DNA from: Cellulosimicrobium cellulans
GTDB taxonomy: Bacteria > Actinomycetota > Actinomycetes > Actinomycetales > Cellulomonadaceae
Direction of reading: 5' to 3'
DNA length: 64,000 nt
Assembly: GCF_016921195.1 (NCBI RefSeq)
Contig: NZ_JAFGYF010000005.1
Location: 1 to 64,000 of the forward strand
Shown: one piece after another, positions 1-64,000 of the stretch
How positions within the stretch are numbered: position 1 is the stretch's first letter
How the letters are laid out: every line of letters begins with the position of its first letter
Position numbers and translations under genes: made by a program
The notes under the pieces: generated by a model
Told to the model about the DNA's origin: nothing
What the model saw: the letters and a program-made list of their open reading frames with translations, nothing else
Databases searched by the model: none

Positions 1-1209
1 GTCCTTGGGCTGGGGCGGCTTGTTCGGTTGGGTCCGGTCCGCGATGAACTGGTCCACCTGCTCCGGGTTCGTCAGCTCCGCGTCGGACTCCTCGCCCTCG
101 GCCTCCTCCGGCATCTGCACGTCCCAGTCGTCGACCTTCTGGTACTCGTCCGCCGCCATCCACAACGTCCCCGCCGACAGGTCGTTCAGCACGATCACCT
201 GCCGGTTCACCCGGTACTCGAGCCGGGTCTGGGGGTCCAGGCCCTCGAGCCGCTCATCGACGTCCCGTCCCGTCCCGTCGCAGTCACGGATCACCTGGCC
301 GGTCGAGGCCCACGCCCCGTACGTGCACGCACCGAGCTGCACGGGCGCCGCCGGGACCCCCTGGGCGGCACGGCGCTGCGCGTCGCCGCCCTTGAGCGGC
401 TGGGACACGAGGGCGTCCGTGGTGGCGACCGCGACGACGTCCGAGGGCTGCGACGGCTGCTGGAGACGGGCGTCGCCACCACCCTCGATCGCGACGCTCT
501 TCCCGCCGGGCAGGATCAGGTGCGAGGCAGAACGGTCGAGCACCACGGGCTCGTCGCCCACCGCGGTCACCTCGACCTCGGCACCCTTGCTCACCGGGAG
601 CGCGGTGGACGACGCCTCGCCGTCCGCCGTGCCCTTCGACGTGGTCGCGACCGTCCACAACGTCCCCGTCGACGGGATCGCCGCGAACACCGTGCCGTCC
701 TGCGACACGGTCAACGCGCCCTCGCCGCCGACCTCGACCACCGGGTCCAGCTTCTCCGCGTCGAACGACGTCGCGCCGTCGAACGGCAGCACCCACAGCA
801 GGCCCTCCTCACCGTCGAGGATCGCCGTCGTCGCACCACCGGTCACCACCTGCGCCCCTGCCGGAAGACGGATCTGCCCGTCCAGCTTCAGGTGCGCCAC
901 GCTCACCGGCGACGCGGTGCTCGTCCCGGCGTCGTCCAGCAGCACCCGGCCCGCGTCCTGCTGCACGTCGAACGACCCGCTGCCCGCGTTCAACGTCCCG
1001 TCCAACGCCTGCGACTCGTAGTTGAACCGACCCAGCAACCCGGCCGACGACTTCGTCACCCACACGCCCGAGTCGTTCAGGTCCACGTCCGCCGTGGCCT
1101 CGCCCTCGTAGAGGAACGCCATGCCCACCAACGCCGTCGAGAACACCGCCACGGTGCTCACCGACGCGACGGTCCGACGATGCTCGCGGATGCTCGAGAG
1201 AAGGCCCAC
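1..1209 (-). CDS. Large exported/membrane-anchored protein, N-terminal 403 codons (partial)
   Basis: The reading frame is open from a GTG at 1209 to the window edge (403 codons, no stop), with AGGGAG about 5 bases before the GTG. Residues about 12-35 form one hydrophobic segment after a basic stretch (IREHRR), which reads as an uncleaved signal anchor, so the rest is outside the membrane. What follows is rich in Gly, Ser, Thr, Val and Asp, with repeated short beta-like units (LDGTLNAGSGSFDV, TVSQDGTVFAAIPSTGTLW) suggesting a beta-propeller or other beta-repeat surface region. Large actinobacterial Ig-like/fibronectin III proteins can start this way, but no such domain is visible in the part present. 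No function is assigned; it is truncated only by the window edge. Confidence 0.75.
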   Translation of the reverse strand, partial: MGLLSSIREHRRTVASVSTVAVFSTALVGMAFLYEGEATADVDLNDSGVWVTKSSAGLLGRFNYESQALDGTLNAGSGSFDVQQDAGRVLLDDAGTSTASPVSVAHLKLDGQIRLPAGAQVVTGGATTAILDGEEGLLWVLPFDGATSFDAEKLDPVVEVGGEGALTVSQDGTVFAAIPSTGTLWTVATTSKGTADGEASSTALPVSKGAEVEVTAVGDEPVVLDRSASHLILPGGKSVAIEGGGDARLQQPSQPSDVVAVATTDALVSQPLKGGDAQRRAAQGVPAAPVQLGACTYGAWASTGQVIRDCDGTGRDVDERLEGLDPQTRLEYRVNRQVIVLNDLSAGTLWMAADEYQKVDDWDVQMPEEAEGEESDAELTNPEQVDQFIADRTQPNKPPQPKD

Positions 1210-1386
1210 CGATGCTCCCTAGATTCCTGGTCGGGGCACACCGGACCACGTCATCCTGTCGAGCCGGGATGGCGAGAGAGGGGGAGACGCGCGTCTGTGC
1301 CCACAGAACGCCCCGTCGAGGGTAACCGAGCAGCCCCGGACCTCGACATGGGGAGGAGTCCCCACGCGGGTGGAATCTCCGGGTGA

Positions 1387-1635
1387 TCAGGGCAGAAGGG
1401 ACGCGCGCGACACCGCGACACGGTCGCGGGTGAGCTCCGTGGCCGTGTGGAGCGGGTCGGCCGAGGGCGCCGACGCCGTCCCGGGGGCCACGGCGGTCCG
1501 GTCGCGCCGCGGCTGCCCGCGCGCCGCGGCACGACGGCGGCCGAGGTCGCTCAGCGCCGAGCCCACGACGACGAGCAGGCGGTCGGCGCCGCGCGGCTCG
1601 ACGGCGCGGGGGAGGGTGGGGGAGTACGCGCTCAT
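1387..1635 (-). CDS. Small hypothetical protein coupled to ArsR-like regulator
   Basis: This is an 82-residue protein starting MSAYSPTLPRAVEP. Its ATG overlaps the stop codon of the preceding regulator (ATGA at 1632-1635), so it is probably translated by coupling; a shadow frame would not be expected to meet its neighbour this exactly. It is rich in Arg and Ala, with a short hydrophobic patch (LLVVVGSAL) near residue 20 and no recognisable motif. Between it and the start of the exported protein at 1209 there are 177 bases with no gene. Function unknown. Confidence 0.5.
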   Translation of the reverse strand: MSAYSPTLPRAVEPRGADRLLVVVGSALSDLGRRRAAARGQPRRDRTAVAPGTASAPSADPLHTATELTRDRVAVSRASLLP

Positions 1636-2249
1636 GAGGGGTTCTCCTTGCCGTCGATCGTGGGGAAGATGTTGAAGTGGATCTGCACGGGCCGCGCCCC
1701 GGGCGTCTGCTCCTGGCCCTGGAACCGGTGCAGCGTCGCGTCGAGCGCGTCCCAGGCCTCAGCGACCTCGACCATCTGCTCGGCCGTGAGCCACATGCTG
1801 GCGGTGGTGAGCCGCGCGCCGTCGAGCCACCGCTTCGGGAGCTCGCCGGAGCGCTCCAGGAACGCCTGGATCTTGCGGGCGCGGGCGGTCTCGAACTCCC
1901 GGCTCACCATCGCGCCGGCGAGCGAGGCCGCGGTGTCCTCGGTCTCGTCGTCGGGCATGCTCACGGTGAACCCGCCCGGTGGCCGCTCCCACCACCGCTC
2001 CCGGGCCGTGCCGCGGCCGGCGACCTCGCGGACGAAGCCGTGCCGGGCGAGCTGGCGCAGGTGGTAGCTCGTCGAGCCGCTGGACTCGCCGACGAGGTCC
2101 GCGAGGCGGCTCGCCGTGAGCGCGCCGTGGGTGGAGAGCAGGTCGAGGATCCGTACCCGCAACGGGTGCGCGAGCGCCTTGAGCTGGGCCGGGCCGAGTG
2201 CCGGGTGGCGCTCGGCGCTCGGGGGTGGGGTGTCGCTGTCGGTGCTCAC
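1632..2249 (-). CDS. ArsR-like winged-helix transcriptional regulator
   Basis: The 205-residue protein has an N-terminal winged helix (residues about 18-85): a helix with ALAHPLRVRILDLL, then the turn and recognition helix around ASRLADLVGESSGSTSYHLRQL, and the wing with GFVREVAGRGTARERWW. This is the pattern of the ArsR/HTH_20 group. The rest (about 90-205) is a helical effector or dimerisation part with no cysteine metal site, so a metal sensor is unlikely. It is divergent from the MpaB-like oxygenase gene at 2373, and the gap between them holds a perfect inverted repeat plus direct repeats, so it probably represses itself and the oxygenase gene. Confidence 0.85.
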   Translation of the reverse strand: MSTDSDTPPPSAERHPALGPAQLKALAHPLRVRILDLLSTHGALTASRLADLVGESSGSTSYHLRQLARHGFVREVAGRGTARERWWERPPGGFTVSMPDDETEDTAASLAGAMVSREFETARARKIQAFLERSGELPKRWLDGARLTTASMWLTAEQMVEVAEAWDALDATLHRFQGQEQTPGARPVQIHFNIFPTIDGKENPS

Positions 2250-2265
2250 AGGACGAGGCTACCGA

Positions 2266-2310
2266 TGCAAAGAGGAATTTGCAACAGGTTCTTTGCAGCA
2301 GGTTCTTTGG
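2266..2310. promoter_or_regulatory. Candidate operator cluster (inverted plus tandem repeats)
   Basis: TGCAAA-GAGGAA-TTTGCA at 2266-2283 is a perfect 6-6-6 inverted repeat. Its right arm begins two tandem 14-base units, TTTGCAACAGGTTC (2278-2291) and TTTGCAGCAGGTTC (2292-2305), followed by a partial third unit. The cluster lies in the 123-base gap between the ArsR-like gene (start 2249) and the oxygenase gene (start 2373), 17 bases upstream of the regulator start. It is AT-rich compared with its surroundings. Binding by the adjacent regulator is inferred. Confidence 0.55.
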
Positions 2311-2372
2311 ACCGATGCCGACGCTCCGTCGAGGGCGCGCGAGGTGACGGACGGGGTGCGAGCATCGACGCC

Positions 2373-3218
2373 ATGACGCACGTGGTGGAGCGGGCACGCG
2401 GCGCTGCGGAGCATGCGATCTTCCTCCGGGTCGCCGGCCCGGACGCGACCGCCACGAGGGCGCGCATCCATGAGACACCGGGGCCGCGCTGGTTCGAGCG
2501 CGGATCTCCGGTCCAGCGGGTGCACGGCGACGCGTCGATGTTCGTCGGTGGGCTCCGCGCCCTGCTCCTCCAGAGCCTGCACCCGCTGGCCATGGCCGGC
2601 GTCGCCGCGCACTCGGGCTACCGGGGTGACCCCTGGGGCCGGCTCCAGCGCACCTCGACCTTCATCGCCGTCACGACCTTCGGCACGGCCGACGACGCGG
2701 AGCGGGCGGTGGCGGCAGTCCGCGCGGTCCACGAGCGCGTCCGAGGCCGGGCTGCGGACGGCCGCCCCTACCGCGCGAGCGACCCGGAGCTGCTGCGCTG
2801 GGTGCACGTCGCCGAGACCCAGAGCTTCCTCGTCGCGCACCAGTCGTTCGGCCGGGACCCGCTCGACGCGCAGGGGTGCGACGAGTACGTCGCCCAGGCC
2901 GCCGTCGTCGGACGCGCGCTGGGGGCGGTGGACGTGCCCCTGACCCTCCGTGAGCTGGACGCGGCGGTCGAGGAGTACCGGCCGGCGCTCGCGCTCACGC
3001 CGGCCGCGCTCGACGCCGCGCGGTTCCTGCTGGTCGAGCCCCTGCTCCCGTGGCCTGCGCGCCCGGCCTATGCCGGTCTGGCAGTGGCCGCGCGCGAGTC
3101 GCTGCCCGCGTGGGCCCGTGCCGGGATGCCTCGCGTGCGCGGCCTGCCGGCGCGGTGGGCGCGGCCCGCGGGAGCCACGGTCACGCGGCTGATCCGGTGG
3201 GCGCTCCCCGCGCCGTGA
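2373..3218 (+). CDS. Oxygenase MpaB family protein (DUF2236)
   Basis: The 281-residue protein shows the DUF2236/MpaB pattern: an N-terminal region with DASMFVGGLRALLLQSLHPLAMAGVAAHS (the histidine near residue 72 is the usual haem-ligand type residue), then WGRLQRTSTFIAVTTFG, and HVAETQSFLVAHQSF in the middle. These actinobacterial proteins are latex-clearing/MpaB relatives that bind haem and are predicted oxygenases; substrates are mostly unknown. The ATG at 2373 was chosen because upstream codons lack family character; there is only a weak Shine-Dalgarno. It is divergent from the ArsR-like gene and probably under its control. Confidence 0.85.
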   Translation: MTHVVERARGAAEHAIFLRVAGPDATATRARIHETPGPRWFERGSPVQRVHGDASMFVGGLRALLLQSLHPLAMAGVAAHSGYRGDPWGRLQRTSTFIAVTTFGTADDAERAVAAVRAVHERVRGRAADGRPYRASDPELLRWVHVAETQSFLVAHQSFGRDPLDAQGCDEYVAQAAVVGRALGAVDVPLTLRELDAAVEEYRPALALTPAALDAARFLLVEPLLPWPARPAYAGLAVAARESLPAWARAGMPRVRGLPARWARPAGATVTRLIRWALPAP

Positions 3219-3251
3219 GCTCGCGCTCCGCGCGAGCCTCGCAGGCGTTGG

Positions 3252-3791
3252 TCACGGCGCGTCGCGTCGCCGTCGGTAGGCGTCGAGGTCGCCGTTGAGG
3301 CGGCCCAGCAGCTCGGCGAGCAGCGCGCGGTCGAGGCGGGACCAGTCGCCGAGCACGTCGGCGTAGAGCTCGGTCCGTGCGATGCGGTGGGCGGCGAGCT
3401 CGTCGAGGCCCGTGCTCGTCGGCTCGACGACGACCGCCCGGCCGTCGCGGGGGTCGCGCGCCCGGCGGACGTGCCCGGCCCGTTCCAGCGCGACGACCTG
3501 GCGCGTGACCGTCGACGCGTCGAGGCCGAGCCGCTCCGCGAGCGCGTTCACGTGCAGGGGGCCGTGCGTCCCGAGCGTGTGGAGCAGGAGGTAGCCGGAG
3601 CGGTCGAGCGTCCCGCCGCGGCGCGAGGTGCCCGGTGTGCCCGAGGCCCGGGTGCGCTCGGCGCGACGCAGGAGCTGCGCGACCTCCAGCTCGATCGCCC
3701 CGAGCACCTCGTGCGCGGCGGCGTCGTCGCGGGCGTTCGCTCCGTCGGGTGTCGGCCGGAGCGCGCGATCGTTTCCCTCGGCAACCGTCAT
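3252..3791 (-). CDS. MarR family transcriptional regulator
   Basis: This 179-residue protein has a MarR winged helix at about residues 60-135: GYLLLHTLGTHGPLHVNALAERLGLDASTVTRQVVALERAGHVRRARDPRDGRAVVVEPT. The DPRDGR wing is the family hallmark. Helices on both sides would form the dimer interface. Its start at 3791 is 95 bases from the divergent MFS exporter gene, and the gap holds repeated CAGATA elements, so it most likely represses the exporter until a toxic ligand binds. The ligand cannot be read from sequence. Confidence 0.9.
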   Translation of the reverse strand: MTVAEGNDRALRPTPDGANARDDAAAHEVLGAIELEVAQLLRRAERTRASGTPGTSRRGGTLDRSGYLLLHTLGTHGPLHVNALAERLGLDASTVTRQVVALERAGHVRRARDPRDGRAVVVEPTSTGLDELAAHRIARTELYADVLGDWSRLDRALLAELLGRLNGDLDAYRRRRDAP

Positions 3792-3794
3792 AGG

Positions 3795-3830
3795 TGTATT
3801 CTACAGATACTTACCTGTCAGATACAGATA
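3795..3830. promoter_or_regulatory. Candidate MarR operator with three CAGATA repeats
   Basis: An AT-rich 36-base patch contains TGTA-TTC-TACA (3795-3805), CAGATAC at 3804 and 3819, and CAGATA at 3825-3830; TACAGATA occurs at 3802-3809 and 3823-3830, exactly 21 bases (two helical turns) apart. It starts 4 bases from the MarR start codon and precedes the MFS start by about 57 bases, so a bound regulator would block both promoters. Confidence 0.5.
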
Positions 3831-3886
3831 AATGCGCTCGGCCGTGCAGGCCGACGACCTCTCCCCCGACCAGGAAGTGCGACGCA

Positions 3887-5119
3887 GTGGCATCCCCGCG
3901 CAACGAACCCAACCGCACCGCCATCTACGCGACCGCCCTCACGGCGTTCTTCGCGATCGCCGGCATCGCCGTCGTCGACCCGATCCTGCCGGTCATCGGC
4001 GAGGAGATCGGGGCCTCGACGTGGCAGATCGAGCTCCTCTTCACGGCGTACATCGCCGTGATGGCGCTCGGCATGATCCCCGCCGTCATGGCCACCGGGC
4101 GCTTCGGCTACAAGAAGATCCTCGCGACGGGCGTGAGCCTCGTCGCCGTCGCCGCGGTGCTCGCGGCCCTGAGCACGAGCATCGGCCAGCTCGCCGCGCT
4201 GCGCGGCCTGTGGGGGCTCGGCAACGCGATGTTCTTCGCGACCGCGATGGTCCTGCTCGTCTCGCTCGCGAACGACCGCGAGTGGGTCGTCGAGCTCTTC
4301 GAGACGTGCGTCGGTCTCGGGTTCGCCGTCGGGCCGCTGCTGGGCGGTCTGCTGGGCGGCATCTCGTGGCGCGTCCCGTTCTTCGTGTGCGGCGTGTTCA
4401 TGCTCGTCGCGCTGCTCGTGTCCGTGACCCGCCTCAAGGACCCGGCCGAGAAGCCCGCGCCGCTGCGGCTCGGTCAGGTGTTCCGCCTGTTCCGCAAGCC
4501 CGGCTTCCTCGCGCTCGCCGCGGTCACCGCCGCGTACAACTTCTGCTTCTTCGTCGTGCTGGGGTACACGCCCGTGTTCCTCGGGCTCGACGTCGTGCCG
4601 CTCGGCCTCGTCTTCACCGCGTGGGGCGTGGGGCTCGCGGTCGGGATCCTCGTCGTCGGGCACCGCCTCGCCCACCGCGTGGGCGCGGTCCAGACGCTCG
4701 GCATCGCGATCGTGGGCGTGCTGGTCGCGCTGGTCCTGCTGGCGCTGGACCTTGGGACCGCGTGGTCCGTCGTCGTGCTCGTGGGTGCCGGCGTCTTCAT
4801 GGGCATCGCGAACGCGAACCTCACCGACCTGTCGCTCGCGCTCGGCGACCCGGACCGGCGTGTGACGACCGGCGCCTTCAACCTCGTGCGCTGGGGCTTC
4901 GCCGCTCCCGCGCCCGTCATCGCCGGCCTCTTGCACCCGGTCTCCGCGACGGCCCCGTTCTGGCTGGGGGCGGGGATCCTCGTGCTCGGCGTCGTCGTCT
5001 TCGTGGCGTCCGGGCACCGTATGGCGGGCGAGCTCGGCGAGCGCGTGCTGTGGTCGCGCTGGAACCGCCGGGCGCGCGCCGTGGAGGGGACGCCCGAGGA
5101 GGCGCTCGGCGAGGTCTGA
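3887..5119 (+). CDS. MFS family exporter
   Basis: The 410-residue protein has about 12 hydrophobic segments. The first ends in VVDPILPVIGEEIG, a motif-D1-like stretch of drug:proton antiporters, and the TM2-TM3 loop has GRFGYKKIL, matching MFS motif A. A GTG at 3887 is chosen because AGGAAG sits about 9 bases upstream and the hydrophobic core starts soon after; an earlier in-frame start at 3794 would place the operator inside the gene. It is divergent from a MarR regulator, a common layout for multidrug exporters. Substrate unknown. Confidence 0.88.
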   Translation: MASPRNEPNRTAIYATALTAFFAIAGIAVVDPILPVIGEEIGASTWQIELLFTAYIAVMALGMIPAVMATGRFGYKKILATGVSLVAVAAVLAALSTSIGQLAALRGLWGLGNAMFFATAMVLLVSLANDREWVVELFETCVGLGFAVGPLLGGLLGGISWRVPFFVCGVFMLVALLVSVTRLKDPAEKPAPLRLGQVFRLFRKPGFLALAAVTAAYNFCFFVVLGYTPVFLGLDVVPLGLVFTAWGVGLAVGILVVGHRLAHRVGAVQTLGIAIVGVLVALVLLALDLGTAWSVVVLVGAGVFMGIANANLTDLSLALGDPDRRVTTGAFNLVRWGFAAPAPVIAGLLHPVSATAPFWLGAGILVLGVVVFVASGHRMAGELGERVLWSRWNRRARAVEGTPEEALGEV

Positions 5120-5173
5120 GCCGACGGCGCCGCCGAGGGTGGAGAAGGTCCCGGGCCGCGTGGCTCGGGACCC

Positions 5174-5698
5174 TCAGCCCTCCGGGGCCGAGGCGTCGGT
5201 CCCGGTGTCGGTCGCGGACGCCTCCGCGGCCCGGGTGAGGGCCTCGATCCCGACGGTGAGGGCACGCAGGTCCGCGACGTCGAGCCGGCCGAGCAGGTCG
5301 GTGAGCGGCTCGTCCTCCTGCGCGGCGATCCGGCGTACCGCCGCGGCGCCGCGCGGCGTCGCGGCCACGAGGCGCACGCGGCCGTCCTGCGGGTCCGGGC
5401 GCCGCGTCGCCATCCCCGCCGCCTCGAGCCGGTCCACGATCCCCGAGAGCGTCGCGGGGGAGATCCCGAGCACCTCGGCGAGCCGGTGCGAGCTCGTCTC
5501 GCCGTCGAGCTGGAGGACGGCGAGCGCGCGGAGCTGGGGAACCGTGAGGGTCGTGCGCAGCAAGGGTTCGAGCCGCTGGGCGAGGAGCACGTCGGCGAGG
5601 CGCCGCTGCGCGTCCTCGAGGCGCCGCGCGAGCGCCGCACGCTCGTCGTCGGCGGGGTGGGTCACGGCGCAGACTCTATCGGGGGGAGCGGGAACCAT
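5174..5698 (-). CDS. MarR family transcriptional regulator
   Basis: The 174-residue protein has a MarR winged helix at about residues 52-115: LTVPQLRALAVLQLDGETSSHRLAEVLGISPATLSGIVDRLEAAGMATRRPDPQDGRVRLVAAT, with the DPQDGR wing. It is divergent from the RND exporter gene 80 bases away with a 13-base palindrome between, so it is the likely local repressor. The ATG at 5698 has only a weak ribosome site; an in-frame GTG eleven codons later (VTHPADDER) is an alternative start. Confidence 0.88.
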   Translation of the reverse strand: MVPAPPDRVCAVTHPADDERAALARRLEDAQRRLADVLLAQRLEPLLRTTLTVPQLRALAVLQLDGETSSHRLAEVLGISPATLSGIVDRLEAAGMATRRPDPQDGRVRLVAATPRGAAAVRRIAAQEDEPLTDLLGRLDVADLRALTVGIEALTRAAEASATDTGTDASAPEG

Positions 5699-5712
5699 CC
5701 CCAGATGCTTCG

Positions 5713-5725
5713 CGTTACGCTAACG
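5713..5725. promoter_or_regulatory. Candidate MarR operator, 13-base palindrome
   Basis: CGTTA-CGC-TAACG is a perfect inverted repeat in the 79-base gap between the MarR gene (start 5698) and the RND gene (start 5778). Its position about 15 bases before the regulator start and 53 before the transporter start fits shared repression of both. Confidence 0.5.
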
Positions 5726-5777
5726 AAATCGCGACGCCGACGTCGTTCCCACCCGACCTGGAACCCCTGGAGGCTCC

Positions 5778-8700
5778 GTGTCCCGTCTCGCCCGGCTGTC
5801 GCTGGCCAACCGCGCTCTCGTCGCGCTCGCCACGGTCGCGATCGCGATCTTCGGCGTCATCAGCATGGGGTCGCTCAAGCAGGAGCTCATCCCGAGCCTG
5901 CAGATCCCGACCGCCGCCGTCGTCGGCGTCTACCCGGGCTCCGCCCCGGCGATCGTCGAGCAGCAGGTGACCGTGCCCGTCGAGACGGCCGCGCGCGCCG
6001 TCAAGGGCGTCGAGGACGTCACGTCGACGTCGTCGACCGGCATGTCCGTGACGACCGTGCAGTTCGCGTACGGCACCGACATGGACGCCGCGTCCTCCCA
6101 GCTCCAGACGGCGATCACACGGCTGCAGTCCCAGCTCCCCGAGGACGTCGAGCCCCAGGTCGTCACGGGGTCGGTCGACGACCTGCCCGTGATCCAGCTC
6201 GCCGTGTCCGGAGGGTCGGACGACGCGGCGCTCGCCGACACGGTCGAGTCGAGCGTCGTGCCCGCGCTCGAGGACGTCGAGGGGGTGCGCAGCGTCGCGG
6301 TGAGCGGCATCGCCGACCAGCAGGTCACGATCGACCTCGACCCGGCCGCGCTCGCCGCTGCCGGGCTCAGCCCGCAGCAGGTCTCCTCGGTCCTCCAGGA
6401 CAACGGCGTCGTGATGCCGGCAGGCACGGTCTCGGACGGCGACCGGACCCTCAGCGTGCAGGTGGGCACCGCGGTCACGACCGTCGACGAGCTCGCCGCC
6501 CTGCCGCTCGTGCCCCCGACCGCTGCGCCCGGCACCGCGCCCGTCGCGCTCGACGACGTCGCGACCGTGACCGCGGGCCCCGAGCCCGCGACGTCGTTCT
6601 CGCGCCTCGACGGCGAGCCCGCGCTCGCCGTCGCCATCACCAAGACGCCCGCCGGCAACACGGTCGAGGTCTCGCACGCGGTCCAGGACGCCGTCGACGA
6701 CCTCGCCGGCGTGCTGGAGGCCCAGGACGTGCGGGTCGAGGTCGTCTTCGACCAGGCGCCCTTCATCGAGGAGTCCATCGAGGGCCTCGCGACCGAGGGG
6801 CTCCTCGGCCTCCTCTTCGCGGTCGTCGTGATCCTGCTCTTCCTCGCGTCGCTGCGCTCGACGCTCGTCTCGGCCGTGTCGATCCCGCTGTCGCTGCTCG
6901 TGACGTTCATCGTCATGAACGCCACGGGCTACACGCTCAACATCCTCACGCTCGGCGCCATGACGGTCGCGATCGGCCGCGTGGTCGACGACTCGATCGT
7001 CGTCATCGAGAACATCAAGCGGCACCTGTCGTACGGCGAGGAGAAGGTGGGCGCCATCATCGGCGCCGTCAAGGAGGTCGCCGGCGCGATCACCGCCTCG
7101 ACCGTGGCGACCGTCGCCGTCTTCCTGCCGATCGCCCTCGTGGGCGGCATGGTCGGCGAGCTCTTCCGGCCCTTCGCGCTCACCGTCGCCATCGCGATGC
7201 TCGCGTCGCTCTTCGTCGCGCTGACGATCGTCCCGGTCCTCGCGTACTGGTTCATCACGTCCCCGCCGGTCCCCGCCGACCCGGAGGCGGCGCGCCTCGC
7301 GGGCGAGCGGGCGCGCGCCGCGGCGGAGGCGAAGGAGCGCCGCGGGCTGTGGCAGCGCGGGTACGTCCCGACCCTCCGCGCGGCGCTGCGCCACCCGGCC
7401 ATCACGCTCGGCGTGTCCGTCGCGATCCTCGCCGGGACGCTCGCGCTCGTGCCGCGCCTGGAGACCAACTTCCTCGGGGACACGGGGCAGGACACGCTCA
7501 CCGTCACCGAGTCGTTCGCGCCCGGCACGTCGCTCGAGACGCAGGACGCCGCCGCGCGCGACGTCGAGCAGGCCCTCCTCGACGTCGACGGCGTCGCGAC
7601 CGTGCAGACGACGGTCGGGACCGCGGGCGGCCCCGAGGCCGCGTTCTTCGGCGGCGGCGGGTCCCCGACGGCAACGTTCGCCGTCACGCTCGACGCGGAC
7701 GCCGACGCCGTCGCTGCCCAGGAGGACGTGCGCGACGCCGTCTCCGGCCTGGGCGGTGAGGCGAGCGAGGGCATCGAGGTCGCCGGCGCGGACGCCGCGT
7801 TCGGCAGCTCGACGGTCGACCTCGTCGTCCGGGCCCCCGACACCGACACGCTCGCCGCGGCGGCGGCCGACGTCCAGGAGCTCGCCGAGGGCACGGACGG
7901 CGCGGCGCAGGTCACCAACAACCTCGCCTCGGCGCAGTCGACGGTCCAGGTGACGGTCGACCGCGACGCCGCGGCCGCCGTCGGGCTCACCGAGACGCAG
8001 GTGGCCGGGACCGTCGCGGGGACGATGTCGCCCGCGCCGATCGGCACGGTGAACCTCGGCGACGGCCCGGTCCAGGTCCGCGTCCTCGCGGGCGAAGCCC
8101 CGGCGACGGTGGCGGAGCTCGAACAGGTCGTGCTGCCCACAGCGGCCGGTCCTGTCCCGCTCACGCAGGTCGCCGAGGTCACCGAGGTCGAGGTCCCCAC
8201 CTCGATCACGCGCGTGGACGGCGAGCGCAGCGCGACCATCTCCGTCACGCCCGCGGGCCAGGACCTGGGCGCGCTCACCGCCGAGCTCACGACCGCGATC
8301 GACGGTCTCGAGCTCGAGGGCGGGGCGACGGTCGAGATCGGCGGCGTCGCGTCCGACCAGGCCGACGCGTTCGCCGACCTCGGGCTCGCGCTGCTCGTCG
8401 CGATCCTCATCGTCTACCTCGTCATGGTCGCCACGTTCCGCAGCCTCCTGCAGCCGTTCATCCTGCTCGTGTCGATCCCGTTCGCCGCGACGGGTGCGCT
8501 GCTCCTGCTGCTCGCCACCGCGACGCCGCTCGGCGTGCCGGCCCTCATCGGCCTGCTCATGCTCGTCGGGATCGTGGTGTCGAACGCGATCGTGCTCATC
8601 GACCTCATCAACCAGTACCGCGAGCGCGGCCGGTCGCTCGACGACGCCGTGCTGGAGGGGTCGCGCAAGCGCCTGCGCCCCATCGTCATGACGGCCGCGG

Positions 8701-8960
8701 CGACGATCTTCGCGCTCACCCCGATGGCGATCGGCATTACCGGCGGCGGGGCGTTCATCTCCCAGCCGCTCGCGCTCGTCGTCATCGGCGGCCTGCTCAG
8801 CTCGACGCTGCTGACCCTGGTCGTCGTGCCGGTGCTGTACACGCTCGCGGAGCGCCGGGGCGAGAAGCGCGCGGCGAGGAAGGCCGCCAAGGAGGAGGCC
8901 GCCGCCCAGGCCGAGGCCGACAAGGCCGCCGCCGCGGAGGCCGCCACGGCGAAGGGGTAA
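5778..8960 (+). CDS. RND family efflux permease (AcrB/MMPL-like, HAE1 type)
   Basis: The 1060-residue protein has the full RND repeat plan: TM1 near residue 15-35, a large outer loop with porter domains (about 40-330), TM2-TM6 (about 335-500), TM7 after residue 535, a second large loop, and TM8-TM12 (about 870-1035). The proton relay motif is present in TM4 (GRVVDDSIVVIEN, Asp404 and Asp405). The tail is Ala/Lys/Glu-rich and cytoplasmic. Start is GTG with GGAGGCTCC just upstream. No periplasmic adaptor or outer-membrane partner gene is adjacent, as in Bacillus SwrC-type pumps, so it probably exports amphiphiles across a single membrane. Regulated by the divergent MarR. Confidence 0.93.
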   Translation: MSRLARLSLANRALVALATVAIAIFGVISMGSLKQELIPSLQIPTAAVVGVYPGSAPAIVEQQVTVPVETAARAVKGVEDVTSTSSTGMSVTTVQFAYGTDMDAASSQLQTAITRLQSQLPEDVEPQVVTGSVDDLPVIQLAVSGGSDDAALADTVESSVVPALEDVEGVRSVAVSGIADQQVTIDLDPAALAAAGLSPQQVSSVLQDNGVVMPAGTVSDGDRTLSVQVGTAVTTVDELAALPLVPPTAAPGTAPVALDDVATVTAGPEPATSFSRLDGEPALAVAITKTPAGNTVEVSHAVQDAVDDLAGVLEAQDVRVEVVFDQAPFIEESIEGLATEGLLGLLFAVVVILLFLASLRSTLVSAVSIPLSLLVTFIVMNATGYTLNILTLGAMTVAIGRVVDDSIVVIENIKRHLSYGEEKVGAIIGAVKEVAGAITASTVATVAVFLPIALVGGMVGELFRPFALTVAIAMLASLFVALTIVPVLAYWFITSPPVPADPEAARLAGERARAAAEAKERRGLWQRGYVPTLRAALRHPAITLGVSVAILAGTLALVPRLETNFLGDTGQDTLTVTESFAPGTSLETQDAAARDVEQALLDVDGVATVQTTVGTAGGPEAAFFGGGGSPTATFAVTLDADADAVAAQEDVRDAVSGLGGEASEGIEVAGADAAFGSSTVDLVVRAPDTDTLAAAAADVQELAEGTDGAAQVTNNLASAQSTVQVTVDRDAAAAVGLTETQVAGTVAGTMSPAPIGTVNLGDGPVQVRVLAGEAPATVAELEQVVLPTAAGPVPLTQVAEVTEVEVPTSITRVDGERSATISVTPAGQDLGALTAELTTAIDGLELEGGATVEIGGVASDQADAFADLGLALLVAILIVYLVMVATFRSLLQPFILLVSIPFAATGALLLLLATATPLGVPALIGLLMLVGIVVSNAIVLIDLINQYRERGRSLDDAVLEGSRKRLRPIVMTAAATIFALTPMAIGITGGGAFISQPLALVVIGGLLSSTLLTLVVVPVLYTLAERRGEKRAARKAAKEEAAAQAEADKAAAAEAATAKG

Positions 8961-8984
8961 GCCTGAGGGCGAATCGCCCCTGGT

Positions 8985-9089
8985 GAGGTAGAACCGTGGT
9001 CTGCCGAGGCAGAACCCTGGTCACGCGAGGTAGAACGGTGGTTGCGCGAGGTAGAACCGTGGTTGCGCGAGGTAGAACCGTGGTTGTGC
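8985..9089 (+). repeat. Left array: five tandem 21-base repeats
   Basis: Five units start at 8985, 9006, 9027, 9048 and 9069, spaced exactly 21 bases. The core is GAGGTAGAACCGTGGT with variable last bases; units differ at a few positions (GAGGCAGAACC at 9006, AACG at 9027). The array begins 25 bases after the RND stop codon, beyond a small GGGCG-AAT-CGCCC hairpin. A related array in the opposite orientation lies at 9635-9760. Period of 21 keeps every frame open and equals two DNA helical turns. Confidence 0.9.
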
Positions 9090-9634
9090 TCGACGGCGTC
9101 CGGACCGTGCGTGCGCGGTCGGTCGCCCACCGTCGGCTGGGTCGGGCGCCCATGGCGGGGCGGTCGCCCTCCGCGAGCCGTGGTCGTCCGTCGGAGCGGG
9201 AGTGCCCGACGTCGGTGGGTCGCCGGTGTTCTCGGGTCGGGTGCCACGGTCGAGTCCGGGCCGCGATCGTGTCGCCCGGGGCACGTACGCCGCCAGGCCG
9301 GCCAGCGGCCCAGACAGGTCGGCCACGCGATGTGGGCGCGTGCGACGACCACGACGCGCCATGACCACCTGCTCGATCGACCGACCCGTCGCCCCACGCG
9401 GGAAGCGGCACCGGGAAGCGACGACGCGACCGAGCGGGACAGCGCGGTATGGGCGGACGCACCCGCAGGCTGTTGCCCGGGTGAGCGCAGACCGGGGTAG
9501 GACGACGCCGGGCGGGGTGGGTGGTGGTGCCGCGTCGTGGATGGGCCTGGCGGGAGCCGCGAGGAACGAGCGGCGGATGGTAGACGCGGCACCACCCACC
9601 CCGACCACCCAGGCCGACCACGCGCCGTCGAGCA
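9090..9634. other. Gene-free spacer between the two inverted arrays
   Basis: These 545 bases lie between the arrays. Frames are open in places but the translations are Arg/Pro-rich and change character at the arrays, so no gene is called. Just inside each array the sequence TTGTGCTCGACGGCG continues in mirror orientation (from about 9084 on the plus strand; about 9635 downward on the minus strand), so the inverted duplication extends beyond the repeats. It contains a 14-base perfect stem at 9523-9536/9583-9596. Confidence 0.6.
9523..9596. repeat. Inverted repeat within inter-array spacer
   Basis: GGTGGTGCCGCGTC (9523-9536) pairs perfectly with GACGCGGCACCACC (9583-9596) around a 46-base loop; GGGTG/CACCC pairing can extend it past a short bulge. 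There is no T-run, so it is not an obvious terminator. Confidence 0.6.
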
Positions 9635-9760
9635 CAAGAACCACGGTTCTACCTCGCGGGACCAGGGTTCTACCTCGCGGGACCAGGGTTCTATCTCGGC
9701 TGACCAGGGTTCTATCTCGCGTGACCACGGTTCTATCTCGCGCCACCACGGTTCTCCCTC
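9635..9760 (-). repeat. Right array: six tandem 21-base repeats, inverted to the left array
   Basis: Six units end at 9655, 9676, 9697, 9718, 9739 and 9760. Read on the minus strand the core is GAG(G/A)TAGAACC(G/C)TGGT, the same as the left array. The outermost unit (GAGGGAGAACCGTGGT) is the most diverged. The array ends 34 bases from the stop codon of the response regulator, so the element fills the gap between two converging genes. Confidence 0.9.
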
Positions 9761-9794
9761 GGCAGGCGCAGGGGCTCGGCCGGTGGAGAAGGGG

Positions 9795-10496
9795 TCAGGA
9801 GGGGCGGGCGACGCCCGTCTCGTAGGCCAGGACGACGGCCTGGACGCGGTCGCGCAGGCCGAGCTTGCCGAGGACGCGGCCGACGTGGGTCTTGACCGTC
9901 GCCTCCGAGAGCACGAAGCGCTCGGCGATCTCGGCGTTCGTCAGCCCCTCGCCGAGGGCCTCGAACACCTCGAGCTCGCGCGCCGTGAGCTCGGCGAGGC
10001 GGGGGTCGTCCCGGCCGGTCTGCGCCTGTGCGGGGGCCGCGGCGCCGTCCTGCGGAAGCTGGCCCGCGAACATCTCGAGCATGCGGCGCGTGATGCGCGG
10101 GGAGACCGCGGCGTCCCCGCTCGCGACGGCGCGGATCGCCCCGACGAGCTCGCCGGGCTTGGCGTCCTTGAGCAGGAACCCGCTGGCGCCGGCGCGCAGC
10201 GCGGCGAACGCGTACTCGTCGAGGTCGAACGTCGTGAGGATGATGACGCGCGACTCCGGCTGCGCGGCCACGATGCGCTCGGTGGCCTCGATGCCGTTCG
10301 TCCCGGGCATGCGGACGTCCATGAGCACGACGTCGGGCCGCAGCGCGGCGGCCTGCGCGATCCCGGTCTCTCCGTCCCCGGCCTCCCCGACCACCTCGAT
10401 GTCGTCCTCGGCGGCGAGGATCATGCGGAAGCCCATGCGCAGCAGGGCCTGGTCGTCGACGAGCAGCACCCGGGTCGGTGCGCCGCTGTCCGTCAT
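9795..10496 (-). CDS. Two-component response regulator, NarL/LuxR type
   Basis: The 233-residue protein has a receiver domain (about 8-125) with the acidic pair Asp14/Asp15, phosphoacceptor Asp60 (VVLMDVRMPG), Thr in ILTTFD and Lys in FLLKDA. After a Pro/Ala/Gln linker, a LuxR-type helix-turn-helix spans about 163-225 (LTARELEVFEALGEGLTNAEIAERFVLSEATVKTHVGRVLGKLGLRDR). Its ATG overlaps the stop of the histidine kinase gene (ATGA), so it is the fourth gene of an ABC exporter/two-component operon. It probably controls that operon in response to the kinase. Confidence 0.95.
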   Translation of the reverse strand: MTDSGAPTRVLLVDDQALLRMGFRMILAAEDDIEVVGEAGDGETGIAQAAALRPDVVLMDVRMPGTNGIEATERIVAAQPESRVIILTTFDLDEYAFAALRAGASGFLLKDAKPGELVGAIRAVASGDAAVSPRITRRMLEMFAGQLPQDGAAAPAQAQTGRDDPRLAELTARELEVFEALGEGLTNAEIAERFVLSEATVKTHVGRVLGKLGLRDRVQAVVLAYETGVARPS

Positions 10497-11983
10497 GTGC
10501 GTTCCCGTCGGTCGTCGCGTCCGCCGGTCTCCCGGCCGGGGTCGAGGTCGAGGCGCAGGCTCGCCCGCACCTCCCAGCCGGTCCCGCTCGGCCCCGCGGA
10601 CACCGTACCGCCGTACACGGCCGCCCTCTCGCGCATCCCGATGATGCCGCGGCCCGTCCCGACCGGGACGCCGGGCGGGTGCTGCTCCGCGACCGACGGC
10701 GGCAGGCTCCGCTCGTCGGCGCTCGCGCCCTCGCCCGGGCGGCGCCCTGCCTGGTTGACGACCCGCAGCTCGAGCCAGTCGGCGCCGGGCTCGGCGCGGC
10801 GCGAGACCTCGACCAGGACCATCGGGGACAGGGGTGCGTAGCGCAGCACGTTCGTCAGGGACTCCTGGACGATGCGGTGCGCGGTCTGGCGCAGCGCCGG
10901 CCCGGGCGTCGGCTGCGGGCCCGAGCGCACGAGCCGGACGGGCAGCCCGGCGGTCCGGAAGCGCTCGACGATCTCCTCGAGCTCGGGCGCCTCGTGCGCC
11001 GGGGCGAGCGGCACGGTCTGCTCGCCGCCGGGCTCGCGCAGGACGCCGAGCACGCGCCGCATGTCGGCGAGAGCCGCGCGGCCGGTCGCGGTGAGCTCGT
11101 CGAGCGCATGGCCCGCCAGCTCGGGGTTCTTGGCGCCCGACGCCTTGGCGCCGTCCGCGAGCGCGACCATGACCGTGAGGGAGTGCGCGACGACGTCGTG
11201 CATCTCGCGGGCGATGCGGGTGCGCTCGGCGGCGGCGGCGAGCTGCGCCTGCTGGTCGCGGTCGCGCGCGATGGAGTTGGCCCGCTCGACGAGGTCGGAC
11301 ACGTGCTGGCGCCGGGCGCGCACGTTGGTGCCGATCGCGAGGGCGACCAGGCAGAGGATGGTCGTGACGAGGATGCCGACGACGCGGTCGACGGTCGCGC
11401 GGCCGGGCTCGACGCTCTGGCGCAGGATCTCGCCGTCGGCGGTCGTGACGACGTCGTACCAGAGGAGCGTCGCGCCGGACAGGGCCAGGACGACGATGGC
11501 GAGGATCGGCCAGGCGATCCGCGACGGACGCGCCGCCGCGACGGCGTAGACCGCGAACATCGCCGCGACCTCGAACCCGGCCGTGTCGCCCGTGGCGGCG
11601 ATCGCCAGGACACCGAGGGCCGTCAGCCCCAGCGCGACGGTCACGGGCCGGCGGCGGCGCCAGTACAGGAGCGCGCCGCCGAGGAGGAAGAAGACGAGCG
11701 AGAGCGGGGTGGATCCACGGGGCTGCTCCACGAGGAGCGCGTAGAGCACGCCCGGCACCGCGAACACCGCGACGACGACCCAGTCCATGACCACCGGGTG
11801 GCGGGCGAAGTAGCGACGCACGGGCCCGAGGCGCCGGGCGTCGAGCTCGGTGAACGGCTCGGGCGCGGCCCGCATCGGCAGCGGGCCGTTCGCCGGTGCG
11901 CCCGTCTCCGGGCGCGTCACGGCCGACGCCGGACGAGCGGGCTGCTCGTCCGGCGTCGACGGGGTGGTGGGCCGGGAGGTCAC
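10493..11983 (-). CDS. Sensor histidine kinase, HisKA_3 (NarX/DesK-like) type
   Basis: The 496-residue protein has a cytoplasmic N-terminus (about 1-65), some five to six membrane helices (about 65-225), then a coiled stretch and the HisKA_3 dimerisation region with phosphoacceptor His262 (IAREMHDVVAHSL). The ATPase domain follows, with QESLTNVLRYA (N box) and GTGRGIIGMRERAAVYGG (G box). The GTG start at 11983 overlaps the stop of the permease gene by four bases (GTGA). Membrane sensing without a large outer domain resembles kinases that watch cell-envelope state or their partner ABC transporter. Confidence 0.93.
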   Translation of the reverse strand: MTSRPTTPSTPDEQPARPASAVTRPETGAPANGPLPMRAAPEPFTELDARRLGPVRRYFARHPVVMDWVVVAVFAVPGVLYALLVEQPRGSTPLSLVFFLLGGALLYWRRRRPVTVALGLTALGVLAIAATGDTAGFEVAAMFAVYAVAAARPSRIAWPILAIVVLALSGATLLWYDVVTTADGEILRQSVEPGRATVDRVVGILVTTILCLVALAIGTNVRARRQHVSDLVERANSIARDRDQQAQLAAAAERTRIAREMHDVVAHSLTVMVALADGAKASGAKNPELAGHALDELTATGRAALADMRRVLGVLREPGGEQTVPLAPAHEAPELEEIVERFRTAGLPVRLVRSGPQPTPGPALRQTAHRIVQESLTNVLRYAPLSPMVLVEVSRRAEPGADWLELRVVNQAGRRPGEGASADERSLPPSVAEQHPPGVPVGTGRGIIGMRERAAVYGGTVSAGPSGTGWEVRASLRLDLDPGRETGGRDDRRERT

Positions 11984-12852
11984 GCGTCCCGGCGCTTGAG
12001 CACGACGGCGGCCGCGGCCGTGAGCGCGGCGGTCCACCCGACGAGCACGGCGTAGCCGGGCCACGGTTCGATCGCGTCCGGGGACGACATGCCGCCGCCG
12101 AGCACGACCTGCTCGCCCGCGGACGCGGGGAGCGAGTTCATGACCGTCTGGACCCAGTCGGCACCCGTGACGCCCTGGACGATGCCCAGGACCATGGACA
12201 GGACGAAGAACACCGCGACGAGCGTGAAGATGGCGCCGGCCGAGCTGCGCAGGAGCACGCCGATCGCGACGGAGAAGAGCGCGACGGTCGTGAGGTACAG
12301 CACGACGCCGATGAGCGCGCGCTGGTCGTCCGCGGACGAGAAGTCGGCCGTCATGTCCTTGCCGGACAGGATGGGGTAGGTCACGAGGTAGGACAGGCCG
12401 ACCGCGACGGCGGTCGTGATCGCGGTGACGACCCCGACGACGATCATCTTCGCCGCGAGCGCCGGCAGCCGGCGCGGGACGGCGGAGAGCGTCGAGCGGA
12501 TCATGCCGGTCGAGTACTCGCCCGTGACGGTGAGCGCGCCGAGCACGGCGACCGCGAGCTGCGCGAACGAGTAGCCCACGGTGATGACCATGACGCCGAT
12601 GCCGTCGGTCGTGCCCATCCCCATGTCCTCGGGCGCGCCGCCCGCCGAGTCCACGGTCGACACGACGGCCGCGAACATGAGCGAGAAGCCCACCATGACG
12701 GCGACCGTGATGCCGAGAGTCCACCACGTGGAGCGCAGCGAGCGGAACTTGATCCACTCCGAGCGGAGCACGTGGCCGAAGCTGAGGCGGTAGGGGGACG
12801 TACGGGACGCCGTCGGGCTGGTGGCGCCCGAGGCGAGGGTCGTGGCGCTCAT
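11980..12852 (-). CDS. ABC-2 type transporter permease
   Basis: The 290-residue protein has six predicted membrane helices, the first after SEWIKFRSLRSTWWTLG, a common entry motif of actinobacterial ABC-2 permeases paired with a soluble ATPase. The loop after helix 2 has TGEYSTGMIRSTLSAVP, also typical (ABC-2 family GEYxxGT/MIR). It overlaps the ATPase stop by ATGA and the kinase start by GTGA, so subunits and sensor are made together. Export of a drug, lipid or peptide is likely; substrate unknown. Confidence 0.92.
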   Translation of the reverse strand: MSATTLASGATSPTASRTSPYRLSFGHVLRSEWIKFRSLRSTWWTLGITVAVMVGFSLMFAAVVSTVDSAGGAPEDMGMGTTDGIGVMVITVGYSFAQLAVAVLGALTVTGEYSTGMIRSTLSAVPRRLPALAAKMIVVGVVTAITTAVAVGLSYLVTYPILSGKDMTADFSSADDQRALIGVVLYLTTVALFSVAIGVLLRSSAGAIFTLVAVFFVLSMVLGIVQGVTGADWVQTVMNSLPASAGEQVVLGGGMSSPDAIEPWPGYAVLVGWTAALTAAAAVVLKRRDA

Positions 12853-13838
12853 CGCTGCGCTCCTTCGAGGGAGTCGGTGGGGGCCGGCGCGTCCGCGGGC
12901 GAGCCCGCGGCGCCGTGGCCGACGTGGATCTGCGCGGACTCGGTCTGGTACTCGACGGAGTCCGCCGTGAGGGCCATGTAGGCGTCCTCGAGCGTCGAGG
13001 TGACGGGCGTGAGCTCGTGCAGCACGAAGCCCTTCGCGGCGGCGAGCTCGCCGATCCCGGGCGCGTCCGCTCCCGTGACGACGAGCAGGCTCGGCTCGTC
13101 GCTCGTGACCGTCGCGCCGTCGCTCGTGAGGAGCTCGGCGAGCTGCGTCGCGTGCGGGGTCCGCACGCGGACGGTGCGCTGCTGGGCCCCGTTGACGATG
13201 TCGCTCACCGGCGCGTCCGCGATGATGCGGCCCTTGCCGATGACGATGATGTGGTCGGCCGTGAGGGCGACCTCGCTCATGAGGTGGCTCGAGAGGAAGA
13301 CCGTGCGGCCCTCGGACGCGAGGTAGCGGGCGAGGTTGCGCACCCACAGGACGCCCTCGGGGTCGAGGCCGTTGACGGGCTCGTCGAGGATGAGGGTCCT
13401 GGGGTCGCCCAGGAGCGCGGACGCGATGCCCAGGCGCTGGCCCATGCCGAGCGAGAAGCCGCCGACGCGCTTCTTCGCGACCGACTGGAGGCCGGTCATC
13501 TCGATGACCTCGTCGACGCGCTTGGTCGGGATGCCGTGCGTCGCGGCCATCGCGAGGAGGTGGTTGTAGGCGGTGCGCCCGGTGTGGACGGCCTTCGCGT
13601 CGAGCAGCGCGCCCACCTCGGTGAGCGGAGAGCGGTGCTGCGCGTACGGGCGCCCGTTGACGGTGACGGTCCCCGCGGTCGGGCGGTCCAGACCCATGAT
13701 CATGCGCATGGTCGTGGACTTGCCGGCGCCGTTGGGGCCGAGGAATCCGGTGACGGTCCCGGGACGCACGGTGAACGAGACGCCGTCCACCGCGGTCTTG
13801 GGCCCGTACCGCTTGGTCAGGCCGCGTGCTTCGATCAT
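12849..13838 (-). CDS. ABC transporter ATP-binding protein
   Basis: The 329-residue ATPase has Walker A GPNGAGKST (residues 34-42), the signature region GGFSLGMGQRLGIASALLGDP, Walker B TLILDEP followed by VNGLDPEG, and the switch histidine in FLSSHLMSEV. This is the DrrA/BcrA-type subfamily that pairs with ABC-2 permeases. A Gly/Pro/Ala tail after about residue 295 is dispensable-looking. The ATG at 13838 has GGAGGGG 8 bases upstream. It heads the four-gene operon; a TAGGCT box at 13940-13945 on the minus strand is a possible promoter element. Confidence 0.95.
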   Translation of the reverse strand: MIEARGLTKRYGPKTAVDGVSFTVRPGTVTGFLGPNGAGKSTTMRMIMGLDRPTAGTVTVNGRPYAQHRSPLTEVGALLDAKAVHTGRTAYNHLLAMAATHGIPTKRVDEVIEMTGLQSVAKKRVGGFSLGMGQRLGIASALLGDPRTLILDEPVNGLDPEGVLWVRNLARYLASEGRTVFLSSHLMSEVALTADHIIVIGKGRIIADAPVSDIVNGAQQRTVRVRTPHATQLAELLTSDGATVTSDEPSLLVVTGADAPGIGELAAAKGFVLHELTPVTSTLEDAYMALTADSVEYQTESAQIHVGHGAAGSPADAPAPTDSLEGAQR

Positions 13839-14006
13839 GACTTCGCCCCTCCGAGGGTCGTTCGTCCGGGATGGTTCGGGTGCTCGCGGGCGGGGGCCGC
13901 ACCGGCCGGGCCGGGGGCCTCACCGCGAGGTACGGCTCGAGCCTAGGGACGTGCACGACGCCGGGCAGCCACCGTGCGACGTATCTTGCCGCGGCCGTGG
14001 GCCGGG

Positions 14007-14034
14007 CGGCGTACGCCGCGCGGCGTACGCCGCG
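14007..14034. repeat. Tandem pair of 12-base palindromes in 377-base intergenic region
   Basis: CGGCGTACGCCG occurs at 14007-14018 and 14021-14032, each a perfect palindrome, repeated with a 14-base period (CGGCGTACGCCGCG twice). It lies between the divergent ABC ATPase gene (start 13838) and the Bax inhibitor-like gene (start 14216). The rest of 13839-14215 shows no gene; TAGGAT at 14121-14126 may be the -10 box of the downstream gene. The pair could be an operator or fold as one long hairpin. Confidence 0.55.
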
Positions 14035-14215
14035 CGAGCCCGGATGGTCCGCTGGTCGGCACTTCGGCCCCCGAGAGGCGAAAAACCCGCGGGAACAGTG
14101 GCCAGGACTCGCACGTTCCCTAGGATGAACACAGGCCAGCGACACCCGACTCGAGGCGAGACGCCGATGACGAGGCCCGCTGAGAGGTAGTGGACGCCGC
14201 GACCAGGAGGAGCTC

Positions 14216-15133
14216 ATGAGCAACCCCGTCTTCAACAACAGCGCGGTCTTCGGTGAGCCGAAGAACCAGCGCGGTGGGGCGGCCACGCAGGCCGGACCCG
14301 CCTACGGGAGCCCGCCGCCGCAGGGGCAGGGCCCCGCGTACGGGACCCCGCCCCAGCAGGGCGCGCAGTGGGGTGCCTACGGCGCCCAGACCGCCGACGC
14401 TGCCCAGCTGGACGCGATGTACAACGCGCCGTCGGCGACGACGGCGGACACCAAGCGGCTGACCTACGACGACGTCATCATGAAGACGGGCGGGCTGCTC
14501 GCCCTGCTCGTGGTCGTCGGGGCGGCGTCGTGGTACCTGACGCCGCAGATGCCGTTCCTGTACCTGTTCGGCGCGATCGCCGGCCTCGTGCTGGGCCTGG
14601 TCAACGCGTTCAAGCGCAACCCGAGCCCGGCGCTCATCGTCGCCTACACCGTCGCCCAGGGTCTGTTCCTCGGCGGTATCAGCCTCGCGTTCGGCTCGAT
14701 GACCGTCGGCAACGGCGGCAGCGTGACCGACATCGTCTTCCAGGCGGTCCTCGCGACCGTCGCGACGTTCGCTGCGGCGCTGTTCCTCTTCCGGTCCGGC
14801 AAGGTCCGCGTCACGCCGAAGTTCACGCGCTGGCTGCTCATCGCGATGGTCGGCTACCTCGCGTTCTCGCTCGTCAACGTCGTGCTCGTGCTGTTCGGTG
14901 TGCTCGACGGCTGGGGCATGCGCGGCGGCACGATCGGCATCATCGTCGGGCTCGTCGCGGTCGGCCTCGCCGCCGCGTCGCTCATCGTCGACTTCGACTC
15001 GATCAAGCGCGGCGTCGAGGCGGGCGTCCCCGCCAAGTTCGCGTGGTCGGCGGCGTTCGGCCTCATGGTCACGCTGATCTGGCTCTACCTCGAGTTCCTG
15101 CGCCTCTTCGCGATCCTGCAGAGCAGCGACTGA
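14216..15133 (+). CDS. Bax inhibitor-1/YccA family membrane protein
   Basis: The 305-residue protein has a Gly/Pro/Gln-rich cytoplasmic N-terminus (about 1-75) and then seven membrane helices. The membrane part carries family-typical stretches (VAYTVAQGLFLGGIS, YLAFSLVNVVL, and DFDSIKRGVEAGVP with the acidic pair before the last helix). Actinobacterial BI-1/YccA proteins have this same disordered front; YccA of E. coli modulates FtsH and BsYetJ leaks Ca2+, but the role here is unknown. AGGAGGAGCTC precedes the ATG, and a very strong hairpin terminator follows 23 bases after the stop. Confidence 0.92.
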   Translation: MSNPVFNNSAVFGEPKNQRGGAATQAGPAYGSPPPQGQGPAYGTPPQQGAQWGAYGAQTADAAQLDAMYNAPSATTADTKRLTYDDVIMKTGGLLALLVVVGAASWYLTPQMPFLYLFGAIAGLVLGLVNAFKRNPSPALIVAYTVAQGLFLGGISLAFGSMTVGNGGSVTDIVFQAVLATVATFAAALFLFRSGKVRVTPKFTRWLLIAMVGYLAFSLVNVVLVLFGVLDGWGMRGGTIGIIVGLVAVGLAAASLIVDFDSIKRGVEAGVPAKFAWSAAFGLMVTLIWLYLEFLRLFAILQSSD

Positions 15134-15135
15134 CG

Positions 15136-15654
15136 GTGGCGCGCAGCACCCGTGAACCGGCACCCGCGGCGGACCTTCCGCCGCGGGTGCCGGTCTTTCT
15201 CGCCGGTCTCGTCGTCGCCGCGGCCGCCATGCTGGGCGTCCAGGTCCTCTACATGGTCGTCTCCGGCGCGCCGCCCGCGTGGCTCGCGTTCGCGGCCCTC
15301 CTCATCGTGCTCAGCGTGCCGACCGCCGGCTCCGCGGTGGCCTGGCTGGGCACGCGCATCACGCGCGACGCGTCCGAGCGTCGCGCCGCGCTCGTCTTCG
15401 CCGGGCTCGGGCTCGTGGCCGGCGCGCTGTGGGGCTCTCTGCTCGCCGGCGGGATCGCGCGGCAGCTCGCCGACGCGGGCGCGAGCGGCGGGGGAGCGCT
15501 GGTCGCGGGCGCGGCCGTCGTCGTCGGGGTCACCGCCGCGGTCGGTGCCGGGCTGGGGCGCCTCACCGCGCGCGAGGCGTCCGACCGGCCGCTCCTCGTC
15601 GTCGTGCTCGGCGTCGTCGTGGTCCTCGTCGCGCTCCTGGGCTTCTTCGGCTGA
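15136..15654 (+). CDS. Small four- to five-helix membrane protein, unknown
   Basis: The frame from GTG 15136 encodes 172 residues with about five hydrophobic segments ([114 protein letters not shown]). No family motif is recognised. The first 19 codons contain the terminator hairpin of the upstream gene, so translation may instead begin at GTG 15187 (VPVFLAG), giving 155 residues. If it starts at 15136 it would depend on readthrough from the Bax inhibitor-like gene. Confidence 0.6.
   Translation: MARSTREPAPAADLPPRVPVFLAGLVVAAAAMLGVQVLYMVVSGAPPAWLAFAALLIVLSVPTAGSAVAWLGTRITRDASERRAALVFAGLGLVAGALWGSLLAGGIARQLADAGASGGGALVAGAAVVVGVTAAVGAGLGRLTAREASDRPLLVVVLGVVVVLVALLGFFG
15157..15193 (+). terminator. 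Perfect 17-base-pair intrinsic terminator of the Bax inhibitor-like gene
   Basis: Arms 15157-15173 and 15177-15193 pair perfectly around a CCT loop and are followed by TCTTTCT. It begins 23 bases after the stop at 15133. Unusually it lies inside the 5' end of the next open frame. Confidence 0.85.
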
Positions 15655-15677
15655 CCGCCTCGCCCGGCATCCCGTGG

Positions 15678-15728
15678 GTGCATGAGGCGGTCGCGGTCGG
15701 ACGTCCTTGCCGCGACCGTCTCGTGCAC
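15678..15728. terminator. Bidirectional hairpin between converging genes
   Basis: A 19-base left arm (15678-15696, GTGCATGAGGCGGTCGCGG) pairs with 15710-15728 with two G-U wobbles around a 13-base loop. It sits between the membrane protein stop (15654) and the DUF5701 stop (15740). Confidence 0.75.
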
Positions 15729-15739
15729 GCAGCGGCGGG

Positions 15740-16435
15740 TCAGGCGGGGAGGCGGCCCGTCGTCGAGGCGAAGCCGAGCCACGTGTGGCGGTTGCCCGCC
15801 CAGCACCAGCCGACCTTCGGCGCACCGCGGCGCTCGCGTCCGTCGCGGCCCGTGCCGTTCGAGATCCACAGCGCCGGGGTGCGGGCGTCGAGGCGACCGT
15901 CGGGCTTGCGCAGGCGGGACCCGATGGTCATGTAGCAGAGGTTGCGCGTGAGGACGCTCGGCGCCTGGAGCGCCCAGTGGATGCCCTCGTGGAGCAGCAT
16001 CGGCGTCCGGCCTCGGGCAGTGAGCTCGGGCAGCGCCTCGTCCGGCGACCAGTTCGCCAGGTCGTCGCCGCGGTCCGGGCCCGCGACGAGGTAGAGCGGT
16101 CCGTCGGGGACCTCGACGCCCTGGATCGGCGCGAAGCGGTCGACGTCCGTCATGTCGACGACGACGAAGCCCTCCTTCTCGCCGTCGCGCGCCGGGAGCC
16201 GGAGCAGGGGAGCGAGGGCCGACGGCGGCGCGAGCCGGGGGTCGACGACGAGCAGCGCGCCGGCGGGGGCGGTCGCGGCGAGCCCGGTCGCGGCGGCTCG
16301 GAGCGCGTCGGGCGTCAGGCCCGCGAGCTCGTGGACGCCGAGCGCGACGAGGCGCTCGGCCTGGGCCGTGACGTCGGGCAGGTCGGGGAGGGTCGGGGCG
16401 GTCGGACGCGGGGCGGCGGTGGTCGTCTCGGGCAC
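15740..16435 (-). CDS. DUF5701 family protein
   Basis: The 231-residue soluble protein starts MPETTTAAPRP and has TLPDLPDVTAQAERLVALGVHELAGL, then a mostly alpha/beta body with LLPARDGEKEGFVVVDMTDVDRF and a C-terminal NLCYMTIGSRLRK and WCWAGNRHTWLGFAST. These match the DUF5701 actinobacterial proteins as I recall them; no catalytic role is known. The HEGIHWALQAP stretch resembles a zinc-protease HExxH only loosely and lacks the second histidine. AGAGGTGA precedes the GTG start. It stands alone with its own bidirectional terminator. Confidence 0.75.
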   Translation of the reverse strand: MPETTTAAPRPTAPTLPDLPDVTAQAERLVALGVHELAGLTPDALRAAATGLAATAPAGALLVVDPRLAPPSALAPLLRLPARDGEKEGFVVVDMTDVDRFAPIQGVEVPDGPLYLVAGPDRGDDLANWSPDEALPELTARGRTPMLLHEGIHWALQAPSVLTRNLCYMTIGSRLRKPDGRLDARTPALWISNGTGRDGRERRGAPKVGWCWAGNRHTWLGFASTTGRLPA

Positions 16436-16559
16436 GGGTCACCTCTCGGTCGGGGCGGTCGCGAGGCTCAACGTTCTACACCGTACGGAAATTCCCGCCG
16501 TCGCCTCGTGGGTCACCGCAGGGCGCACGCGCACCGCGCGCATCGGGGATGATCGGGGC

Positions 16560-17969
<1,410 letters not shown>

Positions 17970-17988
17970 CGCTCCCCGCACCCCGCCG

Positions 17989-18039
17989 AGCACGACATGG
18001 GTGCCGTTGTCCGCCGGACGACGGCACCCAGGTCGTGCT
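17989..18039. terminator. Long-stem hairpin after cystathionine beta-synthase
   Basis: AGCACGAC (17989-17996), TGGGTGCCGT (17998-18007) and GTCC (18009-18012) pair with GGAC, ACGGCACCCA and GTCGTGCT up to 18039 around a GCC loop, about 23 pairs with one mismatch and one G-U. There is no T-run. It lies 20 bases after the stop codon at 17969. Confidence 0.75.
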
Positions 18040-18199
18040 GGGGGCGATCAGGGTCGTGGTCGGCGGAGGGTGAGCGACTCTCCGGACCGGCGAGCAGTGC
18101 GCGTTCGGGGGAGACGTCACGGTCCGGCCGGGACGACACGCGTAGGGTGGGGAGACCCGCGTCCGCGCGGGTTTCCTGCACCCGACGAGAGGCAACCTC

Positions 18200-18610
18200 G
18201 TGACCGACCAGCCCACCCTTCCCACCGCCTCGGGATCCTTCGGCGACAAGCCGACGCTCACCTTCCCGGAGACGGACGCGCCCAGCGGTCTGCAGGTCGT
18301 CGTGCTCAGCGAGGGCGACGGCCCGGCCGTCACGTCGGGGCGCAACATCGTGGTGCACTACCTCGGGCAGACGTGGAACGGCCACGTCTTCGACAACTCG
18401 TATGACCGCGGCGACACCATCGCGTTCCCCATCGGCGTCGGCGCCGTCATCGGTGGCTGGGACAAGGGCCTCGTCGGCCAGAACGTCGGCTCGCGCGTGC
18501 TGCTCTCGATCCCGCCGGAGCACGGCTACGGCCAGCGCGGAGTGCCGCAGGCCGGCATCGCGGGCACGGACACGCTCGTCTTCGTGGTGGACGTCGTCGA
18601 CGTCCAGTGA
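18200..18610 (+). CDS. FKBP-type peptidyl-prolyl cis-trans isomerase
   Basis: The 136-residue protein is a single FKBP domain with the usual active-site residues: Tyr in VVHYLGQTWNG, Phe-Asp in HVFDNSYDRG, Ile/Val in GVGAVIGGWDKGLVGQ, and Tyr in PPEHGYGQRG, ending DTLVFVVDVVDV. It lacks a signal peptide and is therefore a cytoplasmic prolyl isomerase/folding helper. Start is GTG with AGAGG upstream; TAGGGT at 18143-18148 is a likely -10 box, giving a leader of about 45 bases. Confidence 0.95.
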   Translation: MTDQPTLPTASGSFGDKPTLTFPETDAPSGLQVVVLSEGDGPAVTSGRNIVVHYLGQTWNGHVFDNSYDRGDTIAFPIGVGAVIGGWDKGLVGQNVGSRVLLSIPPEHGYGQRGVPQAGIAGTDTLVFVVDVVDVQ

Positions 18611-18621
18611 CACCTCCCCCT

Positions 18622-18678
18622 TGAGTGCTGGGTGTTCGTCGCCGCGGAGCCGTCCTGACGACGGACACCCAGCACTCA
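18622..18678. terminator. Bidirectional hairpin between FKBP and methyltransferase
   Basis: TGAGTGCTGGGTGT (18622-18635) pairs perfectly with ACACCCAGCACTCA (18665-18678); the 29-base loop can form a further CGTC/GACG pair. The right arm overlaps the stop codon of the minus-strand methyltransferase (18676). Confidence 0.7.
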
Positions 18679-19890
18679 GCGGCGCGTCGAGCGGGTCACC
18701 GTGAAGCGCGGGCCGCGGGCCACCTGCGTCGTCGGCCCGACGGCGCGCTCCAGCGCCGGCCGGTAGCGCAGGTGCGAGTTCCAGACGCACCACAGCTCCC
18801 CGCCCGGGCGCAGCACCCGCCCCGCCGTCGCGAACATGCGGTGCGCCGCGTCGGTGCGCAGGGCGGCGCCGTCGTGGAACGGCGGGTTGAGCAGCACGAC
18901 GTCGGCGCTCGCGTCGGCCAGCGTCGCGCCCGCGTCGTCGCGCACCGTGCGCACGCGCTCGCCGACCCCGTTCTCCCGCGCCGTGAGCGCGGCCGACCGC
19001 ACCGCCGCGTCGGAGCGGTCCACCGCGACGACGTGCGCCTCCGGCCAGCGCCTGGCCGCCCACGCCGCGAGCAGGCCCGTCCCGCAGCCGAGGTCGACCA
19101 CGTCGCGCGGCCCCGGGCCCGTCCCGCCGGTGGTCCGCCCGTCCGGGCCCGCGGCATCGAGCCGCTCGATGAGGAACCGCGTCCCGAGGTCGAGGCCCGC
19201 CCCCGCGAAGGCCGACCCGAACGCCGCGACCCGCAGCCCGACGTCGGGCAGGTTAGCCGTGACGGGGTAGGTGAACCCGCCGCGTGCGCGGCGCGGCGAC
19301 GACGCGACGAGCACGCGCGACTTCCCGCGCGCGAGGCTCGCGCGCACGTCCGCGAACGACTCGCCGAGGACGTCGTTCATGGCGCGGGTCATGTGCTTGA
19401 CGCGCCCGCCCGCGAGGAGCACCACGTCCGGGTCGGCCTCGCGCGCGACGTGCTCCGCGACGTCGCGCAGCGCTGCCAGGCCGCGGGGGAGGCGCAGGAG
19501 CACCACGCTCGTCCCCGCGAGCAGCCCGGCCCCGAGGGCGTGGTGCGCGTACGCGCCGGTCAGGCCGAGCGCGGCCGCGTTCGCGTCGAGGGCCGCTGCC
19601 GCCGTGCACGCGTCCTGGTGGACGCGCACCCTCGCGTCGCCCGACGACGGTCCCTCCCCGGGCGTCGACGCGGCGGTGAGCAGCGCCGCGCCCAGAGTGA
19701 GGGCCCCGTACCGGTCGTCGACGACCGCCACGGACCCCGGGCCCGCGCCCGCGAGCCACGGCGCGGCCTCGTCGAGCAGCAGCCGGTCGGCCGGGTCCAC
19801 CGCGACCGGGGCGTCCTCGCGGCCCGGGCCCGTGTCGTCGGTGCGCAGGCGCGCGAGCAGAGCGGCGAGGTCGGGCGGCGAGGTCGTCAC
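18676..19890 (-). CDS. Class I methyltransferase, RsmC/RlmG-like (MTS domain)
   Basis: The 404-residue protein has two related halves, as in RlmG/RsmC: an N-terminal half without an intact SAM site and a C-terminal MTS domain with SAM motif I (VVDLGCGTGLLAAWAA), an acidic residue in VVAVDRSD, and the catalytic NPPFHDG motif that marks N2-guanine (or related base) methyltransferases. rRNA guanine modification is the likely reaction. GTG 19890 is chosen since upstream codons lose character; GAGACT six bases before it may be a weak -10 of a leaderless message. Confidence 0.88.
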   Translation of the reverse strand: MTTSPPDLAALLARLRTDDTGPGREDAPVAVDPADRLLLDEAAPWLAGAGPGSVAVVDDRYGALTLGAALLTAASTPGEGPSSGDARVRVHQDACTAAAALDANAAALGLTGAYAHHALGAGLLAGTSVVLLRLPRGLAALRDVAEHVAREADPDVVLLAGGRVKHMTRAMNDVLGESFADVRASLARGKSRVLVASSPRRARGGFTYPVTANLPDVGLRVAAFGSAFAGAGLDLGTRFLIERLDAAGPDGRTTGGTGPGPRDVVDLGCGTGLLAAWAARRWPEAHVVAVDRSDAAVRSAALTARENGVGERVRTVRDDAGATLADASADVVLLNPPFHDGAALRTDAAHRMFATAGRVLRPGGELWCVWNSHLRYRPALERAVGPTTQVARGPRFTVTRSTRR

Positions 19891-20026
19891 GGGTCCAGTC
19901 TCCCCGACGGCGCGCGGCTCCCCGCCCCGCAGCACGTGCCGTCGTGCCGCCGAAGCCCCCGGCGTCGCCGTGCCGTGGGCCGCCCCGAGCGCTACTGTGC
20001 GGTTCCCGGACAGCGAGGAGGCACCC

Positions 20027-21421
20027 GTGGAGGTCCCGCGAACCCTGGCCGAGTCCCGCGCGGCGGGGCGCGCCCTGCGCGACCGGGTGCCGCGCCGCAC
20101 CCAGGGGGTGCTGCTCCTGCCGGAGCGCGACCCGGTCGCGATCATCGAGGAGCAGAACCGGGACCGGCTCCAGGACCTCGTCCCGCTGCGGATCGGCCGG
20201 ATGCTCGAGTCGCCGTTCGCGTTCTACCGCGGCACCGCGGCCACGATGGCCCACGACCTGCGCGACGGCCCGCGGACCGGGGTGCACGTCGTGGCGTGCG
20301 GGGACGCGCACGTCTCGAACTTCGGGCTGTTCGCGTCGCCCGAGCGGCGCGTCCTTTTCGACCTCAACGACTTCGACGAGGCGTCCGACGCGCCGTGGGA
20401 GTGGGACGTCAAGCGCCTCGCCGCGAGCATGTACGTCGGCGGTCGGGACAAGGGTCTGTCCGAGCCGGACTGCGCCGACGCGGCGCGCAGCGCCGTCCGG
20501 GGCTACCGCGAGACGCTGGCCGAGGCGTTCGAGCGCAGCGCGCTCGACCGGTACTCGTCCCAGATCGACACGGACGTCATCGAGCCGCTCCTGCGCAAGG
20601 AGGGGCGCCAGGAGCTCCGGCGGACCCTCGAGAAGGCCCGTCGACGCACCTCGGAGCAGGTGGTCCGGAAGATCACGGCGCGGACCGACGACGGGCGCAC
20701 GCGCATCGTCGACCAGCCTCCGGTCACCCAGCACGTCGACACCGTGAACCTCGACGAGCTGACGGCGCTCTACGAGGCCTACCGCGAGCCGCTGCGCGCC
20801 GACACCCGCCTGCTCCTGAGCCAGTTCACGGTCGTGGACTTCGTGCTCCGCGTGGTCGGGGTGGGGAGCGTCGGGACCCGCTGCTACATCGTGCTGCTCG
20901 AGGGGCCCGCGGGGGAGCCGCTCGTGCTCCAGGTGAAGGAGGCGACGACGTCGGTCCTCGCCACGTACGGAGGGATGGTCGACGCGCTGCCCTCGGGCCT
21001 GGTGCCGGCGGGCAGGGTGCCGGCCCAGGGGCGGCGCGTCGTCGCCGCCCAGCGGATCCTCCAGGCGCAGTCCGACCCGTTCCTCGGGTGGATCACGGTC
21101 GTGGCGCCGGAGCGCACGGGGCGACCCCGCGTCGACTTCTTCTGGCGGCAGTTCCGCGACATGAAGGGCTCGGTCGAGCTCGAGCGGCTCTCCGCGCACC
21201 AGTTCGTCCGGTACGGAGAGCTGTGCGGGCGCGTGCTCGCCCGCGCGCACAGCCAGTCGCCGGGGACGCGCGTGGCCTCCGGGTACCTCGGCCGCTCCGA
21301 CTCGTTCGACGAGGCCGTCGCGCGCTGGTCGCGCGCGTACGCGGACGTCGTCGAGCGCGACTACGCGGCCCTCGAGGCGGCCGTCGCGAACGGCCGCCTG
21401 CCCGCCGAGCGGGAGGCCTGA
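20027..21421 (+). CDS. DUF2252 domain-containing protein
   Basis: The 464-residue protein has hallmarks of DUF2252: FYRGTAATMAHDL, the HVVACGDAHVSNFGLFASPERRVLFDLNDFDEA block (kinase-like DxHxxNxG and DFD), then WDVKRLAASMYV and a C-terminal FFWRQFRDMKGSVEL. The GDxHxxN plus DxxDFD pair resembles aminoglycoside/choline phosphotransferases, so a phosphotransfer role is plausible but unproven. Start GTG 20027 has AGCGAGGAGG seven bases upstream. It is followed after 29 bases by the SelW-like gene, which has its own promoter-like box. Confidence 0.9.
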   Translation: MEVPRTLAESRAAGRALRDRVPRRTQGVLLLPERDPVAIIEEQNRDRLQDLVPLRIGRMLESPFAFYRGTAATMAHDLRDGPRTGVHVVACGDAHVSNFGLFASPERRVLFDLNDFDEASDAPWEWDVKRLAASMYVGGRDKGLSEPDCADAARSAVRGYRETLAEAFERSALDRYSSQIDTDVIEPLLRKEGRQELRRTLEKARRRTSEQVVRKITARTDDGRTRIVDQPPVTQHVDTVNLDELTALYEAYREPLRADTRLLLSQFTVVDFVLRVVGVGSVGTRCYIVLLEGPAGEPLVLQVKEATTSVLATYGGMVDALPSGLVPAGRVPAQGRRVVAAQRILQAQSDPFLGWITVVAPERTGRPRVDFFWRQFRDMKGSVELERLSAHQFVRYGELCGRVLARAHSQSPGTRVASGYLGRSDSFDEAVARWSRAYADVVERDYAALEAAVANGRLPAEREA

Positions 21422-21450
21422 GCCGGCCGCGCGCCCGTAGGCTGGGCGCC

Positions 21451-21840
21451 ATGACGGACGACGCCGGGACGCCCGGACCGGAGGCCCCCGCGCCCGCGGA
21501 CCCGCCGCGCGGGACGGCGCGCGTCGCGGTCGAGTACTGCACGCAGTGCCGATGGCTCCTGCGCGCCGCGTGGGTCGCCCAGGAGCTCCTGCAGACGTTC
21601 CGCACGCGCCTGGGCGAGGTCGCCCTGGTGCCCGGGACGGGCGGGGTCTTCCGCGTCACGCTCGACGTCGGCGCGGGCCCCGTGCTCCTGTGGGACCGCG
21701 CGACCGACGGCGGGTTCCCCGAGATCCCGGACCTCAAGCGGCGCGTGCGGGACGCGGTCGCGCCGGACCTGTCGCTGGGCCACACCGACCGGGCCGCCGC
21801 GCGGTCCGCGGGGGGCGGCGCTGGGGCGCCGGAGGACTGA
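21451..21840 (+). CDS. SelT/SelW/SelH-like (Rdx) thioredoxin-fold protein
   Basis: The 129-residue protein has a Pro-rich front, then VAVEYCTQCRWLLRAAW with the redox pair Cys30 and Cys33, an ELLQTF helix, and the GGVFRVTL and FPEIPDLKRRVRD blocks of the Rdx family. The position used by selenocysteine in animal SelW is cysteine here. It probably takes part in thiol redox chemistry; partner unknown. TAGGCT (21438-21443) stands 7 bases before the ATG with no Shine-Dalgarno, so the message is probably leaderless. Confidence 0.85.
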   Translation: MTDDAGTPGPEAPAPADPPRGTARVAVEYCTQCRWLLRAAWVAQELLQTFRTRLGEVALVPGTGGVFRVTLDVGAGPVLLWDRATDGGFPEIPDLKRRVRDAVAPDLSLGHTDRAAARSAGGGAGAPED

Positions 21841-21844
21841 GCGC

Positions 21845-22225
21845 TCAGCGCTTCTTGGCGCGCGCGGCGGCGAGCCGTTCCTCCTCGGCGCGGACCTTCC
21901 TCTGGACCTCGCGCTCGGTCTCGAGCCACGCCGGCGGGTCCTGGCGCAGCGCGTCGATCTCCTGCGTCGTCAGCGGCTCCGTGAGGCCGCCGCGCGTGAG
22001 GCCGGAGATGGAGACGCCCAGGCGTCCCGCGACGACCGGGCGCGGGTGGGGGCCGTTGCGGCGCAGGTCGCTCAGCCACTCCGGCGGGTTCTTCTCCAGC
22101 TCCTCGAGCTGCGCCCGCGTGATCGTGCCCTCCTGGAACTCCGGCGGCGTGGCGGGCAGGTACACCCCGAGCTTCTTCGCCGCGGTGGCGGGCTTCATGG
22201 TCTGCGCGGACTGCTTGGGGGTCAT
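21845..22225 (-). CDS. DUF5997 family protein
   Basis: The 126-residue protein is basic and helical. It contains two related units, each a helix ending in a Pro/Trp turn: ITRAQLEELEKNPPEWLSDLRRN and LTTQEIDALRQDPPAWLETERE. A Lys/Arg/Ala helix closes it. These are DUF5997 features; no function is known. It is divergent from the LysR-effector protein gene at 22314, and both have TANNNT boxes 6-7 bases before their start codons in an 88-base gap, so the two are likely co-regulated. The pairing appears in other actinobacteria to my knowledge. Confidence 0.8.
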   Translation of the reverse strand: MTPKQSAQTMKPATAAKKLGVYLPATPPEFQEGTITRAQLEELEKNPPEWLSDLRRNGPHPRPVVAGRLGVSISGLTRGGLTEPLTTQEIDALRQDPPAWLETEREVQRKVRAEEERLAAARAKKR

Positions 22226-22313
22226 GGGCTCCAGGGTAGTCGGCCGGTCGGGCGACGGCGGCCCGCCCCGGGGCCGGCGGGAGCGCGACCGGCGGCCCCC
22301 CTAGGCTGGTCGG

Positions 22314-23201
22314 GTGGACGACGACGCGGGCACGGCCCCCGAGGTGACGAACGGCGCGACCGACGACGGCGGTGCGGTGCGGCGGTTCCGGCTCGCGTTC
22401 GTGCCGGGCGCGACGCCGGCCAAGTGGGTGCGCACGTGGCGCGAACGCCTCCCCGACGTGCCGCTGGACCTCGTGGCCGTCGCGGCGGCCGACGCCGAGC
22501 GTGCGCTGCGGGACGACGAGGCGGACGCCGCGGTCCTCCGCCTGCCGGTCGACCGCGACGTCCTCAGCGCGATCCGGCTCTACGAGGAGACGCCGGTCGT
22601 GCTCGTCTCGCGCGACCACCTGCTCGCGGCGCTCGAGCCCGAGGAGCCGGTCGCGCTCGCCGACCTGGCGGACGACGTGCTGCTGCGACCGCTCGACGAC
22701 GTCGTGCCCTGGGCCGGTGAGCCCGGTGCCGCGGACGACGCGCCGGCGCCTCCGGGCCGGCCGGCCGTCGAGCGCCCGGCGACGACGGGTGACGCCGTCG
22801 TGCTCGTCGCGGCGAACGTCGGGGTCGCGGTCGTGCCGCAGTCGCTCGCACGCCTGCACCACCGCAAGGACGTGACGTACCGGCGCCTCGACGACGCGCC
22901 GACCGCCCCGGTGGCGCTCGCGTGGCTGGCCGACCGTGACGACGAGCTGGTCGAGGAGATGGTCGGCATCGTGCGGGGCCGCACGGTCAACAGCTCGCGC
23001 GGCCGGCGCGCCGGGGGCCCGCCCGAGGAGGCCGCGACGCCCCGCGCGCAGGACCGCCGCGGCGGCTCCGGGGCGCAGGGCGGGCGCGGCGGGTCCGGAC
23101 GCGGGGGAGCGGCCGGCGGACGTGGCGGCGGCGCGAAGCAGGTGCGTGGCGGCTCCCCGAAGGGCCGGGCCGCCCGGGGCCGCGGCGGGAAGCGGCGGTG
23201 A
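22314..23201 (+). CDS. LysR-type effector-binding domain protein without DNA-binding domain, RGG-rich tail
   Basis: Residues about 22-225 match the two-lobed substrate-binding part of LysR regulators (FRLAFVPGATPAKWVRTWRER, AALRLPVDRDVL, LVSRDHLLAAL, ANVGVAVVPQSLARL). The usual N-terminal helix-turn-helix is absent and there is no room for it upstream. The C-terminal 65 residues are Gly/Arg-rich with RGG-like units (GGSGRGGAAGGRGGG) that could bind nucleic acid. TAGGCT (22302-22307) is 6 bases before the GTG start. Divergent from DUF5997. Confidence 0.8.
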   Translation: MDDDAGTAPEVTNGATDDGGAVRRFRLAFVPGATPAKWVRTWRERLPDVPLDLVAVAAADAERALRDDEADAAVLRLPVDRDVLSAIRLYEETPVVLVSRDHLLAALEPEEPVALADLADDVLLRPLDDVVPWAGEPGAADDAPAPPGRPAVERPATTGDAVVLVAANVGVAVVPQSLARLHHRKDVTYRRLDDAPTAPVALAWLADRDDELVEEMVGIVRGRTVNSSRGRRAGGPPEEAATPRAQDRRGGSGAQGGRGGSGRGGAAGGRGGGAKQVRGGSPKGRAARGRGGKRR

Positions 23202-23251
23202 CGGCGTCGCTGCTCCCTGGTTCGTCCTGGCGCGCGCTAGATAGGTATTGA

Positions 23252-23261
23252 CTTATATAAG
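23252..23261. promoter_or_regulatory. AT-rich palindrome upstream of ArsR gene
   Basis: CTTATATAAG is a perfect 10-base palindrome inside a strikingly AT-rich patch (23238-23262) that also reads TTGACT. It precedes the ArsR start by about 14 bases and is a good candidate for promoter plus autorepression site. Confidence 0.45.
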
Positions 23262-23274
23262 GTGACGCTGAAGC

Positions 23275-23670
23275 ATGGGGGTCATGGAAGCGTTCGACGT
23301 CCTCGGCGACCCGGTGCGCCGCCGGATCCTCGAGCACCTCGCCCGGGGCGAGCGCCCGGCGGGCGAGCTCGCCGCGCTCGTGGGCGAGGAGTTCGGGATC
23401 AGTCAGCCGGCGGTCTCGCAGCACCTCAAGGTGCTGCGGACCAGCGGCTTCGCGACCGTGCGGCCCGAGGGGACCCGGCGCCTCTACGCGCTCGACCCCG
23501 CCGCGCTCGACGAGGTCGAGGACTGGGCCGCGGGCCTGCGGCGGTTCTGGGAGCAGCGTCTCGACGCCCTCGGGACCGAGCTCTCCCGGGGCGCGCGCGA
23601 GCGCCGCCGCGCCGCGGCCGCCGACGAGGACGCCCCACGCCCGACCGACACCACCAGGAGGACAGCATGA
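23275..23670 (+). CDS. ArsR family transcriptional regulator
   Basis: The 131-residue protein is a short ArsR winged helix: FDVLGDPVRRRILEHLARGERPAGELAA, then FGISQPAVSQHLKVLRTSGFATVRPEGTRRLYALDP. It lacks metal-binding cysteines and has an Arg/Ala-rich tail. ArsR proteins of this group usually precede an SRPBCC (AHSA1) gene, which is the case here with an ATGA overlap at 23667-23670. Start could be ATG 23275 or ATG 23284 (MEAFDVLGD). Probably autorepressed through the CTTATATAAG site. Confidence 0.9.
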   Translation: MGVMEAFDVLGDPVRRRILEHLARGERPAGELAALVGEEFGISQPAVSQHLKVLRTSGFATVRPEGTRRLYALDPAALDEVEDWAAGLRRFWEQRLDALGTELSRGARERRRAAAADEDAPRPTDTTRRTA

Positions 23671-24323
23671 AGGACTTCATCGCCGAGCTCGAGGCCGCGC
23701 GACGCTCCGTCGGGACGGGATCGCTCCCCGCGGGCGAGGCCCGTGTCCTGACGATCGAGCGGACCTACCCCGCCGAGGTGGAGGACGTGTGGGACGCCGT
23801 CACCGACCCGGAGCGCATCCCGCGCTGGTTCCTGCCGGTCACGGGCGACTTCCGGGTCGGCGGCACCTTTCAGGTCGAGGGCAACGCGGGCGGCGAGATC
23901 CGCGCGTGCGACGCGCCGAGCCTCCTGCGGCTCACCTGGGTCATGGGCCCCCCGACGCCGGAGGACTCGTCGGTCGTCGAGGTCCGCCTCGCGCCCGCGC
24001 CCGACGGCGGCACGACGCTGACGCTCGAGCACACCGCCGTCGTGCCGCCGGAGATGTGGGACGTGTACGGCCCGGGTGCCGTCGGCGTCGGCTGGGACGG
24101 CGCGCTGCTGGGCCTCGGCCTGCACCTCGACGGCGCCGGACCGCTCGACCCCGAGGAGGTCCTCGCGAGCCCCGAGCTCCGCGCGTTCAACGTCGCGAGC
24201 AGCGAGGCGTGGGGAGCGGCGCTGGCGGAGGCGGACGGCCTGGGCGCGGACGAGGTCGCGGCACGCGTCGCCGCCACCACCGCGTTCTACGTCCCCGCCG
24301 ACGACGCCCCCGACGCGAGGTAG
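23667..24323 (+). CDS. SRPBCC family protein (AHSA1-like)
   Basis: The 218-residue protein has the START-like fold pattern: LTIERTYPAEVEDVWDAVTDPERIPRWFLPVTGDFRVGGTFQV, then CDAPSLLRLTWVMG, TLTLEHTA and a C-terminal helix with WDGALLGLGLHL. AHSA1-like SRPBCC proteins bind hydrophobic ligands; no enzyme activity is evident. AGGAGGACAGC precedes the ATG, which overlaps the ArsR stop, so the two form one operon. Length is longer than the basic 150-residue domain owing to a C-terminal extension. Confidence 0.9.
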   Translation: MKDFIAELEAARRSVGTGSLPAGEARVLTIERTYPAEVEDVWDAVTDPERIPRWFLPVTGDFRVGGTFQVEGNAGGEIRACDAPSLLRLTWVMGPPTPEDSSVVEVRLAPAPDGGTTLTLEHTAVVPPEMWDVYGPGAVGVGWDGALLGLGLHLDGAGPLDPEEVLASPELRAFNVASSEAWGAALAEADGLGADEVAARVAATTAFYVPADDAPDAR

Positions 24324-24408
24324 GTCCGGCCCCAGGGGGACGGACGGGGTCGGACATCCCCCGTGGGGCGGATGTTCACCTGCCGTTCACCCGGCTTACC
24401 CTCGTGCG

Positions 24409-25248
24409 ATGACTCCGCCCGATTCGTCCCGTCACTCGACCCTGCTCGACCGCCCCGCCGCCTCCGCCGCGACCCGTCCGGCCTCGCGCCTGCCCGCGCT
24501 GCCGGAGCGGTCGGCCGAGGTGTCGCCCCGGGTCGCGGGCCAGGTCCTCGTCGCGGTGTCGTGGCTGGTCGGGGCAGCGCTCGTCGTGCTGGCCGCGCGG
24601 CTCCTGCGCGGTCCGAGCGAGACGCTCTACCTCGCGATCACGGCGCGGACGGCGGAGCTCCCGGGGTCGGGCCTCGTCGCGGAGGGCGGGGTGCTCGCGC
24701 TCCTCGGGCTGTGCGCGGTCGTCGCGTGGCGGTCCCGGCGCGCGGGCCCGTCCGCCGTCGCGACGACGCTCGTCGCCGGGGTGGGCGCCGTCGTCGCCTA
24801 CGCCGCGAGCGAGGCCGTCAAGTCGCTCGTCCGGCAGCCGCGGGGGTGCTGGGAGCTCGTCGAGGTCGCGCACTGCCCGGCCGCGGGGGACTGGTCGTTC
24901 CCGAGCAACCACACGGCCATCGCGTTCGCCCTCGCCGCGGCCGTCGTCCTGGCCGGCGCGCCCGCCGTGCGCGTCCCCGGGGCGGTGCCCGCGCGGCACG
25001 CCCACCGGTTGCCGCTGCGCGACGTCGCGCTGTGGGTCGTGCTCCCCGCGGCGCTCGCGGTCGCGGTCGCCACGGCGCGGGTCGCCGAGGGCGTGCACTT
25101 CCCGCACGACGTCGTCGCGGGCGCGGCCGTCGGCGTGGCGGTCGTCGTCGCGGCGCTGACGGTCCTCACCGGCCCGGCCACCGCCGTGGTCGTCGCGGCC
25201 TGCCGCGTGGACGGCGTCCGCCGGGTCCTGCTGGCGCGGCCGTCCTGA
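24409..25248 (+). CDS. PAP2 family phosphatase
   Basis: The 279-residue membrane protein has about six helices and the three PAP2 motifs: KSLVRQPR, the PSNHT motif (Asn in place of the usual Gly of PSGH) and VAEGVHFPHDVVAG with the catalytic histidine and aspartate. It should hydrolyse a lipid phosphate such as phosphatidic acid or undecaprenyl pyrophosphate at the outer face. TACCCT (24397-24402) lies 6 bases before the ATG, with no Shine-Dalgarno, consistent with a leaderless message. Confidence 0.9.
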   Translation: MTPPDSSRHSTLLDRPAASAATRPASRLPALPERSAEVSPRVAGQVLVAVSWLVGAALVVLAARLLRGPSETLYLAITARTAELPGSGLVAEGGVLALLGLCAVVAWRSRRAGPSAVATTLVAGVGAVVAYAASEAVKSLVRQPRGCWELVEVAHCPAAGDWSFPSNHTAIAFALAAAVVLAGAPAVRVPGAVPARHAHRLPLRDVALWVVLPAALAVAVATARVAEGVHFPHDVVAGAAVGVAVVVAALTVLTGPATAVVVAACRVDGVRRVLLARPS

Positions 25249-25263
25249 CGGCGGCCGGCGCCG

Positions 25264-26121
25264 TCAGCGCGGCGCGGTGACGAAGACGTCGAACAGCTCC
25301 GGGTGGTGGGCGTGCACGAGCACCGCGAACACCACGACGTCGAAGAGCAGGTGCACCGCGACGACGTACGTGAGCGACTTGCTCCACGAGAAGATCCAGC
25401 CCTGGACGAGCGCGAACGGGACCGTGAGGAGCGGGCCCCACTCGCGGTACCCGAGCTCCCACAGGAACGACACGAACACCGCCGCCTGCAGCAGGTTCGC
25501 CGTCCACAGGCCGAAGTGCTCGCGGTACAGCGCGAACACGACGCACACGAAGAACAGCTCGTCCCAGATGCCCACGGCGTTGACGCCCACGAACAGGCGC
25601 GCGATCTCCTGCCCGCCCGTGATCTGGGGCCAGTTGAGGTAGGCGCCCGACCCGATGAAGTAGAACGGCAGGATCAGGTACCCCGCGACGACGACCACGA
25701 CGAGGTACGCGATCTGCCCCCGGGTCCAGCGCCGCCCGGTGGCGACGGGGAACCGGACCACGTCCTCGTGGAACGCGAACCGCGAGAGCACCCACGGGAC
25801 GAGCACGGCGAGGGACAGCACGACGGCGAAGCGCACCATCCCGGCGTCCGACAGGTCCGCCTCGAGCGAGATCGTCGAGATGATCGCCATGCCCGTGCCG
25901 ACGAGCGCGAGGTCGCGCCCGAGGCGACGGTCCACGGCGAGCCCCAGCGCCACCCCGAGCACGAGCGGCACGTACCCGAGCGGGCGCACGTGCACCGCGA
26001 ACAGGAGCACGGCCGAGCCGGACACGAGGATCGCGGCGAGCAGCCTCAGGGGCGAACCGGCCGCCCAGGGCGGTCGGACGGCGTCGGGCACGGGGGTGAG
26101 GGCGGGTGACGTCACCCGCAC
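25264..26121 (-). CDS. CPBP-like membrane protein with degenerate catalytic motifs
   Basis: The 285-residue protein has about eight membrane helices and resembles CPBP (CAAX/Abi) intramembrane proteases in layout. The expected EExxxR motif reads DELFFVC, the FxxxH position reads FLWELG, and HxxxN reads HLLFD, so key residues are missing and proteolysis is doubtful. Start is taken as GTG 26121, but GTG 26115 is also possible because a perfect palindrome covers the first codons. It converges with the PAP2 gene and diverges from the acyltransferase gene. Confidence 0.75.
   Translation of the reverse strand: MRVTSPALTPVPDAVRPPWAAGSPLRLLAAILVSGSAVLLFAVHVRPLGYVPLVLGVALGLAVDRRLGRDLALVGTGMAIISTISLEADLSDAGMVRFAVVLSLAVLVPWVLSRFAFHEDVVRFPVATGRRWTRGQIAYLVVVVVAGYLILPFYFIGSGAYLNWPQITGGQEIARLFVGVNAVGIWDELFFVCVVFALYREHFGLWTANLLQAAVFVSFLWELGYREWGPLLTVPFALVQGWIFSWSKSLTYVVAVHLLFDVVVFAVLVHAHHPELFDVFVTAPR
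26103..26118. promoter_or_regulatory. 16-base perfect palindrome at divergent gene starts
   Basis: CGGGTGACGTCACCCG is perfectly self-complementary. It covers the first codons of the minus-strand CPBP-like gene and lies 12 bases before the ATG of the plus-strand acyltransferase gene. It could be an operator for both. Confidence 0.4.
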
Positions 26122-26129
26122 ACGGTGCC

Positions 26130-27347
26130 ATGATGCGAGGCGTGGAGCGAGGGCCCGAGCGGCAGCCGGACCGGCGCCGCGAGCTCGACGCGGTGCGCGC
26201 CCTCGTCGTCGTGGGGCTCGTGCTGTTCCACGCGGCGCTCGTGTTCGACGCGCGCGACGACTTCTACGTGAAGAACGCCGAGACCACGGAGCTGACGACG
26301 TTCGTCGCCGCGCCCGCCGTCGTGTGCGCGATGCCGCTGCTGTTCGCGATCGCGGGGATCGGCGCGTGGCACTCGGTCCGGTCGCGCGGACCCGGTGGGT
26401 TCGTCCGGGAGCGCCTGCTCCGCATCGGGGTCCCGCTGCTCGTCGCGCTCGTCCTGCTCCTGCCCCTGCCGCAGTTCCTGCGCGCCCGCGTCGAGGGCAC
26501 GTGGACGGGGTCGTACCTCGCCTTCTGGCCGCGGTTCTTCGACGTGCGGCTCGAGCCGGGGGACGTCCCGTTCGTCCTCGACGGCGAGCACTTCGAGACG
26601 GGACACCTGTGGTTCCTCGTGCTGCTGCTCACCTGGGCGCTCGTGCTCGCCGCGCTCGTGCGCCTCGTGCCGGACGACGTCGCGCGCCGTACGCGGGAGC
26701 GGCTCGCGCGGCGGGCGGGCGCGCGAGGGGCCGTGCTCGCGCCCGCGGTGGTCGTGGGCGCCGTGTGCGCGGCGCACGAGCTCGAGGAGGGTCTCGCCGC
26801 GTGGAGCCGCTGGGGATACCTGCTGTTCTTCCTCGCCGGCTTCGTGCTGGCGTCCGACGCGCGGTTCCGGGCGGCGGTGCGCCGCGACGCGGTGCTCGCC
26901 GGGACGGTCGGGCTGGGGGCGTTCGCGGCCGGGATGCTGCTGTTCGTCGGTCCGGCGGGCGAGGTCGGCGCGTTCACCGGTCGCGGGCCCGCGGCGGTGT
27001 CGTTCCGGTTCCTCTACGGCGTCGCGGGGTGGTGCTGGGTGCTCGCGCTGCTCGGGCTCCTGGACCGGTGGGGCGCGCGCCGGAGCGCCCACCGAGGAGA
27101 CGGCGTCGCGGTCGGTCCGCGGTGGCGACGGGCCGGGGCCTACCTCGGTGCGGCGGTGCTGCCGCTGTACGTGCTGCACCAGCCCGTCGTGGTGGCGGTC
27201 GCGTACCCGGTCGTGACGTGGGACCTGCCCGCCGCGGCGAAGTATGCGGTGATCGTCGTGGTGTCGCTCGGCGTGCTGCTCGCGGTCTACGACGTGCTCG
27301 TCCGGCGTACGCGCGTCGCGCGCGTGCTGTTCGGCATGCGCGCCTGA
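26130..27347 (+). CDS. Acyltransferase family membrane protein
   Basis: The protein of about 405 residues has ten or so membrane helices and the pattern of acyltransferase 3: RRELDAVRALVVVGLVLFHAALVF near the start with the key histidine, then RERLLRIGVPLLVAL and a central GHLWFLVLLLTWALVL. The C-terminal part has LYVLHQPVVV. Members move acyl groups onto sugars or lipids at the membrane; acceptor unknown. The start is uncertain: ATG 26130, ATG 26133 and GTG 26142 all fit; GTG 26106 would lie in the palindrome. Confidence 0.85.
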   Translation: MMRGVERGPERQPDRRRELDAVRALVVVGLVLFHAALVFDARDDFYVKNAETTELTTFVAAPAVVCAMPLLFAIAGIGAWHSVRSRGPGGFVRERLLRIGVPLLVALVLLLPLPQFLRARVEGTWTGSYLAFWPRFFDVRLEPGDVPFVLDGEHFETGHLWFLVLLLTWALVLAALVRLVPDDVARRTRERLARRAGARGAVLAPAVVVGAVCAAHELEEGLAAWSRWGYLLFFLAGFVLASDARFRAAVRRDAVLAGTVGLGAFAAGMLLFVGPAGEVGAFTGRGPAAVSFRFLYGVAGWCWVLALLGLLDRWGARRSAHRGDGVAVGPRWRRAGAYLGAAVLPLYVLHQPVVVAVAYPVVTWDLPAAAKYAVIVVVSLGVLLAVYDVLVRRTRVARVLFGMRA

Positions 27348-27418
27348 GCCGTGCGGGCTCCTCGTCCACCGCGTCCGCGGCGCGGCGGCGGGACCCGGGT
27401 CCTCCGGGCGCGGGACGC

Positions 27419-27458
27419 GAGAGCGGCCCCCGGTCCGCAGGGACCGGGGGCCGCTCTC
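27419..27458. terminator. Perfect 18-base-pair bidirectional terminator
   Basis: Arms 27419-27436 and 27441-27458 pair perfectly around GCAG. It sits between the converging acyltransferase (stop 27347) and msrA (stop 27475). Confidence 0.85.
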
Positions 27459-27474
27459 CCGCGCTCGGCGGGGG

Positions 27475-28149
27475 CTACGCGGCGCTCGGGAACGGGACGC
27501 CCGTGGTCGCGTGGCAGCGGTAGCCGTTCGGGTTCTTGTCGAGGTACTGCTGGTGGTAGTCCTCGGCGTAGTAGAACGGGCCGGCCTCGGCCGCGGGGCG
27601 CATCTCGGTCGTGATGGGGTCGTAGCCCTTGGCCTCGAGCACCGCCGAGTAGCGCGCCGCGGTGTCGCGGACCGCCCGCTCCTGCTCCGGCGTCGTCCAG
27701 TACACCGCGGACCGGTACTGGGTGCCGACGTCGTTGCCCTGGCGGTAGCCCTGCGTCGGGTCGTGACGCTCCCAGAAGATCTTGAGGAGCTCCTCCTCGG
27801 AGACCCTCGTGGGGTCGTACGCGACGAGCGCCGTCTCGGTGTGGCCGGTGCGTGCGGTGCACGCCTCCTCGTAGGTGGGGTTCGGCGTCGTGCCGCCCAT
27901 GTACCCGACGGCGGTGCTCACCACCCCGGGGACCTGCCAGAAGATCTCCTCGGCGCCCCAGAAGCAGCCCATCGCGAGGTAGAGCACGCGCGTGCCCTCG
28001 GGCCACGGCCCGGTGATGGACGTGCCGAGCACGGTGTGGGGACGCGGGGTCTGCAGCACGGGCGACTGGCGCCCGGGCAGCGCGTCCTCGGGGGCGATCA
28101 TCGTCGTCTTGCCGGACGAGCCGAAGATCGCGTCGAAGATCGAGTTCAT
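27475..28149 (-). CDS. msrA: Peptide-methionine (S)-S-oxide reductase MsrA
   Basis: The 224-residue protein has the MsrA catalytic motif GCFWGAEE with nucleophile Cys62, then [30 protein letters not shown] and [12 protein letters not shown]. It repairs S-epimer methionine sulfoxide using thioredoxin; recycling cysteines near the C-terminus are few (Cys at YRCHATTG). A strong Shine-Dalgarno AGGAGGTAAGCG precedes ATG 28149. The 143 bases between it and the SDR stop at 28293 hold no gene. Confidence 0.95.
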
Positions 28150-28292
28150 CGCTTACCTCCTGAAGTACCCGGACGACCGGGGCGCTGGCCCACGACGCAT
28201 CGTCCTGGCACGGGGTAGAACGCCGCGGGGGCGGCGGGTGTTCCGGGACGCCGGCTCGCGACGAGCGCGCACGGGCGCACCGCCCGAGCCTC

Positions 28293-29087
28293 TCACGGGA
28301 CGATCGAGTCGATGTAGCCGCCGTCGACGCGCACCGCCGCGCCCGTCGTCGCCGACGCCAGCGGTGAGGCGAGGTAGGCGACCAGGTGCGCGATCTCCTC
28401 GGGCTCGATGAGCCGTTGGAGCAGCGACTGCGGGCGGTGCTCGCGCATGAACACGCGCTGCGCCTCGTCCCACGGCAGGTCGTCGCCGACGAGCTCGCGC
28501 GCGAACGCCTCGACCCCGCCCGTGTGCGTGGGGCCGGCGAGCACGCTGTTCACCGTGACGCCCGTTCCGGCCGCGGCCTTGGCGAACCCGCGCGAGACGC
28601 CCAGCAGCGCGGTCTTCATCACGCCGTAGTGGATCATCTCGGCCGGGATCACGACCGCCGAGTCGCTGCCCACGAACTGCACGCGGCCCCAACCGCGCTC
28701 GATCATCCCCGGGAGGTACGCGCGCGTGAGACGCACGCCCGCGAGGACGTTCACCTCGAAGTAGCGACGCCACGTGGCGTCGTCGATCGCGAGCGGGTCC
28801 GCGCTCGAGAAGATGCCGAGGTTGTTCACGAGGACGTCGACGTGCGGCACGGCGTCGAGCACGGCCGCCGTGCCGTCGTCGGTCGCGAGGTCCGCCGCCA
28901 CGCCGAGCACGTCGGCCCCGGGCACGTGCTCGCGCACGTCGGCTGCAGCCCGCTGCGACGTCTCCTCGGAACGCCCGTTGACCACGACGGCCGCCCCGCA
29001 CTCCGCGAGGGCGCGGGCGATCGCGAGGCCGATGCCCTGCGCCGAGCCGGTGACGAGCACCCTCCTGCCGTCCAGGTCGATCCTCAT
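28293..29087 (-). CDS. SDR family oxidoreductase
   Basis: The 264-residue protein is a classical short-chain dehydrogenase: TGSAQGIGLAIA (cofactor glycine motif), NGRSEE after strand 2 suggesting NADP preference, NNLGIF (NNAG variant), catalytic Ser in VGSDSAV and the YGVMK pair (Tyr and Lys), and a closing VDGGYIDS. ATG 29087 is chosen since GGAAGGAG lies seven bases upstream; an earlier GTG is possible. Substrate unknown. The promoter region is shared with the divergent cystathionine gamma-synthase gene. Confidence 0.92.
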   Translation of the reverse strand: MRIDLDGRRVLVTGSAQGIGLAIARALAECGAAVVVNGRSEETSQRAAADVREHVPGADVLGVAADLATDDGTAAVLDAVPHVDVLVNNLGIFSSADPLAIDDATWRRYFEVNVLAGVRLTRAYLPGMIERGWGRVQFVGSDSAVVIPAEMIHYGVMKTALLGVSRGFAKAAAGTGVTVNSVLAGPTHTGGVEAFARELVGDDLPWDEAQRVFMREHRPQSLLQRLIEPEEIAHLVAYLASPLASATTGAAVRVDGGYIDSIVP

Positions 29088-29191
29088 CCAGGGCTCCTTC
29101 CGCGTCACCGGACGACGTTCGCCGCCCGCCTCCTACGGTGCCGCGCGGCGCCGACTGCCGCCACCGCCGCCGACCATGCGGTCCTGGCAGG

Positions 29192-29249
29192 CCGAGCATG
29201 CGGTTACCGCTCGTCCGGGGCCCGGGACGGGGTGCAACCGCATGCTCGG
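29192..29249. other. Long hairpin/cruciform in a divergent promoter region
   Basis: CCGAGCATGCGGTT (29192-29205) pairs perfectly with AACCGCATGCTCGG (29236-29249); CGTCC/GGACG pair inside the loop. The genes on both sides (SDR start 29087, gamma-synthase start 29278) point away, so it cannot terminate either. TAGGGT (29266-29271), the likely -10 of the right gene, is 17 bases beyond it. Confidence 0.7.
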
Positions 29250-29277
29250 CGGAGGGGGCGCGCCGTAGGGTGGTCGA

Positions 29278-30519
29278 GTGACCACCTCGAGCGAGCACCC
29301 CGACTGGACCACCACCGGCTTCTCCACGCGGGCGATCCACGCGGGCCAGGACCCGGACGCGACGACCGGCGCCGTCGTGCCGCCGATCCACCAGGTCTCG
29401 ACGTACAAGCAGGACGGCGTCGGCGGGCTGCGCGGCGGGTACGAGTACTCGCGGTCCGCGAACCCGACGCGCACCGCCCTGGAGGAGGCGCTCGCGGCCG
29501 CGGAGTCCGGCGGCCTGCGCCCGACGGCGGACGGGTCGCCCGCCGCGCGGGGGTTCGCCTTCGCGTCGGGCCTCGCCGCCGAGGACACGCTGCTGCGCGC
29601 CGTCGTGCGGCCCGGCGACCACATGATCGTGCCCGACGACGCGTACGGCGGCACGTACCGGCTCATCGCCCGGGTGTTCGGGCCGTGGGGGGTCGAGCAC
29701 ACGCCCGTCGACCTCACGGACGTCGAGGCAGTCCGCGCCGCGGTCCGTCCCGAGACGCGCGTCGTCTGGGTCGAGACGCCGACCAACCCGCTGCTCGGAG
29801 TGAGCGACATCGCGGCGCTCGCGGGCGTCGCGCACGACGCCGGCGCGCTGCTCGTCGTCGACAACACGTTCGCGACGCCGTACCTCCAGCAGCCGCTCGC
29901 GCTCGGGGCGGACGTCGTCGTGCACTCGACGACGAAGTACGTCGGGGGGCACAGCGACGTCGTCGGCGGAGCGCTCGTCGTCGCGACGGGCGCGCAGCTC
30001 CCGGGCGGGCTCGCGTCGCCCGCGGGCGGCACCGACGTCGCGGGCGCGGTCGGCTTCCACCAGAACGCGTCGGGCGCCGTCGCCGGGCCGTTCGACGCGT
30101 GGCTCACGCTGCGCGGCCTCAAGACGCTCGCGGTGCGCATGGACCGCCACCAGGCGAACGCCGCGGCCGTCGCCGACTTCCTCGCCTCCCACCCCGCGGT
30201 CACCGAGGTGATCTACCCGGGCCTCGCGTCCCACCCCGGGCACGAGCTCGCGGCGCGGCAGATGAGCGGGTTCGGCGGCATGGTCTCGTTCCGTGCGGGC
30301 AGCGAGGCGAAGGCGCTCGACGTGTGCGCCCGCACGCGGGTCTTCACCCTCGCCGAGTCGCTGGGCGGCGTGGAGTCGCTCATCGAGCACCCCGGCCGCA
30401 TGACGCACGGCTCCGTCGCCGGGACGGCGCTCGAGGTGCCCGACGACCTCGTCCGGCTCTCCGTCGGCATCGAGGACGTCGAGGACCTCGTCGCGGACCT
30501 CACGCAGGCGCTCGCCTAG
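29278..30519 (+). CDS. metB: Cystathionine gamma-synthase/lyase family PLP enzyme
   Basis: The 413-residue protein belongs to the Cys/Met metabolism PLP family: TRAIHAGQ, YEYSRSANPTR, PLP-binding HSTTKYVGGHSD with Lys220, and the C-terminal LGGVESLIEHPGRMTHGS. It could catalyse cystathionine gamma-synthesis or gamma-cleavage; the family labels MetB, and the nearby beta-synthase at 16560 makes gamma-cleavage (reverse transsulfuration) as likely. GTG 29278 follows TAGGGT by 6 bases, implying a leaderless message. Confidence 0.93.
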   Translation: MTTSSEHPDWTTTGFSTRAIHAGQDPDATTGAVVPPIHQVSTYKQDGVGGLRGGYEYSRSANPTRTALEEALAAAESGGLRPTADGSPAARGFAFASGLAAEDTLLRAVVRPGDHMIVPDDAYGGTYRLIARVFGPWGVEHTPVDLTDVEAVRAAVRPETRVVWVETPTNPLLGVSDIAALAGVAHDAGALLVVDNTFATPYLQQPLALGADVVVHSTTKYVGGHSDVVGGALVVATGAQLPGGLASPAGGTDVAGAVGFHQNASGAVAGPFDAWLTLRGLKTLAVRMDRHQANAAAVADFLASHPAVTEVIYPGLASHPGHELAARQMSGFGGMVSFRAGSEAKALDVCARTRVFTLAESLGGVESLIEHPGRMTHGSVAGTALEVPDDLVRLSVGIEDVEDLVADLTQALA

Positions 30520-30618
30520 CCCGGAGCGCTCGCGGACCGTGGGGAGATCCTGCGCACAGCGGGCGCGTCGCGGGCGCTCGTCGACGCGCGGGGCGGGCCG
30601 CTCGCCTAGGGTTGCGCT

Positions 30619-31905
30619 GTGAGCGCGCAGGCCGACCAGCACAGGAACCCCGACCCGCTTCCTCCCGGGCGCCCCGGCGCGACGGCGGTGCCCGACTCGG
30701 TGCGCTCGGCCGCCGCCTGGTCGTGGCGGCTGCTGCTCATCGGGCTGACGATCGCGGCGGGCCTGTGGCTCGTCACGCAGCTCAAGGTGATCGTCGTCCC
30801 CATCGCGGTGGCGCTCCTGCTCACCGTGCTGCTCACGCCCGTCCAGCGGTTCTTCCGGCGCCACCTGCGGATGTCGCGCGGTCTCGCGTCCGGCGCGGCG
30901 CTCATCGCGCTCGTCGTCGTCGTCGCGGGGCTCGTGGCGATCGCGGGCCAGCAGATCGTCAGCGGCTTCCAGGACCTGCGCGACCAGGCCGTCGAGGGCT
31001 TCGAGCAGTTCACCCAGTGGCTCGCCGACGGCCCGCTCGGCCTCGACTCGACGACGATCTCGCACTGGCTCGACCAGGCCGGGACCGCGGTGTCGGAGAA
31101 CCAGGACTCGATCGTCTCCGGTGCGCTCGGTGCGGCCACCACGATCGGCCACGTGGTCGCCGGCGCCCTCATCGCGCTGTTCTGCACGTTCTTCTTCCTG
31201 CTCGACGGGCGCACGATCTGGTCGTGGGTCGTCGGGCTGCTGCCGCTGCGCGCGCGCGACAACGTCCACCAGGCCGGCCGCCGCGGCATCGTCACGCTCG
31301 CCGCGTACACGCGCACGCAGATCCTCGTCGCCGCGGTCGACGCCGTCGGCATCGGGATCGGTGCGGCGTTCTTCGTCCCGTCGCTCGCGCTGCCGCTGGG
31401 CATCCTCGTGTTCGTCGGGTCGTTCATCCCGATCGTCGGTGCCATCGTCACCGGGTCCATCGCGGTGCTCGTCGTGCTCGTGGCCCAGGGGTGGGTCCAG
31501 GCGCTGGTCATGCTCGGCATCGTGCTGCTCGTGCAGCAGATCGAGGGCCACATCCTCCAGCCCTTCCTCATGGGCCACGCCGTCTCGCTGCACCCGGTCG
31601 CCGTGCTGCTCGTCGTCGCGGCGGGCAGCTTCGCCGCGGGGATCGTCGGGGCGCTGTTCGCCGTCCCCATCGCCGCGGTCCTCAACACCGTCGTCCTGTA
31701 TCTGCACGGGCACGACAAGTTCCCCGAGCTGGGGACGGACGACCGCGTGGTGGTGCGGGGCAGCCCGCAACCGCCGGTCATCGCGCGCGCGGAGGCGGAC
31801 CTCGAGGACGGTGGCGCGCGCCGTGAGGGCGCCGGTGAGGACTCCGCCGTCGTCGGCCCGCAGGACGCCGGCCCGGTGCAGGACGCGCCCGGGGACGCGC
31901 GGTGA
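30619..31905 (+). CDS. AI-2E family transporter (PerM/YdbO-like permease)
   Basis: The 428-residue protein has about eight membrane helices in the AI-2E arrangement: an N-terminal pair, a soluble loop of about 100 residues after residue 95, then a C-terminal block with LALPLGILVFVGSFIPIVGAIVTGSIAVL and QQIEGHILQPFLMGHAVSLHPVAVLL. Actual AI-2 transport is not established for most members. The tail is an Asp/Gly-rich linker. TAGGGT (30607-30612) precedes GTG 30619 by 6 bases. It overlaps ilvA by four bases (GTGA), which is an unexpected partnership. Confidence 0.9.
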   Translation: MSAQADQHRNPDPLPPGRPGATAVPDSVRSAAAWSWRLLLIGLTIAAGLWLVTQLKVIVVPIAVALLLTVLLTPVQRFFRRHLRMSRGLASGAALIALVVVVAGLVAIAGQQIVSGFQDLRDQAVEGFEQFTQWLADGPLGLDSTTISHWLDQAGTAVSENQDSIVSGALGAATTIGHVVAGALIALFCTFFFLLDGRTIWSWVVGLLPLRARDNVHQAGRRGIVTLAAYTRTQILVAAVDAVGIGIGAAFFVPSLALPLGILVFVGSFIPIVGAIVTGSIAVLVVLVAQGWVQALVMLGIVLLVQQIEGHILQPFLMGHAVSLHPVAVLLVVAAGSFAAGIVGALFAVPIAAVLNTVVLYLHGHDKFPELGTDDRVVVRGSPQPPVIARAEADLEDGGARREGAGEDSAVVGPQDAGPVQDAPGDAR

Positions 31906-33167
31906 CGTCGGGACCGGTACCGGTCACGCTCGACGACGTCCGCGACGCCGCGCGCCTGCTCGACGGCGTCGCGTACCGCACCCCGGTCCAGACGACGCGC
32001 GCCATCAGCGAGGCCGCGGGGGTCCGCGTGCTGCTCAAGTGCGAGAACCTCCAGCGCGCAGGGTCGTTCAAGGTGCGCGGCGCGTACGTGCGCATGGCAC
32101 GCCTGAGCGACGACGAGAAGGCGCGCGGCGTCGTCGCGGCGAGCGCCGGCAACCACGCGCAGGGCGTCGCGTTCGCCGCCGGGCTGCTCGGCATCCGCGC
32201 GGTCGTGTACATGCCCGTCGACGCCGCGCTGCCCAAGGTGGCGGCGACGCGCCAGTACGGCGCCGAGGTCCGGCTCGTCGGCGCGGACGTGGACGAGACG
32301 CTCACCGCCGCGCGCGCCGAGGCCGAGCGCACGGGTGCCGTCTTCATCCACCCGTTCGACCACCCCGACGTCGTCGCCGGGCAGGCGACGATCGCGCTGG
32401 AGATCCTCGAGCAGGTGCCCGACGTCCGGACCGTGGTCGCGCCGCTCGGCGGCGGCGGGCTCGTCGCAGGTCTCGCCGGGGCGTTCGCGCGGACGGCGCC
32501 GCACGTGCGCGTGATCGGGGTGCAGGCCGAGCGCGCCGCCGCCTACCCGGGCTCGCTCGCCGCAGGGGAGCCGACGACGGCGCGGCTCGCCGCGACGATG
32601 GCCGACGGCATCGCGGTCGGCACGCCCGGCGTGGTGCCGTTCGGGATCCTGGCGCAGCACGGCGTCGAGGTCCGCACGGTGACGGAGGAGGAGATCTCCC
32701 GGTCGCTGCTCATGGTCGCCGAGCGCGCGAAGCTGCTCGTCGAGCCCGCCGGCGCCACCGGCGTCGCGGCGCTCCTCTCCGGGGCGGCCGCCGTCGACGC
32801 GGGCGCGGCGGACCCGGTCGAGGGACCCGTCGTCGTCGTCCTGTCCGGGGGGAACATCGACCCGCTCGTGCTGCTGCGGGTCGTGCGGCACGGCCTCGCG
32901 GCGGCCGGCCGGTACATCCAGCTCCAGGTGCTGCTCGACGACCGTCCCGGTGCCCTCGCGCGCATGCTCGAGGTCATCGCGACCAAGCGCGGCAACATCA
33001 TGCACATCGACCACGACCGCACGGACGTGGGCCTCGCGATCGGCGAGGCGTGGGTCCGCATGCAGGTGGAGACCAAGGGGCCCGAGCACTGCGACGAGCT
33101 CGTCGCGCACCTGCGCTCCGAGGGCTACCGCGTCGAGCGCAGCGACGGCGGCGCGCCCCGCCTCTGA
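31902..33167 (+). CDS. ilvA: Threonine ammonia-lyase (threonine dehydratase)
   Basis: The 421-residue protein has the fold-type II PLP domain with RAGSFKVRGA (PLP Lys57), SAGNHAQGVA and GGGGLVAGLA, then a single ACT domain (about 345-415) starting YIQLQVLLDDRPGALARMLEVI. One ACT domain and the DRTDVG pattern resemble the TdcB/IlvA catabolic-anabolic type of actinobacteria; it makes 2-oxobutanoate from threonine for isoleucine synthesis. Translation is coupled to the upstream permease by GTGA. A hairpin terminator follows. Confidence 0.93.
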   Translation: MTSGPVPVTLDDVRDAARLLDGVAYRTPVQTTRAISEAAGVRVLLKCENLQRAGSFKVRGAYVRMARLSDDEKARGVVAASAGNHAQGVAFAAGLLGIRAVVYMPVDAALPKVAATRQYGAEVRLVGADVDETLTAARAEAERTGAVFIHPFDHPDVVAGQATIALEILEQVPDVRTVVAPLGGGGLVAGLAGAFARTAPHVRVIGVQAERAAAYPGSLAAGEPTTARLAATMADGIAVGTPGVVPFGILAQHGVEVRTVTEEEISRSLLMVAERAKLLVEPAGATGVAALLSGAAAVDAGAADPVEGPVVVVLSGGNIDPLVLLRVVRHGLAAAGRYIQLQVLLDDRPGALARMLEVIATKRGNIMHIDHDRTDVGLAIGEAWVRMQVETKGPEHCDELVAHLRSEGYRVERSDGGAPRL

Positions 33168-33171
33168 CGGC

Positions 33172-33206
33172 GACGGCCCGGCGCCTCCGCAGAGGGCCGG
33201 GCCGTC
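33172..33206. terminator. Hairpin terminator between ilvA and greA
   Basis: GACGGCCCGGC (33172-33182) pairs with GCCGGGCCGTC (33196-33206), with a further CCTC/GAGG inner stem. It is located between the converging stops at 33167 and 33229. Confidence 0.8.
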
Positions 33207-33228
33207 GGAGCGTCCGTGGGGTGGCGCG

Positions 33229-33711
33229 TCAGCCCTCGAAGGGCTTCGCGGCGACGATCTTCACGGCGATCTCGTTGCCGTTGGGCGCGGTGTAGCTCGT
33301 CTCGTCGCCGACGGTCTTGCCGTCGATCGCGGCGCCGAGCGGCGACGTCGGCGAGTAGACGTCGAGGTCGGTCGTGCCGGCGATCTCGCGCGAGCCGAGC
33401 AGGAACGTCATCTCGTCGCCCGCGACGACCGCGGTGACGACCATGCCGGCCTCGACCATGCCGTCGTCGGGCGGGGTCCCGACCTGCACGTTGCGCAGCT
33501 TCTCGGTGAGCTCGCGGATGCGGGCCTCGTTCTTGGCCTGCTCCTCACGCGCGGCGTGGTAGCCGCCGTTCTCCTTGAGGTCGCCCTCGTCGCGCGCGGC
33601 GGCGATGCGCTCCGCGATCTGGGTACGGCCCTCGCCGGACAGGTGGGCGAGCTCGGCCTGCAGCCTGTCGTACGCCTCCTGGGTCAGCCAGGTGACGGTG
33701 GTGTCGGTCAC
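33229..33711 (-). CDS. greA: Transcription elongation factor GreA
   Basis: The 160-residue protein has the GreA coiled-coil (LTQEAYDRLQAELAHLSGEGRTQIAERIAAARDEGDLKENGGYHAAREEQAKNEARI, residues about 9-65, with the acidic tip DEGDLKEN that reaches RNA polymerase) and the C-terminal FKBP-like domain. It rescues backtracked polymerase by stimulating transcript cleavage. GTG 33711 is chosen because AAGGAG lies eight bases upstream; an ATG seven codons earlier is less well placed. Neighbours (DUF4307, mca) match a common actinobacterial order. Confidence 0.95.
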   Translation of the reverse strand: MTDTTVTWLTQEAYDRLQAELAHLSGEGRTQIAERIAAARDEGDLKENGGYHAAREEQAKNEARIRELTEKLRNVQVGTPPDDGMVEAGMVVTAVVAGDEMTFLLGSREIAGTTDLDVYSPTSPLGAAIDGKTVGDETSYTAPNGNEIAVKIVAAKPFEG

Positions 33712-33944
33712 GGTTCGCTCCTTCCTTTCCATGGTCGACGGCCGGGTCGGTCGCACGGCCGTGCGGGTACGGGCAGCCGGGGCGCGTGCGTTCGCGGTGC
33801 GCCTGCCTGCCCGGGTCGGTGACGCTGGCCGGGTGGCAGCGCGTAGGACTGGTCTCCCGCCTGCCCTCCGGGGGCGCCCGGTGGACGCATGCCTGTCACG
33901 GGCACCCGTCTCGGGCTCCACACGATCGGGTGCGGGAATCCCTC

Positions 33945-33972
33945 AGGATAGCAAAGCACGGGGCGCTGACAG
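33945..33972 (-). promoter_or_regulatory. Candidate promoter of greA
   Basis: On the minus strand CTGTCA (33972-33967) and TATCCT (33950-33945) are spaced by 16 bases, a plausible -35/-10 pair for the housekeeping sigma factor. It would give greA a leader of about 230 bases. The 307-base gap 33712-34018 shows no gene. Confidence 0.45.
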
Positions 33973-34018
33973 CGGCGTCACAGGTCGCCCGGTGCGTGCG
34001 GGCGACGTTCCGGGCGGG

Positions 34019-34453
34019 TCAGGGGGCGACGCGGCACGACTGGACGATGCCCGTCGTGGCGAGCTCGGAGGTCGCCACGCTCACCGTGTACCGGGACTCC
34101 GTGACCTCGACCGGGCCGACCGTCACGTCGACCGTCCCGACCTGGGCGAAGCTCTCGGCGAGGGCGTCGAGCGTGCACGTCGCCGTCGTGCCCGGGTCCA
34201 TGTAGACCTCGAACGTCACGTCCACGCGCTCGGGGCTCACCACCGTGTAGCCGAAGTCCTTGAACCGCACCGGCTCGTTCGCGTACCGCAGCCCGATGAC
34301 GAGCGTGATCGCGAGCCCGACGATCGCGGCGAGCACGATCCCGACGACGGCCAGGCGTCGGCGCCGCTCGGTCGGCTCGGGTCCGTAGCGGCCTGCCGGC
34401 GGTCGCAGGGGTGCGCCCGGGCTCGGCTGCGGGGCGGTGGTCTCGTTCGTCAT
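34019..34453 (-). CDS. DUF4307 domain-containing membrane protein
   Basis: The 144-residue protein has a short Pro-rich cytoplasmic front with PPAGRYGPEPTERRRR, one membrane helix (about 35-57, LAVVGIVLAAIVGLAITLVIGL) and an extracytoplasmic beta-rich part with VRFKDFGYTVVSPERVDVTFEV, which is DUF4307. A pair of cysteines (CTL and SCRVAP at the end) might form a disulfide. DUF4307 genes lie beside mca and greA in many actinobacteria, but no function is known. Confidence 0.85.
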   Translation of the reverse strand: MTNETTAPQPSPGAPLRPPAGRYGPEPTERRRRLAVVGIVLAAIVGLAITLVIGLRYANEPVRFKDFGYTVVSPERVDVTFEVYMDPGTTATCTLDALAESFAQVGTVDVTVGPVEVTESRYTVSVATSELATTGIVQSCRVAP

Positions 34454-34650
34454 GGTGCGGTCCCGTGGTCGGTGCCGCCGCGTCCGGTCGCAGGACCCGG
34501 CGTCCTGCCGGTGGTTCCCGGCGGTTCGTCAGGTGTGGGCGCGGTGGGGGATCATGTCCTCGACCCATCTTCGCAGAGCCCGGGCGCTCGTCGTGCACCC
34601 ACGACAGGTCCGGCCGTGCGAGGAGACGTACGACGCACCCGGGAGGACCA

Positions 34651-35592
34651 GTGGCCGAACCCGCGGCCGGATCGACCACCCACCGCGAGCAGCCGGAGAC
34701 GCTCCGTCTCCTGGCCGTGCACGCCCACCCCGACGACGAGTCGAGCAAGGGCGCCGCGACGGCTGCCCGCTACGCGGCCGAGGGCGTCGACGTTCTCGTC
34801 GCGACGTGCACGGGCGGTGAGCGCGGCGACATCCTCAATCCCGGCTTCGGCGAGGGACCCGACGGCATCGAGGGCATGCGCGCCCTGCGCCGCGTCGAGA
34901 TGGCGGCCGCGGCGCGCGCCCTCGGGGTGCGTCAGCAGTGGCTCGGGTTCGTCGACTCGGGGCTCCCGGAGGGCGACCCGCTGCCGCCGCTGCCCGAGGG
35001 CTCGTTCGGCCTGGTCCCGCTCGAGGAGGCCGCCGCGCCCCTGGTCGAGCTCGTGCGCGAGTTCCGCCCTCACGTCATGACGACGTACGACCCGTCGGGG
35101 GGCTACCCGCACCCCGACCACGTCATGTGCCACCGCGTCGCGTTCGAGGCCTTCCACGCCGCGGGCGACCCGGACCGTTACCGCCGCGAGGGCGGCGCGC
35201 CTCCGTGGGCGCCGCTCAAGCTGTACTACAACCACGACTTCTCGATGAACCGGATCCGGACGCTGCACGAGGCGATGCAGGGCGCCGGCCTGGAGTCGCC
35301 GTTCGGCGACTGGGTGGAGTCCCGGTCCGCGCGCGAGATCCCCGAGCGCGAGGTCACGACGCGGATCCACGTCGCGCGCTACTACGCGCAGCGCGACGCG
35401 GCGCTCATCGCCCACGCGTCGCAGATCGACCCCGAGGGCTTCTTCTTCGCGATCCCGCGCGACCTCGAGGTCGACGTGTGGCCGTTCGAGGAGTTCGAGC
35501 TCGCCGAGTCGCGTGTGCCCACGCAGCTCCCGGAGGACGACCTCTTCGCGGGTGTCCGCGAGCGCGTCTCGACCGAGGAGGCGGCCCGGTGA
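34651..35592 (+). CDS. mca: Mycothiol S-conjugate amidase Mca
   Basis: The 313-residue protein has the LmbE/MshB-fold zinc motif HAHPDDE (residues 24-30; zinc ligands His26, Asp29 type) and the third ligand in GYPHPDHVMCH, plus FGEGPDGIEGMRALRRVEM and YYNHDFSMNR, which mark Mca. It splits mycothiol-drug conjugates into a mercapturic acid for export and a GlcN-Ins part for reuse. This implies the cell makes mycothiol. GTG 34651 follows GGGAGGACCA. It overlaps the next gene by GTGA. Confidence 0.93.
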   Translation: MAEPAAGSTTHREQPETLRLLAVHAHPDDESSKGAATAARYAAEGVDVLVATCTGGERGDILNPGFGEGPDGIEGMRALRRVEMAAAARALGVRQQWLGFVDSGLPEGDPLPPLPEGSFGLVPLEEAAAPLVELVREFRPHVMTTYDPSGGYPHPDHVMCHRVAFEAFHAAGDPDRYRREGGAPPWAPLKLYYNHDFSMNRIRTLHEAMQGAGLESPFGDWVESRSAREIPEREVTTRIHVARYYAQRDAALIAHASQIDPEGFFFAIPRDLEVDVWPFEEFELAESRVPTQLPEDDLFAGVRERVSTEEAAR

Positions 35593-35954
35593 GCACGACG
35601 ACGTCCCTCCTGGACTCCCTCGCGACGACCGGGGCGGGCGGCCCGGGCTGGGCGGCCGACGTCGTCGCCGAGACCGCGACGCCGAGCCCCTCGGAGGACC
35701 CCCTGCGGGAGAACCTCGACCCGAACGACGTGTCCCCGGGCCTCGTCGGCTTCCTCGCGATCTTCGCGGTGGCCCTCGCGACCGTCGGCCTGTTCTTCGG
35801 GCTGTCCCGCCAGCTCCGGCGCATGCGGCACAACGCCGAGGCGCAGGGCATCGGCGCGGACGGTCCGTCGGCGCCGGGTGACGGCGACGACGGCGCGACC
35901 TCCTACGGCGCTCCTGACGGGGCGCCCGGCAGCGGTCCCGCGCGGAAGGACTGA
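35589..35954 (+). CDS. Small single-pass membrane protein in mca operon
   Basis: The 121-residue protein has an N-terminal soluble stretch with NLDPNDVSPG, one membrane helix (about 50-72, GLVGFLAIFAVALATVGLFFGL), a basic exit RQLRRMRHN and a Gly/Asp/Ser-rich cytoplasmic tail. The N-terminus is outside. Its start overlaps the mca stop (GTGA) and the nitrilase gene begins 2 bases after its stop, so it is part of that operon. Similar small proteins follow mca in relatives; function unknown. Confidence 0.75.
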   Translation: MSTTTSLLDSLATTGAGGPGWAADVVAETATPSPSEDPLRENLDPNDVSPGLVGFLAIFAVALATVGLFFGLSRQLRRMRHNAEAQGIGADGPSAPGDGDDGATSYGAPDGAPGSGPARKD

Positions 35955-35956
35955 CC

Positions 35957-36793
35957 GTGACCACCGGGGCGCGGGTCACGATCGGCCAGCTCGAGGTCTC
36001 GGCCGACCGCGCGGCCAACCTCGTCACGGTGGGCGCCGCGTTCCGGGAGGCGGCGCGCGTGCGTGCGGACCTGCTCGTGCTGCCCGAGTACGCGGCGGCC
36101 TTCGACCCCCGAGGCACCGGGGTGGAGCACGCCGAGCCGCTCGACGGGCGGTTCGTGACGACCCTGCGCCGGCTCGCGCGCGAGCACGGCGTCGCCGCGA
36201 TCGCCGGCACGCTCGTGCCCGGCACGGCGGGACGCGCGGTCAACGTGGTGGTCGCCGTCGACGCGTGCGGGGAGCTCGTGGGCACCTACCGCAAGGTGCA
36301 CCTCTACGACGCGTTCGGGCACCGCGAGTCCGACCGGCTCGACGCCGGCGACCCGGCGGCGCCCCCGCTGGTGCTGCACGTCGGCGACCTGACGTTCGGC
36401 GTCATGACGTGCTACGACCTGCGCTTCCCGGAGAGCGCGCGCCGTCTCGTCGACGCGGGCGCGGACGTGCTCGTGGTGCCCGCGGCGTGGGCGGCGGGCG
36501 ACCTCAAGGCCGACCAGTGGCGCACCCTCGCCCGGGCCCGGGCGATCGAGAACACCGCCGTCGTGCTCGCGGTCGGCCAGGCGGGCAGGGGCGTGACCGG
36601 GCGCTCGCTCCTCGTCGGGCCCGACGGCCAGGTGGGTGTCGAGCTGGGGGAGCGTGCCGAGCTCCGCAGCGCCGACCTCGACCCCGCGGCCCTGGCGAGC
36701 GTGCGCGAGCGCAACCCGTCCCTCGCCAACCGCCGCTACGCCGTCGTCCCGCGGGTGGCGGCGTCCTCGGAGGGCTCGGGCACCGGGCGGTGA
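35957..36793 (+). CDS. Carbon-nitrogen hydrolase (nitrilase superfamily)
   Basis: The 278-residue protein has the nitrilase catalytic residues Glu44 (LVLPEY), Lys113 (YRKVHLYDAF) and Cys152 (GVMTCYDLRFPE), plus EN-T motif RAIENTAVV. This is the Nit1/Nit2-like omega-amidase or deaminated glutathione amidase branch (YRKxHLFD, CYDLRFPE). It follows mca by two bases of spacing, hinting at thiol-conjugate turnover, for example a deaminated or amide product. Confidence 0.9.
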   Translation: MTTGARVTIGQLEVSADRAANLVTVGAAFREAARVRADLLVLPEYAAAFDPRGTGVEHAEPLDGRFVTTLRRLAREHGVAAIAGTLVPGTAGRAVNVVVAVDACGELVGTYRKVHLYDAFGHRESDRLDAGDPAAPPLVLHVGDLTFGVMTCYDLRFPESARRLVDAGADVLVVPAAWAAGDLKADQWRTLARARAIENTAVVLAVGQAGRGVTGRSLLVGPDGQVGVELGERAELRSADLDPAALASVRERNPSLANRRYAVVPRVAASSEGSGTGR

Positions 36794-36808
36794 CTCCCGG
36801 GCAGCGGC

Positions 36809-37552
36809 TCAGCGCGCAGCGACCGCCGCCAGCATGATCGCGACGAAGTGGCACGTGAAGCCGACCACGGTGAGCACGTGGAAGATCTCGTGGAAGCCGA
36901 ACCAGCGGGGGCTCGGGTTGGGCTTCTTGATGCCGTAGACGACGGCGCCGAGCGTGTAGGCGAGACCGCCCGCCGCGACGAGCCAGACGATCGCCGGCCC
37001 GTTCGTCGTGGTCCAGAACTGCGGCATGTAGCCGACGGCGACCCAGCCGAGAGCGACGTAGATCGGCACGTACACCCAGCGTGGGGCGTCGAGCCACAGG
37101 ATCCGGGCGAGGAGGCCGAGGACGGCTCCGCCCCACACGATCGCGAGCAGGACCGTCGCGGTGCGCTGGGGGAGCAGGAGCACCGCGAGCGGCGTGTAGG
37201 TGCCGGCGATGATGAGGAAGATGTTCGAGTGGTCGGCGCGGCGGAGGACCCCCGCGACGCGTGGCGACCACGTGCCGCGGTGGTAGACCGCGCTCGTGCC
37301 GAAGAGCAGGCACGCGCTGAGCCCGAAGATCGCGCACGACACCTTGCCGGCGACCGGTGGCGCGACGACGAGCAGGACGATGCTCGCGGCGAGGACGAAC
37401 GGGAACGTCCCGGCATGGATCCACCCGCGCAGGCGCGGCTTGACCGCCTCGGCGACCTTCTCGACGGCGTCGCCCACGCTCTCGCGAGCGCTCTCCAGAG
37501 CGCCGGCGTCGCGTGCGCTCGGGGTGCGGTCGCTGTCGGTCGGTCGGTCCAC
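36809..37552 (-). CDS. PAQR family membrane protein, hemolysin III type
   Basis: The 247-residue protein has a soluble Arg/Asp/Glu front (1-45), then seven membrane helices with PAQR motifs: FPFVLAASIVLLVV, SAVYHRGTWSP, LRRADHSNIFLIIAGTYTP and FHEIFHVLTVVGFTCHFVAI (His ligands in HSNIF and FHEIFH). Bacterial YqfA/HlyIII proteins bind zinc and may be hydrolases; hemolysis is historical. It is divergent from a cis-prenyl transferase gene, a pairing also found in mycobacteria (Rv1085c/Rv1086). Confidence 0.9.
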   Translation of the reverse strand: MDRPTDSDRTPSARDAGALESARESVGDAVEKVAEAVKPRLRGWIHAGTFPFVLAASIVLLVVAPPVAGKVSCAIFGLSACLLFGTSAVYHRGTWSPRVAGVLRRADHSNIFLIIAGTYTPLAVLLLPQRTATVLLAIVWGGAVLGLLARILWLDAPRWVYVPIYVALGWVAVGYMPQFWTTTNGPAIVWLVAAGGLAYTLGAVVYGIKKPNPSPRWFGFHEIFHVLTVVGFTCHFVAIMLAAVAAR

Positions 37553-37638
37553 GGCGTCTCCTCGGGGTCGGGCCGGATCGGGCGCGGTCAGGATCGTGCT
37601 CGGTCGAGCAGGGGCGGCGCGCGGCGCCGTCCGCGGTC

Positions 37639-37672
37639 AACCTACGCCATCGTAGGTTACGGCAGCGTAGGT
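37639..37672. promoter_or_regulatory. Candidate operator between hlyIII and prenyl transferase
   Basis: AACCTACG-CCAT-CGTAGGTT (37639-37658) is a perfect 8-4-8 inverted repeat; a further half-site CGTAGGT sits at 37666-37672, 15 bases after the first. It lies 87 bases upstream of the minus-strand hlyIII start and about 190 upstream of the prenyl transferase. It looks like a TetR-type site, with no regulator gene next to it. Confidence 0.55.
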
Positions 37673-37846
37673 AGACGACCGCGGGCGACGCCGCGGTGTG
37701 AAGATCCTGGGCAGGGCCGTGCACGGCCGCCCCCGCCCTGCCGTCCCGGCGACGCGGAGCGGTAGCGTGTGCGGGTTCGGCCCGCGCGTCCCGCCAGGGA
37801 CCAGCCCGCCGGGCGACACCCGTCCTTCCACCGTCGAGGAACCGTC

Positions 37847-38608
37847 GTGCGCCTGCCCCGCCCCGTCTACGGACTCTACGAGCGTCGTCTCGCCACGACC
37901 CTCTCGCACGAGAGCGTGCCTCGCCACGTGGGCGTCATCCTCGACGGCAACCGGCGCTGGGCGCGCTCGTTCGGCGAGTCGACGGCGACGGGTCACCGCC
38001 GGGGCGCCGACAAGATCGCGGAGTTCCTCGGCTGGAGCGAGGACCTCGGCGTCGAGGTCGTCACGCTGTGGATGCTCTCGACCGACAACTTGTCCCGTTC
38101 GCAGGAGGAGCTCTCCGCGCTGCTCGACATCATCGAGGACGCGGTGCGCGACCTCGCCGACTCGGGCCGCTGGCGCCTGCGGGTCATGGGCCGGCTCGAC
38201 CTGCTCCCCGAGCGCCTCGCGGGCGCGCTGCGCGAGGCGCAGCAGCGCACCGCCTCGGTCGACGGCCTCCAGGTGAACGTGGCCATCGGGTACGGGGGCC
38301 GGCACGAGATCGCCGACGCCGTGCGGTCCTACCTCCGCGAGCAGGCGGCCGCGGGCGCGCGCCTGCAGGACCTCGCGGAGAACCTCGACGTCGAGCACAT
38401 CGAGGAGCACCTGTACACCAAGGGGCAGCCGGACCCGGAGCTCGTCATCCGCACGTCGGGCGAGCAGCGCCTCGGCGGGTTCCTGCTCTGGCAGAGCGCG
38501 CACTCCGAGTTCTACTTCTGCGAGGCCTACTGGCCGGACTTCCGGCGCGTGGACTACCTGCGCGCCCTGCGTGCCTACTCCCAGCGCGAGCGCCGGCTCG
38601 GACGCTGA
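37847..38608 (+). CDS. uppS: Isoprenyl (cis-prenyl) transferase, UppS-like
   Basis: The 253-residue protein has the cis-prenyl transferase motifs: HVGVILDGNRRWAR (Asp33 binds Mg), GHRRGADKI, TLWMLSTDNLSRS, VNVAIGYGGRHEI and DPELVIRTSGEQRLGGFLLWQSAHSEFYF. It adds isopentenyl units with cis geometry. In mycobacteria the partner of hemolysin III at this position is the short Z-farnesyl diphosphate synthase, so a short product is more likely than undecaprenyl diphosphate. CGAGGAACCGTC precedes the GTG. Confidence 0.92.
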   Translation: MRLPRPVYGLYERRLATTLSHESVPRHVGVILDGNRRWARSFGESTATGHRRGADKIAEFLGWSEDLGVEVVTLWMLSTDNLSRSQEELSALLDIIEDAVRDLADSGRWRLRVMGRLDLLPERLAGALREAQQRTASVDGLQVNVAIGYGGRHEIADAVRSYLREQAAAGARLQDLAENLDVEHIEEHLYTKGQPDPELVIRTSGEQRLGGFLLWQSAHSEFYFCEAYWPDFRRVDYLRALRAYSQRERRLGR

Positions 38609-38625
38609 TCCCGCCGCCCAGCCGG

Positions 38626-38648
38626 TAAGGTCGATGCGAACGCATCGA
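38626..38648 (+). promoter_or_regulatory. Promoter and autorepressor site of MarR gene
   Basis: TCGATGCG-AA-CGCATCGA (38631-38648) is a perfect 8-2-8 palindrome. It starts at the last base of TAAGGT (38626-38631), a likely -10 box, so bound regulator would cover the transcription start, 21 bases before the MarR ATG at 38669. Confidence 0.6.
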
Positions 38649-38668
38649 TCGAGCCGTCCGGGGGTGTC

Positions 38669-39196
38669 ATGGTCGAGCAGGGCTACCGCGACGACGGGCC
38701 CGTGACCGCACACGCGAGCCCGCGGCTGGCGGTCGAGACGTGGGAGTCGCTCTTCCGGGCGCAGGTCACGATCATGCGGCGGCTCCAGTCGGACCCCGTC
38801 TGGGACGGGCTGAGCCTGCGCGAGTACGACGTGCTCTTCTCGCTCACCAAGGGCCCCGACGAGGGGATGCGCCTGCGCGACCTCAACGTCTACATCCTGC
38901 TCAGCCAGCCCTCGTTGAGCCGCATGGTGGACCGGCTCGCGACGCGCGGCCTCGTCGAGCGGACGTCCGCGCCCGACGACGCGCGCGGCACGCTCGTCCG
39001 GCTCACCCCGGCGGGCCGGGACCTCCAGCGGGCGACCGGGCGCGCGCACGCCCGGGCTATCGCGACCTACGTGGGCGGGGCGCTCGACGACGACGAGCTC
39101 GCGACGCTCGGCGAGCTCCTCGAGCGGCTGCGCGCGGCGCAGTCCACGATCCCGGACGCGGTGCCGGTCCCGCGGGCGGCCGAGCGGCGACCCTGA
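38669..39196 (+). CDS. MarR family transcriptional regulator
   Basis: The 175-residue protein has a MarR core: LSLREYDVLFSLTKGPDEGMRLRDLNVYILLSQPSLSRMVDRLATRGLVERTSAPDDARGTLVRLTPAGRDL (about 48-120), with the wing APDDARGT in place of the more usual DPRDGR. Flanking helices would form the dimer. A perfect palindrome over its own promoter predicts autorepression. No obvious drug exporter is adjacent; targets unknown. ATG 38669 follows GGGGGTGTC. Confidence 0.9.
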   Translation: MVEQGYRDDGPVTAHASPRLAVETWESLFRAQVTIMRRLQSDPVWDGLSLREYDVLFSLTKGPDEGMRLRDLNVYILLSQPSLSRMVDRLATRGLVERTSAPDDARGTLVRLTPAGRDLQRATGRAHARAIATYVGGALDDDELATLGELLERLRAAQSTIPDAVPVPRAAERRP

Positions 39197-39273
39197 CCGC
39201 TGTGGCGGGGAACACGTCCGGTCCGCCCCTTCCCGGGCGGACCAGGGCGCGTCCGGCTGCCTAGGATGCGACC

Positions 39274-40476
39274 GTGTCCTCAACGCCGAGCACCACCCCG
39301 ACCGGGCCCGACCAGCCGCGCCCCGACGGCCCGCTGCGCGTCGTCGTCGCGCCCGACTCGTTCAAGGGCAGCCTGAGCGCCGCGGACGTCGCGCACGCCG
39401 TCGCCGCCGGGGTCCGCAGCGTCGTCCCCGACGCCGAGGTCGTCGAGCTCCCCATGGCCGACGGCGGCGAGGGGACGCTCGAGGCGCTCCTCACGGTGTG
39501 GGGCGTGCCGGCGCGCGAGGTCGCGACCGTCGACGCGATCGGCCGCGCGCGCACCGCGCGGTACGGGGTCTCGGCCGACGGGCGCCTGGGCGTCGTCGAG
39601 CTCGCGGAGGCGAGCGGCCTGCCGCAGGTGAGCGACGTCGCGCTCCAGCCGCTGCACGCGCACACCCTCGGCACCGGGGCGGCCGCCGCGGCCGTGCTCG
39701 ACGCGGGCGTGGACGAGGTGATCGTGTGCCTCGGCGGCTCGGCGTCGACCGACGGCGGCGCCGGGATCCTCACGGGTCTGGGCGCACGTCTCCTGGACGC
39801 TGCCGGGGAGCAGGTGCCCGACGGCGGCGAGGGGCTCGCACGCGTCGCGCGCCTCGACCTGTCCGGGCTGCACCCGCGCGCCCGCGACGTGCGCTGGCGC
39901 CTCGCGGTCGACGTGACCAACCCTCTGCACGGCGAACGGGGCGCCGCCCACGTGTTCGGCCCGCAGAAGGGCGCCCAGGAGGCCGACGTCGCGTTCCTCG
40001 ACGAGGCGCTGCGCCGGTGGGCGGGCGTGCTCGTCGAGGAGTCCGGGTTCGACGTGTCCGAGCTCCCGGGCGCGGGTGCGGCGGGCGGCGTGCCCGCGGC
40101 GATGGTCGGCGTCCTCGGTGCCGAGCTGGAGCCCGGCGCGCGCCTCGTCGCCGAGGCGGTCGGGCTGCCGGCCGCGATCCGCCGCGCGGACCTGGTCGTC
40201 ACGGGCGAGGGGTCGTTCGACTCGCAGTCGGTCAACGGGAAGGTCGCCGACGCGATGGGTGCGCTCGCGGCCGAGGCGCCGCACCGGCCGCCGGTCGTCG
40301 TGCTCGCGGGCCGTGTCCTGCTGCCGGCGCACCAGGCGCGCGACGCCGGGATCGCAGCCGCGTTCAGCATCGCCCCCGGCCCCATCGCGCTCGACGAGCT
40401 GCTCGACCGCACGGCGTCCCGGCTGACCGACCTCGCCGCGACGGTCACGAGCCTGCACGTCGCCTCCCGCCGCTGA
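39274..40476 (+). CDS. Glycerate kinase (GlxK/GarK family)
   Basis: The 400-residue protein has the glycerate kinase motifs: VVVAPDSFKGSLSAADVA (phosphate-binding start), MADGGEGTLEAL, LGGSASTDGGAGILTGLGARLLDAAG and TGEGSFDSQSVNGKV. It phosphorylates glycerate (usually to 2-phosphoglycerate) for entry to glycolysis. Length is normal. TAGGAT (39262-39267) is 6 bases before GTG 39274, implying a leaderless message. A gap of 77 bases separates it from the MarR gene, so it is probably transcribed alone. Confidence 0.93.
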   Translation: MSSTPSTTPTGPDQPRPDGPLRVVVAPDSFKGSLSAADVAHAVAAGVRSVVPDAEVVELPMADGGEGTLEALLTVWGVPAREVATVDAIGRARTARYGVSADGRLGVVELAEASGLPQVSDVALQPLHAHTLGTGAAAAAVLDAGVDEVIVCLGGSASTDGGAGILTGLGARLLDAAGEQVPDGGEGLARVARLDLSGLHPRARDVRWRLAVDVTNPLHGERGAAHVFGPQKGAQEADVAFLDEALRRWAGVLVEESGFDVSELPGAGAAGGVPAAMVGVLGAELEPGARLVAEAVGLPAAIRRADLVVTGEGSFDSQSVNGKVADAMGALAAEAPHRPPVVVLAGRVLLPAHQARDAGIAAAFSIAPGPIALDELLDRTASRLTDLAATVTSLHVASRR

Positions 40477-40504
40477 GCGCGCGCCCCCCGGTGCCGGTCC
40501 CTCG

Positions 40505-41713
40505 TCAGCGCCGGGGCCAGCTCCACGCGGGCTGGTCGAGCCGACCTTCGCGCCCCGCGACGGTCGTGTCGCCGGACGGCGAGCGGACGAGCTCGACCTC
40601 CTGGAGGTCGTCGGGTCCGGGCAGGTCTGCCGTGCCCGACGCCGTCGCGTCCCGCAACGCCTCGACGAGGGGTCGCGCGTGGGTCACCACGACGACCTGT
40701 GTCTCGCGCGCCGCGGCGTGAACGAGCGCGCCGAGGGCGGGCAGCAGGTCGGGGTGCAGGCTCGTCTCGGGCTCGTTGAGCACGAGGAGCCGGGGCGGAC
40801 GCGGCGAGAGCAGCGCGGCGACGAGGAACAGGTACCGCAGCGTGCCGTCGCTCAGCTCGGCGCCGGTGAGCGGTCGCAGGAGGCCGCGCTCGTGCAGGGA
40901 CAGCTCGAAGCGCCCGTCGTCGGCCTGCACCGCGAGGCGGCTCCCGGGGAACGCGCGCGCGACGGCCTCGTCGAGCTCGTCGCCGCGACCGAGGTCACGC
41001 ACGGTCTCGAGCGCCGCGGCGAGGTCCGCACCGTCGTGGGCGAGGACCGGCGTGCGGGTGCCGACCTGCGGCGCGCGTGCCGGCGCGCCGGCGTCCGTGC
41101 GCAGCTGGTCGTAGAAGCGCCACGAGCGCAGGGCCTCCCGCACCGCGACGACCTCCGGTGCGCCCAGGGGGTCGACGAGCTCGGTGAGCACGCTGTCGAA
41201 CGGTCGGAGCCGGGCGGGCGAGGACACCCAGCCACCGGCGTCGTCCCGCGCGCGGACGGCTGGTCCGCGCCGCTCGACCTGGAGCGTCGCGGGGCGCGGG
41301 GTCGGTCCTGACCAGATCGTCTCGACCTTGATCTCCGGGTCGAGGCCGAAGGCGGATCCCGGGTGCTGCGGCAGCCCGAGGTCGACGGCGTAGCCGAGGT
41401 CGCCCGGAGCGGCGCCCGCGAACCCCAGCCGCAGCGCGACGGGCGCGGTCCGCCGGGTGCCCTGCACCGGGCCGCCGTCGCGCACGGCACGACCCACGTG
41501 CTCCGGCCCGGCCCACAGCGTGGACCGCAGCCCGCCCTCGCGCGCGACGGCGCCCAGCGCGCCACCGAGCGCGCACTCGGCGAGCAGGCGCAGCGCACGG
41601 TACAGGCTCGACTTGCCCGTCCCGTTGGCCCCGGTCACGACCGTGAGCCGGCCGAGCGGCAGGACCAGGCTGCGCAGGGACCGGTACCCCTCGACGGCGA
41701 TCGTCGCGAGCAT
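40505..41713 (-). CDS. AAA family ATPase (predicted ATPase, OLD/RecF-like AAA_21)
   Basis: The 402-residue protein has Walker A GANGTGKSS (residues 28-36), a long middle region, then the signature LTGAELSDGTLRYLFLVAALLSPRPPRLLVLNEPETSLHPDLL (Walker B LLVLNEPE) and VVVTHARPLVEAL. This is the AAA_21 ABC-like type found in predicted ATPases, some with defence partners; no nuclease or toxin is adjacent here, so a housekeeping or regulatory role is as likely. An excellent Shine-Dalgarno (GGAGGTGACG) precedes ATG 41713. Confidence 0.88.
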   Translation of the reverse strand: MLATIAVEGYRSLRSLVLPLGRLTVVTGANGTGKSSLYRALRLLAECALGGALGAVAREGGLRSTLWAGPEHVGRAVRDGGPVQGTRRTAPVALRLGFAGAAPGDLGYAVDLGLPQHPGSAFGLDPEIKVETIWSGPTPRPATLQVERRGPAVRARDDAGGWVSSPARLRPFDSVLTELVDPLGAPEVVAVREALRSWRFYDQLRTDAGAPARAPQVGTRTPVLAHDGADLAAALETVRDLGRGDELDEAVARAFPGSRLAVQADDGRFELSLHERGLLRPLTGAELSDGTLRYLFLVAALLSPRPPRLLVLNEPETSLHPDLLPALGALVHAAARETQVVVVTHARPLVEALRDATASGTADLPGPDDLQEVELVRSPSGDTTVAGREGRLDQPAWSWPRR

Positions 41714-41802
41714 CGTCACCTCCGCCCGGCAGGCTACGCGCCGCGTCCCACGCGGAGCGCAGCGAGGTGGGCGGGCCGTACCCGAGAGTGCGGACGTCCG
41801 GA

Positions 41803-41868
41803 TCCAGGAATGGGGGAGAACGCGTCCAGGAATGTCGCCCACCGCGTCCCGAAATGCCGAGATCAGCG
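41803..41868. repeat. Three 22-base repeats upstream of mntP
   Basis: TCCAGGAATG occurs at 41803 and 41825 and a diverged copy TCCCGAAATG at 41847, exactly 22 bases apart, each unit ending GCG. They lie in the 208-base gap between the divergent AAA ATPase (start 41713) and mntP (start 41922). They could be an iterated operator, possibly of a manganese regulator. Confidence 0.5.
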
Positions 41869-41921
41869 TCACCGCGACGCACCTGGACGCCTTCCTGTGG
41901 CGCTTTTTAGGCTGCTTTCCC

Positions 41922-42581
41922 GTGGGAATTCTCGAGCTCGTGGTGGTCGCGTTCGCGCTCGCGACGGACGCGTTCGCCGTGGCGCTCGCGCAGGGCACCC
42001 GGATGCGGCGCCCGACGTGGCGGGAGACCGCGCGCGTCGCGGTCCTCTTCGGCCTCTTCCAGGCCCTCATGCCGCTCGCCGGCTGGGCGCTGTCGACGTG
42101 GTTCGCCGACGCGGTCGCCGGCGTGGCGCCGTGGATCGCGTGCGGGATGCTCGCGTTCGTGGGCGCGCACATGGTCAAGGAGGGCCTCCAGGACGAGGCC
42201 GGGCACGCCGTCGAGCACGTGGAGGGACGCGCGGGGGAGCGCGCTGCGGGCACCGACGGCGGTGCCCTCGGTGCGCAGACCGCCGTCGCGACGCTCGCGC
42301 CGCCCGTGACCCGGCGCCCGCGCGTGGCCTACCGCGTGCTGCTCCCGCTGGCGATCGCGACGTCGATCGACGCGGCCGCCTCGGGCGTCACGTTCGCGGT
42401 GCTCGGCGTCCCGATCCTCCCCGCCGTCGCGCTCGTGGGCGTCGTGACGCTCGTGCTGTCCGGGCTCGGGGTGCGGGCCGGCGCGCGGGTGGGCGAGCGC
42501 CTCGGCCGCTGGGCGACCGTGGCCGGCGGCGTCGTGCTCGTCCTGCTCGGACTGCGCATCCTGCTCGCGCACCTGCTCTGA
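41922..42581 (+). CDS. mntP: Manganese efflux pump MntP
   Basis: The 219-residue protein has six membrane helices in two repeats. Repeat motifs are LELVVVAFALATDAFAVALAQG (Asp in ATDAF) and LLPLAIATSIDAAASGVTFA (Asp in TSIDA), the metal-path residues of MntP. It exports Mn2+. A hydrophilic loop of about 35 residues after helix 3 (about 90-125) is longer than in E. coli MntP. GTG 41922 has TAGGCT eight bases before; this may be a near-leaderless start. A yybP-ykoY riboswitch was looked for and not seen. Confidence 0.92.
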   Translation: MGILELVVVAFALATDAFAVALAQGTRMRRPTWRETARVAVLFGLFQALMPLAGWALSTWFADAVAGVAPWIACGMLAFVGAHMVKEGLQDEAGHAVEHVEGRAGERAAGTDGGALGAQTAVATLAPPVTRRPRVAYRVLLPLAIATSIDAAASGVTFAVLGVPILPAVALVGVVTLVLSGLGVRAGARVGERLGRWATVAGGVVLVLLGLRILLAHLL

Positions 42582-42604
42582 CCCGCCGACCGGCTGTGGA
42601 CGGA

Positions 42605-42640
42605 AAAGGGCCCGGTTCTCGACCGAGAACCGGGCCCTTT
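42605..42640. terminator. Perfect 16-base-pair bidirectional terminator
   Basis: Arms 42605-42620 and 42625-42640 pair perfectly with a GACC loop; AAAA precedes and TTT ends the stem, so it works in both directions. It separates mntP (stop 42581) from ridA (stop 42664). Confidence 0.92.
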
Positions 42641-42663
42641 CGTGCGCACCGCGCGGGGCGGGA

Positions 42664-43071
42664 TCAGCCGGTGATGGCGAAGGCGTCGATCTCGACGAGC
42701 ATCTCCTCGCGCGGCAGGCCCGTGAACACCGTGGTGCGGCTCGGGAGCACGCCGTTCGTGGTGTGCTGTGCGACGAACGCCCCGTAGGCGTCGTTCATGA
42801 TCGGGAAGTCCTCGCGCTGGGTGAGGTAGACGCGCAGCATGACGACGTCGTCGAACGTCGCGCCGGACGCCTCGACGACGGCCTTGACGTTCTCGAGCGT
42901 GCGCGTGGTCTGCGCGGCGACGTCGCCGGGGTACAGGTACTCGTTCGTCGCAGGGTCGACGGGGCCCTGGCCCGAGACCTGGACGAACGGGCCCTTGCGC
43001 ACGCCCTGGTGGAACGTGTGCGCGGGCGCCGGGGCGTCGGGGGTCGAGATCGCGGTCTTCTCGCTGGTCAT
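42664..43071 (-). CDS. ridA: RidA family protein (enamine/imine deaminase)
   Basis: The 135-residue protein has the RidA/YjgF pattern: VQVSGQGPVDP, TRTLENVKAVVEASGATFDDVVMLRVYLTQREDF and TVFTGLPREEMLVEIDAFAITG, with the active-site arginine in PSRTTV (about residue 111). RidA proteins hydrolyse reactive enamines such as 2-aminoacrylate from PLP dehydratases. It follows the D-amino-acid deaminase gene by 53 bases on the same strand; such deaminases release exactly that kind of product, so a matched pair is likely. Confidence 0.92.
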   Translation of the reverse strand: MTSEKTAISTPDAPAPAHTFHQGVRKGPFVQVSGQGPVDPATNEYLYPGDVAAQTTRTLENVKAVVEASGATFDDVVMLRVYLTQREDFPIMNDAYGAFVAQHTTNGVLPSRTTVFTGLPREEMLVEIDAFAITG

Positions 43072-43124
43072 GGTGTCCTCTCGGTTGTTCGGGGTCGCTG
43101 GGTGGACGCGGTCACGGGCGGTGG

Positions 43125-44492
43125 TCAGAGGTCGATGGTCGCGAGGTCCACGACGTCGTCGCCGCGCACGACGGCGGCCACGCGCCAGCGGTCGAAGGTC
43201 GTGCAGGGGTGGGAGATGCCGAACCCGACGACGTCGCCCGGGCGGACATGGGCGGTCGCGGGGCCGGTGACCTGGCTGGCACCTGCCTCGCCCGCGTCGA
43301 GGGCGAGGTAGAGGTGCTGGTCGTTGAGGGCGGTGACACGCGTCCCGGCGAGCTCGCGCGCGGGCAGCCAGCCGTCGTCGGACTGCGAGCGCAGCCACAG
43401 CGCGACGGGCAGGTCGATGTCGAACGACACGTCGCGGCGCCCGATGCCGCAGATCGCGAGACCCGGCTCCGGGACCGAGAGCACCTGGCCCCAGACGGTC
43501 GCGGCGCCCCGCAGCGGCTGGGCACCGGGGATCCGGCTCCACGGGTCGGTGCGGGTGTAGAAGCCGTGGTCGTGCGTCACGTACGCGCCCGAGCGCACGA
43601 CGACGCGGACCTCGACCTCGCTCCCGTCGCCGCCCGGGACCGGTCCGGGCAGCTCGGCGAGCACGACGTCGAGGAACGAGCTGCCGCCGGCCGACAGCAC
43701 GAGCGGCTCGTCGACGCCCGCGAGGCCCTCGCGGACGAACGCGGTGCCGAGGTCGCGCAGCCCGTCGCACCATGCGGCCACGGCGGCGAGCTCGTCGTCG
43801 GTCGTGCCGCCCGCGACGGAGCCCTCGTACCCCGTGGCGCCGAGCAGCCGCAGGCCGGACGCCCGGACGGCGCGCGCGAGGTCGAGCGCCGCGGCGGTGC
43901 TGCGCACGCCGGTGCGCCCGCCCGGGACGCCGAGCTCGACGAGCACGCCGAGGCGCGCCCGGACGACGGCGGGCGCGTCGGCCAAACCGCGCGCGAGCAG
44001 GTCGACGCCGTGCGGCGAGTCCACGCACAGCCACACCTCGTCAGGGGCCCCGTCGAGGACGCCCGACAGGTCGTCCCGCAGCCACGCGATCTCGCGCGGG
44101 TCGAGCAGCTCGTTCGCGAGCAGGACGCGCGGCACGCCCCAGTCGCGCACCGTCCGGAGCTGCGCGGGCGTCGCGACGGTCGCGCCCCACGCGCCCGCGG
44201 CGGCCTGCCGCGCGTAGAGGGCGCGCGACATCGTCGTCTTCACGTGCGGTGCGTGCTCGACGCCGCGCTCCGCGCACACACGCGCGACCACGCCGACGTT
44301 GTGGTCGAGCGTCGCGTCGTCGAGCGTGAGCAGCGGCCAGGAGAACGCGTCGTCGGTGACGCGCGGGGAGCCCGCGAGCACGTCCGCGACGGTGGTCTCC
44401 GCCCGGAGCCGCAGGCCCTTGGTCCGGGGCCCGACGACGTCGCGCGCCCAGGGGCGATCGGGGTCCGTCGCGCCGTGCGTGGTGCCGGTCAT
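43125..44492 (-). CDS. D-amino acid deaminase (D-serine dehydratase-like, Ala racemase N fold)
   Basis: The 455-residue protein has the DSD1/alanine racemase-like fold: WPLLTLDDATLDHNVGVVARVCAERGVEHAPHVKTTMSRALYARQ (PLP lysine in HVKTTM), AATPAQLR type VATPAQLRTVRDWG, GVRSTAAALDL and the C-terminal zinc-binding domain with GAYVTHDHGFYTR and a closing GISHPCTTFDRWR (metal-type His-Cys pair). It deaminates D-serine, D-threonine or a similar D-amino acid. Its ATG overlaps the D-aminoacylase stop (ATGA), tying it to free D-amino acids from that enzyme. Confidence 0.88.
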   Translation of the reverse strand: MTGTTHGATDPDRPWARDVVGPRTKGLRLRAETTVADVLAGSPRVTDDAFSWPLLTLDDATLDHNVGVVARVCAERGVEHAPHVKTTMSRALYARQAAAGAWGATVATPAQLRTVRDWGVPRVLLANELLDPREIAWLRDDLSGVLDGAPDEVWLCVDSPHGVDLLARGLADAPAVVRARLGVLVELGVPGGRTGVRSTAAALDLARAVRASGLRLLGATGYEGSVAGGTTDDELAAVAAWCDGLRDLGTAFVREGLAGVDEPLVLSAGGSSFLDVVLAELPGPVPGGDGSEVEVRVVVRSGAYVTHDHGFYTRTDPWSRIPGAQPLRGAATVWGQVLSVPEPGLAICGIGRRDVSFDIDLPVALWLRSQSDDGWLPARELAGTRVTALNDQHLYLALDAGEAGASQVTGPATAHVRPGDVVGFGISHPCTTFDRWRVAAVVRGDDVVDLATIDL

Positions 44493-46216
44493 GGGGTCCT
44501 CCTCGGGAGTGGGGCTCTCGTGCTGGACGGGGACGGGTCGCGGCTCACGCCGGCGGTCCGCCCGTACCGGGGGCGCAGCGGCCGCCCCGGGAGGGCGTCG
44601 GTGAGCGAGCCGTCGCGCAGGACGGGCACGCCCGCCACCAGCACGTCGTCCACGCCCGACGCCGGGCGGCGCGGGTCCTCGTACGTCGCCTCGTCGCGCA
44701 CCCGGTCGGGGTCGACGAGCGCGAGGTCCGCGACCGCCCCGGGCGCGACCACGCCGCGCCGGGCGAGCGTGAACCGCGCGGCGGGCCGCGCGGACAGGTG
44801 CGTGACGGCGTCGTGCCACGTCCAGTCCCCGAGCGTACGCACGTGCTCGGCGAGGAAGCGCGCGAAGGCACCCCACCCGCGCGGGTGGGGGCGGCCACCC
44901 CCTCCGACCGGCGCGTAGATCGCGTCGGACCCGCCGACGTGCGCCCGGTGGCGCAGGAGGGCGCGCACGGACTCGGGCGAGTTGGTCGGGGGCTGGGCGA
45001 ACACGCACGAGGCGCGAAGGCGCGTCGCGACGAGCAGGTGCACCGCGGCCTCGGCGGGGGTCAGACCCAGGCGCGCGGCGACGTCGGGCAGGGTCATGCC
45101 CTCGGCCCAGGAGAGGTCGACGGCGGGCTCGCCCGCCGGCGCGCCTGCCGACGACCCCGTGGGGACCGCGGCCAGCGTCACCCGGGGCCACAGGTCGGTC
45201 AGGGCGGGAAAGTGCTCGCGGTGCAGGCGGTCGAGGACGGCCGGATCGGTCAGCGCGGCCACGGTCGCGTCGACGTCGGCGATGGGCAGCCAGGTCGGCA
45301 GGGACACCATCGACAGGATCGAGCAGCCGCGCAGGTAGGGATAGGAGTCGAACGTGACGTCCAGCCTCTGGGCGTGGGCGTCGTCGACGTACCCCAGCAG
45401 CTCCGCCGCCGGGCCGTGGTAGTGCGAGACGTGCGTCGCGACCCCGGACGCGCGCGCCACGCGCACGAGCTCCGCGAACGCCGGGCCGGCCTTGTCCTCG
45501 TAGCCGCGCATGTGCGACACGTGCGGGAGGCCGCGCGCCGCGAGGACGCGGGCGAGAGCGACGAGCTCGGCCTCGTCGGCGTACGTCGCCGGGACGTACT
45601 CGAGCCCTGTGGACATCCCCAGCGCGCCGTCGTCGAGCGCGGCGGTGAGCAGCGCGCGCATGCGGTCCGTCTCGGCGGGCGTCGCGGCGCGGGCCGCCGG
45701 GCCCAGGACCGCGTAGCGGATCGTGCCGTGCGGGGCGAGGTACCCCACGTTGACGCGCGTCGTGCGGTCGTAGGTCGCGAGGAGGTCCGCGACGGACCCG
45801 CCGCGGAACGTGGGGTGATCGCCGTTGATCGCGGCGAAGTACCCGGTCGCCCAGGCCGCGGCGTCGTGCAGGCTCGACGGCGGGGCGTCGCCGGCGGCGT
45901 GCTGCTCTCCCGGGGTGGGCGAGGGCGCGTAGGACACCCCGTCCTGCCCGACGACGACGCTCGTCACGCCCTGGCGCAGCATCGCGAGCTGGACGTCCTC
46001 GTCGAGCACCGCGGCCTCGCCGTGCACATGCGCATCCACGAACCCCGGCAGCAGCAGCCGACCGTCCGCGTCGAGGACGTCGACGCCCTCGGGCGCGGCG
46101 GACCCGGCGGGGATGACGCTCTCGACCCGGCCCTCGCGGACGGTGACGTCGACGGGGGAGAAAGCAGCGCCGTCGGGCTCGACGAGCCGGGCGCCGCGGA
46201 CCACGAGCGCGCTCAC
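44489..46216 (-). CDS. N-acyl-D-amino-acid deacylase (amidohydrolase family)
   Basis: The 575-residue protein is a metal-dependent amidohydrolase: a composite beta-sandwich start with LLPGFVDAHVHGE (HxH), then ATHVSHYHGPAAE, VSHMRGYEDK, TFDSYPYL, and GGSDAIYAPVGGGGRPHPRGWGAFARFL with the metal aspartate, closing GVVAPGAVADLALVDPDRV. The D-aminoacylase branch has this RPHPR block. It removes an acyl group from N-acyl-D-amino acids. Overlaps at both ends (GTGA with the hexosaminidase, ATGA with the deaminase) show one tightly coupled operon. Confidence 0.9.
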   Translation of the reverse strand: MSALVVRGARLVEPDGAAFSPVDVTVREGRVESVIPAGSAAPEGVDVLDADGRLLLPGFVDAHVHGEAAVLDEDVQLAMLRQGVTSVVVGQDGVSYAPSPTPGEQHAAGDAPPSSLHDAAAWATGYFAAINGDHPTFRGGSVADLLATYDRTTRVNVGYLAPHGTIRYAVLGPAARAATPAETDRMRALLTAALDDGALGMSTGLEYVPATYADEAELVALARVLAARGLPHVSHMRGYEDKAGPAFAELVRVARASGVATHVSHYHGPAAELLGYVDDAHAQRLDVTFDSYPYLRGCSILSMVSLPTWLPIADVDATVAALTDPAVLDRLHREHFPALTDLWPRVTLAAVPTGSSAGAPAGEPAVDLSWAEGMTLPDVAARLGLTPAEAAVHLLVATRLRASCVFAQPPTNSPESVRALLRHRAHVGGSDAIYAPVGGGGRPHPRGWGAFARFLAEHVRTLGDWTWHDAVTHLSARPAARFTLARRGVVAPGAVADLALVDPDRVRDEATYEDPRRPASGVDDVLVAGVPVLRDGSLTDALPGRPLRPRYGRTAGVSRDPSPSSTRAPLPRRTP

Positions 46217-48027
46217 GCGGGGCCTCCCTCGTCCTCGTCGCGCCCCTCGACCCAGCCGCCCACGCCGCGCAGACCGCCCGCGGCGAGCTCGACCGCGCGG
46301 TCCCGCGGCCAGCCCGCGACGCCCGGCCGGGTCTGCCACGGGTGCGGGCCGTCGAGCGGCCGGTACTCGACCCCGTACGCGTCGAGGCGCGGCAGGTGGT
46401 GCGTCACCAGGCGCTCGCGGAACGCGCGCGACGCGGGCGAGCCGGGGGAGCGGTCCGCCTCGGGCGACCACATGACCTCGGCGAACGCCGCGAGGCGCGG
46501 GAACGCCGCGTAGTCGACGCGGCGCGCGGAGTCGAGGTGCTCGGACCACAGCTCGGCCTGACCGCCGAGGAGGGCGCCGGTGCGGCCCTCACCGGCGCGG
46601 TCCGGGTCCGTGCTCGCGACCGCGAGCCCGGCCGGCAACGGCTCGAACGCGTAGACGTCCTCGAGCGTGGTGAGGAAGCCGACGGGGATCGGCTCGTCGG
46701 GGGCGTCGCCGCCACGGTGGTCGAGGTACACGACCTGCTCGGGGGCCATGACGACGTCGTGGCCCGCCGCGAGCGCGTCCGCCCCCACGGCCCAGCCGCG
46801 CCACGACGTCACGACGACGTCGCGGGGGAGGCTGGGGCCGAACGCCTCGTCCCACACGACCGCGCGGCGCCCGCGCGACGCGACGTGCTCCGCGAGCCGG
46901 GCGAGGAACCAGCCGTGCAGACCGCCGACGTCGTCGAGGCCGAGCGCCTCCGCGCGCGCGACGATCGCGGGGTCCTCGCGCCACAGCGTCGTCGGCACCT
47001 CGTCGCCGCCGATCGCCACGAACGGCGCGTCGAAGACCTCCAGCACCTCGTCGAGCACGTGCCGGAAGAACGTCAGCGACTCCTCGGACGGGTCGAGCAC
47101 CTCGGTGCTCACGCCCCAGGTCGTGCGGACCTCGTGCGGACGCTTGCGCGTGCCGAGCTCGGGGTACGCCGCCACGGCGGCCTCGACGTGCCCCGGCGCG
47201 TCGATCTCCGGCACGACCGTCACGCCGCGCTCGCGCGCGTAGGCAACGATCTCGCGCAGGTCGTCCTGGGTGTAGTAGCCGCCGTGGGGGCGGCCGTCGA
47301 GCACGCCGGCGCGCCACGTGCCGACGCCCGACTCGCGCCGCCACGCCCCGACCTCCGTGAGGCGCGGGTAGCGCGCGATCTCCATGCGCCACCCCTGGTC
47401 GTCGGTGAGGTGCAGCTGCAGCATGTTGAGCCGGTGCGCCGCGGCGAGGTCGACGAACCGCAGCACGTCGGCCTTGGGCAGGAAGTGGCGCGCGACGTCG
47501 AGCAGCACGCCGCGCCACGCGAACCGGGGCTGATCGGTGATCGTGACGTGCGGGAGGACGAGCGTCGGTGGGGCGGCGGAGTCGGCCGGCGCGCGGCGGA
47601 ACGCGTCCGGGCCGGCGAGCTGGCGGAGCGTCTGCGCGGCGGCGTGGGCACCGTCGAGGGCGCCGGCGTCCACGCGGACCCCGGTCGCGTCGATCGTGAG
47701 GCGGTAGCCCGAGGGCTGGAGGTCGCCGTCTCGCACGAACGTCACCGTGGTGCGGGGGTCGGAGGCGCCGGCGGGCGCCGAGGGCGTCGGGTCCGGCGGC
47801 CCGGTGGGCGAGAGGTCCGCCGGCACGAGGTCGAGGCCGAAGGCGTCCTCGGTCGCGCGGCGCCACCAGCGCGCGGCGGTGCGCAGCGCCGGGTCGGCGA
47901 CGACCCGCGTCCCGTCGACGACGGCGGTCGTGCCCCCGCCGGGCGTCAGCGCCGCAGGAGCAGGGACGAGCCCGAACGGGTCCGTCGTGGACGCGAGGCG
48001 TGGCGCGGGCACCTTTTGGAAGGACAC
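46213..48027 (-). CDS. Family 20 beta-N-acetylhexosaminidase
   Basis: The 604-residue protein has an N-terminal GH20b domain (about 15-170) and a TIM barrel with RFAWRGVLLDVARHFLPKADVLRFVDL, LNMLQLHLTDDQGWR, PEIDAPGHVEAA, the catalytic pair Asp342-Glu343 in FVAIGGDEVPTT and WDEAFGP. No signal peptide is present, so it acts inside on imported GlcNAc-containing oligosaccharides such as chitobiose or muropeptide sugars. GTG 48027 follows TAGGCT (minus strand 48039-48034) by 6 bases: leaderless. It heads the D-amino-acid operon. Confidence 0.95.
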   Translation of the reverse strand: MSFQKVPAPRLASTTDPFGLVPAPAALTPGGGTTAVVDGTRVVADPALRTAARWWRRATEDAFGLDLVPADLSPTGPPDPTPSAPAGASDPRTTVTFVRDGDLQPSGYRLTIDATGVRVDAGALDGAHAAAQTLRQLAGPDAFRRAPADSAAPPTLVLPHVTITDQPRFAWRGVLLDVARHFLPKADVLRFVDLAAAHRLNMLQLHLTDDQGWRMEIARYPRLTEVGAWRRESGVGTWRAGVLDGRPHGGYYTQDDLREIVAYARERGVTVVPEIDAPGHVEAAVAAYPELGTRKRPHEVRTTWGVSTEVLDPSEESLTFFRHVLDEVLEVFDAPFVAIGGDEVPTTLWREDPAIVARAEALGLDDVGGLHGWFLARLAEHVASRGRRAVVWDEAFGPSLPRDVVVTSWRGWAVGADALAAGHDVVMAPEQVVYLDHRGGDAPDEPIPVGFLTTLEDVYAFEPLPAGLAVASTDPDRAGEGRTGALLGGQAELWSEHLDSARRVDYAAFPRLAAFAEVMWSPEADRSPGSPASRAFRERLVTHHLPRLDAYGVEYRPLDGPHPWQTRPGVAGWPRDRAVELAAGGLRGVGGWVEGRDEDEGGPA

Positions 48028-48258
48028 CGAACGAGCCTAGCCGCAACAACCGTCGTCCCCCCACCCCGGGATCCGCGTCCGGCTTCTCCTGCGCCGCGCT
48101 GTCGATACGCCGCCTCCCGCGCCGGGACGACATCGCGATCGGACCGGGCGCCATGACGGCTCCCACGGCGTGTTCGTCCGTGCCGGGAAGGGGTGCGCGG
48201 TCGACCAGAAACCGAGGGCATGCCGACGCAAGCGTGCGTTCGGTCGCCCCGGATTCAC

Positions 48259-48286
48259 GCAAGCGGCTTGCAACGGCGCGTATAGT
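48259..48286. promoter_or_regulatory. LacI-type operator and -10 box
   Basis: GCAAG-CGG-CTTGC (48259-48271) is a 13-base inverted repeat of LacI-operator style, 9 bases upstream of TATAGT (48281-48286), which is 7 bases before the LacI ATG. The site would block the promoter, so autorepression is likely; it may also affect the divergent hexosaminidase operon about 230 bases away. Confidence 0.6.
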
Positions 48287-48293
48287 CGACGGC

Positions 48294-49325
48294 ATGTCGA
48301 GACGTCTGGCGGAGGTCGCCACCAAGGTCGGTGTCAGCGAGGCCACCGTGAGCCGCGTGCTCAACGGGAAGCCCGGGGTGTCGCAGGCGACGCGCGACGC
48401 GGTGCTCACCGCGCTCGACGTCCTCGGCTACGAGCGGCCGACCAAGCTGCGCGGCGAGCGCGGGCGCCTCGTCGGGCTCGTCCTCCCCGAGCTCGTCAAC
48501 CCGATCTTCCCGGCGTTCGCCGAGGTCATCGGGGGTGCGCTCGCGCAGCAGGGCTTCACCCCGGTGCTGTGCACGCGCACCGCGGGCGGAGTCACGGAGG
48601 CCGAGTACATCGACCTGCTCCTGGGCCAGCACGTGTCGGGCGTGATCTTCGCGGGCGGCTTCTACGCCGAGCGCCAGGCCGACCACGCGCACTTCCGCCG
48701 CCTCGAGAAGCTCGGCCTGCCGGTCGTGCTCATGAACGCCTCGATCGAGGACCTGGACTTCCCGCGCGTCTCGTGCGACGACCTCGTCGCGATGAACCAG
48801 GCGCTCGGCCACGTGCTCTCGCTCGGCCACGAGAGGGTCGGGCTGCTGCTCGGCCCGGCCGACCACGTGCCGTCGGAGCGCAAGCTCGCCGCGGCGCAGG
48901 CGTTCGCCGAGCGGCAGGGCCACGTGCTCGACCCGGCGCTCGTCGTGCACTCCCAGTACTCGCTGGAGAGCGGCCAGGCCGCGGCGAACCGGCTGCTCGA
49001 GGCCGGGGCGACCGCGATCGTGTGCGCGAGCGACCCGCTCGCCCTCGGTGCCGTGCGTGCGGTGCGGCGCGCGGGGCTCGACGTCCCGGCCGACGTCTCC
49101 GTCGTCGGCTACGACGACTCGAACCTCATGAACTCCACCGACCCGGCGCTGACCACCGTCCGCCAGCCGATCGAGCCCATGGGCCGCGCCGCCGTCGACC
49201 TGCTCGCGAGCATGATCGCGGGCGCGGACGTCTCGCGCGACGAGCTCCTGTTCGAGCCAGAGCTCGTCGTGCGCGGCTCGACCGCCGCGGCGCACACCGC
49301 CGGCCGCGAGGCGACCGCCTCCTAG
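48294..49325 (+). CDS. LacI family transcriptional regulator
   Basis: The 343-residue protein has an N-terminal LacI helix-turn-helix (about 1-47: SRRLAEVATKVGVSEATVSRVLNGKPGVSQATRDAVLTALDVLGY) and a periplasmic-binding-like effector domain (GRLVGLVLPELVNPIFPAFAEVIGGALAQQG, VGYDDSNLMNSTDPALTTVRQP, RELLFEPELVVRGST). It lies between the GH20/D-amino-acid operon and the GH13/ABC operon; either or both could be its target, and a carbohydrate inducer is expected. Leaderless start (TATAGT plus 7 bases). Confidence 0.95.
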   Translation: MSRRLAEVATKVGVSEATVSRVLNGKPGVSQATRDAVLTALDVLGYERPTKLRGERGRLVGLVLPELVNPIFPAFAEVIGGALAQQGFTPVLCTRTAGGVTEAEYIDLLLGQHVSGVIFAGGFYAERQADHAHFRRLEKLGLPVVLMNASIEDLDFPRVSCDDLVAMNQALGHVLSLGHERVGLLLGPADHVPSERKLAAAQAFAERQGHVLDPALVVHSQYSLESGQAAANRLLEAGATAIVCASDPLALGAVRAVRRAGLDVPADVSVVGYDDSNLMNSTDPALTTVRQPIEPMGRAAVDLLASMIAGADVSRDELLFEPELVVRGSTAAAHTAGREATAS

Positions 49326-49346
49326 CCCACACACCCCACTCCCGCA

Positions 49347-49385
49347 GGGCCCCGGCCCGGCCGCTAGCGCGCCGGACCGGGGCCC
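49347..49385 (+). terminator. Hairpin terminator after LacI gene
   Basis: GGGCCCCGG-C-CCGG (49347-49360) pairs with CCGG-A-CCGGGGCCC (49372-49385) with one mismatch around an 11-base loop. No long T-run. Confidence 0.65.
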
Positions 49386-49409
49386 TCGTCGTCGTGCCCG
49401 CCCGCGGTC

Positions 49410-49472
49410 GCCGAACCGGGGGTCGTCGGCGCCGCGGAGGTCGAGCCCGTCGATATCCCCGGGTTCGGCGCG
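49410..49472. repeat. GCCGAACC-type hairpin repeat, copy 1
   Basis: GCCGAACC (49410-49417) pairs with GGTTCGGC (49462-49469), followed by GGGG/CCCC. The right part, ATCCCCGGGTTCGGCGCG (49455-49472), recurs exactly at 63257-63274, so it is a dispersed intergenic element. It lies in the 380-base gap between LacI and the GH13 gene. Confidence 0.6.
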
Positions 49473-49512
49473 CTCCGTAAGGAGCCGTAGGTCTCTCGGC
49501 GTCGAGAGATAG

Positions 49513-49568
49513 CGTTTCGATAACGGTGCTGTCGGGTTCTTGCGCGCATCTTGTCGGCTAGTTACAGT
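49513..49568 (+). promoter_or_regulatory. Promoter of GH13/ABC operon with upstream operator candidate
   Basis: TTGCGC (49540-49545) and TACAGT (49563-49568) are 17 bases apart, a good -35/-10 pair. CGTT-TCGAT-AACG (49513-49525) just upstream is a near-palindrome of LacI-operator type. The GTG start of the alpha-glucosidase is at 49706, giving a leader of about 130 bases with no clear structure besides small hairpins. Confidence 0.5.
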
Positions 49569-49705
49569 CGTCCACGACGGCGCGGTCGGCACCCGGTGCA
49601 CGACGACCGTCCCGGGGCCCACCCGGTCGGATCGGACGCAGTGCGCAGCAGGCGAGGCACGGCCCCCGGGCACGTGCAGCCCACGAACTCACGGAAGAGG
49701 ACGCG

Positions 49706-51454
49706 GTGAGCAACGATCACCCCCGAGTCGCCGACGGCGAACCCACCCCCGACGCGACCCTCGCGCAGGCGGTGCGGGAGCCGGCGGCGGCGTCGCCCGA
49801 CTGGTGGCGCAGCGCCGTGATCTACCAGGTGTACGTGCGCAGCTTCGCGGACGGGAACGGCGACGGCACCGGCGACCTCGCAGGCGTGCGCCAGCGCCTC
49901 GCCTACCTGCGCGACCTCGGGGTCGACGCGATCTGGTTCACCCCCTGGTACGTGTCCCCGCTCGCGGACGGCGGTTACGACGTCGCGGACTACCGCGCGA
50001 TCGACCCCCAGTTCGGCACGCTGGCCGAGGCGGAGCAGCTCATCGCGGAGGCGCGCGAGCTCGGGATCCGCACGATCATCGACATCGTCCCCAACCACGT
50101 CTCGTCCGAGCACGAGTGGTTCCGGGCGGCCCTCGCGGCCGGTCCCGGGTCGCCGGAGCGCGAGCGCTTCTGGTTCCACCCGGGCAAGGGCGAGGACGGG
50201 TCCCAGATCCCGACGCACTGGGTCTCGGAGTTCCAGGGCAGCACGTGGACGCGCACGACCAACCCCGACGGCACGCCCGGCGAGTGGTACCTGCACGTGT
50301 TCGCGCCCGAGCAGCCGGACCTCAACTGGAACCACCCCGACGTGCGCCGCGAGCACGAGGACATCCTGCGGTTCTGGTTCGACCGCGGCGCCGCGGGCAT
50401 CCGCATCGACTCCGCGGCCCAGCTCGTCAAGGACCCGGCGCTGCCCGAGGTCCCCGCGCACCCCGGACCGGGCGAGCACCCGCACGTCGACCGCGACGAG
50501 CTGCACGACATCTACCGAGGCTGGCGTGCCGTCGCCGACTCCTACGAGGAGCCGCGCGTGCTCGTGGGCGAGGTGTGGCTCGCGGACCGGGCGCGGTTCG
50601 CGCAGTACCTGCGCCCGGACGAGATGCACACGGCGTTCAACTTCGACTTCATGGCGCGCCCGTGGGACGCGAAGGCGCTGCGCGAGTCGGTCCAGACGAC
50701 GCTCGACGCGCACGCCCCGGTCGCGGCGCCCGCGACGTGGGTGCTGTCGAACCACGACGTGACGCGCCCGGTGACGCGCTACGGGCGCGAGGACAGCTCG
50801 TTCGCGTTCGCGACCAAGCGCTTCGGGACGCCGACGGACCTCGAGACCGGGCGCCGTCGGGCCCGCGCCGCGGCGCTGCTCTCGGCGGCGCTGCCGGGTT
50901 CGCTGTACCTCTACCAGGGCGACGAGCTCGGCCTGCCCGAGGTCGAGGACCTGCCACTCGACGCGATCCAGGACCCCATGCACTTCCGCTCCGACGGCGT
51001 CGACCCCGGTCGTGACGGCTGCCGCGTCCCCCTCCCGTGGACGCGCGGCGGCACGAGCCACGGGTTCGGGCCCGACGGCGGTGCTCGGCCCTGGCTGCCG
51101 CAGCCCGCGGGCTGGGGCGAGCTGTCCGTCGAGGCGCAGTCCGACGACGAGACGTCGATGCTCGCGCTCTACCGCCGCGTCCTCGCGACGCGGCGCGCGG
51201 AGCCCGCGCTGCACGGCGAGGCGTTCCGCTGGCTCGACTCCCTCGGCGGGGTCGCGCTCGGCGACGACGTGCTCGCGTTCACCCGCGGCGACGACGACCG
51301 CGCGGTCACGTGCGTCGTCAACCTCGGGGCCGAGGACGTCCCGCTGCCCGCGGACGCCGAGGTCCTCCTGCACAGCGGTACCCCGCACGGGACGGACGCG
51401 CCGGAGCCGCCGACGCGCCTCGCCCCCGACACCGCGGTCTGGCTGCGCGCATGA
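49706..51454 (+). CDS. GH13 alpha-glucosidase (alpha-amylase family)
   Basis: The 582-residue protein has the GH13 regions: VIYQVYVRSFADGNGDGTGDL, DIVPNHVS (region I), GIRIDSA with nucleophile Asp235 (region II), VLVGEVW with acid Glu289 (region III) and LSNHDV with Asp351 (region IV), followed by PGSLYLYQGDELGLPEVEDLP and the C-terminal beta domain. The QGDELG motif and no signal peptide mark an intracellular alpha-glucosidase of the oligo-1,6-/sucrose-maltose type. It leads the ABC importer operon. Confidence 0.95.
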   Translation: MSNDHPRVADGEPTPDATLAQAVREPAAASPDWWRSAVIYQVYVRSFADGNGDGTGDLAGVRQRLAYLRDLGVDAIWFTPWYVSPLADGGYDVADYRAIDPQFGTLAEAEQLIAEARELGIRTIIDIVPNHVSSEHEWFRAALAAGPGSPERERFWFHPGKGEDGSQIPTHWVSEFQGSTWTRTTNPDGTPGEWYLHVFAPEQPDLNWNHPDVRREHEDILRFWFDRGAAGIRIDSAAQLVKDPALPEVPAHPGPGEHPHVDRDELHDIYRGWRAVADSYEEPRVLVGEVWLADRARFAQYLRPDEMHTAFNFDFMARPWDAKALRESVQTTLDAHAPVAAPATWVLSNHDVTRPVTRYGREDSSFAFATKRFGTPTDLETGRRRARAAALLSAALPGSLYLYQGDELGLPEVEDLPLDAIQDPMHFRSDGVDPGRDGCRVPLPWTRGGTSHGFGPDGGARPWLPQPAGWGELSVEAQSDDETSMLALYRRVLATRRAEPALHGEAFRWLDSLGGVALGDDVLAFTRGDDDRAVTCVVNLGAEDVPLPADAEVLLHSGTPHGTDAPEPPTRLAPDTAVWLRA

Positions 51455-51519
51455 CGGCGCGCACGAGCCGAGACGCCTGACCGCCACAGACCCCGGGCCG
51501 CGAGCCGGTCGGCCCGGTC

Positions 51520-51566
51520 ACCCAGCACCCACCCAGCACACCCAGCACACCCAGCACACCCAGCAC
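51520..51566. repeat. Five 9-base tandem repeats in leader of the binding-protein gene
   Basis: ACCCAGCAC occurs at 51520, 51531, 51540, 51549 and 51558 (two bases separate the first two). It ends 21 bases before the start codon of the solute-binding protein gene. The unit lacks G-rich ribosome-site character and could be a slippage-prone spacer or a translation-tuning element. Confidence 0.85.
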
Positions 51567-51587
51567 CACCGGAACACAGGAGTGACG

Positions 51588-52988
51588 ATGAAGTCCACAC
51601 GTCAGGCGATCGCCCTCACCCTCGCGGGGGCGCTCGCGATCAGCACGCTCGCCGCGTGCTCGAGCAGCGGCTCGGGCGAGGACGACGGCGGCAGCACCGA
51701 CGGCGACGGGAAGGTCACCCTCAAGGTGGTCTCCCTGCTCCCCGGCTCCACCGAGGAGGCCGTCGCCGCGTTCGAGGCCCAGGTCGAGGAGTTCGAGGCG
51801 GCGAACCCCGACATCGACGTGGTGCCCGAGGAGTACGAGTGGAAGGCGACGACCTTCGCCGCCCAGCTCGCCGGCGGCACCCTGCCCGACGTCTTCGAGA
51901 TCCCGTTCACCGACGCGAAGGGTCTGGTCGAGAACGGCCAGCTCGCGGACATGGACGAGCAGTTCCGCGCACTGCCCTACGCGGACAAGTTCAACCCGAC
52001 GATCCTCGAGGCCGGCACCGGGGCGGACGGCAACGTCTACGCCATCCCCGCGAAGAACGCCTACCCGGTCGCCCTGCACTACAACCGGGCGCTCTTCGAG
52101 TCCGCCGGCCTGGACCCGGACCAGCCGCCGACCACGTGGGACGAGGTCCGCGAGTACGCGAAGAGGATCGCCGACGCGAACCCCGGTGTCGCGGGCTACG
52201 CGACGATGACGCAGAACAACACGGGTGGCTGGCAGCTCACCGCCCAGACCGTCTCGCGCGGCGGGCGCACCGTCGAGGTCGACGCCGATCAGAAGGCGAC
52301 CGCGACGCTCGACAACGACGGCACCAAGGAGACGCTCGAGTTCCTCAAGGCGCTGCGCTGGGACGACAACTCGATGGGCGCCAACTTCCTCCTCGACTGG
52401 GGCAGCATCAACCAGGAGTTCGCGGCGGGCCAGGTCGGCATGTTCACGTCCGGCTCGGACATCTACACCTCGCTCGTGCAGACGAACGCGATCGACCCGG
52501 CGATCTACGGGCTCGCCCCGATCCCGCTCGACGACGACCCCGACGCTGCGACGCTCACGGGCGGCACCCTCGCGGGGGTCCCGGCGAACGTGGACGACGA
52601 GGTGAAGGACGCGGCGATCAAGTGGATCGACTTCTTCTACCTCGCCAAGCTGGTCGACGAGGACCGGGCGGTGGCCGACGCGGAGACCCTCGCGGCGAAC
52701 GACCAGCCCGTGGGCACCCCGGTCCTGCCGATGTTCTCCCAGGAGCAGTACGAGCTGAACCAGCAGTGGATCGCGGACTACGTCAACGTCCCGCTCGACC
52801 AGATGTCCGCGTTCACCGACAACATGTTCGACCTGCCGCTCGTGGGCGAGCCGTCGCAGAAGACCCAGGAGGTCTATGCGCTGCTCGACCCGATCGTCCA
52901 GGCGGTCCTGACCGACGAGAACGCCGACGTGGACGCGCTGCTCGAGCAGGCGAACACCGAGGCGCAGGCCCTGCTCGACCAGGGCTGA
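51588..52988 (+). CDS. Carbohydrate ABC transporter substrate-binding lipoprotein
   Basis: The 466-residue protein has a lipoprotein signal (ALTLAGALAISTLAACSSSG with a LAAC lipobox) and a family 1 sugar-binding body: VTLKVVSLLPGSTEEAVAAFEAQ, VPEEYEWKATTFAAQLAGGTLPDVFEI and WDEVREYAKRI. With permease genes downstream it forms the importer for a saccharide cleaved by the GH13 enzyme. AGGAGTGACG precedes ATG 51588. The ATPase subunit is absent; a shared MsmK/MalK ATPase elsewhere is likely. Confidence 0.93.
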   Translation: MKSTRQAIALTLAGALAISTLAACSSSGSGEDDGGSTDGDGKVTLKVVSLLPGSTEEAVAAFEAQVEEFEAANPDIDVVPEEYEWKATTFAAQLAGGTLPDVFEIPFTDAKGLVENGQLADMDEQFRALPYADKFNPTILEAGTGADGNVYAIPAKNAYPVALHYNRALFESAGLDPDQPPTTWDEVREYAKRIADANPGVAGYATMTQNNTGGWQLTAQTVSRGGRTVEVDADQKATATLDNDGTKETLEFLKALRWDDNSMGANFLLDWGSINQEFAAGQVGMFTSGSDIYTSLVQTNAIDPAIYGLAPIPLDDDPDAATLTGGTLAGVPANVDDEVKDAAIKWIDFFYLAKLVDEDRAVADAETLAANDQPVGTPVLPMFSQEQYELNQQWIADYVNVPLDQMSAFTDNMFDLPLVGEPSQKTQEVYALLDPIVQAVLTDENADVDALLEQANTEAQALLDQG

Positions 52989-53148
52989 CAGCCGGGCCGC
53001 GCGGACCGCACCGTCCGCGCGACCCGGTCGCAGACCCGGGTCGGCCGGCAGCGCCCCCTGCCGGCCGACCCGTACCCCGCCGGTGCCCGACGGCGCGACG
53101 CACCTCGCGTCGTCGGGCACCTCCCATCGCACCGAAGGACGTCCGCTT

Positions 53149-54114
53149 GTGACCGCCACCACCGCCCCGCCGCGACGGGGACCCGCCTCCCACGCGCGGG
53201 CCGACCGCGACGGCCGACGCCGCAGCCCCGTGACGTGGTTCCGTGGCGGCGGCCTGAGCAACCTCGTCTTCCTGCTCCCGCTCATCCTGATCTTCGGCGT
53301 CTTCTCGTGGTTCCCGATCGTCCGCGCGGTGATCATGAGCTTCCAGGAGACCAACCTCGTCACCGACCCGACGTTCGTCGGGCTCGACAACTTCCGCCAG
53401 GTGCTGGACGACCCGCTCCTGTGGAAGGCCGTGAAGAACACGCTGTACTTCGCGTTCCTCGCGCTGCTGTTCGGGTACCCGATCCCGCTGGTCGCGGCCG
53501 TGCTCATGCGCGAGGTGCGCCGCGCGAAGGGGCTCTACTCGGCGCTGGCCTACCTGCCGGTCGTCGTGCCGCCGGTCGTCGCCGTGCTGCTGTGGAAGTT
53601 CTTCTACAAGGGCAGCCCGACGGGCGTGTTCAACACGATCCTCGGTTGGGTCGGCCTCGGTCCCTACCCCTGGCTGCAGGACGCCTCGTGGGCCATGCCC
53701 TCGCTCGTCCTCGCCGCCACGTGGGCCGGCGCGGGCGGGACGATCATCATCTACCTCGCCGCCCTGACGAGCGTGCCGCCCGAGCTCTACGACGCCGCCG
53801 AGGTCGACGGCGCGGGCCTGTGGCGCAAGATCTGGCACGTGACGCTGCCGGCACTGCGCGGCGTGCTGTTCATCACGCTCATCCTGCAGGTCATCGGCAC
53901 CGCGCAGGTCTTCCTCGAGCCGTACCTGTTCACCGGCGGCGGACCGAACAACGCGACCGTGACGGTGCTGCTGCTCATCTACCGCTACGCCTTCCAGAAC
54001 AGCCTCGGCGGCGACTACGGCGCCGCGACCGCGCTGTCGCTCATGCTCGCCGTCGTCCTCGCGATCTTCTCGCTGATCTACTTCCGGCTCACCCGGTCCT
54101 GGAGCACGTCATGA
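53149..54114 (+). CDS. Carbohydrate ABC transporter permease (MalF-like)
   Basis: The 321-residue protein has six membrane helices after a basic N-terminus (about 1-30). It has the MalF/UgpA pattern SNLVFLLPLILIFGVFSWFPIVRAVIMSF at TM1 and the ATPase-contact loop EAA-like ELYDAAEVDGAGLWRKIWHVTLPALRG. The start GTG 53149 was chosen for AAGGA upstream; an earlier GTG at 53083 is possible. It is translationally linked to the second permease (ATGA overlap at 54111-54114). Confidence 0.92.
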   Translation: MTATTAPPRRGPASHARADRDGRRRSPVTWFRGGGLSNLVFLLPLILIFGVFSWFPIVRAVIMSFQETNLVTDPTFVGLDNFRQVLDDPLLWKAVKNTLYFAFLALLFGYPIPLVAAVLMREVRRAKGLYSALAYLPVVVPPVVAVLLWKFFYKGSPTGVFNTILGWVGLGPYPWLQDASWAMPSLVLAATWAGAGGTIIIYLAALTSVPPELYDAAEVDGAGLWRKIWHVTLPALRGVLFITLILQVIGTAQVFLEPYLFTGGGPNNATVTVLLLIYRYAFQNSLGGDYGAATALSLMLAVVLAIFSLIYFRLTRSWSTS

Positions 54115-55142
54115 CCCTCTCGTCCACCGACAACCCGAGCGAGGTCGGCGTCGTCGCCGAGGACGCCGCCGACACCGCGCAGCGCGCCTCGGCCGCTGCC
54201 CGCAGCCGCCGCGAGGCCGACCGTCGTCGGCTCCGCGCGCGGCGGCGCAAGGCGCTCGACGGCGTCGAGGACCGCGGCGCGCTCTCCGAGGCGGACTGGC
54301 GCCGGCCGAGCGTCCGCTGGGGCATGGGGACGACCCACGTGCTCCTCCTCGTGCTGCTCGTCGTCGTCGGCCTCGGCCCCATGCTGCTCCTCGCGAAGTT
54401 CGCCGTCACGCCCACCCAGGACATCCTGCGCACCCCGATGGCGGTCTTCCCGAACGGGATCGCGTGGGAGAACCTCGACAGGGCGTGGAACGACGTCCAG
54501 ATCAGCAAGTACTTCCTCAACACGATCTGGCTCGCGGTCGGCTCGTGGGTCTCGCAGATCGTCGTCGCGACGACGGGCGGGTACGCCCTGTCGGTGCTGC
54601 GCCCGCGCTACGGCAAGATCGTCCAGGCGCTCGTGCTCTCGACGATGTTCGTGCCGGCCGTGGTGCTGCTCGTGCCGCTCTACCTGACGATCCTCGACCC
54701 GCCGTTGCTGGGGCAGTCGCTCATCAACAGCTTCTGGGCGGTGTGGCTCCCCGCGGGCGCGAGCGCGTTCAACGTGCTGCTCGTCCAGCGGTTCTTCGAC
54801 AGCCTCCCGCGCGAGGTGTTCGAGGCCGCCCGCGTGGACGGTGCGGGGTCCTTCCGGCTGTTCTGGTCGATCGTCCTGCCGATGTCCAAGCCGATCATCG
54901 GCGTGGTCTCGGTGTTCGCGGTCATCGCCGCGTGGAAGGACTTCCTCTGGCCGTTGCTCGTGCTCAAGGACCCGAACATCCAGCCTCTGTCGGTGCGGCT
55001 GCCGTCCATCGAGGCGTCGACGGACCTCGGCGTGTTCCTGGCGTCTCTCGCCATCTCGACCCTCATCCCGGTCGCGCTGTTCCTGGTGTTCCAGCGGCTC
55101 TTCCTCCAGGGCGCGGGTCTCGGGGGAGCGGTCAAGGGCTGA
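54111..55142 (+). CDS. Carbohydrate ABC transporter permease (MalG-like)
   Basis: The 343-residue protein has a long charged N-terminus (about 1-75, Ala/Arg/Glu-rich, with RRREADRRRLRARRR) that is longer than the usual short front, then six membrane helices of the MalG/UgpE type. The EAA motif reads EVFEAARVDGAGSFRLFWSIVLPMSKP. It completes a two-permease importer with the binding protein and the GH13 enzyme. No ATPase follows; a terminator-like hairpin starts 20 bases after the stop. Confidence 0.92.
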   Translation: MTLSSTDNPSEVGVVAEDAADTAQRASAAARSRREADRRRLRARRRKALDGVEDRGALSEADWRRPSVRWGMGTTHVLLLVLLVVVGLGPMLLLAKFAVTPTQDILRTPMAVFPNGIAWENLDRAWNDVQISKYFLNTIWLAVGSWVSQIVVATTGGYALSVLRPRYGKIVQALVLSTMFVPAVVLLVPLYLTILDPPLLGQSLINSFWAVWLPAGASAFNVLLVQRFFDSLPREVFEAARVDGAGSFRLFWSIVLPMSKPIIGVVSVFAVIAAWKDFLWPLLVLKDPNIQPLSVRLPSIEASTDLGVFLASLAISTLIPVALFLVFQRLFLQGAGLGGAVKG

Positions 55143-55162
55143 CCCGGTCCGTCTCCCAGACC

Positions 55163-55203
55163 GACGTCGGTGTCGTCATCCCTCGGACGACGACACCGAC
55201 GTC
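55163..55203. terminator. 15-base-pair hairpin between ABC operon and phosphatase
   Basis: GACGTCGGTGTCGTC (55163-55177) pairs perfectly with GACGACACCGACGTC (55189-55203) around an 11-base loop, between the converging stops at 55142 and 55266. Confidence 0.7.
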
Positions 55204-55265
55204 GTGCTCGACCGCGACGAGCAGGGTGGTGCTCGACGGAGCCCGGCCCGGGCGCTCGGGGCGCG

Positions 55266-56564
55266 TCAGCCGCGGCCCCGGCCCTGCATCGCGCGCAGGA
55301 CGGCGTCGTGGACGTCGGTGTTGCGCTGCGCGCCCGCGAGCCGTTCGGCGCCCGGCCCCTGCGCGGTGATCGGCGTGGCCTCGCCCGTGTGGCCGCCCGT
55401 GGTCCAGTCGACCGTGAACTGCAGGTCCGAGCCGGCGAGGTCGAACGGCCCGTCCTCGGTCGTCGCGCCCTCGCCGCCCTCGTCGTCGGGGTCGACGTTC
55501 TCGATCGCGAGCCCGCCCGTCGCGTGGTCGCCCACGACGAGCACGAGCGTGCCGCGGTTCCGCGCCGCGAAGTCGAGGGCGAGCGCGACGGTCTCGTCGA
55601 GCGCCTGGCCGGCCTGGATGGTGCGCGTCGCGTTGCTGCGGTGCGCGAACTCGTCCACCGCCTCCTCCTCGACGAGCAGGAAGAACCCGTCGCGGTCCCG
55701 CGACAGCACGTCGAGCGCCTTGGCCGTCATGTCGACGAGCGGCACCTCGGGCTCGTACAGGTCGCCCTCGCCCTCGTTGCGCTGCTCGAACATCTCCTCG
55801 TTCGCGAACAGGCCGAGCAGCTTGCGCCCGCGCGCGTCCGCGAGACCCTCGGCGTCGGTCACGTACGTGTAGCCGAGGTCCTGCGCGCGCTCGACGAGGT
55901 TCCCCTCGGTCCCCTTGCTCTGCTCGGTCGGGTCCTTCGCGGGGTTGTCCTGCCACGCGCCCGGGTCGCCCGCCGGGTACCACCAGTCCTCGCCGCCGCC
56001 GAGCACGACGTCGGGCCGCGAGCTCTCGAGGAACTGGCGCGCGATCTCGCTCTGGTCGCCCCGGTCGGGCACGTGCGCCCCGAAGGCCGCGGGGGTCGCG
56101 TCGGTGACCTGGGCCGTCGTGACGAGGCCGGTGGCCTTGCCCGCACCCCGGGCAGCGTCGAGGAGGGTGGGGACCGGGTTGCCGTCGACGTCGACGCCGA
56201 CCGCCCCGTTGTACGTGCGGACCCCGGACGCGAACGCGGTCGCGCCCGCGGCGGAGTCGGTGACGGCCTCCTCCGCGTCGGCCGAGTCCGTGGTGGTCCA
56301 GCCGGCGTGCTCGAGCGAGTCCATCGCGAGCTGCCCGTCCTTGCCGACCGTCGCGAGCCGGATCAGCTCGCGGTGCGAGAGCCCGAGCCCGTCGCCCTGG
56401 ATGAAGATGACGTTGCGGGCGCGGTCGTTCCCGTGGCCCTGGCCGCCGCGGTCGCCGCGGTCGTCGCCGCGCTCGCCGCCGCCGAACGGCAGGAGCATCA
56501 CCAGCGCCGCGGCGGCCGCGACCCCCGTCGTCCCTGCGCTGAACCGTCCTCGTCGTGACTGCAT
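55266..56564 (-). CDS. Alkaline phosphatase, exported
   Basis: The 432-residue protein has a signal peptide (basic start, TTGVAAAAALVMLLPFGGG) and the alkaline phosphatase fold: NVIFIQGDGLGLSHRE (metal aspartate), the phospho-serine Ser104 in VTDSAAGATAFASG, LVTTAQVTDATPAAFGAH, GFFLLVEEEAVDEFAH and TLVLVVGDHATGG plus GGHTGE. It is secreted and frees phosphate from esters. GGAAGGGGAAGCTC precedes the ATG. The 164-base gap to the DUF2804 gene has no gene. Confidence 0.93.
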   Translation of the reverse strand: MQSRRGRFSAGTTGVAAAAALVMLLPFGGGERGDDRGDRGGQGHGNDRARNVIFIQGDGLGLSHRELIRLATVGKDGQLAMDSLEHAGWTTTDSADAEEAVTDSAAGATAFASGVRTYNGAVGVDVDGNPVPTLLDAARGAGKATGLVTTAQVTDATPAAFGAHVPDRGDQSEIARQFLESSRPDVVLGGGEDWWYPAGDPGAWQDNPAKDPTEQSKGTEGNLVERAQDLGYTYVTDAEGLADARGRKLLGLFANEEMFEQRNEGEGDLYEPEVPLVDMTAKALDVLSRDRDGFFLLVEEEAVDEFAHRSNATRTIQAGQALDETVALALDFAARNRGTLVLVVGDHATGGLAIENVDPDDEGGEGATTEDGPFDLAGSDLQFTVDWTTGGHTGEATPITAQGPGAERLAGAQRNTDVHDAVLRAMQGRGRG

Positions 56565-56728
56565 GAGCTTCCCCTTCCCACCGGCGTCGCTGCCGGTGCC
56601 GGCACGGCCGCGGAGGGGACGGTGTCGCCGTCGCGCGCGGGCCGCGCCCGGCGGCGTCGGTGCCGCCGGATCGTCCCCACGCTAGGCACGCCGCGGGCAC
56701 TGGCAAGCGGGGCGGGGGCGCGGCGCGC

Positions 56729-57772
56729 TCACCAGCGGTTGTGGACCTCCTCGGCCCAGCCGACGAGACCGTCGAACCGCACCGGCCCGGTCGTGGCCGC
56801 GCCCGACGGGCCACCGTCACGTGGGGTGAACGTCCCCGACCAGGTCCCGAAGCACTGGTCGGTCGACGACGACACGATCCCGAGGTTCGTCCGCGTGACC
56901 TTCGTGTGGAAGGGCTCGAACGTCGCGTCGAGCCCACCACCGGTGACCCGCCACGGCCTCTGCGGGTCGGCGAGGTCGTAGTCCCACGCGAGCTCGTCGG
57001 GGAGGTGGTGGATCCGCCCGTCGAGGAGGACGGCGTTCTCGGTCGAGCCCGTGCCGACCGTCCACCGCCCCCCGACCTGGATCCCGACGACCCGCCCGTG
57101 GCTCTCGCCCGAGCCGGCGCCCCAGTTCCACCGGACGTCGTACGGCCAGCGTCCGCGGCCGTGGTCGAGGACCGCCCACGACGACCCGGCGGGCACGTCG
57201 ACCGCCCGGCCGTCGACCCACAGCGTGCCGCGCGCGGGACGCGCGACGTCCTTGACCGTGTACTGGAAGCGCGTGTCGCTCCACGGCACGACGACGGCGA
57301 GCCGCTCGTGCCCGGGCGGCAGGACGGCGACGACATCGAACGAGACCTCGCGGGTCCGAGCACGCAGGCGCGTCCCGCCGTCGACCTCGTCGAGGTCGAT
57401 CGCGAGGTTCTTCGCACGGGCGCGCGCCGGGCCGTCGCCGAGCGACCCGGGGAGCTCGACGCCGCGCGCGGGCACGACGGTCGCGTCCGCACCCCATGTG
57501 CGGCCCGACTCCCGGTCCAGGACCCAGACCTCGTGCACCGCGGCGTAGTCGAGCGAGGACACGGTCAGCGCGAGGACGTGCGTCGGCGTGACGACGCCCC
57601 AGTACTCCCAGCGCTTGTTCCGGCCGGTGTGCCGGGTCCAGGGGCGCTGCCCGCCCCGCGCGACGCCGGAGGTGTCGACGAGCGGCTGCCGCGCCCAGCC
57701 GACCGACCGGCGGTCGAGGCTCCCGTCGGGCAGGGTGAGCGCCACGCGCTCGGTGATCTCCGGGAGCGGCAC
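56729..57772 (-). CDS. DUF2804 family protein
   Basis: The 347-residue protein shows DUF2804 features: the front PLPEITERVALTLPDGSLDRRSVGWARQPLVDTS, KRWEYWGVVTPTHVLALTVSSLDY, DHGRGRWPYDVRWNWGAG and the late LPDELAWDYD and STDQCFGTWSGTFT. The family is of unknown function, with a beta-rich build and no membrane helix; its order of motifs recalls tocopherol cyclase-like or lipocalin-type domains. GGAGGTGGAGCA precedes GTG 57772. No partner gene is evident. Confidence 0.85.
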   Translation of the reverse strand: MPLPEITERVALTLPDGSLDRRSVGWARQPLVDTSGVARGGQRPWTRHTGRNKRWEYWGVVTPTHVLALTVSSLDYAAVHEVWVLDRESGRTWGADATVVPARGVELPGSLGDGPARARAKNLAIDLDEVDGGTRLRARTREVSFDVVAVLPPGHERLAVVVPWSDTRFQYTVKDVARPARGTLWVDGRAVDVPAGSSWAVLDHGRGRWPYDVRWNWGAGSGESHGRVVGIQVGGRWTVGTGSTENAVLLDGRIHHLPDELAWDYDLADPQRPWRVTGGGLDATFEPFHTKVTRTNLGIVSSSTDQCFGTWSGTFTPRDGGPSGAATTGPVRFDGLVGWAEEVHNRW

Positions 57773-57964
57773 TGCTCCACCTCCACGTGGTCCGGCCCGG
57801 GCGGCTCTGCGCGACGGGCGACGCCGCCCGGCGCCCGGCCCGAGGAACGAGCGAGCCCGAGTCTACGGTCCGCGGGAAGCCGCCCGGACGAGGTGACACT
57901 CTGTCCCGTCAATGTCACGTCCCCGCGGTCCGCTTCCGGGCGGGCGGGGCCTGGAGCAGGTGCC

Positions 57965-59206
57965 ATGATCAAGAGCATGCCCCCGTTCTCCCCCCAGGAC
58001 GTCGCTGCCGGCACGGGCCGCGCCGCTGAACCCGTCGAGCCCGCCGCCACCCCTGCGAGCGCCGTCGACCCCGGTCCCACGCCTGACCTGCGCCCCTACG
58101 ACGCGCTCCTGCTGTACTCGTTCGGCGGGCCCAACAAGCCCGAGGACGTCGTGCCGTTCCTGCGCAACGTCACCGCGGGCAAGGGCATCCCCGACTCGCG
58201 CCTCGAGGAGGTCGGCGAGCACTACTACGGCTTCGGCGGCAAGAGCCCCATCAACGAGCAGAACCTCGCGCTCAAGGTGGCGCTCGAGGCCGAGCTCGCG
58301 CGCCGCGGCGTCGAGCTGCCCGTCGTGTGGGGCAACCGCAACTGGGAGCCGTACACGACCGACGCGATCGACGAGCTCGAGGCGCTGGGCGCGAAGAACG
58401 CCGTCGCGCTCGTGACGTCGGCGTACTCCTCCTACTCGGGCTGCCGCCAGTACCGCGAGGACCTGGCCGTCGTGCTCGACCGCCGGGGCCAGCTCGGGCC
58501 CGACGGCTCGACGGGCGTGCAGTTCGACAAGGTGCGCTCCTACTTCAACCACCCCGGCTTCGCGCAGGCGAACGTCGACGCCGTCCTGGACGGCTACGCC
58601 GCGCTCGCGGAGAAGGGCGGCGACGGCGCGGCCGCGCGACTCGTGTTCGTCACGCACTCCATCCCGGACACCATGGAGGCGGCGTCGCGCGTCTCGCACG
58701 CGACGTACTCCGAGCAGCACCTCGACCTCGCGCGCGTGATCGTCGCCGAGGTGTCGGCGCGACTCGGCCACGAGATCGCGTGGGACCTCGCGTACTGCTC
58801 GCGCTCGGGCCCGCCGAGCCAGCCGTGGCTCGAGCCCGACGTGAACGACCACCTCGAGGCGCTCGCGCAGGAGGGCGTGCGCGACGTCGTGCTGTCGCCC
58901 ATCGGCTTCGTCTCCGACCACATGGAGGTCGCGTACGACCTCGACACCGAGGCGATGGAGACCGCGACGGGTCTCGGGATGACCGCGGTCCGCGCGGGCA
59001 CCGTGGGCACGCGCGAGCCGTTCGTGCGCGGTCTCGTGGACCTGCTCGTCGAGCGCGCGGCCCTCGCGCGGGGCGAGGACGTCGAGGAGGCCACGGTCGG
59101 CGACCTCCCGGCGTTCCGGTCGGTGTGCGCGCCGGGCTGCTGCCTGCGCCGCGACGGCGAGCCGAGCGGCGTCCCCGCGCTGTGCAGCACGGACATCCAC
59201 AGCTGA
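57965..59206 (+). CDS. hemH: Ferrochelatase (coproporphyrin III ferrochelatase)
   Basis: The 413-residue protein has an Ala/Pro front (about 1-45), then [45 protein letters not shown] and [17 protein letters not shown] (the metal site histidine region). The C-terminal CAPGCCLRR with further cysteine supplies the [2Fe-2S] ligands of actinobacterial enzymes. It inserts Fe2+ into coproporphyrin III, as implied by the adjacent coproheme decarboxylase. ATG 57965 follows AGCAGGTGCC; ATG 57977 is possible. Confidence 0.95.
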
Positions 59207-59234
59207 GCCCCCGTACCGACCAGGGAGGAACCCG

Positions 59235-59969
59235 ATGAACGACGCCGCGCGCGTCCCCGCGGACCACGAGCAGATCAACACCACCATCCGCTACGCGATG
59301 TGGTCCGTCTTCGCGACGGCGGCACCCCTGCCCGCCGACGCCGACGAGCGGGCAGGCCTCGTGACCGACGCGCTGAGCGCCGTCGGTGGGGGCGACGACC
59401 CGGCCGCGACCGACGGCGAGCTCGTCGTGCGCGGCTGGTACGACGTCGCGGGCCTGCGCTCGGACGCCGACCTCATGGTGTGGTGGCACGGCCCGACGAT
59501 CGAGTCGGTGCAGGGTGCCTACCAGCGCCTGCGCGCGAGCGGCCTCGGGGCGCACCTCGAGCCCGTGTGGTCCAACGCCGCGCTGCACCGTCCCGCCGAG
59601 TTCAACCGCGGCCACGTGCCGGCGTTCCTCGCGGGCGAGGCGCCGCGCGACTACCTGAGCGTCTACCCGTTCGTGCGCTCGTACGACTGGTACCTGCTGC
59701 CCGACGCCGAGCGCCGCACCATGCTGCGCGACCACGGCCTCGCGGCGAAGGACTACCCGGACGTGCGCGCCAACACGGTCGCGTCGTTCGCGCTCGGCGA
59801 CTACGAGTGGATCCTCGCGTTCGAGGCCGACGAGCTGCACCGCATCGTCGACCTCATGCGCGAGCTGCGCGCGACCGAGGCGCGCCGCCACGTGCGCGAG
59901 GAGGTCCCGTTCTTCACGGGCCCGCGCACGACGCTCACCGCCTGGGCAGACCGCCAGCCCCTGGCCTGA
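59235..59969 (+). CDS. hemQ: Coproheme decarboxylase HemQ (ChdC)
   Basis: The 244-residue protein has the HemQ/chlorite dismutase-like ferredoxin-fold pattern: [41 protein letters not shown] with the catalytic Tyr144 and [15 protein letters not shown] with the axial His167. It turns coproheme into haem b with H2O2 (last step of the coproporphyrin-dependent route). GGGAGGAACCCG precedes the ATG, and it follows the ferrochelatase by 28 bases, so the two form an operon. Confidence 0.95.
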
Positions 59970-59996
59970 GCGGCGCCGCCTACCTTTCTCTTCGTT

Positions 59997-60021
59997 CGAC
60001 GCTGCTCGGCGAGCAGCGTCG
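59997..60021 (+). terminator. Hairpin terminator after hemQ
   Basis: CGACGCTGCTC (59997-60007) pairs perfectly with GAGCAGCGTCG (60011-60021) around GGC. It lies 28 bases after the hemQ stop, preceded by CTTTCTCTTCG. Confidence 0.75.
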
Positions 60022-60057
60022 GTCTCGGCAGCGCGGTGGCCGAGGGCTCCCCAGATG

Positions 60058-60071
60058 CTCAGCATGCTGAG
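60058..60071. promoter_or_regulatory. 14-base palindrome upstream of TspO-like gene
   Basis: CTCAGCATGCTGAG is perfectly self-complementary and ends 18 bases before the ATG at 60090. No adjacent regulator gene is seen; it could be an operator for a distant regulator. Confidence 0.5.
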
Positions 60072-60089
60072 TGATGTCACGCTGGAGGC

Positions 60090-60920
60090 ATGAGCACAGC
60101 AGCCGTCCCGGCGGGCGTCGTCCCGGCGCCCGCGCCCTCCGACCGCGTCCGCCAGGTCGTCGTCCTCGTCGGCTCGCTCGTCGCGGCCGGGGCGGCCGCG
60201 TACGGCGCGGGAGCGTTCGGCGGCACCGCCGTCGAGCAGACCGCCGGGGGCGCGCTGTCCTCGACCGCGACTCCCGTGGCGCCCGACGGCCCGGCGTTCC
60301 GCATCTGGTCCGTGATCTACCTCGGGCTCTTCGCGTTCGCGGTCTACCAGGTCCTACCGCGGCACGGAGCGAGCCCGCGCCTGCGCGCGACGTCGTGGTG
60401 GGTCCTCGCCTCCATGGTGCTCAACGCCGCGTGGATCGGGGTCGTGCAGGCCGGGTGGGTCCCGCTGAGCGTCGTCGTCATCGCGGCGCTGCTCGCCGTC
60501 GACGCGGTGGTCGTCGTGCGGCTGGTACGCCGGCGGCCGGAGTCGACCGCGCAGGCCGTCGTGCTCGACGGGACCATGGGCCTGTACACCGGCTGGGTCA
60601 GCGTCGCGACGCTCGCGAACGTCGCCGCGGCGCTCGCGGACGCGGGCGTCGGCGACCTCGGCCTGGGCGCGACGGGCTGGTCGGTCGTGCTCGTCGCGCT
60701 CGCCGCGGGGCTGTCCGTCGCGTGGGCGGCGTTCGCCGCCGGACGCCGTGCGGTCGCGCTCGGCATCGGTCTCGCCATGGCGTGGGGTCTCGCGTGGATC
60801 GCCGTCGCGCGGTTCGGGGGCGGGCTCGTGGACACCACCGTGGCCTGGGCCGCCGTCGGCGCCTCTGCGGTCGCGCTCGTCGCGGCGGTCGTCGCCGCGA
60901 CACGCCCGGCGCGCGCCTGA
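60090..60920 (+). CDS. TspO/MBR-like tryptophan-rich membrane protein
   Basis: The 276-residue protein has a disordered front (1-20) and about seven to eight membrane helices. Helix motifs FRIWSVIYLGLFAFAVYQV and SWWVLASMVLNAAWIGVVQAGW match the TspO W-x-IYxL and N-x-W-I patterns. It is longer than the five-helix, 150-residue TspO; such longer actinobacterial members are usually labelled tryptophan-rich sensory proteins. TspO binds porphyrins, so its place after hemH-hemQ (120 bases away) fits. Starts at ATG 60090 after CTGGAGGC. Confidence 0.75.
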   Translation: MSTAAVPAGVVPAPAPSDRVRQVVVLVGSLVAAGAAAYGAGAFGGTAVEQTAGGALSSTATPVAPDGPAFRIWSVIYLGLFAFAVYQVLPRHGASPRLRATSWWVLASMVLNAAWIGVVQAGWVPLSVVVIAALLAVDAVVVVRLVRRRPESTAQAVVLDGTMGLYTGWVSVATLANVAAALADAGVGDLGLGATGWSVVLVALAAGLSVAWAAFAAGRRAVALGIGLAMAWGLAWIAVARFGGGLVDTTVAWAAVGASAVALVAAVVAATRPARA

Positions 60921-60947
60921 CCCTCGCGCCGGGCGGTCGGCCGCGCG

Positions 60948-62288
60948 TCAGGGGTAGAGGCCGCGGATCTGGTGCGCCTCGGCGACGCGCTGCACGCCGA
61001 TCACGAGCGCGGCGTCGCGCAGGCTCAGCTCCTCGCGGCGCGCGAGGCCCGCCACCTCCTCGTACGCGTGCAGCATGCGGTGCTCGAGCTTGTCGCCGAT
61101 CTCCTCGGCGGTCCACCAGTACGCCTGGTTCGCCTGGACCCACTCGAAGTAGGAGACGACGACGCCGCCCGCGTTCGCGAGCACGTCCGGCACGACCGTC
61201 ACGCCGTTCTTGGCGAGCACGCGGTCGCCCTCGGCCGTCGTCGGGCCGTTCGCGCCCTCGACGACCCAGCGGGCACGCACGGTGCGGGCGGTGTCGCCGT
61301 CGAGCACGCCCTCGACCGCGGCGGGGACCAGGACGTCGACGTCGAGTGCGAGCAGCGCGTCGTTGTCGACCGGGTCGGCGCGGTCGAAGCCCACCACGCT
61401 GCCGGTCGCGGCGACGTGCTCGACCAGCGCGCGCACGTCGAGCCCGTCCGGGTCGTGCACGCCCCCGTACTGGTCGGAGACCGCGACGACGCGCGCCCCG
61501 CGCGCCGCGAACAGCGCCGCGGCGTGCGACCCGACCTTGCCGAAGCCCTGGATCGCGACGCGCACGTCGGACAGCGGCACGCCCGCCTCGTCGAGCGCCG
61601 CGGCGGTGACGTGCACGACGCCTGCGCTGGTCGCCGTCGTGCGCCCGAGCGACCCGCCCACGGTGATCGGCTTGCCGGTCACGACGGCAGGGATCGTGTA
61701 TCCCTGGTTGACCGAGTAGGTGTCCATGACCCACGCCATGGTCCGCTCGTTGGTGCCCATGTCGGGCGCCATGATGTCCCGCTCCGGGCCGATCACCGGC
61801 ATGATCTCCGACGTGTAGCGGCGCGTGACGCGCTCGAGCTCGGCCTCGGAGTAGCAGCGCGGGTCGATCGCGACCCCGCCCTTCGCCCCGCCGTACGGCA
61901 GGTCGACGATCGCGCACTTCCAGGTCATCCACATCGCGAGCGCGCGGACCTCGTCGATGTCAACGCTCGGGGAGTACCGCAGGCCGCCCTTGCCGGGTCC
62001 GCGCGAGACGTTGTGCTGCACGCGGTAGCCGCAGAAGAGGACGGTACGGCCGTCGTCGCGCCGCAGCGGCACGGCGACGTTCACCTCGCGCCGGGGCGTC
62101 GCCAGCATCTCGTGCAGGCCGTCGTCGTAGCCGAGGAAGGCGACCGCGCCCGCGAGCTGCGCGTGCGCGGTGTCGAGGGCGGACGCCGGTGCGGTCGCCG
62201 CGTCGGGTCGAGGGGTCGTGCGGGGAGCGGGGTCGTTCGGGCTGGGGTCGCCGCCGGTGAAGGTGGGCGGCACGGACGTCGTCGTCAC
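60948..62288 (-). CDS. Glutamate dehydrogenase (Glu/Leu/Phe/Val family)
   Basis: The 446-residue protein has an N-terminal Pro/Ala front (about 1-40), then PGKGGLRYSP, VDLPYGGAKGGVAIDP with the catalytic lysine, and the Rossmann part VRVAIQGFGKVGSHAAALFAARGARVVAVSD. The TKCAIVDLPYGGAKGGV block, with VDIDEVRALAMWMTWK, is glutamate dehydrogenase of the hexameric short type. Cofactor preference is probably NAD (Asp in VAVSDQ). GGAGGAACC precedes GTG 62288. A stand-alone gene. Confidence 0.92.
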   Translation of the reverse strand: MTTTSVPPTFTGGDPSPNDPAPRTTPRPDAATAPASALDTAHAQLAGAVAFLGYDDGLHEMLATPRREVNVAVPLRRDDGRTVLFCGYRVQHNVSRGPGKGGLRYSPSVDIDEVRALAMWMTWKCAIVDLPYGGAKGGVAIDPRCYSEAELERVTRRYTSEIMPVIGPERDIMAPDMGTNERTMAWVMDTYSVNQGYTIPAVVTGKPITVGGSLGRTTATSAGVVHVTAAALDEAGVPLSDVRVAIQGFGKVGSHAAALFAARGARVVAVSDQYGGVHDPDGLDVRALVEHVAATGSVVGFDRADPVDNDALLALDVDVLVPAAVEGVLDGDTARTVRARWVVEGANGPTTAEGDRVLAKNGVTVVPDVLANAGGVVVSYFEWVQANQAYWWTAEEIGDKLEHRMLHAYEEVAGLARREELSLRDAALVIGVQRVAEAHQIRGLYP

Positions 62289-62374
62289 GGTTCCTCCGGT
62301 TCGAGGTTCTCCTCGGTGCCGCGGGGGTGTGCGGCACCGAGGGTCACGCTACCCCCGGAGCGGGCGCTCGCCCC

Positions 62375-63181
62375 TCACGCGCCGCGGCGGTGCCCCAGGG
62401 CGTCGATCGCCGCGAGCTCGTCCGCGGTGAGGGAGAACCCGGTCACCCGGAAGTTCGCCTCGATCCGCTCCGGCGTCACCGACTTCGGGATGACGACGAA
62501 CCCGTGGTCGAGGTGCCAGCGCAGCACGACCTGCGTGGGCGTGACGCCGTGCGCGGCCGCGACCTCGGCGAGCACGGGCGCGTCGAGGTCGGTGCGCTTG
62601 AACGGGCTGTAGCCCTCGAGCACGACGCCGCGCTGCGTGAGCTCGTGCGCGAGGCGGTGGTCGTAGTCGGCCGGGCTCCACGGGATCTGGTCGACGGCGG
62701 GCGTCTCGCCGACCTGCTCGGACAGGACGTCGACCTGCTCGACCGAGTAGTTGCTCACCCCGATCGAGCGCACCTTGCCCTCGTTCCGCAGCTCGACGAA
62801 CCGCTCCCACACCCAGGGCGACGCCTCGCCGGACGGCGGCCAGTGGATGAGCCACAGGTCCACGTGGTCCGTGCCGAGGTCGCGCAGCGACGCCTCGAGC
62901 GTCTCGCGCTCGCGGCCCGCGGCGTCCGGCGGGAGCTTGGTCGTGACGAACACGTCGGCACGGTCCACGGTCGAGTCGGCGAGCGCGCGCCCGACCTGCG
63001 CCTCGTTGCCGTAGCCCGTCGCGGTGTCGACGTGCCGGTAGCCCACGTCGAGCGCGTGGCGCACGGCGCGGTACGCGTCGTCGCCCTCGGACTGCCAGGT
63101 GCCGAGGCCGAGCAGCGGCATCGCGCCGCCGGGCAGGTCGACGGAAGGGACGGCGCCAGGGGAGGAGTCTGTGGTGGTCAT
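62375..63181 (-). CDS. Aldo/keto reductase
   Basis: The 268-residue protein has the AKR barrel: GGAMPLLGLGTWQSEGDDAYRAVRHALDVGYRHVDTATGYGNEAQVGRAL (catalytic Asp and Tyr), VFVTTKLPPDAAG (Lys), DLWLIHWP (His), and the C-terminal VVIPKSVTPERIEANF, which holds the NADPH phosphate site. It reduces carbonyls with NADPH; substrate not predictable. Start ATG 63181 has a weak ribosome site; GACACT six bases upstream may be the -10 of a leaderless message. Confidence 0.93.
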   Translation of the reverse strand: MTTTDSSPGAVPSVDLPGGAMPLLGLGTWQSEGDDAYRAVRHALDVGYRHVDTATGYGNEAQVGRALADSTVDRADVFVTTKLPPDAAGRERETLEASLRDLGTDHVDLWLIHWPPSGEASPWVWERFVELRNEGKVRSIGVSNYSVEQVDVLSEQVGETPAVDQIPWSPADYDHRLAHELTQRGVVLEGYSPFKRTDLDAPVLAEVAAAHGVTPTQVVLRWHLDHGFVVIPKSVTPERIEANFRVTGFSLTADELAAIDALGHRRGA

Positions 63182-63240
63182 GCCGCCAGTGTCCGTGCCG
63201 GACGCGGACGCTCGCCACCGCGCGCGTCTCGCCCCGCCTG

Positions 63241-63302
63241 TGCCGAACCCGGCGACATCCCCGGGTTCGGCGCGTGGCGCGACCACAACCCCGGGTTCGG
63301 CA
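63241..63302. repeat. GCCGAACC-type hairpin repeat, copy 2
   Basis: TGCCGAACCCGG (63241-63252) can pair with CCGGGTTCGGCA at 63291-63302 (12 bp) or with CCGGGTTCGGC at 63261-63271 (11 bp), two alternative right arms 30 bases apart. ATCCCCGGGTTCGGCGCG (63257-63274) equals the copy at 49455-49472. It lies between AKR and the AraC gene on the same strand. Confidence 0.7.
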
Positions 63303-63315
63303 GCGGGAGGGGTGG

Positions 63316-63999
63316 TCAGCGGCGCGTGCGACGGCGGTACTGGGCCGGGGTCTCGCCGGTGAGGCGCGCGAACGTGCGCGTGAACGACGGCTGGTCGTAG
63401 AACCCGCTCTCCGCCGCGACCTCGCCGATCGACGCCGTGCTCCCGGCGAGCAGGCGCGTCGCGTGGTCGACCCGGGTGCGCAGCACGAGCTGGCGCGGTG
63501 TCACGCCGTACACGCGCCGCACGCGCCGGTCGAGCACCGCCGACGTGGAGCCGGCTGCCTCGGCGAGCCGCGCCGTCGTCCAGCGGGCCCCGAGGTCCGC
63601 CTCGACCGCCGCGACGAGCGCCGCCATCGAGGCCATGGTCGCGTCGTCCGCCGCGCCCGCCCGCAGGTCGTGGGAGACGGACACGATCCCGACGAGGCGG
63701 CCCGCGTCGTCGTGCACGGGGAGCTTGGACGTGAGGAACCAGCCCGACGTGCCGCCCAGCCGCCGGATGCGCTCGAGCTCGCCCCGCAGCGCGCGCCCGC
63801 GCAGCACCTCGGCGTCCTGCTGCTCGTAGCGCTCGGCGAGCTGCGCGACGAACAGGTCGCGCGCCCGCCGGCCCAGCACCGCGCGGCGCGAGCGCTCGTG
63901 GGTCCGCGCGACGAACACCGGGTTGACCGCGACGTACCGGCCCGTGACGTCCTTGGCGCAGAACATCGTGTCCGGCAGCTCGTCCATGAGCGCGACCAT
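63316..63999 (-). CDS. PAS domain/AraC-type transcriptional regulator (N-terminus at window edge)
   Basis: The visible 227 residues include a PAS domain (about 1-115: LPDTMFCAKDVTGRYVAVNPVFV, GWFLTSKLPVHDDAGRLVGIVSVSHDL) and a C-terminal AraC double helix-turn-helix (about 130-227: LGARWTTARLAEAAGSTSAVLDRRVRRVYGVTPRQLVLRTRVDHATRLL and IGEVAAESGFYDQPSFTRTFARLTGETPAQYRR). The ATG at 63999 may be internal, since the PAS fold begins almost at once; a few residues or more could be missing past the right edge. It probably senses a small ligand; targets unknown, the aldo/keto reductase gene being downstream on the same strand. Confidence 0.85.
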   Translation of the reverse strand: MVALMDELPDTMFCAKDVTGRYVAVNPVFVARTHERSRRAVLGRRARDLFVAQLAERYEQQDAEVLRGRALRGELERIRRLGGTSGWFLTSKLPVHDDAGRLVGIVSVSHDLRAGAADDATMASMAALVAAVEADLGARWTTARLAEAAGSTSAVLDRRVRRVYGVTPRQLVLRTRVDHATRLLAGSTASIGEVAAESGFYDQPSFTRTFARLTGETPAQYRRRTRR

Positions 64000-64000
64000 G

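Follow-up and report, generated by a model that had tools for sequence, protein, structure and literature searches.

Among described repeat systems, the closest to the locus analysed here are the GTAG REP elements. As far as the accessible text describes them, these have stems of 5–13 bp and loops often of 2–3, their TAG is often the stop codon of a gene, and they form opposite-orientation pairs downstream of genes; they also enter DNA-repair genes, and their intragenic copies include DNA replication and repair genes (Di Nocera et al. 2013, PMC3733652). According to the same source, REP-like repeats have been described mainly in Proteobacteria and the GTAG types are proposed to be driven by a Y1 transposase; the string "Actinobacter" is absent from its main text (PMC3733652). 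A second relevant group is the Rickettsia palindromic elements (RPEs), which the available part of another source describes as in-frame palindromes in unrelated protein genes (PMC10969869).

The window, i.e., the whole stretch of DNA analysed (64,000 nucleotides of Cellulosimicrobium cellulans), contains two arrays of direct repeats between two converging genes (table 1). Each unit consists of a 16-base core, GAGGTAGAACCGTGGT, and five variable bases, with an exact period of 21 bases and a GTAG tag at one unit end (core GAG-GTAG-AACC). The preliminary description of this DNA had reported five forward and six reverse units in opposed arrays; both arrays are real, the minus array covering 9640–9760, and the core with up to three mismatches has 11 matches in the window against 0.38 expected by chance (100 shuffles, none of which reached 11). 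Its statement that the duplication continues inward in mirror image also proved right, since the two copies of TTGTGCTCGACGGCG are complementary at 15 of 15 positions. The codon-score script used for gene calls found no gene between the arrays or in them, though reading frames cross the arrays. Thus, the gene-free interior and convergent flanks were as described, and the window arrays are not explained by a coding frame, the finding that might have overturned the description. A CRISPR array was rejected because the spacers between repeats have 5 bases and are not long unique ones. When window positions 8900–9850 were compared with Rfam 15, the list at E ≤ 5 had a single entry, mir-1234, which scored 21 bits where the gathering score is 70.

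Table 1. Coordinates of repeat features in the window and of selected repeat copies at other loci.
Feature	Position	Strand	Remarks
Convergent neighbour gene, 1060 codons	5778..8960	+	product resembles an RND-type efflux pump (translation inspected by eye)
Array A+	8985..9089	+	five 21-base units; the first begins 24 bases past the stop of the upstream gene
A+ unit starts	8985, 9006, 9027, 9048, 9069	+	
TTGTGCTCGACGGCG	9084..9098	+	array-to-M joiner in other copies; M is not behind it on this side
Stretch alignable to hairpin T (65–72%)	9297..9375	.	best-conserved arm 9353–9375
M, hairpin of about 93 nt	9512..9603	-	covarying outer stem, small inner hairpin, near-invariant loops; copy in L100
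Joining sequence TTGTGCTCGACGGCG	9623..9637	-	between array A- and M
Array A-	9640..9760	-	six 21-base units; 34 bases past the response-regulator stop
A- cores	9640–9655, 9661–9676, 9682–9697, 9703–9718, 9724–9739, 9745–9760	-	
Convergent neighbour gene, 233 codons	9795..10496	-	product looks like a LuxR-type response regulator, by inspection
Separate 9-base tandem repeat CACCCAGCA	51519..51577		5.1 copies, just ahead of the predicted gene start 51582
Array within an EamA transporter gene	L057:2476-2596		antisense
Array at the 3' end of an IclR regulator gene	L084:2523-2643		the gene reads into the array
Two units within a PLP decarboxylase gene	L081:2546-2582		antisense
Three tandem M copies	L197:1355-1574		other family of the same order; all on one strand after a single gene, spaced by about 90 bases

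The repeat belongs to a large family found almost only in Cellulosimicrobium. When up to two mismatches are allowed, the core has 196 forward and 221 reverse matches in the 4.58-Mb genome (417 near-copies in total), against 2 + 1 = 3 for a reversed control. Arrays were counted only if they had at least two units. Of the 17 genus genomes, 14 matched a two-unit pattern (G001, G003, and G013 did not); elsewhere there was one match, in one of 133 other genomes of the family, which makes two of the 25 genera overall. A scan of a named genome collection with this pattern returned 20 stretches, all from Cellulosimicrobium. Arrays were absent from 12 loci of response-regulator paralogues and from one locus with a related gene (L117–L129), which were therefore uninformative. 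Assembly error, which the preliminary description had considered, is unlikely, because the same kind of array is present at the window locus in five other genomes, of which G004 and G007 are single-contig. Literature text searches found no match to the core strings, and the combined literature searches of titles and abstract starts found no account of a palindromic repeat in Cellulosimicrobium.

To describe the units, we used the window and 49 stretches picked, non-randomly, from the matches listed (100 of the 417), which together hold 369 readable units in 87 arrays. Conservation is strong at most positions of the core but not at those of the spacer. Divergence is highest in the outermost unit (a mean of 1.94 mismatches vs 1.29 and 1.22, in 79 arrays of at least three units). 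Units of one array resemble each other more than shuffled units do, the value lying under all 1000 shuffles at three of the four variable positions and near the lowest at the fourth. Exact counts of A-type and G-type units differ by species (101/49 in G000, 87/0 in G012, 10/137 in G002, 0/39 in G010, and 3/31 in G006). The species-skewed unit types and the likeness within arrays suggest homogenisation or recent amplification. The only conserved pairing within a unit is ACC/GGT around a two-base centre; positions 8 and 17 pair in 26% of the 369 units, no compensation was observed, and the inverted repeat amounts to 3–4 bp at most.

The preliminary description had also envisaged a stem of over 100 bases formed between the two arrays, and folding supports this in part. 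The window intergenic strand (834 nt) folds with a z-score of -10.3 against 20 shuffles, and in this fold 85 bases of one array are paired with the other, but the arrays alone gave only z-scores from -2.0 to +1.2, with no significant fold in any of the five single arrays tested (-1.98, +1.20, -1.43, -0.54, and -1.42). Arrays as self-standing folded RNA are thus unsupported. The lack of a significant RNA fold of the arrays would fit another reading, namely that they are DNA to which a protein, such as a chromosome-organising one, binds at multiple sites in phase with two helical turns, and so would the conserved core with its unconserved spacers and the regular spacing, which is exactly 21 in 264 of 282 cases and 20 in 7. 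Tandem duplication also yields an exact period, however, tandem matches per species range from 0 to 206, and the arrays are absent at the window locus in 10 of 16 genomes, which makes this reading quite improbable.

Further pairs with the inverted layout of the window are common. Across the window and the 49 fetched stretches, 31 inward-facing array pairs were found and no neighbours in the reversed arrangement; another 25 arrays had no mate under the pair definition, several of them at contig ends. Among the 30 pairs with readable flanks, the gene context is convergent in 18, same-direction in 9, and divergent in 3, whereas 52 of the 227 pairs of neighbouring genes in these stretches converge. 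The preceding gene is on the same strand as the array for 62 of 85 arrays, 52 of which begin within 60 nt of the stop, and on the opposite strand for the other 23. In 14 genes the stop codon is the TAG at positions 5–7 of the first unit, with an exact GAGGTAG in 12, compared with a GAGGTAG ending in 4 of 195 genes that are not near a same-strand array. Stop contexts of the GAGGTAG type may have been the points at which arrays were seeded. In two array-free species (L115 and L116), the efflux gene ends in GAGGTAG, the start of an array unit. Called genes are overlapped by 4 of the 87 arrays, and Pfam domains were found in three of these genes and in one none (examples in table 1).

We also compared the mates of each pair. 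In 24 wide pairs the mates are no more alike than random arrays (P = 0.58), and in seven tight pairs there is a weak likeness (P = 0.04), so that an origin of mates by recent inverted duplication is unsupported for the former and weakly supported for the latter. Most of the 24 wide interiors hold a conserved module past one array, at whose centre lies the hairpin M; the interiors of L063 and L087 match no other, and those of L080 and L092 match weakly. A second long hairpin module, GGTCGGGTCCGCGGTGGGGGTGGGCTCGG ... CCGAGCCCACCCCCACCGC, lies by several arrays (interiors of L062, L086, and L097; intergenic regions of L103–L106), and kin sequence was recognized by eye in the array-free loci L111, L112, and L114.

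A 195-nt sequence around one copy of M forms a hairpin on folding (z = -5.4), and the outer stem of M covaries very strongly. Both sides have changed at 25 of 28 stem pairs among 25 sequences, and the covariation score is 0.551 compared with 0.131 for shuffled and at most 0.123 for slid versions, although the structure was taken from the same alignment, which favours it over the slid versions; none of 500 shuffles reached any of five measures. On the other hand, the loops CCATCC, CTCGTTCCTCG, and CTCCCGCCAG are nearly invariant in 40 sequences, and the conserved loop is about 46 nt long. In 20 copies of the own genome (6 of them cut by contig ends), hardly any variation was seen in the loop region or the inner stem. 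G084 has three copies with different stems. No match at the gathering score was found in Rfam 15 for eight M loci, and no U-run was seen behind M in the sequences read. At least 6 of the 23 contigs of G000 (C3, C4, C5, C17, C18, and C21, at L065, L066, L070, L075, L079, and L091) start at an array or up to about 130 bases from one, several within a copy of M, indicating that these repeats break the assembly.

Compensated stems may in principle arise without selection. Template switching during replication is an established process that corrects imperfect palindromes, and such an origin would agree with the length of the M stems (median of 25 positions in 60 copies), which are near-perfect even in protein genes, where selection on RNA is less expected. 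It explains neither the near-invariant loops across families nor the orientation bias of M at gene ends, and we regard it as a rather improbable account of the stems.

The range of M is much wider than that of the arrays. A covariance model detected M in 41 of 150 genomes of the family, representing 10 of 25 genera and including all 17 genomes of the genus, among them G001, G003, and G013, in which the two-unit array pattern was not matched. At the order level, a second model detected M in 19 of 396 genomes, which belong to five families including its own. At the class level it was found in 8 of 394 genomes, the window's own genome included, and two of the seven loci read (L217 and L218) resemble M only partly. 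Since at most 28 or at most 10 candidates were scored per genome, the copy numbers of M per genome are lower bounds.

M copies mostly follow a gene on the same strand. In the window, M is sense relative to the response-regulator gene. When both neighbours were readable, the upstream gene is on the same strand for 12 of 14 own-genome copies and 40 of 50 others, and on the opposite strand for 2 of 14 and 10 of 50, respectively; outside the genus, 21 of 26 copies with readable neighbours lie behind a same-strand gene, some of these loci being orthologous. In convergent regions M is closer to the stop of the gene to which it is sense in 30 of 32 cases, and where the neighbouring genes run in the same direction, copies outside the own genome are sense 16 times and antisense 7 times, a modest bias to which orthologous loci contribute.

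M also lies inside genes. A fuzzy pattern gave 68 rows outside the own sample, of which two that duplicated other rows were dropped, and 13 of the resulting 66 distinct copies are within called genes (8 sense and 5 antisense) and 53 are not. In all nine M-bearing genes scanned out of the 13, Pfam domains were found around or before M in one open frame. These genes are NHL/thioredoxin, LigD, RNase H/AAA, PriA, P-type ATPase, CCG-domain Fe-S, DEAD-type helicase, and two FtsW-type genes. The linker of the NHL-repeat gene is readable in 25 genomes; M occupies it in 5 and is absent in the other 20, one of which (G001) has a weak match (E = 0.61); seven more loci without a readable linker had no match to the M model. 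The five M stems in this gene differ and all still pair.

One explanation for these observations is that M is primarily a selected functional 3'-end RNA, such as a protein-bound terminator or stabiliser, and that its dispersal is secondary. The compensated stems with conserved loops, the same-strand upstream genes, the proximity to the sense stop in convergent regions, and the intergenic RNA that folds far better than its 20 shuffles are all in agreement with such a role. It fits less well with the copies inside called genes, five of which are antisense, with the patchy occurrence in the order, and with the near-identical copies of M within one genome; M being first of all such an RNA thus seems unlikely.

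The history of the locus was examined by comparing the window locus in 16 of the 17 genomes of the genus (G015 was excluded because its flanking genes are not convergent). Arrays are present in six of them (G000, G014, G002, G004, G006, and G007), G003 and G013 have M without arrays, and eight genomes have neither. No M was detected beside the arrays of G014, G009 has M without arrays at an orthologous site, and G006 and G007 have different unit numbers at this site. A second locus has M in three genomes, two of which also have arrays there. The independent presence of M and arrays at orthologous sites shows that they are separable layers, the arrays being a layer specific to one lineage that surrounds the older hairpin M.

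By inspection, another hairpin is found at the window locus in five of the eight genomes that lack both arrays and M. In four array-free relatives (G005, G008, G010, and G012) this sequence, hairpin T, aligns at 65–72% with a stretch that the window arrays enclose (table 1). Hairpin T (CGAGCAGGTGGT...ACCACCTGCTCG) is dispersed: besides the array-free orthologues of the window locus (intergenic regions of L102, L107, L109, and L110), similar hairpins lie elsewhere in the genome (L072:548-607).

Foldback transposons have inverted ends of short tandem repeats around a variable interior, and the window arrays resemble them in this layout. The whole pair might accordingly be a classical mobile unit (a MITE or foldback transposon) whose terminal repeats are the inverted arrays and which is inserted in one step, a reading that would also explain why the inward order is kept in convergent, same-direction, and divergent contexts alike. 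However, M without arrays in G009, G003, and G013 and arrays without detected M in G014 speak against it, as do the mates of wide pairs, which are no more alike than random arrays. The variable part of M is its outer stem, the opposite of transposon ends, and the window pair encloses sequence that resembles a hairpin found in relatives without arrays. Unlike foldback transposons, the arrays and the interior vary independently, and no transposase was found (the Y1 family was searched). Thus, the reading is strained and very improbable. The preliminary description had considered a mobile or palindromic intergenic element: the dispersed family and the inward layout agree with this, but the element is not strictly intergenic, considering the four arrays that overlap called genes, and because arrays and M vary independently between relatives they do not make up one mobile unit with constant ends.

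With regard to mobilisation, the Y1 transposase family (PF01797) was detected in none of the 17 genomes of the genus (the control was positive in 5 of 14), and Y1/RAYT mobilisation was rejected on this basis. We also clustered 500 proteins flanking M. Inspection of the 12 largest of 83 clusters revealed no partner gene shared by M; they are ordinary genes, the largest resembling ABC-transporter ATPases, and orthologous loci.

Considering all these data, the arrays are probably part of a dispersed mosaic of non-autonomous palindromic repeats that work in a REP/BIME-like manner. The first layer of this mosaic is M, a hairpin of roughly 93 nt with a long stem that varies freely but keeps its pairing and with near-invariant loops, which is scattered patchily in Actinomycetes, near gene ends and in genes. 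The folded form of M, either RNA or single-stranded DNA, may be recognised by a putative factor that would also spread it; we speak of spreading here as suggested by copy number and by presence and absence. The second layer is the tandem arrays of the GTAG-containing 21-mer in Cellulosimicrobium, placed on the gene-proximal sides and pointing inward, with unit types that are skewed between species and have probably been homogenised within arrays. Copies would survive mainly right behind stop codons, where they may be transcribed as 3' ends, and between converging genes they might form a structural boundary, with the inverted arrays lengthening the M-centred stem. Judging from sequence, a role at RNA 3' ends is plausible, and it is not universal since the upstream gene is on the opposite strand for 23 of 85 arrays and for some M copies (2 of 14 and 10 of 50).

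A more tentative proposal, which we hold with less than even confidence, is that M represents a previously undescribed mobile structured nucleic acid of Actinomycetes. Its fold would be read via the conserved loops by a putative factor, any stem that pairs would be tolerated, and it would prefer the sense orientation behind stops and also sit in frame inside proteins, including those of genome maintenance; in Cellulosimicrobium it would be dressed with inverted arrays of a GTAG repeat that has no stem and needs no Y1 transposase to spread.

Intrinsic terminators are GC-rich hairpins shortly past stop codons, and M is likewise a GC-rich hairpin soon after stops. It differs from them in its long conserved loop, in its occurrence inside coding genes, and in that no U-run was seen. 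M also lacks the conserved terminal inverted repeats of MITEs, since its outer stem is variable, and no common partner gene was seen in the 12 largest clusters of its flanking proteins. With the RPEs, as characterized in the accessible part of their description, M shares the in-frame location in unrelated genes (nine of nine scanned genes, with 20 of 25 NHL orthologues lacking M). This likeness is one of description, not sequence: the organisms are unrelated, 53 of 66 M copies are not in genes, and in M the loops are kept and the stem varies. Among the repeats of this locus M is the more surprising part: a structured motif that covaries very strongly, was found neither in Rfam 15 nor in the literature searches, is multi-copy in several actinobacterial families, and is tolerated in LigD, PriA, and FtsW genes.

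The array repeat itself is real, occurs across the genus, and belongs to a known kind of genome repeat. Compared with the available description of GTAG REPs, M is far larger than a REP of 20–40 bp and has no terminal GTAG tag, and the array unit has an inverted repeat of 3–4 bp instead of a stem of 5–13 bp and thus no stem-loop of that type. An associated RAYT (Y1) gene was not detected either, PF01797 having no match in the 17 genomes of the genus. Because the unit has neither a stem of at least 5 bp nor a detected Y1 partner, we consider the arrays REP-like and do not file them as REPs. In other respects the correspondence with GTAG REPs and BIMEs, as far as the accessible text describes them, is close: the units carry the tag, reach a high copy number, occur both in tandem and opposed to each other with the GTAG outside, and lie mainly outside genes, downstream of them and in opposite-orientation pairs, between convergent or same-direction genes near the 3' end, where the TAG is used as a stop codon; some are intragenic. 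A GTAG-tagged, stop-using repeat of gene ends that is abundant without a detected Y1 enzyme or a real stem makes the agent of its spreading directly testable.
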